A DNA stretch of 43,683 nt from Candidatus Poribacteria bacterium (GTDB lineage Bacteria; Poribacteria; WGA-4E; WGA-3G), in assembly GCA_022825665.1 (NCBI GenBank), contig JAJDWI010000052.1:1-43683 (forward strand), given 5' to 3'. Shown here one piece after another: positions 1 through 43,683 of the stretch. The notes under the pieces were generated by a model that worked only from the letters and a program-made list of their open reading frames with translations, made no database searches and was not told where the DNA came from. Numbering within the stretch: position 1 is the first letter of the stretch; the number at the start of each line of letters is the position of its first letter. Made by a program: the position numbers and the translations under genes.

Positions 1-101
1 AACGGAATATATACCCACTAACTCCCAATCTGGGTTCAGATAACAGATATGTCAAAGGTTGCTTTGCTCGCTTCGGTTTACAGGACTGTATGTGAGGATG
101 C

Positions 102-191
102 GGGCGAGGAGACCTCGCCCCTACGGAATGTCCGAGGCGCAATGAATTGCGCGACTACAAACGCATCTCGTCCTTAAATTGACGCTTATGG
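102..191. repeat. Intergenic palindrome cluster, left copy
   Basis: Two adjacent palindromes. GGGCGAGG (102-109) pairs with CCTCGCCC (113-120), and GCGCAAT/ATTGCGC (138-153) forms a second hairpin. The 61 bases at 131-191 are identical to 21046-21106, so this is a dispersed repeat. A GTGCAGTT/AACCGCAC pair follows at about 192-214 and resembles other copies near 2450 and 21140. No coding potential is seen. Function unknown; REP-like extragenic palindromes are the nearest description. Confidence 0.8.
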
Positions 192-232
192 GTGCAGTTA
201 TAAAACCGCACCTACCAGTGATTGTCTTGTAG

Positions 233-1579
233 TTATATCCACGACGATTTCAGTTCATGCACTTTCAACGAGGCAAGGGTAGCTGCACCACCTTCGGCAT
301 AAATCCCTATATCCGCGTTTTCCAAGTCTGGCACGAAATAGGATGTCATTGAGAGTGCTCCTGCGTTGCCGAATGCCTCAATAGAGATGCGATCAACTAA
401 AATCTGTAATTGGATTTTTCCATCTTGTGGAGTAAGAGGTCCACTCCTTTCAAGGAAGGACAACTGCTTTTCAGCCACATCGTAACGGACATCTTGACCA
501 CGAATATTGAAGCCAACAGCGGTAGCATCGTTGAGTTCTATCTCTGCTCGGATATCAAATAGTTCACCTGTTAATCCTGCAAGTAGGTTTTCTTCAGGAT
601 TAAGCGTTATGTTGCTCCAAGCGTGCGTATAATAGTGGATATTTGCTATTTCAGCAACCGGTTCACGGTACAGACGGATACCTTCATCTGTGGTTTGAAG
701 TGTCAACACACAAGGGAAACTCATCTGCTGATTAAAGGGCATCTCAGGAGGGTTACTACCATTCATCCACGCAATTTGAATACGACGACCGTCAGATTCT
801 GGTACATCACTCCATGTTTGTGCAGCATAGAAGTTTTTACCGTAGTCTGCCCGTTGTGATTCGCCATCTTGGATGAAATTAGTACCATCAAAGTCACCAA
901 CATAATATTTGCCGCCAGCACCCCAAAACACCCATTTGGTATTCTCTGGGTCGCCATCAACAGGAAGTTCAAAGAGATCTGGACATTCCCCATCTGGTAT
1001 CTTAATATCAGAGAGTCGTTCCCATTCCTTTAGGTTTGTTGAACTGAAAAAGGTAAAATCATTTCCATCAAGGAAAAGAGTCATCACCCATTTTTGTGTA
1101 GGTTCGTGCCATATCACCTTCGGGTCACGGTTGCTCGCAACGATATGTTCAATGACTGGATTACCTTCGTATTTGGTCCAACTTCGCCCGCGGTCATTGC
1201 TATATGCGATGCTCTGTGTAAACGGCACCTTCTCAGGTGCGTGGCTACCGGCAGAAGTATAGAAAACCACGAGGACAGCCTCGTCACTTGTCTGGAAACC
1301 TGCGGTATTGTTCCAGTCCACGACCCCAGAACCGGAGAAAATAGTTCCGAGTTCATCTGGATGAATTGCATGCGGTAGTTGTTTCCAGTGAACAAGGTCT
1401 GGACTAACAGCATGTCCCCAAGTCATATTACCCCAGTTGATACCGAAAGGGTTGTGTTGAAAGAAGAGATGGTATTCTCCTTTGTAATATATTAGTCCAT
1501 TTGGGTCGTTTGTCCAGTTAGTTTTTGGTGTAAAGTGATACTGTGGACGATATGTTTCCTTGTAAGCAGTTTGAATCAT
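233..1579 (-). CDS. Glycoside hydrolase family 32 (sucrose/fructan hydrolase)
   Basis: A retaining beta-fructosidase of the invertase/levanase/sucrose-6-phosphate hydrolase group, about 448 residues. All three GH32 signatures are visible: WTNDPNG near residue 25 (Asp nucleophile), SNRDPK (transition-state Asp), and GECPDLFEL (Glu acid/base). The N-terminal five-bladed propeller is followed by a shorter C-terminal beta-sandwich ending near HELKSSWI. There is no signal peptide, so it probably acts on imported sucrose or short fructans in the cytoplasm. I start it at the ATG at 1579 because AAGGA lies a suitable distance upstream; an in-frame TTG at 1585 is the alternative. No transporter or fructokinase gene is adjacent. 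The exact substrate (sucrose, sucrose-6-phosphate, levan, inulin) cannot be decided from sequence. Confidence 0.93.
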   Translation of the reverse strand: MIQTAYKETYRPQYHFTPKTNWTNDPNGLIYYKGEYHLFFQHNPFGINWGNMTWGHAVSPDLVHWKQLPHAIHPDELGTIFSGSGVVDWNNTAGFQTSDEAVLVVFYTSAGSHAPEKVPFTQSIAYSNDRGRSWTKYEGNPVIEHIVASNRDPKVIWHEPTQKWVMTLFLDGNDFTFFSSTNLKEWERLSDIKIPDGECPDLFELPVDGDPENTKWVFWGAGGKYYVGDFDGTNFIQDGESQRADYGKNFYAAQTWSDVPESDGRRIQIAWMNGSNPPEMPFNQQMSFPCVLTLQTTDEGIRLYREPVAEIANIHYYTHAWSNITLNPEENLLAGLTGELFDIRAEIELNDATAVGFNIRGQDVRYDVAEKQLSFLERSGPLTPQDGKIQLQILVDRISIEAFGNAGALSMTSYFVPDLENADIGIYAEGGAATLASLKVHELKSSWI

Positions 1580-1776
1580 AATCAAATCCTTTTCGTTTGA
1601 AGATTACAGAAAGATAACTTGGTTTACTCTTTGAATGTTGTGAATTATCCTATTCATAAACATCTATTTTGTCAAGTTGCATTCTTATACCAATTCTATA
1701 AATGATTTTCCATTTGGATTGATATGTAATAGACGTAATGAATTCCGCGACTACGAACCAGATATTTCTTAAAGGG

Positions 1777-1900
1777 ATGTTATACCATTTCTATAAATTA
1801 TTGTCTCATTTACGGTTATTATGGTTGTAATCCTTCAGGACACAAACTAAAAGTTTGTGCTACAAAAGAGAGACATTATATGTTAAAAATGGTATAACAT
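1777..1900. repeat. 124-bp inverted-repeat element (MITE-like)
   Basis: The 31 bases at 1777-1807 and 1870-1900 are imperfect inverted repeats that share the outer 14 bases ATGTTATACCATTT exactly. Inside is a small palindrome, CACAAACT/AGTTTGTG, near 1840-1860. A half-copy of the terminal sequence (TATACCA, TCTATAAAT) lies near 1688. There is no ORF. This fits a miniature transposable element or a structured intergenic repeat; no target-site duplication was established. The stretch 1901-2035 holds further short palindromes such as GGACGGGG/CCCCATCC near 1948. Confidence 0.6.
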
Positions 1901-2035
1901 AGATGAGCTAACCTTTCATCTATGATGTGCAAATACCTTCAATACGGACGGGGAAACCCCATCCCTACGATCGGAATGGGTTGAATACGGACGGGAAACC
2001 CCACTCTAGGAGTTATGTGCAATGTTTGTGTTTTT

Positions 2036-2357
2036 GTCGTAAATACATCGGTTTTTGCTCCTTCTAAAAACGTACACAAAAAGGCTGTTTTTCGTTTCTG
2101 TGTACGTTTCGAAATTTGGGGTTATGCCAGTCTGGAACTGGGTTTATAGGTGTGTACGATACTTTTTGAAATTTTCTGTTTGGTACGTTTTTATTTGCTT
2201 GGTTATAGTCGGTTTTTTGTCTGGATATTTCTGTGGATTTTGTTGATATTATGGGTTGTGGGCGTGTTTTGTTTTTCATAGTGGTAGTATTATAACTGGT
2301 GTCGGATGGGAATGGAAGGGTTTGGGAAGTTTGGAACAATATGTTTCATGTATGTTT
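2036..2357. repeat. Structured dispersed repeat, copy 1
   Basis: About 320 bp that align along their whole length with 37629-37963. Landmarks in the same order in both copies are GTAAATACATCGG, a large hairpin, GTTATGCCAGTCTG followed by ACTGGGTTTATAGG, CATAGTGGT, and AACAATATGTTTCATG. The large hairpin here has an 11-bp perfect stem, 2068-2078 with 2099-2109 (core GTACACA/TGTGTAC). CCAGT/ACTGG forms a second small hairpin. GTAC recurs near 2154 and 2183. A TTG-initiated minus-strand ORF of 91 codons spans 2064-2339 and has a counterpart in copy 2; whether it is translated is unclear. Confidence 0.7.
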
Positions 2358-2408
2358 CAGGAATGTTACGGAATTACTTCCATTTGCATGACCTTCAGAA
2401 TACATAAT

Positions 2409-2533
2409 TTAACGTGAGTTCGGGAAAACGAATTTTGGCGTGCTGTGCGGTTAGGAAACCGCACCTACCGTTGTTATTAAGGTAATATTTGGAAAAAGAG
2501 CATATCATTTTTTTTATACCGGACTCACGTTAA
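2409..2533. repeat. 125-bp element with 15-bp terminal inverted repeats
   Basis: TTAACGTGAGTTCGG at 2409-2423 and its inverse at 2519-2533 match at 14 of 15 positions. The interior holds a perfect hairpin, GTGCGGTT/AACCGCAC, near 2453-2472 and no ORF. Nearly the same terminal sequence, AACGTGAGTTCG, bounds a different element at 43230-43504. Probably a non-autonomous mobile element. Confidence 0.6.
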
Positions 2534-2590
2534 TTTACGTATGATTAGCCAACAAAGATGCATTTTAATTTCTCCATATTGAAAAATTAG

Positions 2591-2623
2591 GCAACCGTTT
2601 TGCCTGTTACCCGCGTCACTATA
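2591..2623 (+). promoter_or_regulatory. ECF-type promoter of the selN operon
   Basis: GCAACC at 2591-2596 is followed by 17 bases and then CGTC at 2614-2617 within GCGTCACTATA. This is the -35/-10 architecture typical of ECF sigma factors (AAC motif, 16-17 spacer, CGTC). The same arrangement precedes the four ECF-fusion genes downstream. Transcription would begin roughly 110 bases upstream of the selN-like start. Confidence 0.8.
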
Positions 2624-2739
2624 TATCAATTTACTGAAGTTTGGTTAATTTCTGTCAGTCTATTTTGGTTTCATCTATCCAAACTATAACAAAACACTCT
2701 AAAATATAGCCAAAATATAAAACCAATAAGGAGATAAAA

Positions 2740-4392
2740 ATGAAAATATTATACACAAGTTTGCTCATCCTGATGGTAATAAGTGGACAATTGTATGCTG
2801 AAGAGCATTCGGCAGCAAACAACAAAATTACACTAAAACTTGACGATTCTTTGGAGGTGTCAGTTAAAGGTAATATTGCGCCGATAGGGGGTGTCGTGTC
2901 CAATAACTTTAAAGATTGGGATTCCTTGACAAATTTACGGGTTGCAGAACCTGAGAAGAAACATTCCGCATCGGTTTTCGAATCTTTTCTGCCTAACAAA
3001 CCAGTTGCCATTGGTGAACTTTGGATAGTAAATAAGACAGGTGTACTCACCCTACTAAAGCAGCTGCATCCGAATCCAAGTCTGTTTTTACACATCAATG
3101 CAGGTGATTCTCTCGGTTTATGGGCATGTCTGCGGGCATATAATGATAGATACGCAGACATCGTGTTTCGTATCCATGCCGAATTTGTTCTGAAAGATGG
3201 TTGGTTCACGCCTTCACAGTTTACTGGTCATCTGGTTGTTGACCGAATTCATGAGAAAGTTGCTTTTTTTGAGATGTATGTCCCTGAAGGAACGGTAAAC
3301 TTTGATGTCAACAGAAGATCCCATGGCATGCGTATAGCAGGAGCGGGTTATTGCTCACAAATGGAACTCAGAACAGGAGCGAAAGATTTCTTGAAAGACA
3401 TTAAGTTTTCAGAATCCATAACACAAAAAGCAGCTGAACGTGCTTTGATTCTACGTTTCTACAGATCGCAGCAAATTAATTGGGTGTCTCCTGACCAAGT
3501 ATTGGAAATGTCAAAAGCACAGCAGAAACCGATTCATGCTATCTCAATAGATGGACCGTTGATTGATGAGTCGTGCTGAGGAAGTGGCAAAAGCCTGAGG
3601 ACAGGTGTCCTCTCCGATGAAAAAAATATCGATTTCTTGAATGAGAACTTTATCAATACGTGGGTATCAAATGTTGAATTAGAACGCACACCGAATAAGA
3701 AACAATTAATTACTCTCAGACGTCAACAGGGATTCAAACCCTTTGATAAAATGCACCCGTTGTCACAAGCGATCATGAAAGGGTGGAAGGAAGGTTCACC
3801 AGCAGATTCTTTGGTATTCTCTCCTGAACTTGAACTGTTAGGCAGATTACCTGTAAATGAACGCAGTGCCCCTTATAACGGTGCCAAAGGTTACCTTTTA
3901 TTCCTCAAGAATGCTATAGATGGAAAAATGCCCGGATTGAATGAAGATATCCTGGAACCTACCAAAACCGATTGGAATACGCTCGTTGAATCTGGTGCTA
4001 TTGTAGATAGCGGATTAAACGTTGTTCTCACCAATGGGAAGTCGGAACAAGAGGTACTCAGCATTTTTCGTACCCAAGACTATACTATCATCGAAATTGA
4101 TGTGACTACTTATAAAGACGGTGGCATGTTATCTATTGAGATATGGGTTGGGGATGCTGAATTAGCGGGTTCGTTTGATCTGTTTGCTTCTAACGTGGAA
4201 CTTACGCCTGAAAACGCGTTGGCATCTGCAAAGGATATTCTTCCCGATGAAAGGAAAACAATCAACTATCGCTTTGACAAAGGACACGTCTTTAAGTTAG
4301 GAGCAATTGGGAATTCCAGCGAGAAGGTGAAAATCAACGGATTTCTCGCTAATATCTCTGTTAAACCTACGCCAGAAGCAAAGGATGAGTAG
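2740..4392 (+). CDS. Selenoprotein N (SELENON)-like secreted selenoprotein
   Basis: A 550-residue reading frame interrupted only by TGA at 3577-3579, which I read as selenocysteine 280. Residues 1-20 are a signal peptide (cleavage near LYA/EE), so the protein is exported. It matches animal SELENON along its length: FRIHAEF (143-149), QFTGHL (160-165), a VP...N-D strand (181-189), QMEL (207-210), the redox motif SCUGSGKSLR (278-287), then LNENFINTW (300-308). Human SELENON has SCUGSG..LR and LNESFISTW there, recalled from memory. A bacterial SECIS hairpin follows the UGA. Residues about 427-545 form an extra domain homologous to the C-terminus of the next gene's product. AAGGAG precedes the start. 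The likely role is a thioredoxin-fold reductase or redox sensor in the periplasm. TGA is a normal stop for miaA and mnmA here, so general recoding is excluded. Confidence 0.9.
3577..3615 (+). promoter_or_regulatory. Sec UGA codon with bacterial SECIS hairpin
   Basis: UGA at 3577-3579 is followed by a perfect 6-bp stem, GAGGAC (3597-3602) with GTCCTC (3607-3612), closed by an AGGT tetraloop (3603-3606). The loop begins 23 bases after the UGA and has G at its second position. This agrees with the known bacterial SECIS rules: loop about 16-37 bases downstream, small apical loop, G among its first two bases. A mini-hairpin GGC-AAAA-GCC lies between. The element should recruit SelB. Confidence 0.87.
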
Positions 4393-4488
4393 TTTGTAGT
4401 TGGTATTATGGAGTTAAGTGGATCTAACACCGACTATGAACTATTCATTGAGATGATATAACAATAACGATACTCCTTGAGGTATCAG

Positions 4489-5814
4489 ATGAAAAACGAC
4501 GATGTTGAATTAATTCATAATGTTCTTGATGGTGACCAGAACGCTTTTGCGGAATTGGTGCGAAAATACCAGAAACCTATTCATGCGCTCGCGTGGCGGA
4601 AAGTAGGTGATTTCCATATTGCAGAAGAGATTACACAGGATACTTTTCTGAAAGTCTATCAGAAACTGGCAACTTTGGAAGATCCGCGTCGCTTCTCTGG
4701 ATGGCTTTATAGAATTGCTGCACGTCAATGCAATGCATGGCTCAGGAAAAAGCGGATGCAGATGCAATCACTTGATGATATTGATAATAACCTGTTAGAA
4801 AAAATGATCTATTCCAATTATATGACTGAAGAGAAGCAGAAAGAATCTGTAACAGCACAACGTGATGTCGTGCATAAATTGCTTGCACGGCTGCAGGAAA
4901 GTGAACGTACCGTCATGACACTCCATTACTTCGGGGAAATGACATGTGAAGAAATTAGTCGATTTTTGGGTGTATCAGCAAGCACTGTAAAAAGTCGTCT
5001 TCGTCGCGCACGATTGCGTCTAAAGAGAGCAGAACCGATAATCCAAGAAGCATTAGAGGGTTTCCATATTCAATCAAATCTTATTGAGAATATCATGCGA
5101 GAGATTCCTCATATCAAACCCGATTCACCCACTGATGGAAAACCTTTTATGCCATGGACGATCACTATTTCAACTGTTGTTCTCGTGATGATGATGTTAG
5201 AAATAGGCAATCAATTTCTTTCTCGTTTTCAACAACCTTACAACTTTAATGCAAAATCAGAGATGTCTGTGGAGATAATTGACGCACCTATTGTTCTAGA
5301 TATTACATCAAAACCGAATTCCCGTACTCAACAGGGCAGATCCCTGACCCCAAGTCAAGGAAACGGATTTGACCTTAACGCTGTACAATCGGAAAATGTC
5401 CCCAGATTCCTTTCCGCACAAGCGAAGAAAGTTGTCCTCAACGATGTAGAAACTTCACAAAATATTTTGAGTATTTTCCGCACTCCGACTGTTGGTTATC
5501 AAGATTATACTGTGGTTGAGATTGATGCAACAGCATTTAGTGAAGGGGGTTTACTCACGGTTGATATTCGGGTGGGAAGTGCTGAGGCATCTGGGGCATT
5601 CGTTCTGTTTGCAAACGATTCCGATCTACCCATCGGAGATGTTCCTAAGACGATACTTACCGCAGCGTCCGGAATCCCACGCGGTAAAATAGGGAGAATA
5701 ACACATCGTTTTGAACAAGGGGAAACCTTCTTGTTAGGAGCAACTGGTAAAGCGTTTAGTGGAAATGGGAAAGCCAATTCTTTTCTCGCGAGTATTTCTA
5801 TAGATCCTAAATAA
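4489..5814 (+). CDS. Membrane-anchored ECF sigma factor with C-terminal sensor-like domain
   Basis: A 441-residue protein. Sigma region 2 spans about 20-90 (AELVRKYQKP, ITQDTFLKVYQKL, FSGWLYRIA) and region 4 about 125-180 (RTVMTLHYFGEMTCEEIS, SASTVKSRLRRAR). A linker (about 181-219) leads to one hydrophobic segment, 221-244. The remaining roughly 195 residues would be periplasmic. Residues about 325-440 are homologous to the C-terminus of the SelN-like protein just upstream (LSIFRTP, YTVVEID, GGLLTVDIRVG, FLASISI). The start is the ATG at 4489 with GAGG upstream; all four paralogues also begin MKN. It has no ECF promoter of its own, so it is probably cotranscribed with selN. No separate anti-sigma gene is adjacent; the fused domain may take that role. 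Confidence 0.88.
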   Translation: MKNDDVELIHNVLDGDQNAFAELVRKYQKPIHALAWRKVGDFHIAEEITQDTFLKVYQKLATLEDPRRFSGWLYRIAARQCNAWLRKKRMQMQSLDDIDNNLLEKMIYSNYMTEEKQKESVTAQRDVVHKLLARLQESERTVMTLHYFGEMTCEEISRFLGVSASTVKSRLRRARLRLKRAEPIIQEALEGFHIQSNLIENIMREIPHIKPDSPTDGKPFMPWTITISTVVLVMMMLEIGNQFLSRFQQPYNFNAKSEMSVEIIDAPIVLDITSKPNSRTQQGRSLTPSQGNGFDLNAVQSENVPRFLSAQAKKVVLNDVETSQNILSIFRTPTVGYQDYTVVEIDATAFSEGGLLTVDIRVGSAEASGAFVLFANDSDLPIGDVPKTILTAASGIPRGKIGRITHRFEQGETFLLGATGKAFSGNGKANSFLASISIDPK

Positions 5815-5861
5815 AATACAAAGAACGAAAATTAAACTACAATCACGAAAAAGGACTAAAA

Positions 5862-6884
5862 ATGAAAATCATGAAATTTGTCTCTTATGCATTCCTCATA
5901 TCTGTTGCAGTATTCTCGGTGAATGTTTCTGCCAAAGATTTACCTAACGGTGCTATAGCAAAAATTAATATCGACGATGGACCTGTTAATGCTATCGCAT
6001 ATTCTCGAACCGCAAATCAACTCGCTGTGGCAGCTGGAGAAAATATATACATCCATGATGCAAGCACATATAAAGAGTTAAGGAAGTTAAGCGGACATAC
6101 CGATTCGGTATCAGCACTTGCCTATTCTCCTAATGGTAAACTTCTCGTAAGTGGTGGTTTAGACAAGACAGTGCGGTTGTGGGAGACAGAGACCGGAATA
6201 CTCAGACGCACCCGAGAAGAGCACACAGCACCTGTTAATACTGTTGCATTCTCTCGTAACGGTAAAAAGTTTTGGAGTGGAAGCAGCAAAGACAACACAA
6301 TTCGATCTTGGTACCCACGTGATGGTGGTCGGATGAGTTCTCAAATTTCCTCAAGTACAGATGTTACATTCATAACAATCGCATCTTCAAACAAGGGAGA
6401 AACCGTGGCAAAGGTGTATAATACTATGCCGATTAAATGTATTATTAAGATTAGTGGGAATTATTGGCGTGTTGTAAGTGGACATACCGATTCGGTAAAC
6501 GTATTAACCCTTTACCAAGGTGGAAAATCTTTCGCTACCGGAAGCATGGACAAAACAATCCAGTTATGGCATATAGCAGACAGAAACAAACCTCTTTATA
6601 CTTTTATAGGACATACAGATGCTATCACCGCTATGGATTTCTCTATAAATGGTAAACTTCTTGCAAGCGGGAGTTCCGATAAAACGGTTCGTTTATGGGA
6701 TATTACAAATGGAAAGCATCTGCATACGTTTACAGGACATACAGGTGAGATTGGTGCAGTAACTTTTCTGGGAGATAAGGCACTTGTAGATACTGCCTTT
6801 GCTAAAGACAAAGGTCTTGCCAGCGGATGTTCAGATGGCACAGTTATCTTATGGGATATTGAAAAAATCATCTCAACGAACTAA
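5862..6884 (+). CDS. Secreted WD40-repeat beta-propeller protein
   Basis: A 340-residue protein with a signal peptide (about 1-24, ending VSA). At least six WD40 blades are recognisable from GH...WD spacing, for example GHTDSVSALAYSPNG, SGSSDKTVRLWDI and SDGTVILWDI. A degenerate stretch around residues 155-195 probably supplies the seventh blade. It lies 47 bases after the ECF gene with AAGGA before the ATG, so it is likely the third gene of the selN-ECF operon. Its role is probably protein binding in the periplasm. The next gene encodes an ECF fused to similar repeats, so this separate propeller may be a partner of, or a split version of, that architecture. Ligand unknown. Confidence 0.85.
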   Translation: MKIMKFVSYAFLISVAVFSVNVSAKDLPNGAIAKINIDDGPVNAIAYSRTANQLAVAAGENIYIHDASTYKELRKLSGHTDSVSALAYSPNGKLLVSGGLDKTVRLWETETGILRRTREEHTAPVNTVAFSRNGKKFWSGSSKDNTIRSWYPRDGGRMSSQISSSTDVTFITIASSNKGETVAKVYNTMPIKCIIKISGNYWRVVSGHTDSVNVLTLYQGGKSFATGSMDKTIQLWHIADRNKPLYTFIGHTDAITAMDFSINGKLLASGSSDKTVRLWDITNGKHLHTFTGHTGEIGAVTFLGDKALVDTAFAKDKGLASGCSDGTVILWDIEKIISTN

Positions 6885-6914
6885 TTTCCACGAATTGCAC
6901 TTTTTTGTAAGAAA

Positions 6915-6947
6915 TGCACCCGTATTATCGTTTCACGCGTCACTATA
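6915..6947 (+). promoter_or_regulatory. ECF-type promoter of the ECF-WD40 gene
   Basis: TGCACC at 6915-6920, 17 bases, then CGTC at 6938-6941 within GCGTCACTATA. The -10 block is identical to that of the selN operon, while the -35 has a shifted A/C relative to GCAACC. It sits 45 bases upstream of the ATG at 6992. Confidence 0.75.
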
Positions 6948-6991
6948 TGTGAAAATGAATCGTAATGATTATTCCTTTGTGGAGTCTACCG

Positions 6992-9922
6992 ATGAAAAAC
7001 GAAGACGCTGATATGATTCAACGCACACTTTCTGGAGATAATAACGCCTTCTCTGAGTTAGTGAAGAAATATCAGAAACAAGTTCACACACTTGTATGGC
7101 GAAAAACAGGAGATTTCCATCTCGCTGAAGATATTACACAAGATACCTTCCTCAAAGCGTATCAGAGACTTCACACCCTCAAAGAACCGCACAGGTTTGC
7201 AGGATGGCTTTATGTCATTGCAACCCGTCGCTGTCTCTCGTGGCATCGCAAAAAACGTCGGCATACACAAGCATTGGAAAAGATAGATACGCCTATAACA
7301 AACAAAGATGCGTATTCACGACATGTTGCGGAGGAACAAGCGCAAACTACTAATAAGGCACAGCAAGAGGTTGTCAAAAAATTACTCGCAGAATTGAAGG
7401 AAAGTGATCGAACCGTCATCACACTATACTACTTTGCTGAGATGACGTGTGAACAGATGAGTGAATTTTTGGGTGTATCTGCAAATACGATAAAGAGCCG
7501 ACTCCGCCGCGCACGGAACAAATTGAAACAGGAGGAACCGATGATCCGAGAAGCAATTACAAACTTTAAAATATCACCAATCTTAACCGATAACATCATG
7601 CAAGAAATCACAAAATTCAAACCCGCTGCACCTTCTGTCAGCAAACCTTTGCTTCCGTGGGTAATAAGTGCATCAAGTGCTGTTTTGGTTATGTTAATGC
7701 TTGGTATTGGAAGCCAATATCTTGGACATTTCCAGTTACCCTACAGTCTGGATGTACAGTCTGAAACAACGGTTGAACTTGTTGACGCACAAATTGTGCA
7801 GAACCTTGAGGTGAAACCGATTGTGCCAAATCAATCGGAGAAACATGCCGATGCTGGTGGTAGCGATAATGGAAATGGAAATGAAGCGAATCAGGTGTTA
7901 AGTGATGATGGAGACTACACTCGGTGGAATCTACCAGAAGGTGCGAAACATAGACTCGGTAAAGGCAGCATAAACGGCATAAGTTTTTCACCAGATGGCA
8001 CTCAAATTGCTGTAGGAAGTGCTACCGGGGTTTGGATCTATGATGTTCGCACAGGTGCTGAACTCTCGCTACTGACTGACCATACAACACCATCAGGGAA
8101 GGTAGCATTCTCTCCGGATAGTAAAACATTAGCAAGCGGAATGCATGATAAAATCTTGCTGTGGAATATAACAACTGGAACACTTCTAAGGATATTTAAA
8201 AATAAGGTAGGATACATAAAAGATCTAAAAATAATTGACGATGGCAAAACTCTTCTCTGTAAGAATAGCAACGGTTCAGTTCGTTTATGGGACATCTCTA
8301 CTGGCGTAATTAAGGACTTCCTCCCTCCACCACCGCATGGAGCAAGTCCATTACCGAGATACATAAAGGGGTATTTTTACAAAAAGGAATATGAAATTAA
8401 ATCAGCAGATTTATACCTTAACAACGTTGACAATAAAGGCATTTTTGCGGTCGGGGAAGTGGATGGTAAAATTCAATTGGAGGATGCAATAACCGGAAAG
8501 CATTTAAAAACACTTCAAGACCATAATAAACCTATCTATCAGTTGTTATTTTCGCCAGACGGTACTCTTCTTGTTGCAACTGATAAAGATAGGACTCCAC
8601 TCCGTATTTGGGATGTAACCACTGGGAAACTCCTAAAAACCTTGTCTCAAACTTGGGGAAGGGGAATCCTTACATTTTCTATAGATGGTAAATTATTGGC
8701 TGGTCAGACATCTTCAAGAAAAATTAATTTATGGGATGTTGAGACTAAGACACTTCTCACAACACTTAGTGGAAAGATAGATGACAAAATTAAGGAATTG
8801 GCTATTTCACCAGATTCTAAGACAGTTGCGGGTGCAAGTCAGAATGGTGAAATCCATGTATGGGATGTTAATACCGGTGAAGAGTTATTCTTTGAAAAGT
8901 TATTCTTATATAATAATAAAGAACATACATCTCAACTTGATGAATTAATGTTAGCACCAAATAACAGCCATTTAGCTGCCAGATATGGAAATACAATTAC
9001 ATTGTGGAACACATCAAACTTCACTCAACTTCCTAACCGTATAGATGCAGGTCGATACTCCACTTTCACATTTTCCCCTGATGGTAGCACAGTGACCAGT
9101 GCAAGTGGGTTCATGTATGGGAAACAAATCCGTGATGAATTTGTCAAGGAAAGTGTCGTTGCGACATTAAGTTTTTGGGACACACGTACAGGCAACCAAA
9201 TATCTGAATATCCAGTAGAATCACACAAAGGAGAAATACCAGAGGACTCAGGACAAAGGAAATTTTCAAGTATTGGAAATGGCTCCATAGGGATGTATAA
9301 TCCAGCTATATTTTCTCAAGATGGTTATACGCTTGCCACTGTTCTAAATACATTACGTGAAAATGTTACGGATGATTACCGTTACACCCTGTTCTTATGG
9401 GAAGTATGGGAAGATGAGCGTCGTCGGGTCCATACCACCCTCAAAGGACACACAGATAAAATTAACGTATTGGCATTAACTCCTAACGGCGATACTCTTG
9501 CAAGCGGAAGTGATGATGGAACAATTCGACTTTGGGATACAAGTACTGGAACACAGATATTAAGTATCCCTTCAAGTAAAACCGATGCATTAGCGTTTTC
9601 TATGGATGGTAAAATACTGGCAAGCATTAACAATTCTGTTAGCATCCAACTGTGGGATGTTGGTACCGGCAAACAACTTACATCTCTCAATGGACAAAAC
9701 GAAGTCGTTACCGATTTGAAATTCTCTCCTGATAACAATATACTTGCAAGTGGAAACCTTGACGGGACAATTCAACTGTGGGATATATCTAATGGCAAAC
9801 AATTGGGATTACTTAAAGGACATACCTCCCGACTTATCAATTTAGTGTTTTCTTCTGATGGCAAAACCCTCGTGAGCGGAGGTAGAGATGGAGACATATT
9901 CTTATGGAACGTCCCAAACTAA
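6992..9922 (+). CDS. Membrane-anchored ECF sigma factor fused to WD40 propellers
   Basis: A 976-residue protein. Sigma region 2 is at about 20-90 (ITQDTFLKAYQRL, FAGWLYVIATRR) and region 4 at about 125-180 (SANTIKSRLRRAR). The linker is followed by one transmembrane segment at 222-241. A low-complexity stretch (about 280-305, Gly/Asn-rich) leads into roughly 660 residues of WD40 repeats (FSPDG...WDV), enough for about two seven-bladed propellers. The first repeats begin near 325 and the last blade ends SGGRDGDIFLWNVPN. The start at 6992 is chosen for GGAG seven bases upstream and for the MKN start shared with the paralogues. Predicted topology: sigma domains in the cytoplasm, propellers outside the inner membrane. 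The propeller would have to control the sigma domain across the membrane or through cleavage. ECF-WD40 fusions are known in Planctomycetes from general knowledge. Confidence 0.9.
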   Translation: MKNEDADMIQRTLSGDNNAFSELVKKYQKQVHTLVWRKTGDFHLAEDITQDTFLKAYQRLHTLKEPHRFAGWLYVIATRRCLSWHRKKRRHTQALEKIDTPITNKDAYSRHVAEEQAQTTNKAQQEVVKKLLAELKESDRTVITLYYFAEMTCEQMSEFLGVSANTIKSRLRRARNKLKQEEPMIREAITNFKISPILTDNIMQEITKFKPAAPSVSKPLLPWVISASSAVLVMLMLGIGSQYLGHFQLPYSLDVQSETTVELVDAQIVQNLEVKPIVPNQSEKHADAGGSDNGNGNEANQVLSDDGDYTRWNLPEGAKHRLGKGSINGISFSPDGTQIAVGSATGVWIYDVRTGAELSLLTDHTTPSGKVAFSPDSKTLASGMHDKILLWNITTGTLLRIFKNKVGYIKDLKIIDDGKTLLCKNSNGSVRLWDISTGVIKDFLPPPPHGASPLPRYIKGYFYKKEYEIKSADLYLNNVDNKGIFAVGEVDGKIQLEDAITGKHLKTLQDHNKPIYQLLFSPDGTLLVATDKDRTPLRIWDVTTGKLLKTLSQTWGRGILTFSIDGKLLAGQTSSRKINLWDVETKTLLTTLSGKIDDKIKELAISPDSKTVAGASQNGEIHVWDVNTGEELFFEKLFLYNNKEHTSQLDELMLAPNNSHLAARYGNTITLWNTSNFTQLPNRIDAGRYSTFTFSPDGSTVTSASGFMYGKQIRDEFVKESVVATLSFWDTRTGNQISEYPVESHKGEIPEDSGQRKFSSIGNGSIGMYNPAIFSQDGYTLATVLNTLRENVTDDYRYTLFLWEVWEDERRRVHTTLKGHTDKINVLALTPNGDTLASGSDDGTIRLWDTSTGTQILSIPSSKTDALAFSMDGKILASINNSVSIQLWDVGTGKQLTSLNGQNEVVTDLKFSPDNNILASGNLDGTIQLWDISNGKQLGLLKGHTSRLINLVFSSDGKTLVSGGRDGDIFLWNVPN

Positions 9923-10085
9923 CATAACTACCTTACATTAATCTTGACTTCACACATCCAAACAATACCTATTTTTGCACCTACCAAATAACCATGCATC
10001 CCAACCTCCATACTTGACATACCTTCCTGATTTGATACAATTACTTTCTACCACATAACTAATACACTAAAACTTGCAGAATTAT

Positions 10086-10112
10086 GCAACCGTTTTCCTC
10101 CTAAGTCGCGTC
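10086..10112 (+). promoter_or_regulatory. ECF-type promoter of first ECF-BNR gene
   Basis: GCAACC at 10086-10091, 17 bases, then CGTC at 10109-10112. The upstream TGCAGAATTAT matches the other copies, but the bases after CGTC are ACAAGG rather than ACTATA. The gap 9923-10161 otherwise shows nothing I recognise. Confidence 0.75.
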
Positions 10113-10161
10113 ACAAGGGTTCATAATGAATAATTGAACCTATCCTTTCTGGAGATACCAG

Positions 10162-13152
10162 ATGAAAAACGACGATGTTGAATTGATTCAACAGGTTCTT
10201 GCTGGCGATGAAAATGCTTTCGCTGAACTTGTGAAAAAGTATCAAAAACCGGTTCATGCACTCGCATGGCGGAAAATTGGGGATTTCCACGTCGCAGAAG
10301 AGATTACGCAGGATACCTTCTTGATAGTGTATCAGAGACTCCATACCCTAAAAGATCCGAATCAGTTTTTTGGATGGCTCTATGTGATTGTAACGCGCCG
10401 ATGCTACGCTTGGCTCCGAAAGAAACGGATACGAACACAACCGTTGGAGGACATAGAAACAACAATGACTCAAAGAGATGCATACTCACGACATGTCGCA
10501 GACCAACGTGCTCAAAGTGCTGTTGAATCACAACGTGATGTAGTCAAACAACTGCTCGCGAAATTGAAGGAGAGTGAACGCACGGTGATGACGTTGTATT
10601 ATCTCGGTGAAATGACCGTCGAAGAAATTAGCAAATTCTTAGGAGTATCATCAGGAACGATTAAAAGCCGATTACAACGAGCACGGAATCGGTTACAGAA
10701 GGAGGAAACGATGATTAGAGAAGCACTCGAACATTTTCAAATTTCACCCAACCTTACCAATAACATCATGCAAGAGGTAAAGAATCTAAAACCTACACCT
10801 TCTGGAAGTCAACCGTTAGTGCCATGGGTAATTGCTACATCAAGTGCGGTTTTGCTTATATTACTACTTGGATTAGGAAGCCAACATTTACTGCAATTTC
10901 AGCAACCATATAGTTTGGATGCACAAGCTGAGATGGCAGTTGAATTTGTTGATACACCTATTGTGCTGAATCTTGACACGAAGCCAGATGTACGTCGTCA
11001 AATTGGAAATGCAAATGCAGAAAATAATAGCAATAATAAGGGTCAAAAACCTAATGAAGTCCTATTTGCTGCCGCAGAGGCACAAGGAGAAGACGTGTCT
11101 GTTTCTAAGCAGGAGTGGATTCAGTCTGAACCTATTGAAGGCACTCAAGTAAATAGTCTACTTGCGACCTCTGATGGACAACTTTACACTGTTACTGGAG
11201 GCATTACTGGTGGACACCTATACAAATTTCAAGACGATAAAACTGGATGGCAATACCTTAGTGACATTCGTTCTATAGCTGACGATAGTCTAGTTGAATA
11301 TCCTATGGCTGAGAGTGATGATACCCTTTATATTCTTCCATCCAATACACTTTATGCTTCAAAGGATGATGGTAAAACATGGAATGTAGTTCACCATTTT
11401 CCAGATGAATTTGATTTTCCTTACGAAATACTGCTAACAGAACAAGCGTATTATATCATTTTTGATCAAGGTGTTTTTCGTTCTGAGGATAAAGGCAAGA
11501 CATGGAAAAACATGGAAGATGAACTACCAAGTGAACCCCGTTCTATCGTAGAGGTCCAAGACACGGTGTTTATTTTAGCTGGTGAACAACTCTATCGCTG
11601 GAACAGTGATAAATGGAAACTTTTAGAATTTCCAATACCTGAATCAAAGGCATGCTTTTCAATTACGACAACTAAAGATCGGTTGTATGTAGCAGCAATC
11701 AATCCTGAATTCAATCCTAATATAGATCCAAAGGATCAACGAAGTTGGTGGATATTTCGTTCAACTGACTTGGGGAATTCGTGGAAAAATATAACCCCAA
11801 CACACGTCTGGAAGGATAGAGTGGGATGGTTCATGGGTATAAACCTATACGCTGCCGGTGAAACGCTTCTGGCAATAGAACAGGGAATGGTACTACGTTC
11901 TACAGATGGCGGAGATACATGGCTACCGCTACAAAATTATGGTAAATCTCTTGAATTGTTTCCCAATTCTCCTGTTGCCGTGTTGTATGAAAGTATTTTC
12001 TATATTGGCAGTCCGAACACCGGACTCCAACGATCCGCTGATAGTGGAAAATCATGGGAGGTGGTTAATGTTACTTCAGATAAAAGTTATATAGGAAAAC
12101 TAATTGTGCATAAAGAAAATGGCAAAGGGAAAGATACACTACCTATTATATATGGGAGTGTTGGAGATATGATAAAAACTACTGACAAAGGACAGTCTTG
12201 GAAAACTATTCCAGCCGATATGTCAACGGAGCTGTGGCATGGTGAAGTTCCCCCTAACATTACACAGATAGTTAAATCTGATGGTGTTGTCTATGCTAAA
12301 GGAAATAATCTTATCACATTTTTTGATGAAGGCGAACCATTGTTATTTCGCTTATCCACAGACGGTAATACATTAGTCCGAATTCAAGACATGCCGATCT
12401 TTGACCCAATTATTGGACAACAATTGTCTAATAAAAAACGGGGGTTGTCAAATCAGGAATTTGCTAAACAGTTGCAAGAAAAATCATCAGGAGCATCAAA
12501 GTTCTTTACAATGTTGGCAAAAATGCCCAATGTGGATCAAGCTAATCTCCGTAGATACGGGTTAGAGGGTCCATTTGCTGTTAGTAATGACACGTTCTAT
12601 ATGGAATACAACTTTAAACTTTTCCGATGGAAACGCGGTGATACTGAATGGTTCGATACTGGATTGGAAGAAACCGTTGATTTATACTTCAACATAGCAA
12701 GTAAAAAGCTTGAACTTGCTGTGTCAGGGAACAAAGTTTATGTCGGCAAACGGGATGGACATCTTGTCGGATCGTTTGATAAAGGCACTACTTGGACTGA
12801 TCTTACGCAATTCCTACCGTTTACAGTAAAAGTTTTCAAAGATATCGTTTTTGTCGGTGACACAGTGTTTGTAGCAACAGATGCAGGTGTAGCAGCATCA
12901 AATCAAGGAAATAATTGGGGTCCTATCACCGATGCAGAGGGAACGAACCTCAAGATGGAAATACTGACTGTTGATGGCACAATGTTATATGGTGTAATAA
13001 AAGACACAGGTATTTATCGCTTGGAAAGTCGTCTTTGGAAACAGATCATCTCAGATATACCTGATAACATAAATTCTCTTGCGGTTGATGGGAGCACCTT
13101 ATACATAGGCACAGAAAATCAAGGTATGCTCCACTATAACCTTGATGAATAA
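10162..13152 (+). CDS. Membrane-anchored ECF sigma factor fused to BNR/Asp-box propeller (paralogue 1)
   Basis: A 996-residue protein. Region 2 (ITQDTFLIVYQRL, FFGWLYVIVTRR) and region 4 (EEISKFLGVSSGTIKSR) occupy about 20-180. The linker MIREALEHFQISPNL precedes a transmembrane segment at about 222-241. The C-terminal 650 or so residues contain at least seven Asp-box (BNR) motifs of S-x-D-x-G-x-T/S-W type: SKDDGKTW, SEDKGKTW, STDLGNSW, STDGGDTW, SADSGKSW, TTDKGQSW and SFDKGTTW. Such repeats mark sialidase/Vps10/photosystem-assembly-type propellers. Without a catalytic set, a binding or sensing role is more likely than hydrolysis. GGAG lies seven bases before the ATG. Its 3' end shares near-identical DNA patches with the two later paralogues. 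Confidence 0.9.
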   Translation: MKNDDVELIQQVLAGDENAFAELVKKYQKPVHALAWRKIGDFHVAEEITQDTFLIVYQRLHTLKDPNQFFGWLYVIVTRRCYAWLRKKRIRTQPLEDIETTMTQRDAYSRHVADQRAQSAVESQRDVVKQLLAKLKESERTVMTLYYLGEMTVEEISKFLGVSSGTIKSRLQRARNRLQKEETMIREALEHFQISPNLTNNIMQEVKNLKPTPSGSQPLVPWVIATSSAVLLILLLGLGSQHLLQFQQPYSLDAQAEMAVEFVDTPIVLNLDTKPDVRRQIGNANAENNSNNKGQKPNEVLFAAAEAQGEDVSVSKQEWIQSEPIEGTQVNSLLATSDGQLYTVTGGITGGHLYKFQDDKTGWQYLSDIRSIADDSLVEYPMAESDDTLYILPSNTLYASKDDGKTWNVVHHFPDEFDFPYEILLTEQAYYIIFDQGVFRSEDKGKTWKNMEDELPSEPRSIVEVQDTVFILAGEQLYRWNSDKWKLLEFPIPESKACFSITTTKDRLYVAAINPEFNPNIDPKDQRSWWIFRSTDLGNSWKNITPTHVWKDRVGWFMGINLYAAGETLLAIEQGMVLRSTDGGDTWLPLQNYGKSLELFPNSPVAVLYESIFYIGSPNTGLQRSADSGKSWEVVNVTSDKSYIGKLIVHKENGKGKDTLPIIYGSVGDMIKTTDKGQSWKTIPADMSTELWHGEVPPNITQIVKSDGVVYAKGNNLITFFDEGEPLLFRLSTDGNTLVRIQDMPIFDPIIGQQLSNKKRGLSNQEFAKQLQEKSSGASKFFTMLAKMPNVDQANLRRYGLEGPFAVSNDTFYMEYNFKLFRWKRGDTEWFDTGLEETVDLYFNIASKKLELAVSGNKVYVGKRDGHLVGSFDKGTTWTDLTQFLPFTVKVFKDIVFVGDTVFVATDAGVAASNQGNNWGPITDAEGTNLKMEILTVDGTMLYGVIKDTGIYRLESRLWKQIISDIPDNINSLAVDGSTLYIGTENQGMLHYNLDE

Positions 13153-13184
13153 AGTTGTAAAGTCTATAATAATTCGCTATTGAC

Positions 13185-13216
13185 AATGCGTCTACTATAG
13201 GTATGGTAGACGCATT
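13185..13216 (+). terminator. Strong hairpin after ECF-BNR paralogue 1
   Basis: AATGCGTCTAC (13185-13195) pairs perfectly with GTAGACGCATT (13206-13216) over 11 bp, with a 10-base loop. It lies 33 bases after the stop codon. The following T-run is weak, so rho-independent termination is likely but not certain. Confidence 0.65.
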
Positions 13217-13279
13217 TAGATTTAGCGATAAGACTTCTATCCTCCTTTTCCTCCAAAATTTGCTTTTTTGCAGAATTTG

Positions 13280-13312
13280 GCAACCTTTTTGCCCCTATCT
13301 TGCGTCACTATA
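13280..13312 (+). promoter_or_regulatory. ECF-type promoter of second ECF-BNR gene
   Basis: GCAACC at 13280-13285, 17 bases, then CGTC at 13303-13306 within GCGTCACTATA. TTGCAGAATT immediately upstream matches the copy before 10162. It lies 46 bases before the ATG at 13358. Confidence 0.8.
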
Positions 13313-13357
13313 GTTTGATATCTGATAAATCAAACTACCGCTTTTTGGAGACACGTG

Positions 13358-16357
13358 ATGAAAAACAACGATGTTACGCTTATTCAAAGAATCCTTGCTG
13401 ATGATGAATCCGCTTTCGCTGAACTTGTGAAGAAACATCAAAAAGCAGTTCACGCACTTGCTTGGCGAAAAATCGGTGATTTCCACATCGCTGAGGACAT
13501 CACTCAGGATGCTTTCCTGAAAGTGTATCAGAGACTTCACACCCTAAAAGAACCCAACCAGTTTTCTGGATGGTTGTATGTGATTACAACACGACTATGC
13601 GACACATGGCTACGCAAAAAGCGAATAAAGACCCAGCCTTTAGAGGACACAGATACAACAATGACACAGAGAGATGCTTATTCACAATATGTCGTAAAAG
13701 ATCGGAAAAACACCATAGTTGAATCACAACGTGAAGCGGTCAAAAAGCTGCTCGCTAAGTTGAAAGAGAGTGAACGCACAGTGATGACGCTGCATTACCT
13801 CGGTGAAATGAAGGTTGAAGAGATAAGTCGATTTTTAGGAGTGTCTGCAAGCACAATTAAAAGCAGACTCAGACGTGCGCGGAATCGGTTACAGAAGGAG
13901 GAAACGATGATTAGAGAAGCACTTGAGCATTTTCAAATTTCACCGAACCTTACTAACAACATCATGCAAGAGATAAAGAATCTAAAACCTACTCCTTCTG
14001 GAAGTCAACCTTTAGTGCCTTGGGCGATTGCTGCATCAAGTGCGGTTTTGCTTGTATTGCTACTTGGTATAGGTAGTCCACATTTACTGCACTTTCAGCA
14101 ACCTTACAGTTTAGATGCACAAGCTGAGACAACGGTTGAACTTGTTGAGGCACCTATTGTGTCAAATCTTGACACGAATCCCGATGTAAGTCATCAGTTT
14201 GGAAATTCAAATGTACTTAGTCACAGTAACAATCGTGGAGAGAAACCTGATGAAGTATTATTGGCTGCAGCGCAGGCGGACGGAGAAGACGAGGTATCCG
14301 TTCCTAAACAGCAGTGGATTCAATCTAAGTCTATCACAGGCACTACGGTAGAAGGTTTACTTACAACTGTAGAGGAAGAACTATATGCTCTCACTCATGA
14401 TGGGAACCTATACAAATTACAAAACGATAAAGAAAGATGGCAACATGTTAGTGATATTAGTTCAATAACAGATGTGCCGTTTGCTGATATTCCTATGGCA
14501 GAATGGGACAATACACTCTATATGCTTCCCTCACATATACTCTATGCCTCAAAGGATGATGGTAAGACATGGGATATAGTCCACCAATTTCCCAGAGAAA
14601 ATGCTACCCCAAAGGAATTACTGCTCATGAAACAGGCATTTTACACTGTTTTTGAACAACGCGGTGCTTTTCGCTCTGAGGATCAAGGAAAAACATGGAC
14701 AAATATAAACGATGAATTTACCAACAGACCGAATTCTATTGTATCTGTCCAAGACACTGTGTTTGCTTTAGCAGGTTCTATCTATCGTTGGGACTCGGGT
14801 AGTTGGCAACGGATAACAGAATTTCCAATATCCGAAGCAAGAAATTGTTATTCAATTACTGCCACCAATGACAAGTTGTATGCATTTGTAATAAATCATA
14901 GATATGATCCTGATAATTCATCGGAGAAACTACAACGAGGATGGTGGATATTTCGTTCAACTGACTTGGGAAATTCATGGACAAATATTACGCCTACACA
15001 TGTCTGGAAATCAAGAGCAGGATGGCTCGTTAATATCAGACTCGTCGCTGCTGGTGATACACTCATGGCAATTGAACAAGGTATGGTACGCTCAACCGAT
15101 GGAGGTGATACATGGATGCCACTCCCAGGATTTTCACCTCCGATGTTGTCAAATTCTCCTGCTGCGGCAGTGAATGAAGATGTTTTTTATTTTGGCAGCT
15201 CGGAATACGGACTCCAACGGACAACTGATGGTGGTGAATCCTGGGAAGGGTTAAATGTTACTCCGGAAAATAGCCGTATTGGTAATATAGTTGTGTATAA
15301 AGAAGATGGTAAAGAGAAAAATACACATCCAATAATTTATGGTAGTGTTGGAGAGATGGTAAAAACTACCGATCAAGGTAAGTCTTGGAACGTTATTCCA
15401 ATAGATATACCAATGACATCATATAGTATAGAACAACCTACAAAAATTTCCCAGATAGTCATATCTGATGGTGTCATCTATGCAAAGGGTAGTTCACTTA
15501 GCAATTCATATAGTTATGTTCCTGGTAGTGGAGAAACACGTATATTTCGCGTATCAACAGATGCCAATAAGTTGGTACCGATTCAAGACATGCCTGTCTT
15601 TGACTCAACGAATTTATATGATCTGTTGGATCTCGGACATGCTTCAAGAGGATCAGATAGGTTCTACGCAGAAATGTTACGAAAAAGTTCTACTGGGGCA
15701 ACACAGTTCTTTAAACAGTTGGCAAAAATGGATATACCACATTCAGAGACATATTATCGGTACGGTGCACAAGGTGCATTTGCAGTTAGCGACAACACTT
15801 TTTATATGGAATACAACTTTAAACTCTTCCGCTGGGAACATGGTGATACAGAATGGCACGATATTGGACAGGAAGAAACAATTGAATTGATTGAGGATAT
15901 AGCGAAGAAAGATCTTAAACTTGCAGCATCAGGAAATACCGTATATGTTGGCAAACGGGATGGACATCTTGTCGTATCGTTTGATAAGGGTAATAATTGG
16001 TTTGATATTACGCCAGGTCTGCCGTTTCATGTTAACTTTTTTAATGATATTGTGGTTGCTGGATCCACCGTATATGTAGCAACTGACGCGGGCATCATCA
16101 CATCTGATGATGGGAGAAATTGGCGGACCGTCACCGATGCAGAGGGAACGAACCTCAAGATGGAAATACTGACTGTTGATGGCACAATGTTATATGGTGT
16201 AATAAAAGACACAGGTATCTATCGCTTGGAAAGTCATCTTTGGAAACAGATCATCTCAGATATACCTGATAACATAACTTCTCTTGCTGTTGATGGAAAT
16301 ACACTCTATATAGGCACACAAAACCGCGGTATGCTTCATTTAAATCTTGGAGAATAA
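13358..16357 (+). CDS. Membrane-anchored ECF sigma factor fused to BNR/Asp-box propeller (paralogue 2)
   Basis: A 999-residue protein with the same plan as the gene at 10162: sigma regions 2 and 4 (about 20-180), linker MIREALEHFQISPNL, one transmembrane segment near 222-241, then about 690 residues with repeated Asp boxes (SKDDGKTW, SEDQGKTW, STDLGNSW, STDGGDTW, TTDGGESW, TTDQGKSW, SFDKGNNW, SDDGRNW). I start it at the ATG at 13358, seven bases after GGAG; an in-frame GTG at 13355 is less likely. The 3' end is chimeric: 15971-16149 is nearly identical to the gene at 17701, and 16131-16287 to the gene at 10162. The two patches meet in a block common to all three genes. Predicted inner-membrane protein with an outward-facing propeller. 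Confidence 0.9.
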   Translation: MKNNDVTLIQRILADDESAFAELVKKHQKAVHALAWRKIGDFHIAEDITQDAFLKVYQRLHTLKEPNQFSGWLYVITTRLCDTWLRKKRIKTQPLEDTDTTMTQRDAYSQYVVKDRKNTIVESQREAVKKLLAKLKESERTVMTLHYLGEMKVEEISRFLGVSASTIKSRLRRARNRLQKEETMIREALEHFQISPNLTNNIMQEIKNLKPTPSGSQPLVPWAIAASSAVLLVLLLGIGSPHLLHFQQPYSLDAQAETTVELVEAPIVSNLDTNPDVSHQFGNSNVLSHSNNRGEKPDEVLLAAAQADGEDEVSVPKQQWIQSKSITGTTVEGLLTTVEEELYALTHDGNLYKLQNDKERWQHVSDISSITDVPFADIPMAEWDNTLYMLPSHILYASKDDGKTWDIVHQFPRENATPKELLLMKQAFYTVFEQRGAFRSEDQGKTWTNINDEFTNRPNSIVSVQDTVFALAGSIYRWDSGSWQRITEFPISEARNCYSITATNDKLYAFVINHRYDPDNSSEKLQRGWWIFRSTDLGNSWTNITPTHVWKSRAGWLVNIRLVAAGDTLMAIEQGMVRSTDGGDTWMPLPGFSPPMLSNSPAAAVNEDVFYFGSSEYGLQRTTDGGESWEGLNVTPENSRIGNIVVYKEDGKEKNTHPIIYGSVGEMVKTTDQGKSWNVIPIDIPMTSYSIEQPTKISQIVISDGVIYAKGSSLSNSYSYVPGSGETRIFRVSTDANKLVPIQDMPVFDSTNLYDLLDLGHASRGSDRFYAEMLRKSSTGATQFFKQLAKMDIPHSETYYRYGAQGAFAVSDNTFYMEYNFKLFRWEHGDTEWHDIGQEETIELIEDIAKKDLKLAASGNTVYVGKRDGHLVVSFDKGNNWFDITPGLPFHVNFFNDIVVAGSTVYVATDAGIITSDDGRNWRTVTDAEGTNLKMEILTVDGTMLYGVIKDTGIYRLESHLWKQIISDIPDNITSLAVDGNTLYIGTQNRGMLHLNLGE

Positions 16358-16575
16358 AGTTGTCTTGTCTGGACGGTATTAGATGTCCACATTCCACCCT
16401 ATCTACCTCTCCTAATACATACCTAAAGTATATTACTTTCAACTTGATAAAGAACACGTACTTTGATAAAATTATAAAAAATAAATACAGACTAAATCAA
16501 AAACGGTTGAGGATACTTTATCCCTACTTACACAAACACAAATAAGAAGTATACTAATACATAACGGAGAAAAGC

Positions 16576-17481
16576 ATGGATCTCGTAAACGAATTTGCTT
16601 TCAAACAAAAAAAATATATGCCCGTCTTTCCAAAAGCGAGTGGAAAACCGACCGTTTACATTGAAGGCTACCCGTTTGAGGACGACGAACCTATGGCAGC
16701 AACAGGATTTCACGGAATACAGATTACCACGTTTTTTGATCAAATTTCGCGATATTTTGATATTAATGAACATATTCACATCGGTATTGATAGTTTTATC
16801 TACTACCGTGAAGGGGACATCACCAAATTCGTTGCCCCTGATGTTTATATCGTTTTCGGTGTTGATAAACATCCACAACGACGTAGTTTTTATACATGGT
16901 CAGAAGGCGCGGTTCCTATCGCTGTATTTGAATTCCTCTCAGATTCAACAGCACATCAAGATCGAAATAAAAAAGTCCAGTTGTATCTGAAAGATATGGG
17001 TGTGCAAGAATACTATATCCATCAACCTGAGATGAAAAAACCACCGGAATTTCGCGGGTGGCAGCAGAGTCCATCGGGAGACATTGTAGAGATTGAACCG
17101 GATGCGCACGGTGGATTGTTCAGTGCAGCATTGAATCTCTACTTTTGTTGGAAAGACGATCAGACTACACATGTAAGATTAATGCGTCCCTACCTACCTG
17201 ATGGCACGCCAATAACAACGTCTATGGAAGAAAAGCACATGCGAGAACACGAGCAAGAACTCCGAGAACAAGAACAGGAACGACGAATTCAAGAACAAGA
17301 GCGACGAATACAAGAACAGCACCTCCGAGAGGAGGCGGAAGCAGTGGCAGCAACTGAAATTGAACGCCGTAAGGAAGCGGAATCACTCGCAAAAAAAGAA
17401 TCGGAACGCCGACAGAAACTTGAAGCAGAATTAGAACAGCTCCGTGCACAGGTCGCCAACCGACAAGACGAAAGCACGTAA
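16576..17481 (+). CDS. Uma2 family protein (PD-(D/E)XK nuclease-like) with coiled-coil tail
   Basis: A 301-residue protein. Residues about 1-200 carry the Uma2/DUF820 pattern: VAPDVYIVFG (PD motif), AVFEFLSDST (acidic strand), then KKVQLYLKDMGVQEYYI, which places Lys and the conserved V-x-EYYI strand. The tail from about 215 is a charged coiled coil with repeats of REQEQE/RRIQEQ type. The family has a restriction-endonuclease fold but its function is unproven. CGGAGA precedes the ATG. It sits between two ECF-BNR genes, has no visible ECF promoter, and interrupts an otherwise uniform array, so it may be a later insertion. Confidence 0.85.
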   Translation: MDLVNEFAFKQKKYMPVFPKASGKPTVYIEGYPFEDDEPMAATGFHGIQITTFFDQISRYFDINEHIHIGIDSFIYYREGDITKFVAPDVYIVFGVDKHPQRRSFYTWSEGAVPIAVFEFLSDSTAHQDRNKKVQLYLKDMGVQEYYIHQPEMKKPPEFRGWQQSPSGDIVEIEPDAHGGLFSAALNLYFCWKDDQTTHVRLMRPYLPDGTPITTSMEEKHMREHEQELREQEQERRIQEQERRIQEQHLREEAEAVAATEIERRKEAESLAKKESERRQKLEAELEQLRAQVANRQDEST

Positions 17482-17575
17482 CATATCCAAGATTAAATCA
17501 ACCTAAACATAGTAAGGACACTCTTGTGTCGTTATAACCTAACCCTTCATACATGTCCTTTAATGCACATAACAT

Positions 17576-17610
17576 GTAGGGTTTAATTTTATTTATCTAA
17601 CAAACCCTAC
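17576..17610 (+). terminator. Hairpin after the Uma2 gene
   Basis: GTAGGGTTT (17576-17584) pairs with AAACCCTAC (17602-17610) across a 17-base AT-rich loop. A smaller hairpin, GACAC/GTGTC, lies near 17518-17530. No good T-run follows, so this is a possible terminator or an intergenic palindrome. Confidence 0.4.
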
Positions 17611-17649
17611 TTCATTACCTGAAACATTCTCTCTTTTTAGTAGAATTAT

Positions 17650-17682
17650 GCACCAGTTTTACCCCTAAGTCGCGTCACTATA
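17650..17682 (+). promoter_or_regulatory. ECF-type promoter of third ECF-BNR gene
   Basis: GCACCA at 17650-17655, 17 bases, then CGTC at 17673-17676 within GCGTCACTATA. The spacer (GTTTTACCCCTAAGTCG) is close to that upstream of 10162. The promoter is only 24 bases from the ATG at 17701, so the leader would be very short. Confidence 0.75.
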
Positions 17683-17700
17683 GGACATCGGAGGTAATGT

Positions 17701-20664
17701 ATGAAAAACCGTGATCTTGAGTTGATCCAACGCGTTCTTGATGGCGATGAGATGGCTTTCACAAATCTTGTGAAAGAATATCAAAAACCGGTTCACACGC
17801 TTGTGTGGCGTAAAATCGGGGATTTCCACATTGCCGAGGAACTTACACAAGACGTTTTCCTCAAGGCATATAAGAATCTGGACTCATTGAAAAACCCGCA
17901 GAGTTTCGCCAGTTGGCTATATGTAATTGCCACTCGTCGCTGCCTTGCATGGCAACGTAAAAAGCGTTTGCCGACACAACCTTTGGAAGATACAAATATC
18001 TCACAACTTGGAAAAGCGACCTATTCACATTATGTAGTTGAAGAAAACGAACGTATCGCAGCAGAAGCACAACGCGAAACCGTCAAGAAGTTGCTTGCCA
18101 AATTACCAGAAAGTGAACGCACGGTAATCACATTACATTACTTCAGCGAGATGTCAAGTTCAGAGATTGGGGCTTTTTTAGGAGTCTCGGCAAATACGAT
18201 TAGAAGTCGTCTCCGTCGAGCACAGCAACGTCTACAAAAGGAGGAAACGATGATTAGAGAAGCACTTGAACATTTTCAAATTTCACCGAACCTTACTAAC
18301 AACATCATGCAAGAGATAAAGAATCTAAAACCTACACCTACTGTTGGCAAACCTTTAGTGCCATGGGTGATTGCTGCGTCAAGTGCTGTTTTGATTGTCT
18401 TACTACTTGGATTAGGAAGCCAATATTTAGTAAGTTATCAACAGTCTTATTCTTTAGATGCACAAGCAGAAATGAAGATAGAACTCGTTGAGACACCTAC
18501 TGTGCTAAATATTGATACAGAACCCGATACACAAAATCAATTTGGGAATCCAAATGTGCTTGATAGGAATGGTGACAACGGTCAGAAACCTGATGAGGTA
18601 TTATTAGCTGCTGCAGAGGCAGAAGAAGAAGACGTTGGAGTTCCCAAACAGCAGTGGATTCAATCCGAACCCGTTGAAGGAAGTCGAGTATATACTTTTC
18701 ATGTTACACCCGATGACGAACTCTACGTTCTTGGTGGAAGTGCACCAAGTATCTACAAATTATCAACCGATGAAACGGGATGGCATCATCTTTATGACAT
18801 TATCCACCTGAAAACAGCTTGGAGTGCTAACTCACCTATTGCGAAGTGGAAAAATACTCTCTATTTTATACCGTCTCATGAACTCTTTGCATCAAAGGAT
18901 GATGGAAAAACATGGAATTTAGTCCACTCATGGCAGAAAGGATACGCTGCAGGCGAGTTTGTGTTAACAGATAAGACGTTGTATTTAGCCTTTGACAAAG
19001 GTGTTTATCAATCTAAAGATAGTGGTATGACATGGCATGCAATAAACAATGGACTAAAAGGTCGCATAGGATCTTTAACAAAAGTTCAGGACACATTGTT
19101 TGCTGGAACTGACGATGGTCTATACCGATTAAAAGAGTACAACTGGCACCGTCTGGAATTTCCAGTGTCTATTGGACGAATCCGTTCAGTTGCATCAACT
19201 GATGGCAAACTATATGTAGCAGCAGAATTGAGCGATGACTTGTCAGATCCGCGCAAAGTGTCCCGTGGATTGCAACGTTCCTGGTGGATATACCGATCAA
19301 CTAACTTGGGAAATTCGTGGACAGATATAACTCCTACAAATGCTTGGAACATAAAAGGATGGCCTCCTTTTGTTAAACTTGTTGCTTCTGGTAATACACT
19401 GTTAGCCATGGAAAAAGGGATGGTGCGGTCTACTGATAGTGGTGATACATGGATGCCTGTACAAGCACCCGGGACTACCCCATCAATGAATGCTGATGTT
19501 AATAACGCGACAGTGGTAAATGGAGAAATTTTCTATGTTGGTAGTAGTGATGACGGACTGCATCGTTCCACTGACGCTGGTAAAACATGGAATAAAGTCA
19601 ATATCAGTGATAAAAATAGAGTTGATAAATTAATTGCGTTTAAGGGTAATATTCGCGGACAGATTACTCCATCAATCCTCTACGCAAGATCTGACGATAA
19701 AATAATCAACACCATAAATCAAGGCAAATCTTGGAATAACGTTCAAGTAAATTCATCGATAAAGAATCCGATAAGAGAGAATTTATTAGACATTACTCAC
19801 GTAATTAAATCTGGTAATAATATCTACGCGAAAGGCGGAGATTCTCTTGGCAGAGGAAAAACACTCTTATATCGCTTATCAATAGATGATAATATGCTTG
19901 TGCCAATACAAGACATACCCATCTTCAACTCTACGGATTTAAGATACCGGTTACATGAAGGTCTCTCTGTTGAACAGATGCAAAAGATTGTTTCTGGAGC
20001 GACCCAATTCTTTGAAAAATTGGCAAATTCGGATCCCCAACTACCATCTGGTATATATATGCAATTAGGGTTCCGGACCGGAGCGTTTGCAGTTAGTGAA
20101 GACATGTTCTATATGGAATACAACTATAAGCTTTTTAGATGGAAACGTGGTGATACTGAATGGTACGATACTGGACTGGAAGAAACTACTGAATTGACTT
20201 TGCAAACAGCAATGAGACAACTAAAACTTGCGGTTTCAGGAAACACAGTTTACGTCGGAAAACGGGATGGACACCTCGTCGTATCGTTTGATAAGGGTAA
20301 TAATTGGTATGATATTACGCCAGGTCTACCGTTTCATGTTAACTCTTTTAATGATATTGTGGTTGCTGGATCCACCGTATATGTAGCGACTGACGCGGGC
20401 ATCATCACATCTGATGATGGGAGAAATTGGCGGACCGTCACCGATGCAGAGGGAACAAATCTCATTATGGAACACTTAGCTGCTGATGGTACAAAGGTTT
20501 ATGGTATTACCAAAGATACTGGTATATATCGCTTGGAAAATGGCACTTGGAAACAGGTTGTATCAAAGACACCTGACAACGTTACATCTCTTGCGGTTGA
20601 TGGGAGCACCTTATACATAGGCACAGAAAATCGAGGTATGCTCCACTATAACCTTGAAGAATAA
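17701..20664 (+). CDS. Membrane-anchored ECF sigma factor fused to BNR/Asp-box propeller (paralogue 3)
   Basis: A 987-residue protein. Sigma region 2 (LTQDVFLKAYKNL, FASWLYVIATRR) and region 4 (SEIGAFLGVSANTIRSRLRRA) come first, then the linker MIREALEHFQISPNL, a transmembrane segment near 222-241, and a BNR propeller (SKDDGKTW, SKDSGMTW, STNLGNSW, STDSGDTW, STDAGKTW, TINQGKSW, SFDKGNNW, SDDGRNW). GGAGG lies six bases before the ATG. The sigma part is more diverged from paralogues 1 and 2 than the linker, whose DNA (18235-18338) is almost identical among the three. The last 76 bp match the end of the gene at 10162. Likely an inner-membrane sensor-regulator; stimulus unknown. Confidence 0.9.
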   Translation: MKNRDLELIQRVLDGDEMAFTNLVKEYQKPVHTLVWRKIGDFHIAEELTQDVFLKAYKNLDSLKNPQSFASWLYVIATRRCLAWQRKKRLPTQPLEDTNISQLGKATYSHYVVEENERIAAEAQRETVKKLLAKLPESERTVITLHYFSEMSSSEIGAFLGVSANTIRSRLRRAQQRLQKEETMIREALEHFQISPNLTNNIMQEIKNLKPTPTVGKPLVPWVIAASSAVLIVLLLGLGSQYLVSYQQSYSLDAQAEMKIELVETPTVLNIDTEPDTQNQFGNPNVLDRNGDNGQKPDEVLLAAAEAEEEDVGVPKQQWIQSEPVEGSRVYTFHVTPDDELYVLGGSAPSIYKLSTDETGWHHLYDIIHLKTAWSANSPIAKWKNTLYFIPSHELFASKDDGKTWNLVHSWQKGYAAGEFVLTDKTLYLAFDKGVYQSKDSGMTWHAINNGLKGRIGSLTKVQDTLFAGTDDGLYRLKEYNWHRLEFPVSIGRIRSVASTDGKLYVAAELSDDLSDPRKVSRGLQRSWWIYRSTNLGNSWTDITPTNAWNIKGWPPFVKLVASGNTLLAMEKGMVRSTDSGDTWMPVQAPGTTPSMNADVNNATVVNGEIFYVGSSDDGLHRSTDAGKTWNKVNISDKNRVDKLIAFKGNIRGQITPSILYARSDDKIINTINQGKSWNNVQVNSSIKNPIRENLLDITHVIKSGNNIYAKGGDSLGRGKTLLYRLSIDDNMLVPIQDIPIFNSTDLRYRLHEGLSVEQMQKIVSGATQFFEKLANSDPQLPSGIYMQLGFRTGAFAVSEDMFYMEYNYKLFRWKRGDTEWYDTGLEETTELTLQTAMRQLKLAVSGNTVYVGKRDGHLVVSFDKGNNWYDITPGLPFHVNSFNDIVVAGSTVYVATDAGIITSDDGRNWRTVTDAEGTNLIMEHLAADGTKVYGITKDTGIYRLENGTWKQVVSKTPDNVTSLAVDGSTLYIGTENRGMLHYNLEE

Positions 20665-20743
20665 TCTACCTTGTGTGGATGGTACAAAATGCTGTCCACC
20701 TTCCCTAAATCTTGTAACCTCTGACAACTTATACACTTTGGTA

Positions 20744-21126
20744 GGTTCGGTATCCTAACCGAACCATAAGCGTCAATTTAGTGATTCTTGTCTGTCTGAA
20801 TTGCTTGATGTCTGAACCAGGATTTCCAGGATTATAGGATTTCCAGGATTAGGAGTTGGTGAGTATATATTCTATTGCAAAGGATGAAGGGCTAACTTTT
20901 GACAAAGGAACATCGGAAGACAAGTCTCTTATCCTGAAAATCCTTGTTCAGACATAATACATGGTTGGAGGTCGCTTTGCTCGCTCCGACCTACGAGAAT
21001 GTCGGAAGTGAAGACGGGCGAGGAAACCTCGCCCCTACGTTAGTATCCGAGGCGCAATGAATTGCGCGACTACAAACGCATCTCGTCCTTAAATTGACGC
21101 TTATGGTTCGGTATCCTAACCGAACC
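20744..21126. repeat. Palindrome cluster bounded by inverted repeats
   Basis: 20744-20780 and 21090-21126 are inverted copies: TAAATTGACGCTTATGG and the GGTTCGGT/ACCGAACC hairpin match, and only the hairpin loop differs. Inside are an inverted pair around CTGAACCAGGATTT (about 20813) and AAATCCTTGTTCAG (about 20938), a GGGCGAGG/CCTCGCCC hairpin (21016-21034), and 61 bases identical to 131-191. No gene is seen in 20665-21199. It looks like nested copies of short intergenic repeats. Confidence 0.7.
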
Positions 21127-21199
21127 TGTGTAAATAGTGTAGTTAGAAACCGCACCTACCGTGGAGTAGATGTGTATTATTTTCAAAATTCATGATAGT

Positions 21200-22015
21200 T
21201 TAGTATCTTCGTTTCCAATGCCAACTATCACTGCCAGAAATAAGCGGACGAATTTCCTCTGGTAGTGTCTCAATAAATTCTGGACTCACCTCATTGCCAG
21301 GCCATTCCCTCACCATCGGAGGTGTATAACCAGCGATTAGAATAACCCGTTCATTGTCGCTACGGATAGCAGTTGTGCTATGGATGAGTGCCTCGGCAAA
21401 TAATAATACTGAACCAGCAGATGCTTCAACTTGATAGATTAGTTTATCATCCGATAATGCTGCTTCAATCATCTCACTCTGATTCCATGTCAAGCGATGA
21501 CTTCCGGGAATAACACATGTGCCTCCATCGTCAGGACCAACATCAGTAAGGTATGCAAGCGTCTTGACAAAGATGCAGTGAAACTTGTCCTGTTCCATAT
21601 AGGTACCCCAACCGTGCTTTGTTCCACGGTGAAAACCTGTTGGATTGAATCTACGTTTGTTGAGTTCATCTAAATCGGCATCTGCAGTTCGTCTGTTGAT
21701 GATTGCCTCAGTTTCCTCAAGACGAATCTTTCCGCCGACTACCTCTTCAACCAGTGGAACAAGTTTAGGATGTGCCGCGTATTCCAACAACGCTGGGTCA
21801 TATTCAACGAGATTGCCCATGTGTGCATGGTGTTCGCCTCGCCAATTTAGGTAGACCCTTGTACCATCAAGGTTTCCATCATCCTTGATTCTATAGAGTG
21901 CTGCTTTCATCCGATCAATTTCGTCGGGTGTCAGCACGTTTTCCAACAATACATACCCGTAGATGTCAAAATGTAACCTTTGTGCTGATGATAGATGAAC
22001 TGATTCGTTGTCCAT
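21200..22015 (-). CDS. Phytanoyl-CoA dioxygenase (PhyH) family protein, HxG variant
   Basis: A 271-residue double-stranded beta-helix protein. Family features are FDIYGYVLLENVLTPDEI at the N-terminus, the core strand CVIPGSHR, and ALIHSTT...NERVIL carrying the distal His and a candidate 2-oxoglutarate Arg. Where PhyH enzymes usually have HxD, the best-placed motif here is FHRG (then TKHGWG), about 42 residues before PGSH, so the carboxylate iron ligand appears to be missing. It may be an unusual oxygenase, a halogenase-like enzyme, or inactive; the alignment is by eye. GGGAGA precedes the ATG. It lies 51 bases after a secreted concanavalin-like gene, probably in the same operon. Confidence 0.8.
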   Translation of the reverse strand: MDNESVHLSSAQRLHFDIYGYVLLENVLTPDEIDRMKAALYRIKDDGNLDGTRVYLNWRGEHHAHMGNLVEYDPALLEYAAHPKLVPLVEEVVGGKIRLEETEAIINRRTADADLDELNKRRFNPTGFHRGTKHGWGTYMEQDKFHCIFVKTLAYLTDVGPDDGGTCVIPGSHRLTWNQSEMIEAALSDDKLIYQVEASAGSVLLFAEALIHSTTAIRSDNERVILIAGYTPPMVREWPGNEVSPEFIETLPEEIRPLISGSDSWHWKRRY

Positions 22016-22066
22016 AATTTATCTCCCGAAACTGTTTAATTTACTCAATGGCTTAAAAGTCAAACA

Positions 22067-22858
22067 CTAACGTAATGTAGAATGTCCTTTGATGTGTCCC
22101 CAAACAGTTGCGAGTTTACCGATAGGATCAACTGCAAGGTTAAATGGTTCATCACCTTCATAAATCAATAAATCATCGACATATCCTGGTGCGGCGAATC
22201 CATATACATGGAAAGCAACCCATTTGGTAACTGGACCGATAGCAAGATTTCGGAAGTGGAGTCCTTTTTTTCCTCTATCCTTCAGTGCCTCGTTCCTATC
22301 ATTACCAGTATAGAAATTAAACTGACTTTTACTGGCATCGGAGACGACACGAACGTATCTCCAGGTATCAGTCTTAAAGTCGTCAATATGCTGCCATGCA
22401 CCTCCATCGAATAAACGGACGGCATCTGCATTCCAATTTATGTAGGCACCCCCGTTGTTTTGAGCGATGTTGTCAGCAGTAATGATTTTGAGATTGAAAG
22501 ACCTTCCACCGCTTTTAATGTACACCCAAAATTCCACTGTGATGATAGGATTCTCGGTTTCAATGGCGACTCCAGTTCTATCGTCATCTGCCCCGCCTAA
22601 GATACCAAGTGATCTTTTGTCAGTTTTGACAACATCATCTGTTACTTCCATCCCCTCACCTCTCACTTCCCAATTTTCTGGTGGTTTACCGAGAGCTTCT
22701 TTCTCAAATCCATTTTGCACAAACACCTTTTGAGCAAGTGTGGGTTGAATAAATATGGGACATAAAACAAGGACAGTAACTAAAATGAAGAACAGGATAG
22801 AATACGTAGTTTCTGCAGTTATAGATACTGAATTGATACGACACTGTTTTTTGTACAT
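22067..22858 (-). CDS. Secreted concanavalin/LamG-like protein B
   Basis: A 263-residue protein. An N-terminal hydrophobic segment (about 18-42, ending LAQ) acts as signal peptide or anchor. The body is beta-rich: FVQNGFE, PENWEVRG, SLGILGGADDDRTGVA, VEFWVYIKSGGRSFNLKI, VDDLLIYEG. This resembles concanavalin-like lectin/glucanase sandwiches and is a close paralogue of the next gene upstream (22910). The C-terminus carries VDPIGKLATVWGHIK, a signature shared with two other secreted proteins in the window. AAGGAGGT lies just before the ATG. Probably cell-surface or periplasmic carbohydrate or protein binding; no catalytic residues recognised. Confidence 0.75.
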   Translation of the reverse strand: MYKKQCRINSVSITAETTYSILFFILVTVLVLCPIFIQPTLAQKVFVQNGFEKEALGKPPENWEVRGEGMEVTDDVVKTDKRSLGILGGADDDRTGVAIETENPIITVEFWVYIKSGGRSFNLKIITADNIAQNNGGAYINWNADAVRLFDGGAWQHIDDFKTDTWRYVRVVSDASKSQFNFYTGNDRNEALKDRGKKGLHFRNLAIGPVTKWVAFHVYGFAAPGYVDDLLIYEGDEPFNLAVDPIGKLATVWGHIKGHSTLR

Positions 22859-22909
22859 TTATACCTCCTTATATTTTTTCCTATAATATGAAGTTGCCAC
22901 TACAGATGA

Positions 22910-23704
22910 CTACCGCAGTGCGGAGTGTTGTTTGAGCTGCCCCCAGAACGTTGTGAGTTTGCCTTTTGGTTCCACAGGTGTAACACTGGGTGGTTCTCCA
23001 CCTTCATAGATAAGCAGATCATCTATAAATCCCTGGGCAACAGAGGAATAAACATGGAACGCGACCCACTGTGCGACAGGGTTTGTCGCAGCTTTGCGAA
23101 AAGCAAGTTCTGTGACAGGTGTCGCTTCCCGAGCTGCTTCCATGTCATCTCCTATGTAGTAATCAAACGTGCTTTTGCTGACATCTGCGACAACACGCAC
23201 ATATTTCCATGCATCAAATTGGAAGTCACCAATTGCTACCCAAGCGGACCCGTCGTAGAGACGAACAGCATTTGCATTCCAATTTATATAAACACCACCA
23301 TCATTTACAGCGATGTTTTCGTCAGAGACAACTTTGAGATTAAATGAGCGTCCAGAACCTTTTATATATACCCAAAATTCTACTGAAATGACAGGATTTT
23401 CGGTTTTAATTGCAACGCCAACTCTATCGTCATTTGCTCCACCTAAGATACCGAGCGATTTACCATCGGTCTTGACTGTATCGTCTGTGACTTGCATCTG
23501 ATTGCCTCTAACTTCCCAATCTGTTGGCGGTTCACCAACTGTGAATTCCTCAAATCCGGTTTGCACTAATATCTCTTGTGCTAATGCAGTTTGAACACTC
23601 AAAAGACTGGAGACAAATACGAAAACTAAAAGAATTGGGATAATTAGATGGTGTGTTCCTAATCCAGCTGCCTTTGTATTTAAATTGTATTTGTAACGAT
23701 TCAT
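22910..23704 (-). CDS. Secreted concanavalin/LamG-like protein A
   Basis: About 264 residues from the ATG at 23704, chosen because AAGGAGGA lies directly upstream; an ATG at 23740 is in frame but lacks this site. A long N-terminal hydrophobic region ends TALAQ. The mature part parallels the downstream paralogue: LVQTGFEEF, TDWEVRG, SLGILGGANDDRVGVA, VEFWVYIKGSGRSFNLKV, IDDLLIYEGG. The C-terminus is VEPKGKLTTFWGQLK. It is 51 bases from the paralogue, so the pair looks like a tandem duplication within one operon. Function unknown; a surface binding role is likely. Confidence 0.75.
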   Translation of the reverse strand: MNRYKYNLNTKAAGLGTHHLIIPILLVFVFVSSLLSVQTALAQEILVQTGFEEFTVGEPPTDWEVRGNQMQVTDDTVKTDGKSLGILGGANDDRVGVAIKTENPVISVEFWVYIKGSGRSFNLKVVSDENIAVNDGGVYINWNANAVRLYDGSAWVAIGDFQFDAWKYVRVVADVSKSTFDYYIGDDMEAAREATPVTELAFRKAATNPVAQWVAFHVYSSVAQGFIDDLLIYEGGEPPSVTPVEPKGKLTTFWGQLKQHSALR

Positions 23705-23863
23705 TATATCCTCCTTGATTGCGATTGTTAAGGTTCGCATTCCTTGTTGGGTTAGATTAGTAGTATTCTTGTTGAGATATTATAAAATTGTGTTTGCAAA
23801 TGTGTAATGGTATAGGAAATCTGTAGTTATGCTATTTAAAACAACTCATTATATTGTCATCTC

Positions 23864-24643
23864 CTACGGCATCCAGATATTCCATTCTCCTCTTTTCTGC
23901 CAAGGACGACACTCAAAACATAAACACATATACCGAATTGCAAATCTGGGAGAACTACAAGCGTTTATTGTTCCAGTATGCGGTAGTAGATGGTGAAAAA
24001 ACAGCACATCTCCCTGTTTGGCAACAACTTCCATCGGTTCTCCCAAATCAATTTGTGGCAAATGTGTTAACATCGTGCGAATTTTGTTGGAAAGGTTCGG
24101 ATTTTGTTTGCGAAATTCGCGAATTCGTTCTGGACCTTCAGGCCATATTACAGTAGTTCCTTGATGGGAATTGGCATCGGTGAGATAGGTTAAACTGGAT
24201 GCTCGGAAACTACCCGGATCCAACCGTAAATCTCTGGAGTATCCATCCAAGTGAGGAGAAGTTATCTTCCACTCTGCAGAAATAGGGAACTGATTCATTG
24301 CCCAGATAGCATCAGGATGGTCGCTTTTGCAGTGTGGAATAGAAGGATATCTTTCAGCGAGTTGATTGAGGATGGTGAGATAATCAGGCGTGCAACATTC
24401 TAACAAATCTGGATGTGTTACACCGAAAAGCTCAATACGTCTTTCGTGTGCCATGTTTTCTATGTAAAAATTGGTGAGAAATGGACGTTGGACTTGGTCC
24501 CATGTGTCTGGGTGATCAGTATCCATTCCCAACGTATTCCACATCGCATGTTCTGCTTTTTCAATAATCTCTTTTGAGATTAAGTTGGAAAGAAGCAGAT
24601 ACCCCTCTTCCTCAAATTGTTCTATTTGTGCTGTTGAAAGCAT
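23864..24643 (-). CDS. Phytanoyl-CoA dioxygenase (PhyH) family protein, canonical HxD
   Basis: A 259-residue Fe(II)/2-oxoglutarate dioxygenase-like protein. It begins QIEQFEEEGYLLLSNLIS as is usual for PhyH, has PHLDGY (HxD iron ligands) near residue 150, TYLTDA...GTTVIWPEG for the core strand, and LLPHTGT with the distal His followed by SPRFAIRY with the 2-oxoglutarate Arg. Substrate unknown. AAGGAA precedes the ATG. It is divergent from the other PhyH gene at 21200 and separated from the concanavalin-like pair by about 160 bases. Its intact ligand set contrasts with the HxG form at 21200. Confidence 0.85.
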   Translation of the reverse strand: MLSTAQIEQFEEEGYLLLSNLISKEIIEKAEHAMWNTLGMDTDHPDTWDQVQRPFLTNFYIENMAHERRIELFGVTHPDLLECCTPDYLTILNQLAERYPSIPHCKSDHPDAIWAMNQFPISAEWKITSPHLDGYSRDLRLDPGSFRASSLTYLTDANSHQGTTVIWPEGPERIREFRKQNPNLSNKIRTMLTHLPQIDLGEPMEVVAKQGDVLFFHHLLPHTGTINACSSPRFAIRYMCLCFECRPWQKRGEWNIWMP

Positions 24644-24735
24644 TAAAAGTTCCTTGTTCTAATATCCTGTGCCTATTGGGACTATCTCATTACCGTTCAA
24701 TAGATATAATTCCATCTTAAATTTACTGTTTATGA

Positions 24736-25566
24736 TTAGTCAACATATAATGTAGAAACATCAGAATTGGGTTTTGGATAATTCATATCCAACTTCTCAA
24801 GCGTTTCAACAATACGTTCGGTAATGACAATGTTCCGATACCATTTTCTATTTGCGGGAATTATATACCATGGTGCCCATTGGGTGGTACACTTTTGTAA
24901 TACAGATTCATACGCTTGCATGTAATCATCCCAGTAGGAGCGTTCTCGGATATCTGCTTCGGTAATTTTCCAATGTTTTGTAGGGTCGTTGATGCGCGAT
25001 TCAAGTCGTTCTTTCTGTTCATCTTTTGAGATGTGGAGAAAAAATTTCAGGACAACTGTTCCGTTTTCTACCAACATTTTCTCAAAGTCATTGATTTGCT
25101 GATAACGCTTTTTCCATACCGATTCATCTACAAGATCATGCACGCGAACAACAAGTACATCTTCATAATGTGAACGGTTAAAAATACCGATCATTCCTTT
25201 CTTGGGTACAGCTTTGTGTGCTCTCCACAAAAAATCCCGAGCAATCTCATCCGATGAAGGAACTTTGAAATTAACAACTTCACAGCCTTGTACATTAATA
25301 CCTGCCATCACCTTCCTGATGGTACCATCCTTGCCGCATGTATCCATCCCTTGCAAAATTATCAGAAGTGCATGTTTGCTTTCGGCGTAAAGCAATTCCT
25401 GAAGTTTGAGCAGCCGTTTATTTAGTTTTTTCAACGGTTTTTTAGTTTCACCTTTTTTTTGAAAAGTCCCGGTATAATCTGGAATGCGTTCAGGTTTACA
25501 ATCTTGCTCTACATTGCTGAGTGTGATGTTATCACCGGGCTTAACAATAAAAGGTTGTGACGACAT
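24736..25566 (-). CDS. Polyphosphate kinase 2 family (polyP:nucleotide phosphotransferase)
   Basis: A 276-residue single-domain PPK2. The Walker A motif GMDTCGKDGTIRKV, the VPSSDEIARDFLWR stretch and FNRSHYEDVLVVRV with the catalytic acidic and basic residues are all present, as is RNDPTKHWKITEAD-type lid sequence near 190-205 (here RINDPTKHWK). It transfers phosphate between polyphosphate and nucleoside phosphates in the cytoplasm. Which subclass (NDP- or NMP-using) is unclear. GGAGG lies before the ATG. Neighbours on the same strand are functionally unrelated. Confidence 0.92.
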   Translation of the reverse strand: MSSQPFIVKPGDNITLSNVEQDCKPERIPDYTGTFQKKGETKKPLKKLNKRLLKLQELLYAESKHALLIILQGMDTCGKDGTIRKVMAGINVQGCEVVNFKVPSSDEIARDFLWRAHKAVPKKGMIGIFNRSHYEDVLVVRVHDLVDESVWKKRYQQINDFEKMLVENGTVVLKFFLHISKDEQKERLESRINDPTKHWKITEADIRERSYWDDYMQAYESVLQKCTTQWAPWYIIPANRKWYRNIVITERIVETLEKLDMNYPKPNSDVSTLYVD

Positions 25567-25634
25567 AGTAATCCTCCATAAGATAATAGGTTAATGAAGT
25601 TAAATGTAGATTCAAATCCAATGCTATAATTATT

Positions 25635-25668
25635 GTAGGGACAAACGGGATTACCGCGTTGTCCCTAC
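25635..25668. terminator. Intergenic hairpin
   Basis: GTAGGGACAA (25635-25644) and TTGTCCCTAC (25659-25668) form a perfect 10-bp stem with a 14-base loop, between PPK2 and the DUF4175 gene. It could terminate the DUF4175 transcript on the minus strand or be one of the dispersed palindromes; no strong T-run is present. Confidence 0.45.
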
Positions 25669-25695
25669 TGAAATATTTAACATATCCGATTCTTT

Positions 25696-28600
25696 CTACT
25701 TCGCTAAGGACTCGTAATAGTTATCAACAAGTCTACGGTATTCTGGAGGAACATCTTCCTTCGCAACCTGTGTCAATTGTTTCTTTTCTTGCAGCATATT
25801 GAGCCGTTCTTCTAAAGCTGCCTCTAATTTTCTGAGGTCACGAATAGCAAATTCATAATTGGGAAAGCGACGTGTGCGGTTTCCAGATGGGGGTTGCATG
25901 GAATCGAGCATTTCAAGCCATAGTTCTTTAATCTCTTGATTGGATTCGGCTCCGCCGCGTGCTAAGTCATTTTCGTTCTCACCCTGTCCATCTTGTCCAG
26001 GTTGTTGTCCTTCTTGACCGGGTTGTTGCCCTTCTTGAGCATTTTGCATGGCTTGTTGTGCCTGTTCCATCCGTTCCCTAAGCTGCTGTTGTTGTTCTTC
26101 AAGCTGCTGTTCTCGTTGTTGTTGCTCCTCTGTCTGTTCTTGTCCTTCCATTGCTTGAAGTTCACGTTGTATGTCTTGCATCTGTTCTTCAAAATTTTGG
26201 AGTTGTTCCAAAGCAGCTTCAAGTTGTTCCTCTTCAGTGTTTGCCATGTTGGCTCTTGCTTGCTGAAGATCGGCTTGTGCTTGCTCAAGTGTTTCAAGCA
26301 CTTCTTGCTGATTCAGGTCTGCGGACAGTAAACTACGCCATTGAAGTGCCCGTTGCGCTGTTGCCATATCTTCCGAGGTTTGTTCTTCGGCGAGTCGTCT
26401 TGACGCATCAGACACATTTTGGGCTGCTTCCGGATTCTCTTGGCTGAGTTGTTCCTGAAGCTCACTCAAATTCTCTTCAAGTGATTCCAAGTCGCGTTGA
26501 AGTTGACGCTGCTCATTAGCAAGTTCAGAGGCTTGACGATAGTCATCGGGACGCATTCCAGATTGCTGAGATCTCTCCCTTATTTCCTGTGTTTGCTGTT
26601 GGACATCAGATTGTTCAGCAGTTAACTGTTGGAGTTGTTGGTTGGCTCTCTCTAACGCATTATCTGTGAATTCAGCAGCTGCTCTCTCAAGTTGCTCTAT
26701 GGCTTCTTCAACCCTTTCTTCTGCCTTTTGACCTTTTGCAGCACTCATCTGGGGTTGTTGCTGTTGCATCCCTTGCGATGCTTGTCGCATCTGTTCACCG
26801 GCTTGTTGCATTGCTTGTCCAGCTTGACTGAGACGTTGTTGTTGCGTGCTTTGTGAATTGCCTTGCATCTGACCAAGTTGTTGTGACATCTGCTCTGCTT
26901 GCTGAGATAACTGCCCTTGCTGCTGGCTATTTTGTTGCATGTCACTCGGTGAAGGTTGATCTTGCCTGCCTAATTGCTGACTTTGTTCATTTAGGTTCTG
27001 TTGTTGTTCCAGCATTTCACGTGCTTGGTCTAACATTTGCTGGGTTTGTTCCTGAAGCTCCTGTTCCATTTCTTCTTGATCCTGCTCAAGTTCGCTCTGC
27101 AGTTCTTCCATTTCCAATTCAAAGTTCTCAGCGATTTGTGGTTGACTTGACCTTGCTTGCTGCAACACTTTTGGAATTGCCAGATTAACTTTATTAAGGA
27201 GTTCAAGTGCAGCCTGTTCCGGTGGCATTGCTTGCCCCGGTTGGACAGCATTCAGGTTATCCTTTGCCTGACCCATCATATCAATCGCTTCTTCAAGGTT
27301 CATCACGATTTCCGGATCAATTTGTACTTCTTGCATCGCCATACTCAATTCGTCTGTAAACCTTTGAGTTTGGTCCTTTAGGTCAGATTGTTTCTTGCCG
27401 GTTTGTTTGACCGCAGTATTATATTCTTCTGTGAGGGTTGGAGGTTGATCATTTATATGTTTCCAAGTTTCCCGTATAATCTGTTTCTGAGTAGCCATGA
27501 AACCGGGTAGAGGGTTTGGTGTCCCTTCACTTTCGGGGGGTTCACCTTCTGCTTGTTCTCCCTGTTCAAGTCTTTGATTGAAAGGTTTGATCTCTATGAA
27601 GTAAATCTCACTTTTTGTTTCACCTGGTCCTGTAAGCGTGTTATTGTCAGTAGCCTGTGCGTAGTATGTGATGACTTGTCCAGGTTCAACATCAAATTCT
27701 TCAAGATAGAATGTATAAGTACCGGTTTTTAGGTGTTTTCCTGACTTCACATCGGCATCTTCTGCTGTAGATTCACCGGTTGCTTCTAAAACGATTTCAT
27801 TTAATTCACCGATGCCGATACGATACATAAGGTTTAACTTTTCTACACCATAGTCATCTGTGGCTTCAGCAACAATTTTAACCTCTTCTAATTTTGTTGC
27901 TTTAACATCGCGTCCGGGTTCTTTGATGACTACCTTAGGAGCATTATCTGGTATCGTTTTGATATTATACTCAATCGGAATTTCATTGTTGAATTGATCT
28001 ATACACAACAGTTCAACTGTATATTTACCATTTTCACGGACTTCTAAGGTTGTGGTAAGAATGTTCCCGTCTGCTATGTTCATCTCAGTGGATTTCACAG
28101 GCACTGTGTCGTCCGACTCATCTTCTTTTGTTATCGTTGCTTCATCACTTTGTTGGGTGAAAGTTGCTTTCTGAATAACTTTATTGGTAGTGATTCGGAT
28201 TTCTGCTGATGTGCCAACGACTGCTTGTATGTCACCACTTCCTTGCTGTACAACTGGTTTTAGATTTGTATATTCAGGATAGGTATATGAGACAGAGATT
28301 TCTTCTACACGCGGCATCTCAAAAACTTCAACAGTGTAACGTTCAGATGTCGTTTCATTGGCGGCAACATAATATTCAAAATCGGTTTCAATATTAAATA
28401 TCTCATAAGCGAATCCGCGTTTGTCCTCCGGATTCTGCAACATGTTAATTTCCTGTTTGCTACCCTCGTTTTCTGCTGTTGGTGGCGTATCCTTGTCAAA
28501 ATACGTCAAGACAACTTTGTCTGCGTCCTTACCAGTAACGATGACTTCAATCGGAAGGCTTTTACCACGAAGGATACGAGCATTCCCGGGTGAAACTTGT

Positions 28601-29190
28601 ACTTTGGTTGTCAAAATTGGATCAGTTTTTTCCCATGGAACAAATATTCGCATCAGACTCGTTTTGGTTTCTATAGGAAACAAAAGAGACAATAGACCGC
28701 ACGCTGCAATGACTAAAGTTGCGATTCCAACGTACTTGCGAGTTTTACTGTGGTCAACCGTCGCTTTGAAATCAATGCCTTTTATCCGTTCTGTGGTGTC
28801 TTCAAGCAATCGCTGTAGCATGTGTGCTTCAATGGGATCATCCGATTCTCGGTTCCCAAATTGGATCGCACTAACCAGTCTATCTTCAAGTTTTGGATGC
28901 CGTTGTTCAACATTCAGCGCAATATCTCGAAGAGTGAGTGCTGCTCTCAACGGTTGAATTAGGTGTTTATAAAGTAGATAGAGAGTGGCACCGACAATTC
29001 CTGCAAGTAGTACGATACGGACAGGACTTGGCAGCGGCATCAGTAAATCGATGATAGATTCTCCTATAAGAATAGCCAGTATTCCTATCAGGACGATGGC
29101 AGTTCCCGTCCAGAAAAGGCTTCGTTTCCACACACGTCGTGCATCTAAGATTCTTGATTGTAGTTCCGCATAATTGTCTCTTGTATTCAT
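25696..29190 (-). CDS. DUF4175-like large membrane protein with Gln-rich coiled coil
   Basis: An 1164-residue protein. Two or three transmembrane segments lie within residues 25-90 and another near 150-170. A beta-rich extracytoplasmic region follows (about 190-540, Ig-like strands such as YTYPEYTNLKP, NGKYTVELL, ATDDYGVEKLNL). From about 560 to 1090 it is a long, strongly Gln/Glu-rich coiled coil (EQQQQLRERMEQAQQAM type). The C-terminus (RFPNYEFAIRDLRKLEA, PPEYRRLVDNYYESLAK) is the best-conserved part of the family. GGAG precedes the ATG. Function is unknown; such genes commonly sit near batA/B-type or MoxR clusters elsewhere, which are not seen here. Confidence 0.82.
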   Translation of the reverse strand: MNTRDNYAELQSRILDARRVWKRSLFWTGTAIVLIGILAILIGESIIDLLMPLPSPVRIVLLAGIVGATLYLLYKHLIQPLRAALTLRDIALNVEQRHPKLEDRLVSAIQFGNRESDDPIEAHMLQRLLEDTTERIKGIDFKATVDHSKTRKYVGIATLVIAACGLLSLLFPIETKTSLMRIFVPWEKTDPILTTKVQVSPGNARILRGKSLPIEVIVTGKDADKVVLTYFDKDTPPTAENEGSKQEINMLQNPEDKRGFAYEIFNIETDFEYYVAANETTSERYTVEVFEMPRVEEISVSYTYPEYTNLKPVVQQGSGDIQAVVGTSAEIRITTNKVIQKATFTQQSDEATITKEDESDDTVPVKSTEMNIADGNILTTTLEVRENGKYTVELLCIDQFNNEIPIEYNIKTIPDNAPKVVIKEPGRDVKATKLEEVKIVAEATDDYGVEKLNLMYRIGIGELNEIVLEATGESTAEDADVKSGKHLKTGTYTFYLEEFDVEPGQVITYYAQATDNNTLTGPGETKSEIYFIEIKPFNQRLEQGEQAEGEPPESEGTPNPLPGFMATQKQIIRETWKHINDQPPTLTEEYNTAVKQTGKKQSDLKDQTQRFTDELSMAMQEVQIDPEIVMNLEEAIDMMGQAKDNLNAVQPGQAMPPEQAALELLNKVNLAIPKVLQQARSSQPQIAENFELEMEELQSELEQDQEEMEQELQEQTQQMLDQAREMLEQQQNLNEQSQQLGRQDQPSPSDMQQNSQQQGQLSQQAEQMSQQLGQMQGNSQSTQQQRLSQAGQAMQQAGEQMRQASQGMQQQQPQMSAAKGQKAEERVEEAIEQLERAAAEFTDNALERANQQLQQLTAEQSDVQQQTQEIRERSQQSGMRPDDYRQASELANEQRQLQRDLESLEENLSELQEQLSQENPEAAQNVSDASRRLAEEQTSEDMATAQRALQWRSLLSADLNQQEVLETLEQAQADLQQARANMANTEEEQLEAALEQLQNFEEQMQDIQRELQAMEGQEQTEEQQQREQQLEEQQQQLRERMEQAQQAMQNAQEGQQPGQEGQQPGQDGQGENENDLARGGAESNQEIKELWLEMLDSMQPPSGNRTRRFPNYEFAIRDLRKLEAALEERLNMLQEKKQLTQVAKEDVPPEYRRLVDNYYESLAK

Positions 29191-29363
29191 TCTTTTCTCC
29201 TATTCTTACATCCGCATTTTGACATGATTTTTTTCAGTTCCGAGAGATTTCAACTCATCTATATTTAGTGTTTGTCGTAAGGAAAATCTGTTATACAGCA
29301 TCCAAACCTATTTCACATATCCTGTTGAATTGTCATATTCTATGTCAATAATAACTAAACACA

Positions 29364-30035
29364 TTAACTTGGGAAATAATTAACAACAAATAAGGTTTCA
29401 GCAACAATCCTTATGAACCAGATAACAATTGAAACGAAATATGCAGTTGTTTTCTTAACCCCTACAAAAGTCGTAATAGCTAATGCCAAGACAATTAGAT
29501 ACCATATACTCAATACGTTTACATAACTCAGAAATATAAGCAGAGAAGCATTTTCACTTGAACCCGCGAGGTGATGCAATCCTGGAAGTATTCTGACATC
29601 AATTACTTTGTTAACACTCTCTACGCTTCTAAATATTGGCACCACACCTATATTTACCAGAAAGATAAGGAGACGCACCAGAGAAGTATGCACTACGCCA
29701 GCATAGATATGTTTAAATGTTAGTTCTTTACTTATTTTGGAAACTCTGGTAACTATGGTGAGTATAGGACTCAACATAATATCCCAAAGAAGCGCAATAA
29801 CAAGCGCGCTGGCAATAACGGATATTAAAGATGTAGTAGTGTTAAATTCCTCTTGAGTCGCATTTTGTTGGTAAAGCAGTTTTTGTGTATATGGTGCATT
29901 TGCCCAACCCAATACAACAGAAAAGAGACAAAAAACGACAAATGCTAATATCCACTTTGGGTTGGACTTAAGACGTTCAAATGTGGCACTTGGATTCCCA
30001 ACGAGGTCAATAAGGTTTTGCCAACTCTCTTTCAT
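29364..30035 (-). CDS. Yip1-domain-like membrane protein
   Basis: A 223-residue protein with about five hydrophobic segments (near 28-45, 68-92, 112-135, 160-185 and 190-215). The N-terminal pattern (LIDLVGNPSATFERLKSNPKW) and the FKHIYAGVVHTSL stretch fit the bacterial Yip1/YIP1-like family. Function not established. It is on the same strand as the DUF4175 gene, 173 bases upstream of it, with no recognised site in the gap. Confidence 0.7.
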   Translation of the reverse strand: MKESWQNLIDLVGNPSATFERLKSNPKWILAFVVFCLFSVVLGWANAPYTQKLLYQQNATQEEFNTTTSLISVIASALVIALLWDIMLSPILTIVTRVSKISKELTFKHIYAGVVHTSLVRLLIFLVNIGVVPIFRSVESVNKVIDVRILPGLHHLAGSSENASLLIFLSYVNVLSIWYLIVLALAITTFVGVKKTTAYFVSIVIWFIRIVAETLFVVNYFPS

Positions 30036-30051
30036 CTTTTACCTTTAGTCT

Positions 30052-30119
30052 ATGGCAAATCCTGAAGTAATATATTTGGTCTATCATGGCAAATCCTGAA
30101 GTAATATATTCGGTCTATC
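30052..30119. repeat. Tandem duplication of a 34-bp unit
   Basis: 30052-30085 and 30086-30119 are direct tandem copies (ATGGCAAATCCTGAAGTAAT...) differing at one position. They lie just upstream of the Yip1-like gene's start, so they could affect its promoter region. Probably a simple slippage duplication. Confidence 0.85.
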
Positions 30120-30356
30120 TTTGAGGAATCACCCCAAAACGTAACAAAAGTTGCCTATGTGGATACATTCAAAGATAGATCTTCAAGCATATCCTCATGA
30201 ATATGACTCAATTTCACGAAAAAAGTTCTGAAAAATGTGGACTGATGCCTTATCTATACAAAATCAAGATTACTATTAATATACCAAATTCTATACATAT
30301 ATAGCAAGGATATTTTGGACTGACAGGGTTGGGACAGTAAAATCTGACAGTATTTC

Positions 30357-30455
30357 TTAGGATGCTGACGCTTCATCGTCTGGTTGTTTTACCTTTATGA
30401 CGACAAGCGTTACATCGTCTTCTGATGGTCTCCCTTTTGTCCATTTAGTACTCAT
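30357..30455 (-). pseudogene. 3' tail of a SpoIIE-type PP2C phosphatase
   Basis: The minus strand encodes about 31 residues ending at TAA (30357-30359). They include GRPSEDDVTLVVIKVK, which matches the extreme C-terminus of SpoIIE/RsbU-like serine phosphatases (DDxTLVVxK, with the metal-binding Asp pair). No upstream part of the gene remains: the frame runs straight into the transposase remnant on the opposite strand. I read it as a phosphatase gene truncated by insertion or deletion. Confidence 0.6.
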
Positions 30456-30651
30456 TGTTCAAGTTGTGGTTCAAAACTAAAAACTTTCTCTTAAGGATAG
30501 ACAGTGGACCTGTTCTCAATGCGACACTCAACATGACAGAGATATAAACGCTGCTATCAATATCTTGCGGCTGTTTATGATCCCGTTGTGGAGCAGATAT
30601 AAGACCTTTAAAAAAAGGCTAACTGCTGTGAAGCACAAACCCCACGCTTAG
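30456..30651 (+). pseudogene. TnpB (IS200/IS605) C-terminal remnant
   Basis: In one frame CSSCGSKLK starts at 30456 and reaches a stop at 30492. A +1 shift near 30490 continues with LKDRQWTCSQCDTQHDRDI and NAAINIL, then runs to TAG at 30649. Together these give the zinc ribbon CxxC...CxxC and the DRDxNAAxNIL RuvC-III motif of TnpB. The N-terminal three-quarters and tnpA are missing. A hairpin, ACGC-TTA-GCGT, at the stop codon resembles an IS605 right end, where a guide (omega) RNA would normally be encoded. Dead copy. Confidence 0.8.
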
Positions 30652-30794
30652 CGTATGGATGTTATGATTATGTATCAGAAAGGTGGTGTGTATTGTAGGT
30701 TTTTCTTTTATATTACTATTTCTGGATTGAATTAGCAAGGGTAAAATTGGAATGTAGACAGGATTAGTAAATTGGTTGAATATTAGCTGTCTAT

Positions 30795-31376
30795 ATGATA
30801 CTATCTTCTATTATGGAGAGAACAACTAACACCATTCCAATTTATACGATAGGCTACGGAAGTCGTTCAATGTCTGAGTTCATTGACGCACTACATCAAT
30901 ATAAGATTGCCTATCTGATTGATGTCCGCTCTGTTCCACATTCGGGATATAAACCAGAATTCTCGAAAAAACCCCTCGCAAATGAAGTTGAACGTCACGG
31001 TATTCGCTATGTGTTTATGGGAAACCTACTCGGTGGGAAACCTGATGATGAATCGTGCTATGTTGATGGAATGGTGGATTATGAGAAAGTTAAGAATACG
31101 GAATTCTTTCAACGTGGTATTCAACGTCTCCATGCTGCTTTCTCACAACAACAGCGCGTCGCGCTTATGTGTGCCGAGGAGAAACCTGAACACTGCCACA
31201 GAACAAAACTTGTCGCTGCAACCCTCACTACAGAGAACTTACCTGTTATCCATATTGACGAAAACAATGAGGAGATGACACAGGAACAGGTGATTGAACG
31301 GATTACTGGTGGGCAGTTGAATTTGTTTGGAGAAGAAACGTTTCACTCGCAGAAAAAACATGTTCCTTCATCGTAA
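30795..31376 (+). CDS. DUF488 family protein
   Basis: A 193-residue protein (187 if started at the ATG at 30813; neither start has a clear ribosome site). Family motifs are IYTIGYGSRSMSEFI, YLIDVRSVPHSGY, the GNLLGG stretch and LMCAEEKPEHCHRTKLVA, the last with Cys and His residues typical of the family. DUF488 proteins are small cytoplasmic proteins of unproven activity. It is convergent with miaA, separated by one base between stop codons. Confidence 0.88.
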   Translation: MILSSIMERTTNTIPIYTIGYGSRSMSEFIDALHQYKIAYLIDVRSVPHSGYKPEFSKKPLANEVERHGIRYVFMGNLLGGKPDDESCYVDGMVDYEKVKNTEFFQRGIQRLHAAFSQQQRVALMCAEEKPEHCHRTKLVAATLTTENLPVIHIDENNEEMTQEQVIERITGGQLNLFGEETFHSQKKHVPSS

Positions 31377-31377
31377 A

Positions 31378-32352
31378 TCATCTCATTATGAAATCACGTG
31401 TCTTCAATTTTCCCATAATACACCCTACAACATCCGATGCTTCATCACGATCCACCCATTCAATTCGCTTATCTTTACGGAACCACGTCAACTGCCGTTT
31501 CGCAAAGCGACGCGTATTCTGTTTCAATTGTTCAACTGCTTCCACATAAGTGCAATTTCCATCAAGATATGCAATCAACTCTCTATAGCCGAAACTTTGT
31601 AATGCAAAAGAATCACGTGAATATCCTGCAGCTAATAACGCCTCCACTTCCGCAATTAATCCGTTTGCAAGCATCACGTCCACGCGCTGTTCAATGCGAT
31701 TATAAAGTTGTTCGCGTGGCATCGTTAGTCCGAATGCAATAAATGGATACCGTTGATTCTCTGGATGCCACTGCTGTTGATGTTCAGACATAGGAGTGCC
31801 AGTCAGTTCATAGACTTCAAGGGCACGGATGACGCGGGTTAAGTTGTTGGGATGGATGCGGTCAGCAGATTCTGGATCACAAGTTCGGAGACGGTCATGA
31901 AGTACATCAACGCCTTTCTCCGATGCTTCCTGTTCAAGTCGTTTTCTGAATGCATGATCCGCAGCAGGTCCTTCAAATAAACCGTCAACAATTGCGCGAA
32001 AATAGAGACCAGCACCACCAACGAGTAAAACCTGTTTACCTCTATTTTGTATTTTAGTTATTGCTGCATCAGCAAGGGATTGAAAGTCAGCAACGGAGAA
32101 GGACTGTGTAATGTCTACACAATCTATGAGGTGATGTGGTGCTGCTTTCTGTTCATCGGGGGTAGGTTTGGCTGTGCCGATGTTCATCTGACGATAAATC
32201 TGTCGGGAGTCAACAGAGACAATTTCCGCATTTAGACGTTGTGCCAGTTGAATCGCTACTTCAGTTTTGCCAACTGCTGTGGGACCGAGGAGACAGAGGA
32301 GTTTCGGTTTCATTGCCACGGGACTTTGTATCACAAAGATGTCTTGATCCAT
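31378..32352 (-). CDS. miaA: tRNA dimethylallyltransferase
   Basis: Adds dimethylallyl to A37 of tRNAs that read UNN codons. The P-loop GPTAVGKT, SVDSRQIYRQMNIGTAKP (substrate motif), HHLIDCVD and FVIP-type C-terminal features such as RQLTWFRKD are all present. The ORF opens at 32352 (324 residues), overlapping mnmA by 22 bases. An internal ATG at 32313 gives 311 residues starting MKPKLLCLLGPTA, closer to the usual N-terminus; no strong ribosome site separates them. It ends in TGA, showing UGA is a normal stop in this genome. Cotranscribed with mnmA, another tRNA-modification gene. Confidence 0.95.
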   Translation of the reverse strand: MDQDIFVIQSPVAMKPKLLCLLGPTAVGKTEVAIQLAQRLNAEIVSVDSRQIYRQMNIGTAKPTPDEQKAAPHHLIDCVDITQSFSVADFQSLADAAITKIQNRGKQVLLVGGAGLYFRAIVDGLFEGPAADHAFRKRLEQEASEKGVDVLHDRLRTCDPESADRIHPNNLTRVIRALEVYELTGTPMSEHQQQWHPENQRYPFIAFGLTMPREQLYNRIEQRVDVMLANGLIAEVEALLAAGYSRDSFALQSFGYRELIAYLDGNCTYVEAVEQLKQNTRRFAKRQLTWFRKDKRIEWVDRDEASDVVGCIMGKLKTRDFIMR

Positions 32353-33413
32353 CCACCACCGATAACATATTCTCCATCATAAAAGACTGTAGCTTGTCCG
32401 GGAGTGATTGCACGACGTGGTTCGTCAAACTTTACGACAACTTCCGTGTCGTTAATTGGTGAGATGATCGCGGGTCCACCTTCGTCACGAGAACGGATTT
32501 TGACGTGTGCTTGAATCGGTTCTGTCAACTTATCTATGGATATGAGGTTAATACGTTCAACATGCATGGTCTCTTCAAGGAGATCGTCAGATTCTCCTAC
32601 AGTAACGGTATTATCAGTCGCGTTGAGCTGCGTTACATATAGCGGTTTGCCAACTGCTATGCCAAGTCCACGACGTTGTCCAACGGTATAAAACGGGACT
32701 CCTTGATGCTTACCGAGGACTTTACCTTCCTTATCAATAATATCCCCACCCTCAATTTTTTCAGGAATCCGGTCTTGAAGGAAACGTCTATAATTGGTGT
32801 CTGCCACGAAGCAAAGTTCCTGACTTTCGATCTTTTCGGCTGTTCGTAATTGGTATTTACGAGCAAGTTCTCTGACTTCTGCTTTTGTATAGTCACCGAG
32901 AGGCATCATAGCACATTGCAATTGCTCTTGTGTGAGCGCAGCAAGGAAATAGGACTGATCCTTGCTAATATCACGGGCTGTGCGTAAAAGATAACGTCCT
33001 GTCTCAGGATGCTGTTCAATTCGGGCATAGTGTCCGGTTGCGATTGCTTCACATTCCAGCGATTTTGCAAGATCAAGCAATTTTCCGAATTTGAGTTCTC
33101 GGTTACAAACCATACACGGACTCGGTGTGCGACCAACAAGATATTCTTCTACAAAGTAGTCTATAATCTGTTCTTGGAAGATATCTTCATAGTTCACGCC
33201 GTAGAAAGGAATTCCGAGTTGGGTAGCAACACGTCGCGCGTCCTCAATGCCCTCCAGAGAGCAGCAATTGGGACGTTCAGGTTCCACCTCTATTGTATCG
33301 GGTGAACCGAGACGCATGGTGATGCCTGTGACATCATAACCTGCATCAACCATCATGGCAGCGGTAACAGAACTATCTACGCCCCCGCTCATCGCGACGA
33401 GAACTTTATTCAT
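32331..33413 (-). CDS. mnmA: tRNA-uridine 2-sulfurtransferase
   Basis: Thiolates U34 at position 2 in tRNA Lys, Glu and Gln. The PP-loop SGGVDSSV is at residues 9-16. The catalytic cysteines are in GRTPSPCMVCN (about 100) and ESQELCFVAD (about 198). YTVGQRRGLG and the C-terminal PGQATVFYDGE are also family marks. Length 360 is normal. It overlaps the following miaA ORF, and both act on the anticodon loop. Stop codon is TGA. Confidence 0.97.
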   Translation of the reverse strand: MNKVLVAMSGGVDSSVTAAMMVDAGYDVTGITMRLGSPDTIEVEPERPNCCSLEGIEDARRVATQLGIPFYGVNYEDIFQEQIIDYFVEEYLVGRTPSPCMVCNRELKFGKLLDLAKSLECEAIATGHYARIEQHPETGRYLLRTARDISKDQSYFLAALTQEQLQCAMMPLGDYTKAEVRELARKYQLRTAEKIESQELCFVADTNYRRFLQDRIPEKIEGGDIIDKEGKVLGKHQGVPFYTVGQRRGLGIAVGKPLYVTQLNATDNTVTVGESDDLLEETMHVERINLISIDKLTEPIQAHVKIRSRDEGGPAIISPINDTEVVVKFDEPRRAITPGQATVFYDGEYVIGGGWIKTSL

Positions 33414-33454
33414 AGGATTTTACCGTGGAGATTTGTAATTAGGGTTTTCTACGA

Positions 33455-34618
33455 CTATGAAATTATCCAATGCTCATTGCCAGCGTAGTGTGCATCGTAA
33501 ACATCCTGATTGAGTTCTAAACCGAGTCCGGGTGTGTCAGGTACTGTGAACGTTCCATCTGAGAATCCGTAGCCTGAAACATCAATGACATCACTCGTCA
33601 GGGTTGCGACTTCACCGTAGAGAAAGTGTGGAATTGTTTTTGCGAATTGGAGACTAAGGAAAAATCCGAGCAGTGAACCCCAGTTATGTGGAGCACACTT
33701 GACGTTGCCTGCAGCAGCCATATCTGCAAGTCGTCTCCAACCTGTGACACCAAGACCTTTCATGTCGTGTTGGATTACATCAATTACACCGGCTTCAAAA
33801 AATGGATCGTAGAATTCGAGAGGTGCGCGGGTACGGGTTTCTCCATCAGCAATTAATGTGTTTAAGCCCTTTTCTTGAATAAAAGCCTTTAGATTGCGAT
33901 ACAACTCAACATCTTCTTCAAACATCTCTTCAATCCAAAAAACATCACATTCGCTTGTCTCGTTCAGAAAAGTTATGACTTCATCATAAGTATATGCGTT
34001 GTTCGCATCAACGAGGATATTGTAACCATCTCCAGCCGTACTGCGTGCAAGTTGCACAACTTCAATGTCGCGTTCTAATCCCGCTTTGCGTTCCATGAGG
34101 TGATTCCCGCGCCCCATTTTCATTTTGCATGCGGTGAATCCATCCGCTAAACTTTTTTTGACATCATCCTCAATCCGTTTAAGTCCTTCGGCTTTCGTCT
34201 CATAGAGCAGATCGTTAAAATAGATTGTGCTATCATAAGCGGGTAATCCGTTTCCATGAGATTCAGTACCCATGAGTTGATATGCAGGTTTCTCAAGGAT
34301 TTTTGCGATTGTATCCCATAAGGCGTTTTCAAATCCGCGGTATTCTTCAACGACTCCATTTTCAGGATTCAAAAGGTCAAAAGGGTTCTTGTTAATGGCA
34401 GTTTTTGCTTCTTCAGCAGATGAACCCCAACTCGTTGGTCCCCAACCGAGAGTGCCATCGTTGGTGTAGATACGGGTAATTCCTTCACGCCATTTACCAT
34501 TTGGATCAGGTTGTTTTATCTCCTTCGCACCAGAGTTACAACCGATTGCTGGTTGGTCAATCTCAACTGTGACCTGTTCAATTTTGGTTATTTTGATGTC
34601 AGTTGGATAGTTTGACAT
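33455..34618 (-). CDS. Mandelate racemase/muconate lactonizing enzyme family protein
   Basis: A 387-residue enolase-superfamily enzyme. Visible catalytic set: CKMKMG (KxK bases) near residue 162, LVDANNAY (first metal Asp), WIEEMF (Glu), ADGETRT (third metal ligand), and CAPHNWGS (His). It should abstract a proton alpha to a carboxylate in a sugar acid or similar; the substrate is not predictable. AAGGAG precedes the ATG. Unlike the family member at 38190, it keeps the lysine motif. It lies 42 bases upstream of mnmA on the same strand. Confidence 0.9.
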   Translation of the reverse strand: MSNYPTDIKITKIEQVTVEIDQPAIGCNSGAKEIKQPDPNGKWREGITRIYTNDGTLGWGPTSWGSSAEEAKTAINKNPFDLLNPENGVVEEYRGFENALWDTIAKILEKPAYQLMGTESHGNGLPAYDSTIYFNDLLYETKAEGLKRIEDDVKKSLADGFTACKMKMGRGNHLMERKAGLERDIEVVQLARSTAGDGYNILVDANNAYTYDEVITFLNETSECDVFWIEEMFEEDVELYRNLKAFIQEKGLNTLIADGETRTRAPLEFYDPFFEAGVIDVIQHDMKGLGVTGWRRLADMAAAGNVKCAPHNWGSLLGFFLSLQFAKTIPHFLYGEVATLTSDVIDVSGYGFSDGTFTVPDTPGLGLELNQDVYDAHYAGNEHWIIS

Positions 34619-34699
34619 GGAAATTACTCCTTCAACAGCAACAAATCTTACGGAAATGCTGAGATTCTCCTACCGTAGTTTGCACCTTCTCTCTTTAAT

Positions 34700-35929
34700 T
34701 TATTCTTCAGGTTCATTAGGCACATTCTTTTCAAGTTCAAGAAGTAGTTCGTTGAGCACACCATTTACCGTTGTGTTGGTCTCTTTATTTGTATAATAAT
34801 CATAGAGTTTATGCGGTAAATTATCATAAGGATCTGCTGCACCAATTTGTTTGATTAGAGCAGGTTTTTTAATCAGTTGGACAATAAGGACTCTATCTTC
34901 GTGATTAGGGATCTCGGTGCCTATCAACAACGTGATTAAACGTGGTGCCAACCCATCTGCTAATCCATTTTCAACATAATGATTTAAGGTGTCCACAACA
35001 GCTTTTTTCGTGTCAAGACTGGAATCGTTGGTTAGCATATCCAATAAGGTGTCTACTGCGTTCTTGTCAGTATGTTTTTTTAAGGCTTGGGCGATGGATA
35101 ACCGAACTGAATCGTCGGGGTCCTTAAGTGCCTTGATCAATTTGTCAGTAGAGGGTTGATTGAGCAATATCATTGATCTCGCGGCGGCTTGACGGGCTAC
35201 AACGTTGTCATCAGTCAAACCCATCTCAATATCTTTTTGGTATGCTTTGTTACTGAGTCGATATAGTGCGGAAAGAATCTCCATTTTCAACCCAGCATCT
35301 GACACTGTATTACTAAGTGCTTCTAACCGTTCCTTAGCCGAAGAATCTCCAATATCTGCAATAATACGTATCAATCTGGCTTTGACTAAAATAGGTGTGC
35401 CTGCGTTATTTACTGTGGTGAAGATCTCATCAAGACCTTTGCTGCCAATCTGTGTCAGGATACGGGCAAAGTCTTCATGGGCATTCACATACTTATTATT
35501 GATGAGACTCTGCGAAATGGGAGGGATAACTGAGACACCTTTATCAATTAGTATCTTTATAACATCCTTTTGTACGCGATGTCTCTCATTAAGAATTCGG
35601 AAGATTTCCCACATTTCAGAGGTATTGAGTTCAGCAAGCCTGCGAGTTCTTTCATCTCGATATTCGGTTTCCTTATTGTTGCTTTTTAGCCATGTAGAGT
35701 CTTCTGTTAGTGCGTGACTATAACCAATGAGTAGGAGTGCCCGAGCTTCGTCTTTATCTTCCTCTTCAATTTCTGCAAGTTTAAGATGCTCCTCTATTGC
35801 TTCAATTGCCAGACCTGCTCCTAATAACTTATCTCTACCCGGGGAAATTTCAGGAATAATTTTTTTCTGATCACAGCCAAACGACACAGCCCACATTAAA
35901 ACGAGGCATATCGTTACAAGTTTTTTCAT
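34700..35929 (-). CDS. HEAT-repeat lipoprotein A
   Basis: About 409 residues from the ATG at 35929, chosen because it gives a clean lipoprotein signal (MKKLVTICLVLMWAVSFGC, Cys 19). GGAGG lies rather far (15 bases) upstream, and an ORF start at 35962 is possible. The body is alpha-helical with HEAT/PBS-type repeats (VRLSIAQALKKHTDKNAVDTLL, ARQAAARSMILL), giving a superhelical binding scaffold at the membrane. It is a paralogue of the next gene upstream (36220), sharing the GRDKLLGAGLAIEAIEEHL-like opening and the C-terminal YDYYTNKET pattern. Function unknown. Confidence 0.8.
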   Translation of the reverse strand: MKKLVTICLVLMWAVSFGCDQKKIIPEISPGRDKLLGAGLAIEAIEEHLKLAEIEEEDKDEARALLLIGYSHALTEDSTWLKSNNKETEYRDERTRRLAELNTSEMWEIFRILNERHRVQKDVIKILIDKGVSVIPPISQSLINNKYVNAHEDFARILTQIGSKGLDEIFTTVNNAGTPILVKARLIRIIADIGDSSAKERLEALSNTVSDAGLKMEILSALYRLSNKAYQKDIEMGLTDDNVVARQAAARSMILLNQPSTDKLIKALKDPDDSVRLSIAQALKKHTDKNAVDTLLDMLTNDSSLDTKKAVVDTLNHYVENGLADGLAPRLITLLIGTEIPNHEDRVLIVQLIKKPALIKQIGAADPYDNLPHKLYDYYTNKETNTTVNGVLNELLLELEKNVPNEPEE

Positions 35930-36150
35930 GTTAGGTTCGTTTTTCCTCCTAAGAATCAACATAAATGCAAATCCGATGTAAAGTGTCCATAAAAAATTAT
36001 AATATTACCTCAAAATTTGAGGATAAAGTCTATACCAATATAATAATTATAATAATACCGATACAAATTTGTGTCAAGAAATAATTATAGTTGTGTACAT
36101 TCTGAAATGAATACAGTAAACTCGTGTTACATTTGACAAATGACAAAATG

Positions 36151-36183
36151 ACGACCTCTTCCCTGAAAGATGAGAGAGGTCGT
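36151..36183. terminator. Bidirectional-looking terminator hairpin
   Basis: ACGACCTCT (36151-36159) pairs with AGAGGTCGT (36175-36183). The stem is flanked by CATTTTGT on one side and ATTTCC on the other, about 37 bases downstream of the 36220 lipoprotein gene on the minus strand. It probably ends that transcript and separates it from lipoprotein A. Confidence 0.6.
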
Positions 36184-36219
36184 ATTTCCTTAACACATAG
36201 AAAGGTATCTAAGATTCTT

Positions 36220-37419
36220 TTATTTTAACTTTGAAAGTAGGTCATTGAGTTCTGATTTTAGGAATGTGCTTTCCTCTGTTTGTGCGTAATCGTAGAGTTT
36301 TGAATCAAGACCGTCAAGCAAACTTGCTGCTTTTAACTGTTTCACAAGTGCGTCACCCTTAAGGAAAGACGCAAGCATAATCCGCACATCTGTACTGCTT
36401 ACTTGTTTTTCAATAAGTAAGAGAGCTAAACGTCTGCCAATCCCTTTTTTGAGTTCGCCACCTGAATTAACATAGGCATTCAGTGTATTTAACACCTCTT
36501 GTGCTGCAGTTTCAGAATGCACACTTTTAAAGACGTTTACCAACGGTTCAACTGCTTCTTTGGATTTGTGGACTGCTAAAGCTTTTGTAATGTCTATAAC
36601 TACTTGTGAATCTTCGTCATTGAGTGCTTTGATGAGAGAGGACGTTTTGACCCCTTTGAGGTTTGCCATAGCTTTTGCTGCGGCACGTCGAACTTCTACT
36701 TGATTAGCGGTTAACCCGGTGAGTATCTCGGATTTATATTTATCTTCTCCGAGTCTATAAAGCGTTGTGTATAATTCCATTTTGAGCGCGGCAGGCAAAT
36801 TTGTCATGTCAATTGATTTTAAACTTTCAACTGCTTTTTCATCACCAATATCACCAAGTACTCGGATCAGTTTCATTTTTACTGCAGAAGACACCTCTGT
36901 ATCTGTAATTCTGCTTAAGATAGGATCAACCGCTTTAGACTTCATCTTTACAAGGATAGCAATAAAATGTCCGTGTACATCTGAATATGTTCCTTGGATG
37001 ATGTGGTCAACTAATAAAGTAGCGGCATCAGCTCCTTTGTCCACTAATGCTTGGAATCCATTTTGCTGTACTTGCGAGCGTTTTCTGAGATGATCAATCA
37101 TTTTGTTCATCTCAGCATCGTTCAATGCGGTTATTCTCTCTGATCTTTCTCTTTTGTATTCGGATTCATAGTCCTGTCCCTTTGTCACACCCGATGCCAG
37201 TGCATGTGAATAAGCAATTACAAGAAGTGCTCGCGGTTCTGTTTTGTCTTCTTCTCTGTTTTCTGCTTCTATAAGTAGATTAACCGCTTCAACTGCAAGT
37301 CCACTTTCAATAAGTTTATCTGTTCCAACTTTTAGATGGCTGGGACCTTTCTGTTTCGTTTCACACGCTAAGCAGACTAATAAGGTAAGAATCAACGGGA
37401 TAATTGTAAACTTCTTCAT
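36220..37419 (-). CDS. HEAT-repeat lipoprotein B
   Basis: About 399 residues from the ATG at 37419 (AAGG just upstream); an in-frame ATG at 37455 is less likely. Lipoprotein signal MKKFTIIPLILTLLVCLAC with the lipid-modified Cys near residue 19. HEAT-like helical repeats follow (VRRAAAKAMANLKG, VVIDITKALAVHKSKEAVEPL). It is a tandem paralogue of lipoprotein A with the same order of features, including ALLVIAYSHAL near residue 65 and RSERI..LN..EM near 100. Probably a membrane-attached scaffold; partner unknown. Confidence 0.8.
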   Translation of the reverse strand: MKKFTIIPLILTLLVCLACETKQKGPSHLKVGTDKLIESGLAVEAVNLLIEAENREEDKTEPRALLVIAYSHALASGVTKGQDYESEYKRERSERITALNDAEMNKMIDHLRKRSQVQQNGFQALVDKGADAATLLVDHIIQGTYSDVHGHFIAILVKMKSKAVDPILSRITDTEVSSAVKMKLIRVLGDIGDEKAVESLKSIDMTNLPAALKMELYTTLYRLGEDKYKSEILTGLTANQVEVRRAAAKAMANLKGVKTSSLIKALNDEDSQVVIDITKALAVHKSKEAVEPLVNVFKSVHSETAAQEVLNTLNAYVNSGGELKKGIGRRLALLLIEKQVSSTDVRIMLASFLKGDALVKQLKAASLLDGLDSKLYDYAQTEESTFLKSELNDLLSKLK

Positions 37420-37628
37420 AAAACCTTCTGTCTTCCTCCTCAAACTGTCTTCCATTATACGGATCTATATATAAATTACTATCGTTCCAATATGTCTACA
37501 TTAATAACAGTATCATAAAAAAGTGAAAAAGTCAAGTCAAATAACAAGTGTAGGAATTTTGTCATATCCGTGTGATGTCACCGTTATATATTCTCTGTCT
37601 ACAAAGGCATTCAATTATCGATTTTCTG

Positions 37629-37963
37629 TTCTTGTAAATACATCGGTTTTGCTCAATCTAAAAACGAACCAAAAACGGGTGTTTTTCGGTTTTTGGTTCG
37701 TTTTGATTTTGGGGGTTATGCCAGTCTGAAACTGGGTTTATAGGGGTTTTTGAAAATTTTGAAATTTTCATTTTTGGTTCGTTTTTTATTTGCTCGGTTA
37801 TGGTCGATTTTTGGGTGAATATTTTTGGGTGACAGGTGTTGGTTTTTGTTGTGAATGTGGGGTGTGTTCGGTTTCTGTTTTTCATAGTGGTCGTATTATA
37901 ACAGGTGTTGGAGAGGGGTGGAAGGGTTTGTGGCGTTTGGAACAATATGTTTCATGTATGTTT
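37629..37963. repeat. Structured dispersed repeat, copy 2
   Basis: About 335 bp co-linear with 2036-2357. The large hairpin here is a 16-bp perfect stem, 37661-37676 with 37689-37704 (core GAACCAA/TTGGTTC), where copy 1 has GTACACA/TGTGTAC. GGTTC recurs near 37775, where copy 1 has GGTAC. The CCAGT/ACTGG hairpin and both edges are conserved. A TTG-initiated minus-strand ORF of 95 codons (37658-37945) parallels the one in copy 1. The rest of 37456-38189 holds a CTGAACCAGG-type palindrome fragment near 38000 and no gene. Confidence 0.7.
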
Positions 37964-38189
37964 TATATGGTTTTTAGTTTTTAGTGGTCAGTATTTGTCT
38001 GAACCAGGGTTATCAGGAAAGACAGGATGGACAGGATAAGAGGTCGCGACAGGGATGATGGCAATTTATCAATTAGCAATGGTATTGTTACACGACAATT
38101 GAATGCCTTTGTGCAATTCTTATGAAAATGTTGACAAACTTTAGATAATATGAAAAACTAAAAGGCAAAAATGAAAGGAAGTTACCACA

Positions 38190-39284
38190 ATGGCAGACTA
38201 TGAAGATAAAGGATCACAAATTCGGGTGACGGACCTTAAGGCTTATCCGATGGGTGAGAAAGCATACATCAAAATTGAGACCAATATGGATGTTACTGGA
38301 TGGGGTGAGATCAATAACATGGAGACGAATGTCACCTGCGAATTGGCGCGTTCCCTATCCACAATGATTATCGGAGAAAACCCAACTCGTATTGAACATC
38401 ATTGGCAACGTTTATATCGGGCACATCGCAATATACGTGGTGGCGGATTGATAGTGCATACTATTTCTGCTATTGATATGGCGTTGTGGGATATTGCTGG
38501 TAAACTCTGGGGAGTTCCTGTCTATCGTCTACTGGGTGGTCCCTGTCGAGAAAAAATTTGGAAATACCCAAGTCCGAAAGCAATTAAAACGGGTCCAAGT
38601 GGATCAAGAACGCATGCTGGCACCCCTGAAGAAATTGCGAATATGGTGCAGCGTGTTCACGATGCAAGGGAAAAGGTCGGTAAAGATGGTGCAGTGATGT
38701 TTGATGCACATAGCCGTATGCCACCCCCAGCCGTGAAACAATTTGCTGGTTACCTTAAACCTGATGACCTACTATTTCTTGAGGAGGCATGGGTTCCGGG
38801 CAACATTGAAGTTATGCGTAGGGTACGTGAATCCGTTCCTGTTCCGTTAGCGACTGGTGAACGCGACCGCACAATATGGGAGGTGCGCGAGATTCTTGAG
38901 GCACAAGTGATAGACATTCTTCAACCGGATGTTGGACATGGTGGTGGTATCACGCAAGTAAAAAAAGTTGCTGCACTTGCAGAGGCACACCACGTGCCGA
39001 TTGCCCCGCACTGTACGATGTCTTATCTTGGTCTCACAGCGAGTTTTCATCTATCTGCCTCTGTGCCGTTTTTCCTTATCCACGAGGGGTATGAGAATGT
39101 CCTTCCTGCTGGTGTAGCGCAAAAGACGTGGGAGATGGATGATGAAGGTTACGTGTCGCTTCCAGAGGGTCCTGGGTTAGGTGTTGAAGTAGATGAAGAG
39201 AAAGTGATTGAGGTTAGTAATTCAGGTAGGAAGTTTAATTGGCCTAACGCTCGTTTATTTGATGGTTCTGTTGCGGATTATTAG
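38190..39284 (+). CDS. Mandelate racemase/enolase-superfamily protein (DgoD/ManD-like)
   Basis: A 364-residue protein of the D-galactonate/mannonate dehydratase-like branch. Metal ligands are visible in MFDAHSR, FLEEAWVP and ATGERDR, and the C-terminal His in IAPHCTMS. The usual second-strand KxK or similar lysine motif before the first metal Asp is not found: the region YPSPKAIKTGPSGSRTHAG runs directly into a helix, so a barrel strand looks shortened. It may use a His (FDAHSR) as base, or be altered in activity. AAAGGAAG precedes the ATG. No neighbouring sugar-acid genes. Confidence 0.85.
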   Translation: MADYEDKGSQIRVTDLKAYPMGEKAYIKIETNMDVTGWGEINNMETNVTCELARSLSTMIIGENPTRIEHHWQRLYRAHRNIRGGGLIVHTISAIDMALWDIAGKLWGVPVYRLLGGPCREKIWKYPSPKAIKTGPSGSRTHAGTPEEIANMVQRVHDAREKVGKDGAVMFDAHSRMPPPAVKQFAGYLKPDDLLFLEEAWVPGNIEVMRRVRESVPVPLATGERDRTIWEVREILEAQVIDILQPDVGHGGGITQVKKVAALAEAHHVPIAPHCTMSYLGLTASFHLSASVPFFLIHEGYENVLPAGVAQKTWEMDDEGYVSLPEGPGLGVEVDEEKVIEVSNSGRKFNWPNARLFDGSVADY

Positions 39285-39663
39285 GAATATAATGTGAATT
39301 TGTAACTGGATCTATGGTCAAAAGGTCGTGACCAGTGTAGACATCGAAAACGCGCATATTTTCAATAGATCGTTGCTGCAGAGGAATGATCTAAGCAGAT
39401 AGTCTAAACTTTTCTATAATGATACTTTTTTTGACAAATGAGTATATTTGTTGTGTAATAATTGATGGTAGAATTCTTTCAATGGATGTATAAGGCTATG
39501 AACCGTACACCTTTGTAGATACGATGCAGGTGATACCAACACCTACACCGCAAAGCATTGTCATAGTGACTATTTTAGAACAAAATGAGTTAATATAGGT
39601 TAACGTCGGTGGTCGAGGTTAGGACCGCATCGCCGCTGACGTTGTAACCAAATAGGAGTTCAC
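39285..39663. other. Gene-free region with hairpin before the TolB-like gene
   Basis: No ORF or repeat of note. Near its end (about 39602-39645) AACGTCGGTGG and CCGCTGACGTT can form an imperfect hairpin just upstream of the AGGAG ribosome site, so it could lie in the 5' leader of the next gene. No ECF-type promoter motif of the kind seen at 2-18 kb was found. Confidence 0.35.
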
Positions 39664-40683
39664 ATGAATCATCCAAAGATACTATTTTTCTACTTATGTA
39701 CTTGCTGCCTGTTCGCTGTTACGGTGCTTTGTGTTGAGGCAAAAATCGTATTTTCAATGGATAATAACATTTACGTCTGCAACGATGATGGCAGCAGCAG
39801 ACGTAGTCTAACAAATAACACATTGTGGAAAGATGTGGATCCGAGTTGGTCGCCCGATGGTAGAAAAATCGTCTTTGCCCGAAAGATGGACAAGAACAGA
39901 TCAAGCACGTATGAGTTGTTTATCATTGACGCAGATGGAACGAACCTTAAACGACTTACTCATAACAGCGTCTCCGACGATGCCCCGCGCTGGTCTCCCG
40001 ATGGAAACAAAATCGTCTATACTGGGAAATTAACTGGAAATTTTGAGGTATATGTAATGGATGTGGATACTCTCGTTGTTACAAAGTTAACAGGCGTTGA
40101 AGGTGAGCTAAGTTCCTCCGATCCCGATTGGTCTCCCGATGGCACAGAGATCGTTTACGAAAAGTTCGTATCAAATGGTGCTGGTTTCGCCCATTCTAAT
40201 CTTTACGTAATGTCTGCTAATGGAGAGAATCAGCGACCGCTTTTTCCCGAACCCAAAAAGGGTGTTGATACGGTAATTTTTAGGACTGTCCCACGTTGGT
40301 CATTTGGCGGACAGCAGATTGTATTTGATGACGGCACACTTAAGGGAGGTAAAGAAAGGTGGCGACTGACCGTTCTACGAATCGGAGGTAAAACGAAGAT
40401 CGTTTCAGATATCTATGATCGCCTCGGTGACAATTTACTTCTCGGAGGTATCAATTGGATGGATAACGACCGCGCCCTCCTTTTTGAGTTGATCCTATTG
40501 GATAAACCCAACGCGAATTATGACCTATATCGCTATGATTTTGAGACGAAGAGTCTCAGACGTTTGACAAAGGATCCGAGGGATGAGAAATATCCAGACT
40601 GGATAGAAGGTGCGTTGTCTGTATCACCACACGGGAAGATGCCAACGCAGTGGGGAGAAAAAAAGAAAAACTCTGCCAATTAG
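39664..40683 (+). CDS. Secreted TolB-like (PD40) beta-propeller protein
   Basis: A 339-residue protein with a signal peptide (about 1-27, ending VEA). Repeated TolB/PD40 motifs follow: PSWSPDGRKIVFAR, PRWSPDGNKIVYTG, PDWSPDGTEIVYE, PRWSFGGQQIVFD and the last YPDWIEG, giving a propeller of about six blades. It probably binds proteins or glycans outside the cytoplasm. The tail VSPHGKMPTQWGEKKK matches the C-terminal signature of the two concanavalin-like proteins at 22-24 kb. AGGAG precedes the ATG. Partner unknown. Confidence 0.87.
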   Translation: MNHPKILFFYLCTCCLFAVTVLCVEAKIVFSMDNNIYVCNDDGSSRRSLTNNTLWKDVDPSWSPDGRKIVFARKMDKNRSSTYELFIIDADGTNLKRLTHNSVSDDAPRWSPDGNKIVYTGKLTGNFEVYVMDVDTLVVTKLTGVEGELSSSDPDWSPDGTEIVYEKFVSNGAGFAHSNLYVMSANGENQRPLFPEPKKGVDTVIFRTVPRWSFGGQQIVFDDGTLKGGKERWRLTVLRIGGKTKIVSDIYDRLGDNLLLGGINWMDNDRALLFELILLDKPNANYDLYRYDFETKSLRRLTKDPRDEKYPDWIEGALSVSPHGKMPTQWGEKKKNSAN

Positions 40684-40728
40684 TTTTGATCTGTTTCCAT
40701 ACCGATCCTAATATATCTTTGAAGAGAA

Positions 40729-41136
40729 TTACTTTAATAACTCAGCTATATATTCCTCAACTATGGCATTCAAGACAGATTCTGTGATATCCTCTAACTG
40801 CGATGCTAATTCTTCTTCAACATTGACCATCAGACTGTGGTCATAAGTCTCGCGTTCGGCACATGGGTCAAAGGATTCACCATGCGGTTCAAGTAACTGA
40901 GCCAAACGTGCAGGTGTTAATCCCGCAGAGATACCGTGTAAGTCCCACGCAGTGCCTCTATAACCTTTTTCATAGTCAGGAGAGAGATGTTTTTGTAATA
41001 TCTCTTCTCTTTCTGCACCTTGAGCACTGCTGTTTTCGAGTTCTTCCGCAGCAGCAATCGCTCGCGAATCCAATTCTATTTGGAATGCAGTTGAAGCATC
41101 TGCTGCTGTAACTGGATAAATTTTGTATGTTGCCAT
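40729..41136 (-). CDS. Hypothetical protein, 135 residues
   Basis: Not recognised. Acidic, soluble and largely helical, rich in Ala and Glu, with a pattern YKIYPVTAADASTAFQIELD at the N-terminus and EEELASQLEDITESVL near the end. There is no signal peptide. The ribosome site is weak (GAGAA). It lies 19 bases after the NAD(P)HX repair gene and on the same strand, so it is probably the last gene of that operon. Confidence 0.6.
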   Translation of the reverse strand: MATYKIYPVTAADASTAFQIELDSRAIAAAEELENSSAQGAEREEILQKHLSPDYEKGYRGTAWDLHGISAGLTPARLAQLLEPHGESFDPCAERETYDHSLMVNVEEELASQLEDITESVLNAIVEEYIAELLK

Positions 41137-41155
41137 TATATTCTCACAAGTAAGT

Positions 41156-42709
41156 TTATTTGGGTTTCACCGATGAGATTGCTTGGGGGACTGACCTTAA
41201 CACATCTCCTGCGATGAGACCATGCATCCCAACCGCTTCAGCGGCTATGTCTCCTGCTAATCCGTGTAAGTATACACCAAGCGTTGCAGCTGATTCACTG
41301 AGGATGTTTTGCGCCATCAATCCAGCAATAACACCTGTCAAAACATCTCCCATTCCTGCTGTTGCCATCCCTGGATTGCCGGTTGAATTAATCCATATAT
41401 TACCGTTCGGATCTGATGTGATGGTAGGTGCACCTTTAAGTACGAGATTTATACCGTGTTTCTGTGCAAATTCCTCTGCAGTGCTAATTCTGTCTGCTGC
41501 TAATGATGGGATTGATATATTTGTTAGCCGTGCCATTTCTCCGAGATGCGGTGTGAGAACTGCTTCCTCACCAAGTAATGAGATAAGTTCTGTTGCCTGC
41601 GATAATGCGTTTAATCCATCAGCATCAACAACCATTCGTAAACCGATGCCACTTTTATGATTATCGTTTATCAGTTGATGGACAAGTGCTACTGTTTCAG
41701 AGTGTTGGGAAAGTCCAGGACCAATAGCAACAACAGATTTTGTCTTTTCTGCATATTCAAGGATGAGTGTCGCTGCAGATTCTGCTAAACTCCCTTCATC
41801 AGTTTCGGGTAAAGGGAGCGTCATCACCTCTGACAACTTGACCTCTAAAATTGGATTTAGACTTTTCGGTATAGCCAGCGTTACAAGTCCTGCGCCGACG
41901 CGTAAAGCTGCCTCGCTTGTCAGTGTCGCCGCACCGGTCATTCCTGTTGAACCTGCAACAACAAGCACGCGTCCATAACTTCCTTTGTGAGAAGCAGGTG
42001 TGCGGGATGGTAACCATTCAGCTGCGTCTTTTTCAGTTGTCCAATTTACCTTTATGTTCTGAGCGTCTATAACTTGTTGTGGAAACCCGATGTCTACTAT
42101 CTCTAATTCACCCGCAAGTTCTGCGCCCGGATGCACTAATAACCCTCTTTTCGGCAAACCTATCGTTACCGTTCTATCGGCATGAATACAAGTTCCCAAG
42201 GGATGTCCGATATCTGCATCTAAACCTGAAGGTAAATCCATGGAGAGAATAGGTATGGGAAGGTCATTGATTGCGTTGATTATATTCGAGATAGGCTCTC
42301 GCACGTTACCACGCAACCCTGTACCAAAAACTGCGTCTACCATCAAATCACAGTCAAGAGTATTAAGAAATGTGAAGTCTGCTTGGATTTCCTTAATTTT
42401 CAATCCCAGATTTCTTGCAATATCCAGATTTGTGTGTGCTTCTCCGACAAAACTATCTGCTGGTGAAACAAGAAAAATTGATACATCACGTCCAGTATGT
42501 GCAAGTTGTCGCGCAATAACGAGACCGTCTCCACCGTTGTTTCCTTTGCCAACAAAGATACCGATACGTTTTGCAGTCGAATAATGATGTTCTATTTTCT
42601 TCACGATTTCACTACCCGCAGTTTCCATAAGGACAATGCCGGGAATTCCGATACCTTCAATGGTATCATGGTCAATTTTACGCATTTCGGCTGCAGTAAC
42701 AACTTTCAT
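41156..42709 (-). CDS. nnr: Bifunctional NAD(P)HX epimerase/ADP-dependent dehydratase
   Basis: Repairs hydrated NADH and NADPH. Residues about 1-215 are the YjeF_N epimerase: GKGNNGGDGLVIARQL, VDAVFGTGLRG and SMDLPSGLDAD. Residues about 235-510 are the ribokinase-fold dehydratase: GSYGRVLVVAGSTGMTGA, AIGPGLSQ, LTPHLGEMARL and GNPGMATAGMGDVLTG. Length 517 fits the fused form known from E. coli YjeF. Its start overlaps the stop of the upstream gene (ATGA at 42706-42709), indicating translational coupling. Confidence 0.96.
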   Translation of the reverse strand: MKVVTAAEMRKIDHDTIEGIGIPGIVLMETAGSEIVKKIEHHYSTAKRIGIFVGKGNNGGDGLVIARQLAHTGRDVSIFLVSPADSFVGEAHTNLDIARNLGLKIKEIQADFTFLNTLDCDLMVDAVFGTGLRGNVREPISNIINAINDLPIPILSMDLPSGLDADIGHPLGTCIHADRTVTIGLPKRGLLVHPGAELAGELEIVDIGFPQQVIDAQNIKVNWTTEKDAAEWLPSRTPASHKGSYGRVLVVAGSTGMTGAATLTSEAALRVGAGLVTLAIPKSLNPILEVKLSEVMTLPLPETDEGSLAESAATLILEYAEKTKSVVAIGPGLSQHSETVALVHQLINDNHKSGIGLRMVVDADGLNALSQATELISLLGEEAVLTPHLGEMARLTNISIPSLAADRISTAEEFAQKHGINLVLKGAPTITSDPNGNIWINSTGNPGMATAGMGDVLTGVIAGLMAQNILSESAATLGVYLHGLAGDIAAEAVGMHGLIAGDVLRSVPQAISSVKPK

Positions 42710-43113
42710 GCAGTTTCGCCTTGAAGTTTATCAGCAAGTTCTAACAGATATGTTTCCATTTTTTGTGCTGCATTTTCTAACCCATCTTTTGCTATCCGCA
42801 TTTCCTGAATCCGCTGATCTTGATGGGTTTGCAGGCAGAAATTCAGATTAGTTCGGAGATCAAACAGGCTTTGAAGAATGTGGTCTTGGAAAGAGCCTTT
42901 TGGGTACATCCAACGTCGACCGCGTGTCTGTCGTAAGTTGAAGTGGCAATGTCCGTTGTCACCACCAAAGCAATCGAACCGCATGATCTCATCGTCATAG
43001 ACATATAGGGATGCTGCGGGTCCTCGTCCACCTACATCATCCCGCCAATATGCTTGTAGTAGGACATTGTCTTGGATAGGATATTCAACTAAATCATGTT
43101 TTTGGTTTGCCAT
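42706..43113 (-). CDS. Hypothetical protein, about 135 residues
   Basis: Not recognised. I start it at the ATG at 43113 because AAAGGAG lies directly upstream; an ATG at 43158 is in frame. The body has a beta-rich, aromatic first half (AYWRDDVGGRGPAASLYVYD, RFDCFGGDNGHCHFNL, with several His and Cys) and a helical, coiled-coil-like second half. Coupled to the NAD(P)HX repair gene by a four-base overlap; TGA stop. No function proposed. Confidence 0.6.
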   Translation of the reverse strand: MANQKHDLVEYPIQDNVLLQAYWRDDVGGRGPAASLYVYDDEIMRFDCFGGDNGHCHFNLRQTRGRRWMYPKGSFQDHILQSLFDLRTNLNFCLQTHQDQRIQEMRIAKDGLENAAQKMETYLLELADKLQGETA

Positions 43114-43229
43114 CAATAGTTCTCCTTTCCCATCATAAAAAAGTAGGTTGAGTTTCAATCTTAATTGTGATAGAGTATAGCAGCGTTAATAATAAGGGTC
43201 AATAGTTTTACTTGTCCCAGTACAATTAA

Positions 43230-43504
43230 AACGTGAGTTCGATTGATGATAGTATTGTGTGACAGAAGGGGACCCTTTGATATGATGAAATTTACATTAC
43301 TTACGTTCTAAAGATTCAGAGTTTTCAGAGTCAGAGGGAAATTTGCACAATTTATTCATGTGCCACGAACCTATATTCAGTATGGTTTTATAGGGCTATT
43401 ATGACTTATTTAGTCAGGAATGACTCTGAAAATTCGGATTCTTCTACCAAAAACAATGGCAATGGAATTTAGGATGTGGATTCAGCCGATTCCGAATTCA
43501 CGTT
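43230..43504. repeat. Inverted-repeat element with nested inverted repeat
   Basis: AACGTGAGTTCG at 43230-43241 and its inverse at 43493-43504 match at 11 of 12 positions; the same terminal sequence bounds the element at 2409-2533. Inside, 43311-43333 and 43421-43443 are inverted repeats matching at 20 of 23 positions (TGACTCTGAAAA core). No ORF recognised in 43160-43530. Probably a non-autonomous mobile element or a nest of two. Confidence 0.5.
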
Positions 43505-43533
43505 ATCAAACGTTCTGTTCAACCCCCAATGCT

Positions 43534-43683
43534 TTAGCTTTGGGATGTAGAACGGCTAACGTCTCCATTGTTGAAAAAGTCCTTGACTTTTGCTGAAATC
43601 TGTGGCAATCTCTCTATATAGACTTCTGATGGCTTCACTATCAGACAGACACTTGTGTCGACCTCGCGGCAGGGCATGCCGAG
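43534..43683 (-). CDS. Partial ORF at the window edge
   Basis: The minus strand is open from the window edge to TAA at 43534-43536, 49 codons. The peptide (REVDTSVCLIV, ERLPQISAKVKDFF) is not recognised. The overlapping frame VLHPKAKALGVEQNV is also open near the end, so a frameshifted or decayed gene is possible. Very low certainty that it is a gene. Confidence 0.25.
   Translation of the reverse strand, partial: LGMPCREVDTSVCLIVKPSEVYIERLPQISAKVKDFFNNGDVSRSTSQS

Follow-up and report, generated by a model that had tools for sequence, protein, structure and literature searches.

The window analyzed here, a stretch of DNA of 43,683 nucleotides, carries on its plus strand at positions 2740–4392 a gene of 550 codons that is assigned to the SelN family by its translation, its homologues and BLASTP, contains TGA 3577 as a predicted selenocysteine (Sec) codon and ends with the stop codon TAG. 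A Shine-Dalgarno-like AAGGAG is apparent in the sequence at 2728–2733 of the same strand, ahead of the start codon ATG 2740. An initial sequence-only reading of this DNA had considered two open reading frames in the same frame, split only by a TGA, as one gene, and the translation bears this out: the 550 residues are interrupted by a single internal stop, TGA 3577–3579 (plus strand), which corresponds to residue 280 in DESCUGSGKSLR and which translation and homologues identify as U280 of the SCUGSG motif. The five motif blocks named in that reading are all found in the translated gene, i.e. FRIHAEF (residues 143–149), QFTGH (160–164), QMEL (207–210), SCUGSGKSLR (278–287) and LNENFINTW (300–308).

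The protein is predicted to consist of a signal peptide and three domains, all encoded on the plus strand. Residues 1–20 (MKILYTSLLILMVISGQLYA, 2740–2799) resemble a signal peptide with a putative cleavage site, as judged by the hydrophobicity profile and the low confidence of the N-terminus in the structural model, which agrees with the earlier proposal of an exported form. Export is not a family-wide trait of SelN, since a hydrophobic N-terminus is present in 88 of the 282 family members and many paralogues possess no signal peptide. The AlphaFold2 model of the full protein reached a pLDDT of 88. According to AlphaFold2 and structure searches, residues 27–228 (2818–3423) form an N-terminal beta domain that carries the FRIHAEF, QFTGH and QMEL blocks and includes Cys130, which is kept in 48/52 bacterial members and in human SELENON. 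Modelled by itself, this domain reached a pLDDT of 92; a Foldseek search against solved structures returned no match at an E-value of 0.001 or better, and the top VIA-align entry was only OmpX with a Z-score of 5.6, a resemblance that may reflect nothing but the common barrel arrangement. The following thioredoxin-fold domain (residues about 229–400, 3424–3939), assigned by VIA-align to solved structures, holds C279-U280; in the model, the fold is formed by residues 244–396. Its best match among solved structures is DsbH (Z 12.5, rmsd 3.4, 126 aligned residues), and AGR3 (Z 11.0) and ERp19 (Z 10.7) are also close. Hence, the fold prediction proposed by the sequence-only reading places the Sec within a predicted thioredoxin fold. 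The C-terminal part (residues about 420–543, 3997–4368; residues 417–542 of the model) is modelled as a beta-sandwich which in VIA-align resembles PliG (Z 11.3) and collagen-binding domains (Z 9–10) and which is shared with a sigma factor encoded downstream. Comparison of the model with a viral structure library yielded weak and partial matches, nothing more.

Whether TGA 3577 encodes Sec was judged from the decoding machinery and from the conservation of the codon and its surroundings. The genome from which the gene originates (4.53 Mb, 95% complete) harbors all four genes that the earlier reading had suggested to search for: selA (612 bits), selB (354 bits), selD (362 bits) and, directly downstream of selB, the tRNA-Sec gene selC (78 bits) with the anticodon UCA (tca in the gene). 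The selD gene (locus L011) has an in-frame TGA of its own, so that SelD itself is a predicted selenoprotein. Homologues of the SelN protein are present in 65 of the 85 genomes of the phylum, with exactly one TGA in almost all site-spanning matches listed. Homologues that consistently stop at this codon, the outcome that the sequence-only reading had set against its own proposal, did not turn up; instead, of 216 distinct motif-bearing sequences from bacteria, 214 carry Cys-TGA at this site, and the other two carry Cys-Gly and Cys-Ser. Two homologues without the TGA (locus L064, 4043–5782, and locus L063, 5833–7479) have Gly or Ser rather than Cys at the Sec position and keep the adjacent Cys. 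In a few homologues (in G055, G056, G073 and G083) a TAA occurs in frame, either alongside the TGA or in its absence; these are perhaps decaying copies or assembly errors.

Directly 3′ of the TGA we found a SECIS-like hairpin, GAGGAC-AGGU-GUCCUC (3597–3612, plus strand), whose apical loop (3603–3606) lies 23 nt past the UGA and which is indicated by folding, by base pairing among homologues and by frozen synonymous sites. It spans codons +6 to +11 after the TGA, has a folding z-score of −2.5 and contains a G in its apical loop, the feature tested for bacterial SECIS elements. Each of its six base pairs is preserved in 87–100% of 208 homologues. Among conserved residues, the codon entropy at +8 to +11 amounts to 0–0.19 of its maximum compared to mostly 0.4–1.0 elsewhere, and the Arg at +7 is encoded by AGG or AGA in every case. 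Because the codons of the hairpin show near-zero synonymous variation, it appears to be a bacterial SECIS under selection. An exact DNA pattern that combines the UGA with the hairpin gave 279 matches, which are spread over 63 of the 85 genomes of the phylum with up to 12 per genome; read backwards, it occurs zero times in the same 85 genomes, and it is absent from all of 100 shuffles of the window. Judged by its sequence, the gene with its UGA and hairpin is thus conserved far beyond chance. A search of Rfam around the TGA site gave chance-level matches only.

These data bear on two other ways in which the TGA could be understood. If it were an ordinary stop, the gene would be split or decayed, and TGA indeed serves as the terminator of 3 of the 27 long open reading frames of the window. 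The same TGA is, however, found in 214/216 homologues, identity is high on both sides of it, the synonymous sites that follow it are frozen and the sel machinery is complete, which leaves this explanation a virtually negligible probability. Alternatively, the UGA could be read as another amino acid, either by a reassigned code or by leaky read-through, as the pervasiveness of in-frame TGA in the SelN family might suggest. This we regard as extremely improbable, since TGA terminates other genes of the window, its in-frame occurrence is limited to one catalytic-looking site beside a Cys, the genome encodes a tRNA-Sec with a UCA anticodon and the rare forms without TGA have Gly or Ser instead. 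Decoding of UGA 3577 as Sec by the SelA, SelB, SelC and SelD components of this genome, guided by the downstream SECIS, is thus a strongly supported prediction.

For comparison, a working sequence of human SELENON was used, which was checked against published residue numbers. It has Sec at position 428 (short isoform) and, in long-isoform numbering, the EF-hand Asp at 80 and the chain end at 590, and positions Arg262, Arg268, Arg291, Arg466 and Arg469 are all arginine; in these features (D80, Sec428/462, the arginines and 590) it matches the published SELENON numbering (PMC7474598, PMC12839072, PMC8967691, PMC8639696). In BLASTP, the SelN protein shares 30% identity over 216 amino acids with this sequence (E 2e-23), and with a longer stretch the E-value was 1e-29 over 325 positions. 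Another poribacterial copy and a planctomycetal copy reached E-values of 1e-39 and 1e-37 against the same working sequence, respectively. The similarity covers the N-terminal domain before the Sec as well as the thioredoxin domain, in total 290–363 positions. It is significant to either side of the UGA; the sequence-only reading had named a lack of such similarity as a refutation. Out of the 75 columns conserved to at least 90% in the bacterial proteins, 51 are identical in the human working sequence, including Arg291 and Arg469, at which missense variants have been published. The SCUG motif of SelN has been described before (PMC12839072). SELENON, described in the sequence-only reading as chiefly known from animals, has been reported from animals, a sponge among them (PMC3473315), and also from some algae (PMC7539508).

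When compared to animal SELENON, the bacterial proteins share the SCUGSG motif with a UGA-encoded Sec, the thioredoxin domain, the N-terminal domain with FRIHAEF, QFTGH and QMEL and the residues Arg291, Arg469 and Sec462, for which variants are published. In contrast to it, they possess neither an EF-hand nor a type II membrane anchor, their SECIS lies in frame instead of in the 3′ UTR and they occur in multiple copies, and the protein encoded at 2740–4392 additionally differs by its signal peptide and its extra C-terminal beta-sandwich. An EF-hand-like loop corresponding to the D80 loop was found in none of eight bacterial members, and Pfam returned no EF-hand match. As for the anchor, the N-terminus encoded at 2740–4392 resembles a signal peptide and many paralogues have no such N-terminus; bacteria have no ER. 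Hence, the gene product is, as far as its sequence tells, a member of the SelN superfamily with the catalytic and N-terminal domains, in which the animal-specific features are absent.

The fold of the Sec domain is also found in DsbH, ERp18/ERp19 and the AGR proteins, which are exported or ER-resident. One could thus consider the protein a DsbH/ERp18-like selenoprotein that is SELENON-like only around the motif, as no solved fold comes closer to the thioredoxin domain than those of DsbH, AGR3 and ERp19 and the Thioredox_DsbH profile marginally matches one of 52 SelN members (E 0.09). The active sites of DsbH, ERp18/ERp19 and the AGR proteins are of the CxxC type, unlike the C-U site of SelN, and these proteins lack the N-terminal domain of SelN. 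As the similarity to SELENON includes this domain over 290–363 positions and comprises the published disease sites Arg291 and Arg469, we consider such an assignment highly improbable and favor membership in the SelN superfamily.

A scan of GTDB species genomes, from which 72 loci were kept, places SelN in Poribacteria (70 loci) and Planctomycetota (2 loci, with selA in both genomes). In named collections the closest relatives belong to Candidatus Poribacteria, and the host is thus almost certainly a member of this group. Among 392 Planctomycetota genomes, about ten contain a clear SelN (E below 1e-39). In most of the remaining ~55 Planctomycetota genomes with matches, the matches are weaker and largely represent thioredoxin-like Sec proteins of another kind, whose motifs differ from that of SelN. 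Loci L180–L198 of Planctomycetota show an in-frame TGA in the motifs GLUSAGHSLRA, GRCUGGA.ALRAG and EFCUANGR; like SelN, these proteins have an in-frame TGA and match the profile of the SelN thioredoxin domain weakly, but they match without the SelN N-terminal domain and differ in their motifs. They may represent relatives of the SelN thioredoxin domain that form selenoprotein families not described so far. Searches of plasmids and phages gave zero matches to the SelN protein, and searches of viral contigs with the protein and alignment A1 gave zero confirmed relatives.

Within Poribacteria, SelN is a large expanded family and not a single gene. The genome studied here has five copies, the one at 2740–4392 and four in tandem on another contig (C158; locus L059, 8367–15806). 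Among these four, one has an additional domain at its C-terminus, and a gene for a transposase of the IS605 type is located immediately upstream of them. Our tree, which is unrooted and includes one eukaryote (human), splits into two sides with support 100/100: the human protein, Planctomycetota and one poribacterial type on the first, and the expanded poribacterial type, with the 2740–4392 copy in it, on the second. This copy thus appears to be located on a Poribacteria-specific side branch, and other bacterial copies appear nearer to the human protein. The claim of a bacterial SELENON homologue therefore stands with regard to homology but not if understood as the closest bacterial counterpart. 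In an AU test, a placement of the human protein on the side of the 2740–4392 copy was not rejected (p 0.26), so that the exact position of the animals in this tree is tentative.

Poribacteria are sponge inhabitants, which counts in favor of an acquisition of the bacterial SelN genes from the animal host by gene transfer, as does the report of SELENON from a sponge (PMC3473315). Speaking against such a transfer, the family is deeply diverse in Poribacteria and also present in Planctomycetota, and the SECIS is of the bacterial, in-frame kind; the tree itself is unrooted and includes a single eukaryote. We regard a transfer from the host as very improbable.

The next gene downstream of SelN, at 4489–5814 on the plus strand, encodes an ECF sigma factor according to Pfam. 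The sigma-factor part is followed by a predicted membrane helix and by a domain that is homologous to the C-terminal domain of SelN. The transmembrane helix (residues about 219–240, 5143–5208) is predicted from the hydrophobicity profile, and the SelN-type C-terminal domain (5428–5814) shows 45% identity (E 3.8e-21), both on the plus strand. In the fetched loci, of which overlapping ones were counted repeatedly, 32 of 38 such sigma-factor fusion genes are positioned directly downstream of a SelN gene, so that this arrangement is also seen in other Poribacteria. The two genes thus likely form an operon, with their co-expression inferred from the conserved gene order. WD40-repeat genes (5862–9922) adjoin the SelN and sigma-factor genes and are also located between SelN copies in locus L062. 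At 10162–13152 the window encodes another ECF sigma factor, here with a repeat domain of the Sortilin/BNR type as its fusion partner.

Taken together, it is quite probable in our view that the gene encodes an exported bacterial selenoprotein belonging to the SelN superfamily, in which Sec280 together with Cys279 in a thioredoxin fold would act as a thiol or peroxide reductase of the envelope, with a possible link to the sigma factor. In this mechanism, UGA 3577 would be translated as Sec by SelA, SelB, SelC and SelD under guidance of the hairpin just 3′ of it. Sequence comparison and the predicted model suggest that Sec280 probably occupies the nucleophile position of thioredoxins, and Cys279 would probably resolve it by forming a selenylsulfide, in the manner of the GCUG motif of thioredoxin reductases, with which SCUG has been compared. 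The most likely function of the protein would be to reduce peroxides or oxidised thiols of the envelope. Its partner would probably be selected by the beta domain at the N-terminus and the beta-sandwich at the C-terminus, with the latter binding it, possibly in the form of the sigma-factor protein. Based on gene order, the 2740–4392 copy is probably co-expressed with the membrane-anchored ECF sigma factor, whose predicted outer domain is of the SelN type, and may report the redox state to it. As the protein has no EF-hand, the function of SELENON as a calcium sensor should not be transferred to it.

A different division of labor is conceivable, in which the SelN protein would chiefly serve the ECF sigma factor, as its sensor or as a structural partner, and oxidation of Cys279-Sec280 would alter the binding between the matching C-terminal domains and switch transcription without enzymatic turnover. 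The C-terminal domain common to both proteins, the gene order (32/38) and the membrane helix of the sigma-factor protein fit such a role. We nevertheless judge it unlikely, as no sigma-factor gene lies among the four SelN copies that this genome carries in tandem, the Planctomycetota SelN proteins shown end without the C-terminal beta-sandwich and the Cys-Sec site is retained in nearly all SelN proteins. We hence favor the envelope reductase.

Loss of SELENON causes congenital myopathy. The protein was without a solved structure in 2020 (PMC7474598), and no SELENON structure was found in the 2026 copy of the PDB, in which sequence searches yielded no significant match to the SelN protein, A1, A2 or the working sequence of human SELENON. 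Likewise, Pfam and NCBIfam contained no significant model match for the protein or the family. Among the 119 prokaryotic selenoprotein families inventoried in a 2026 review (PMC13188914, Table 1), with which SelN shares UGA/SECIS decoding and, in several cases, CU motifs, SelN is not included; families shared with eukaryotes are SelD, GPX, deiodinase, SELENOW, MsrA and a SelO-like protein (PMC13188914). In the literature searched, with limited coverage of subscription journals so that an earlier report is possible, we found no description of bacterial SelN or of selenocysteine in Poribacteria. Bacterial SelN would thus represent a further eukaryote-shared family in the bacterial selenoproteome.

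As a broader scenario, which we put forward tentatively and hold to be rather doubtful, SELENON might derive from an old and diverse bacterial family of Poribacteria and Planctomycetota that expanded in Poribacteria into many exported and cytosolic selenoenzymes, with the exported type and a membrane-tethered ECF sigma factor pairing via their shared C-terminal domains to sense the redox state by means of Sec. For the sponge symbionts, the finding means a large expansion of a single selenoprotein family, with up to 12 copies of the exact pattern in one genome. For the family, the bacterial proteins, lacking EF-hand and anchor, mark a shared core in which 51 of 75 conserved columns, disease sites included, are identical in the human protein. 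With the chemistry of SELENON unsettled, they offer practical material for structure determination and enzymology, and a poorly understood family becomes open to study in bacteria.
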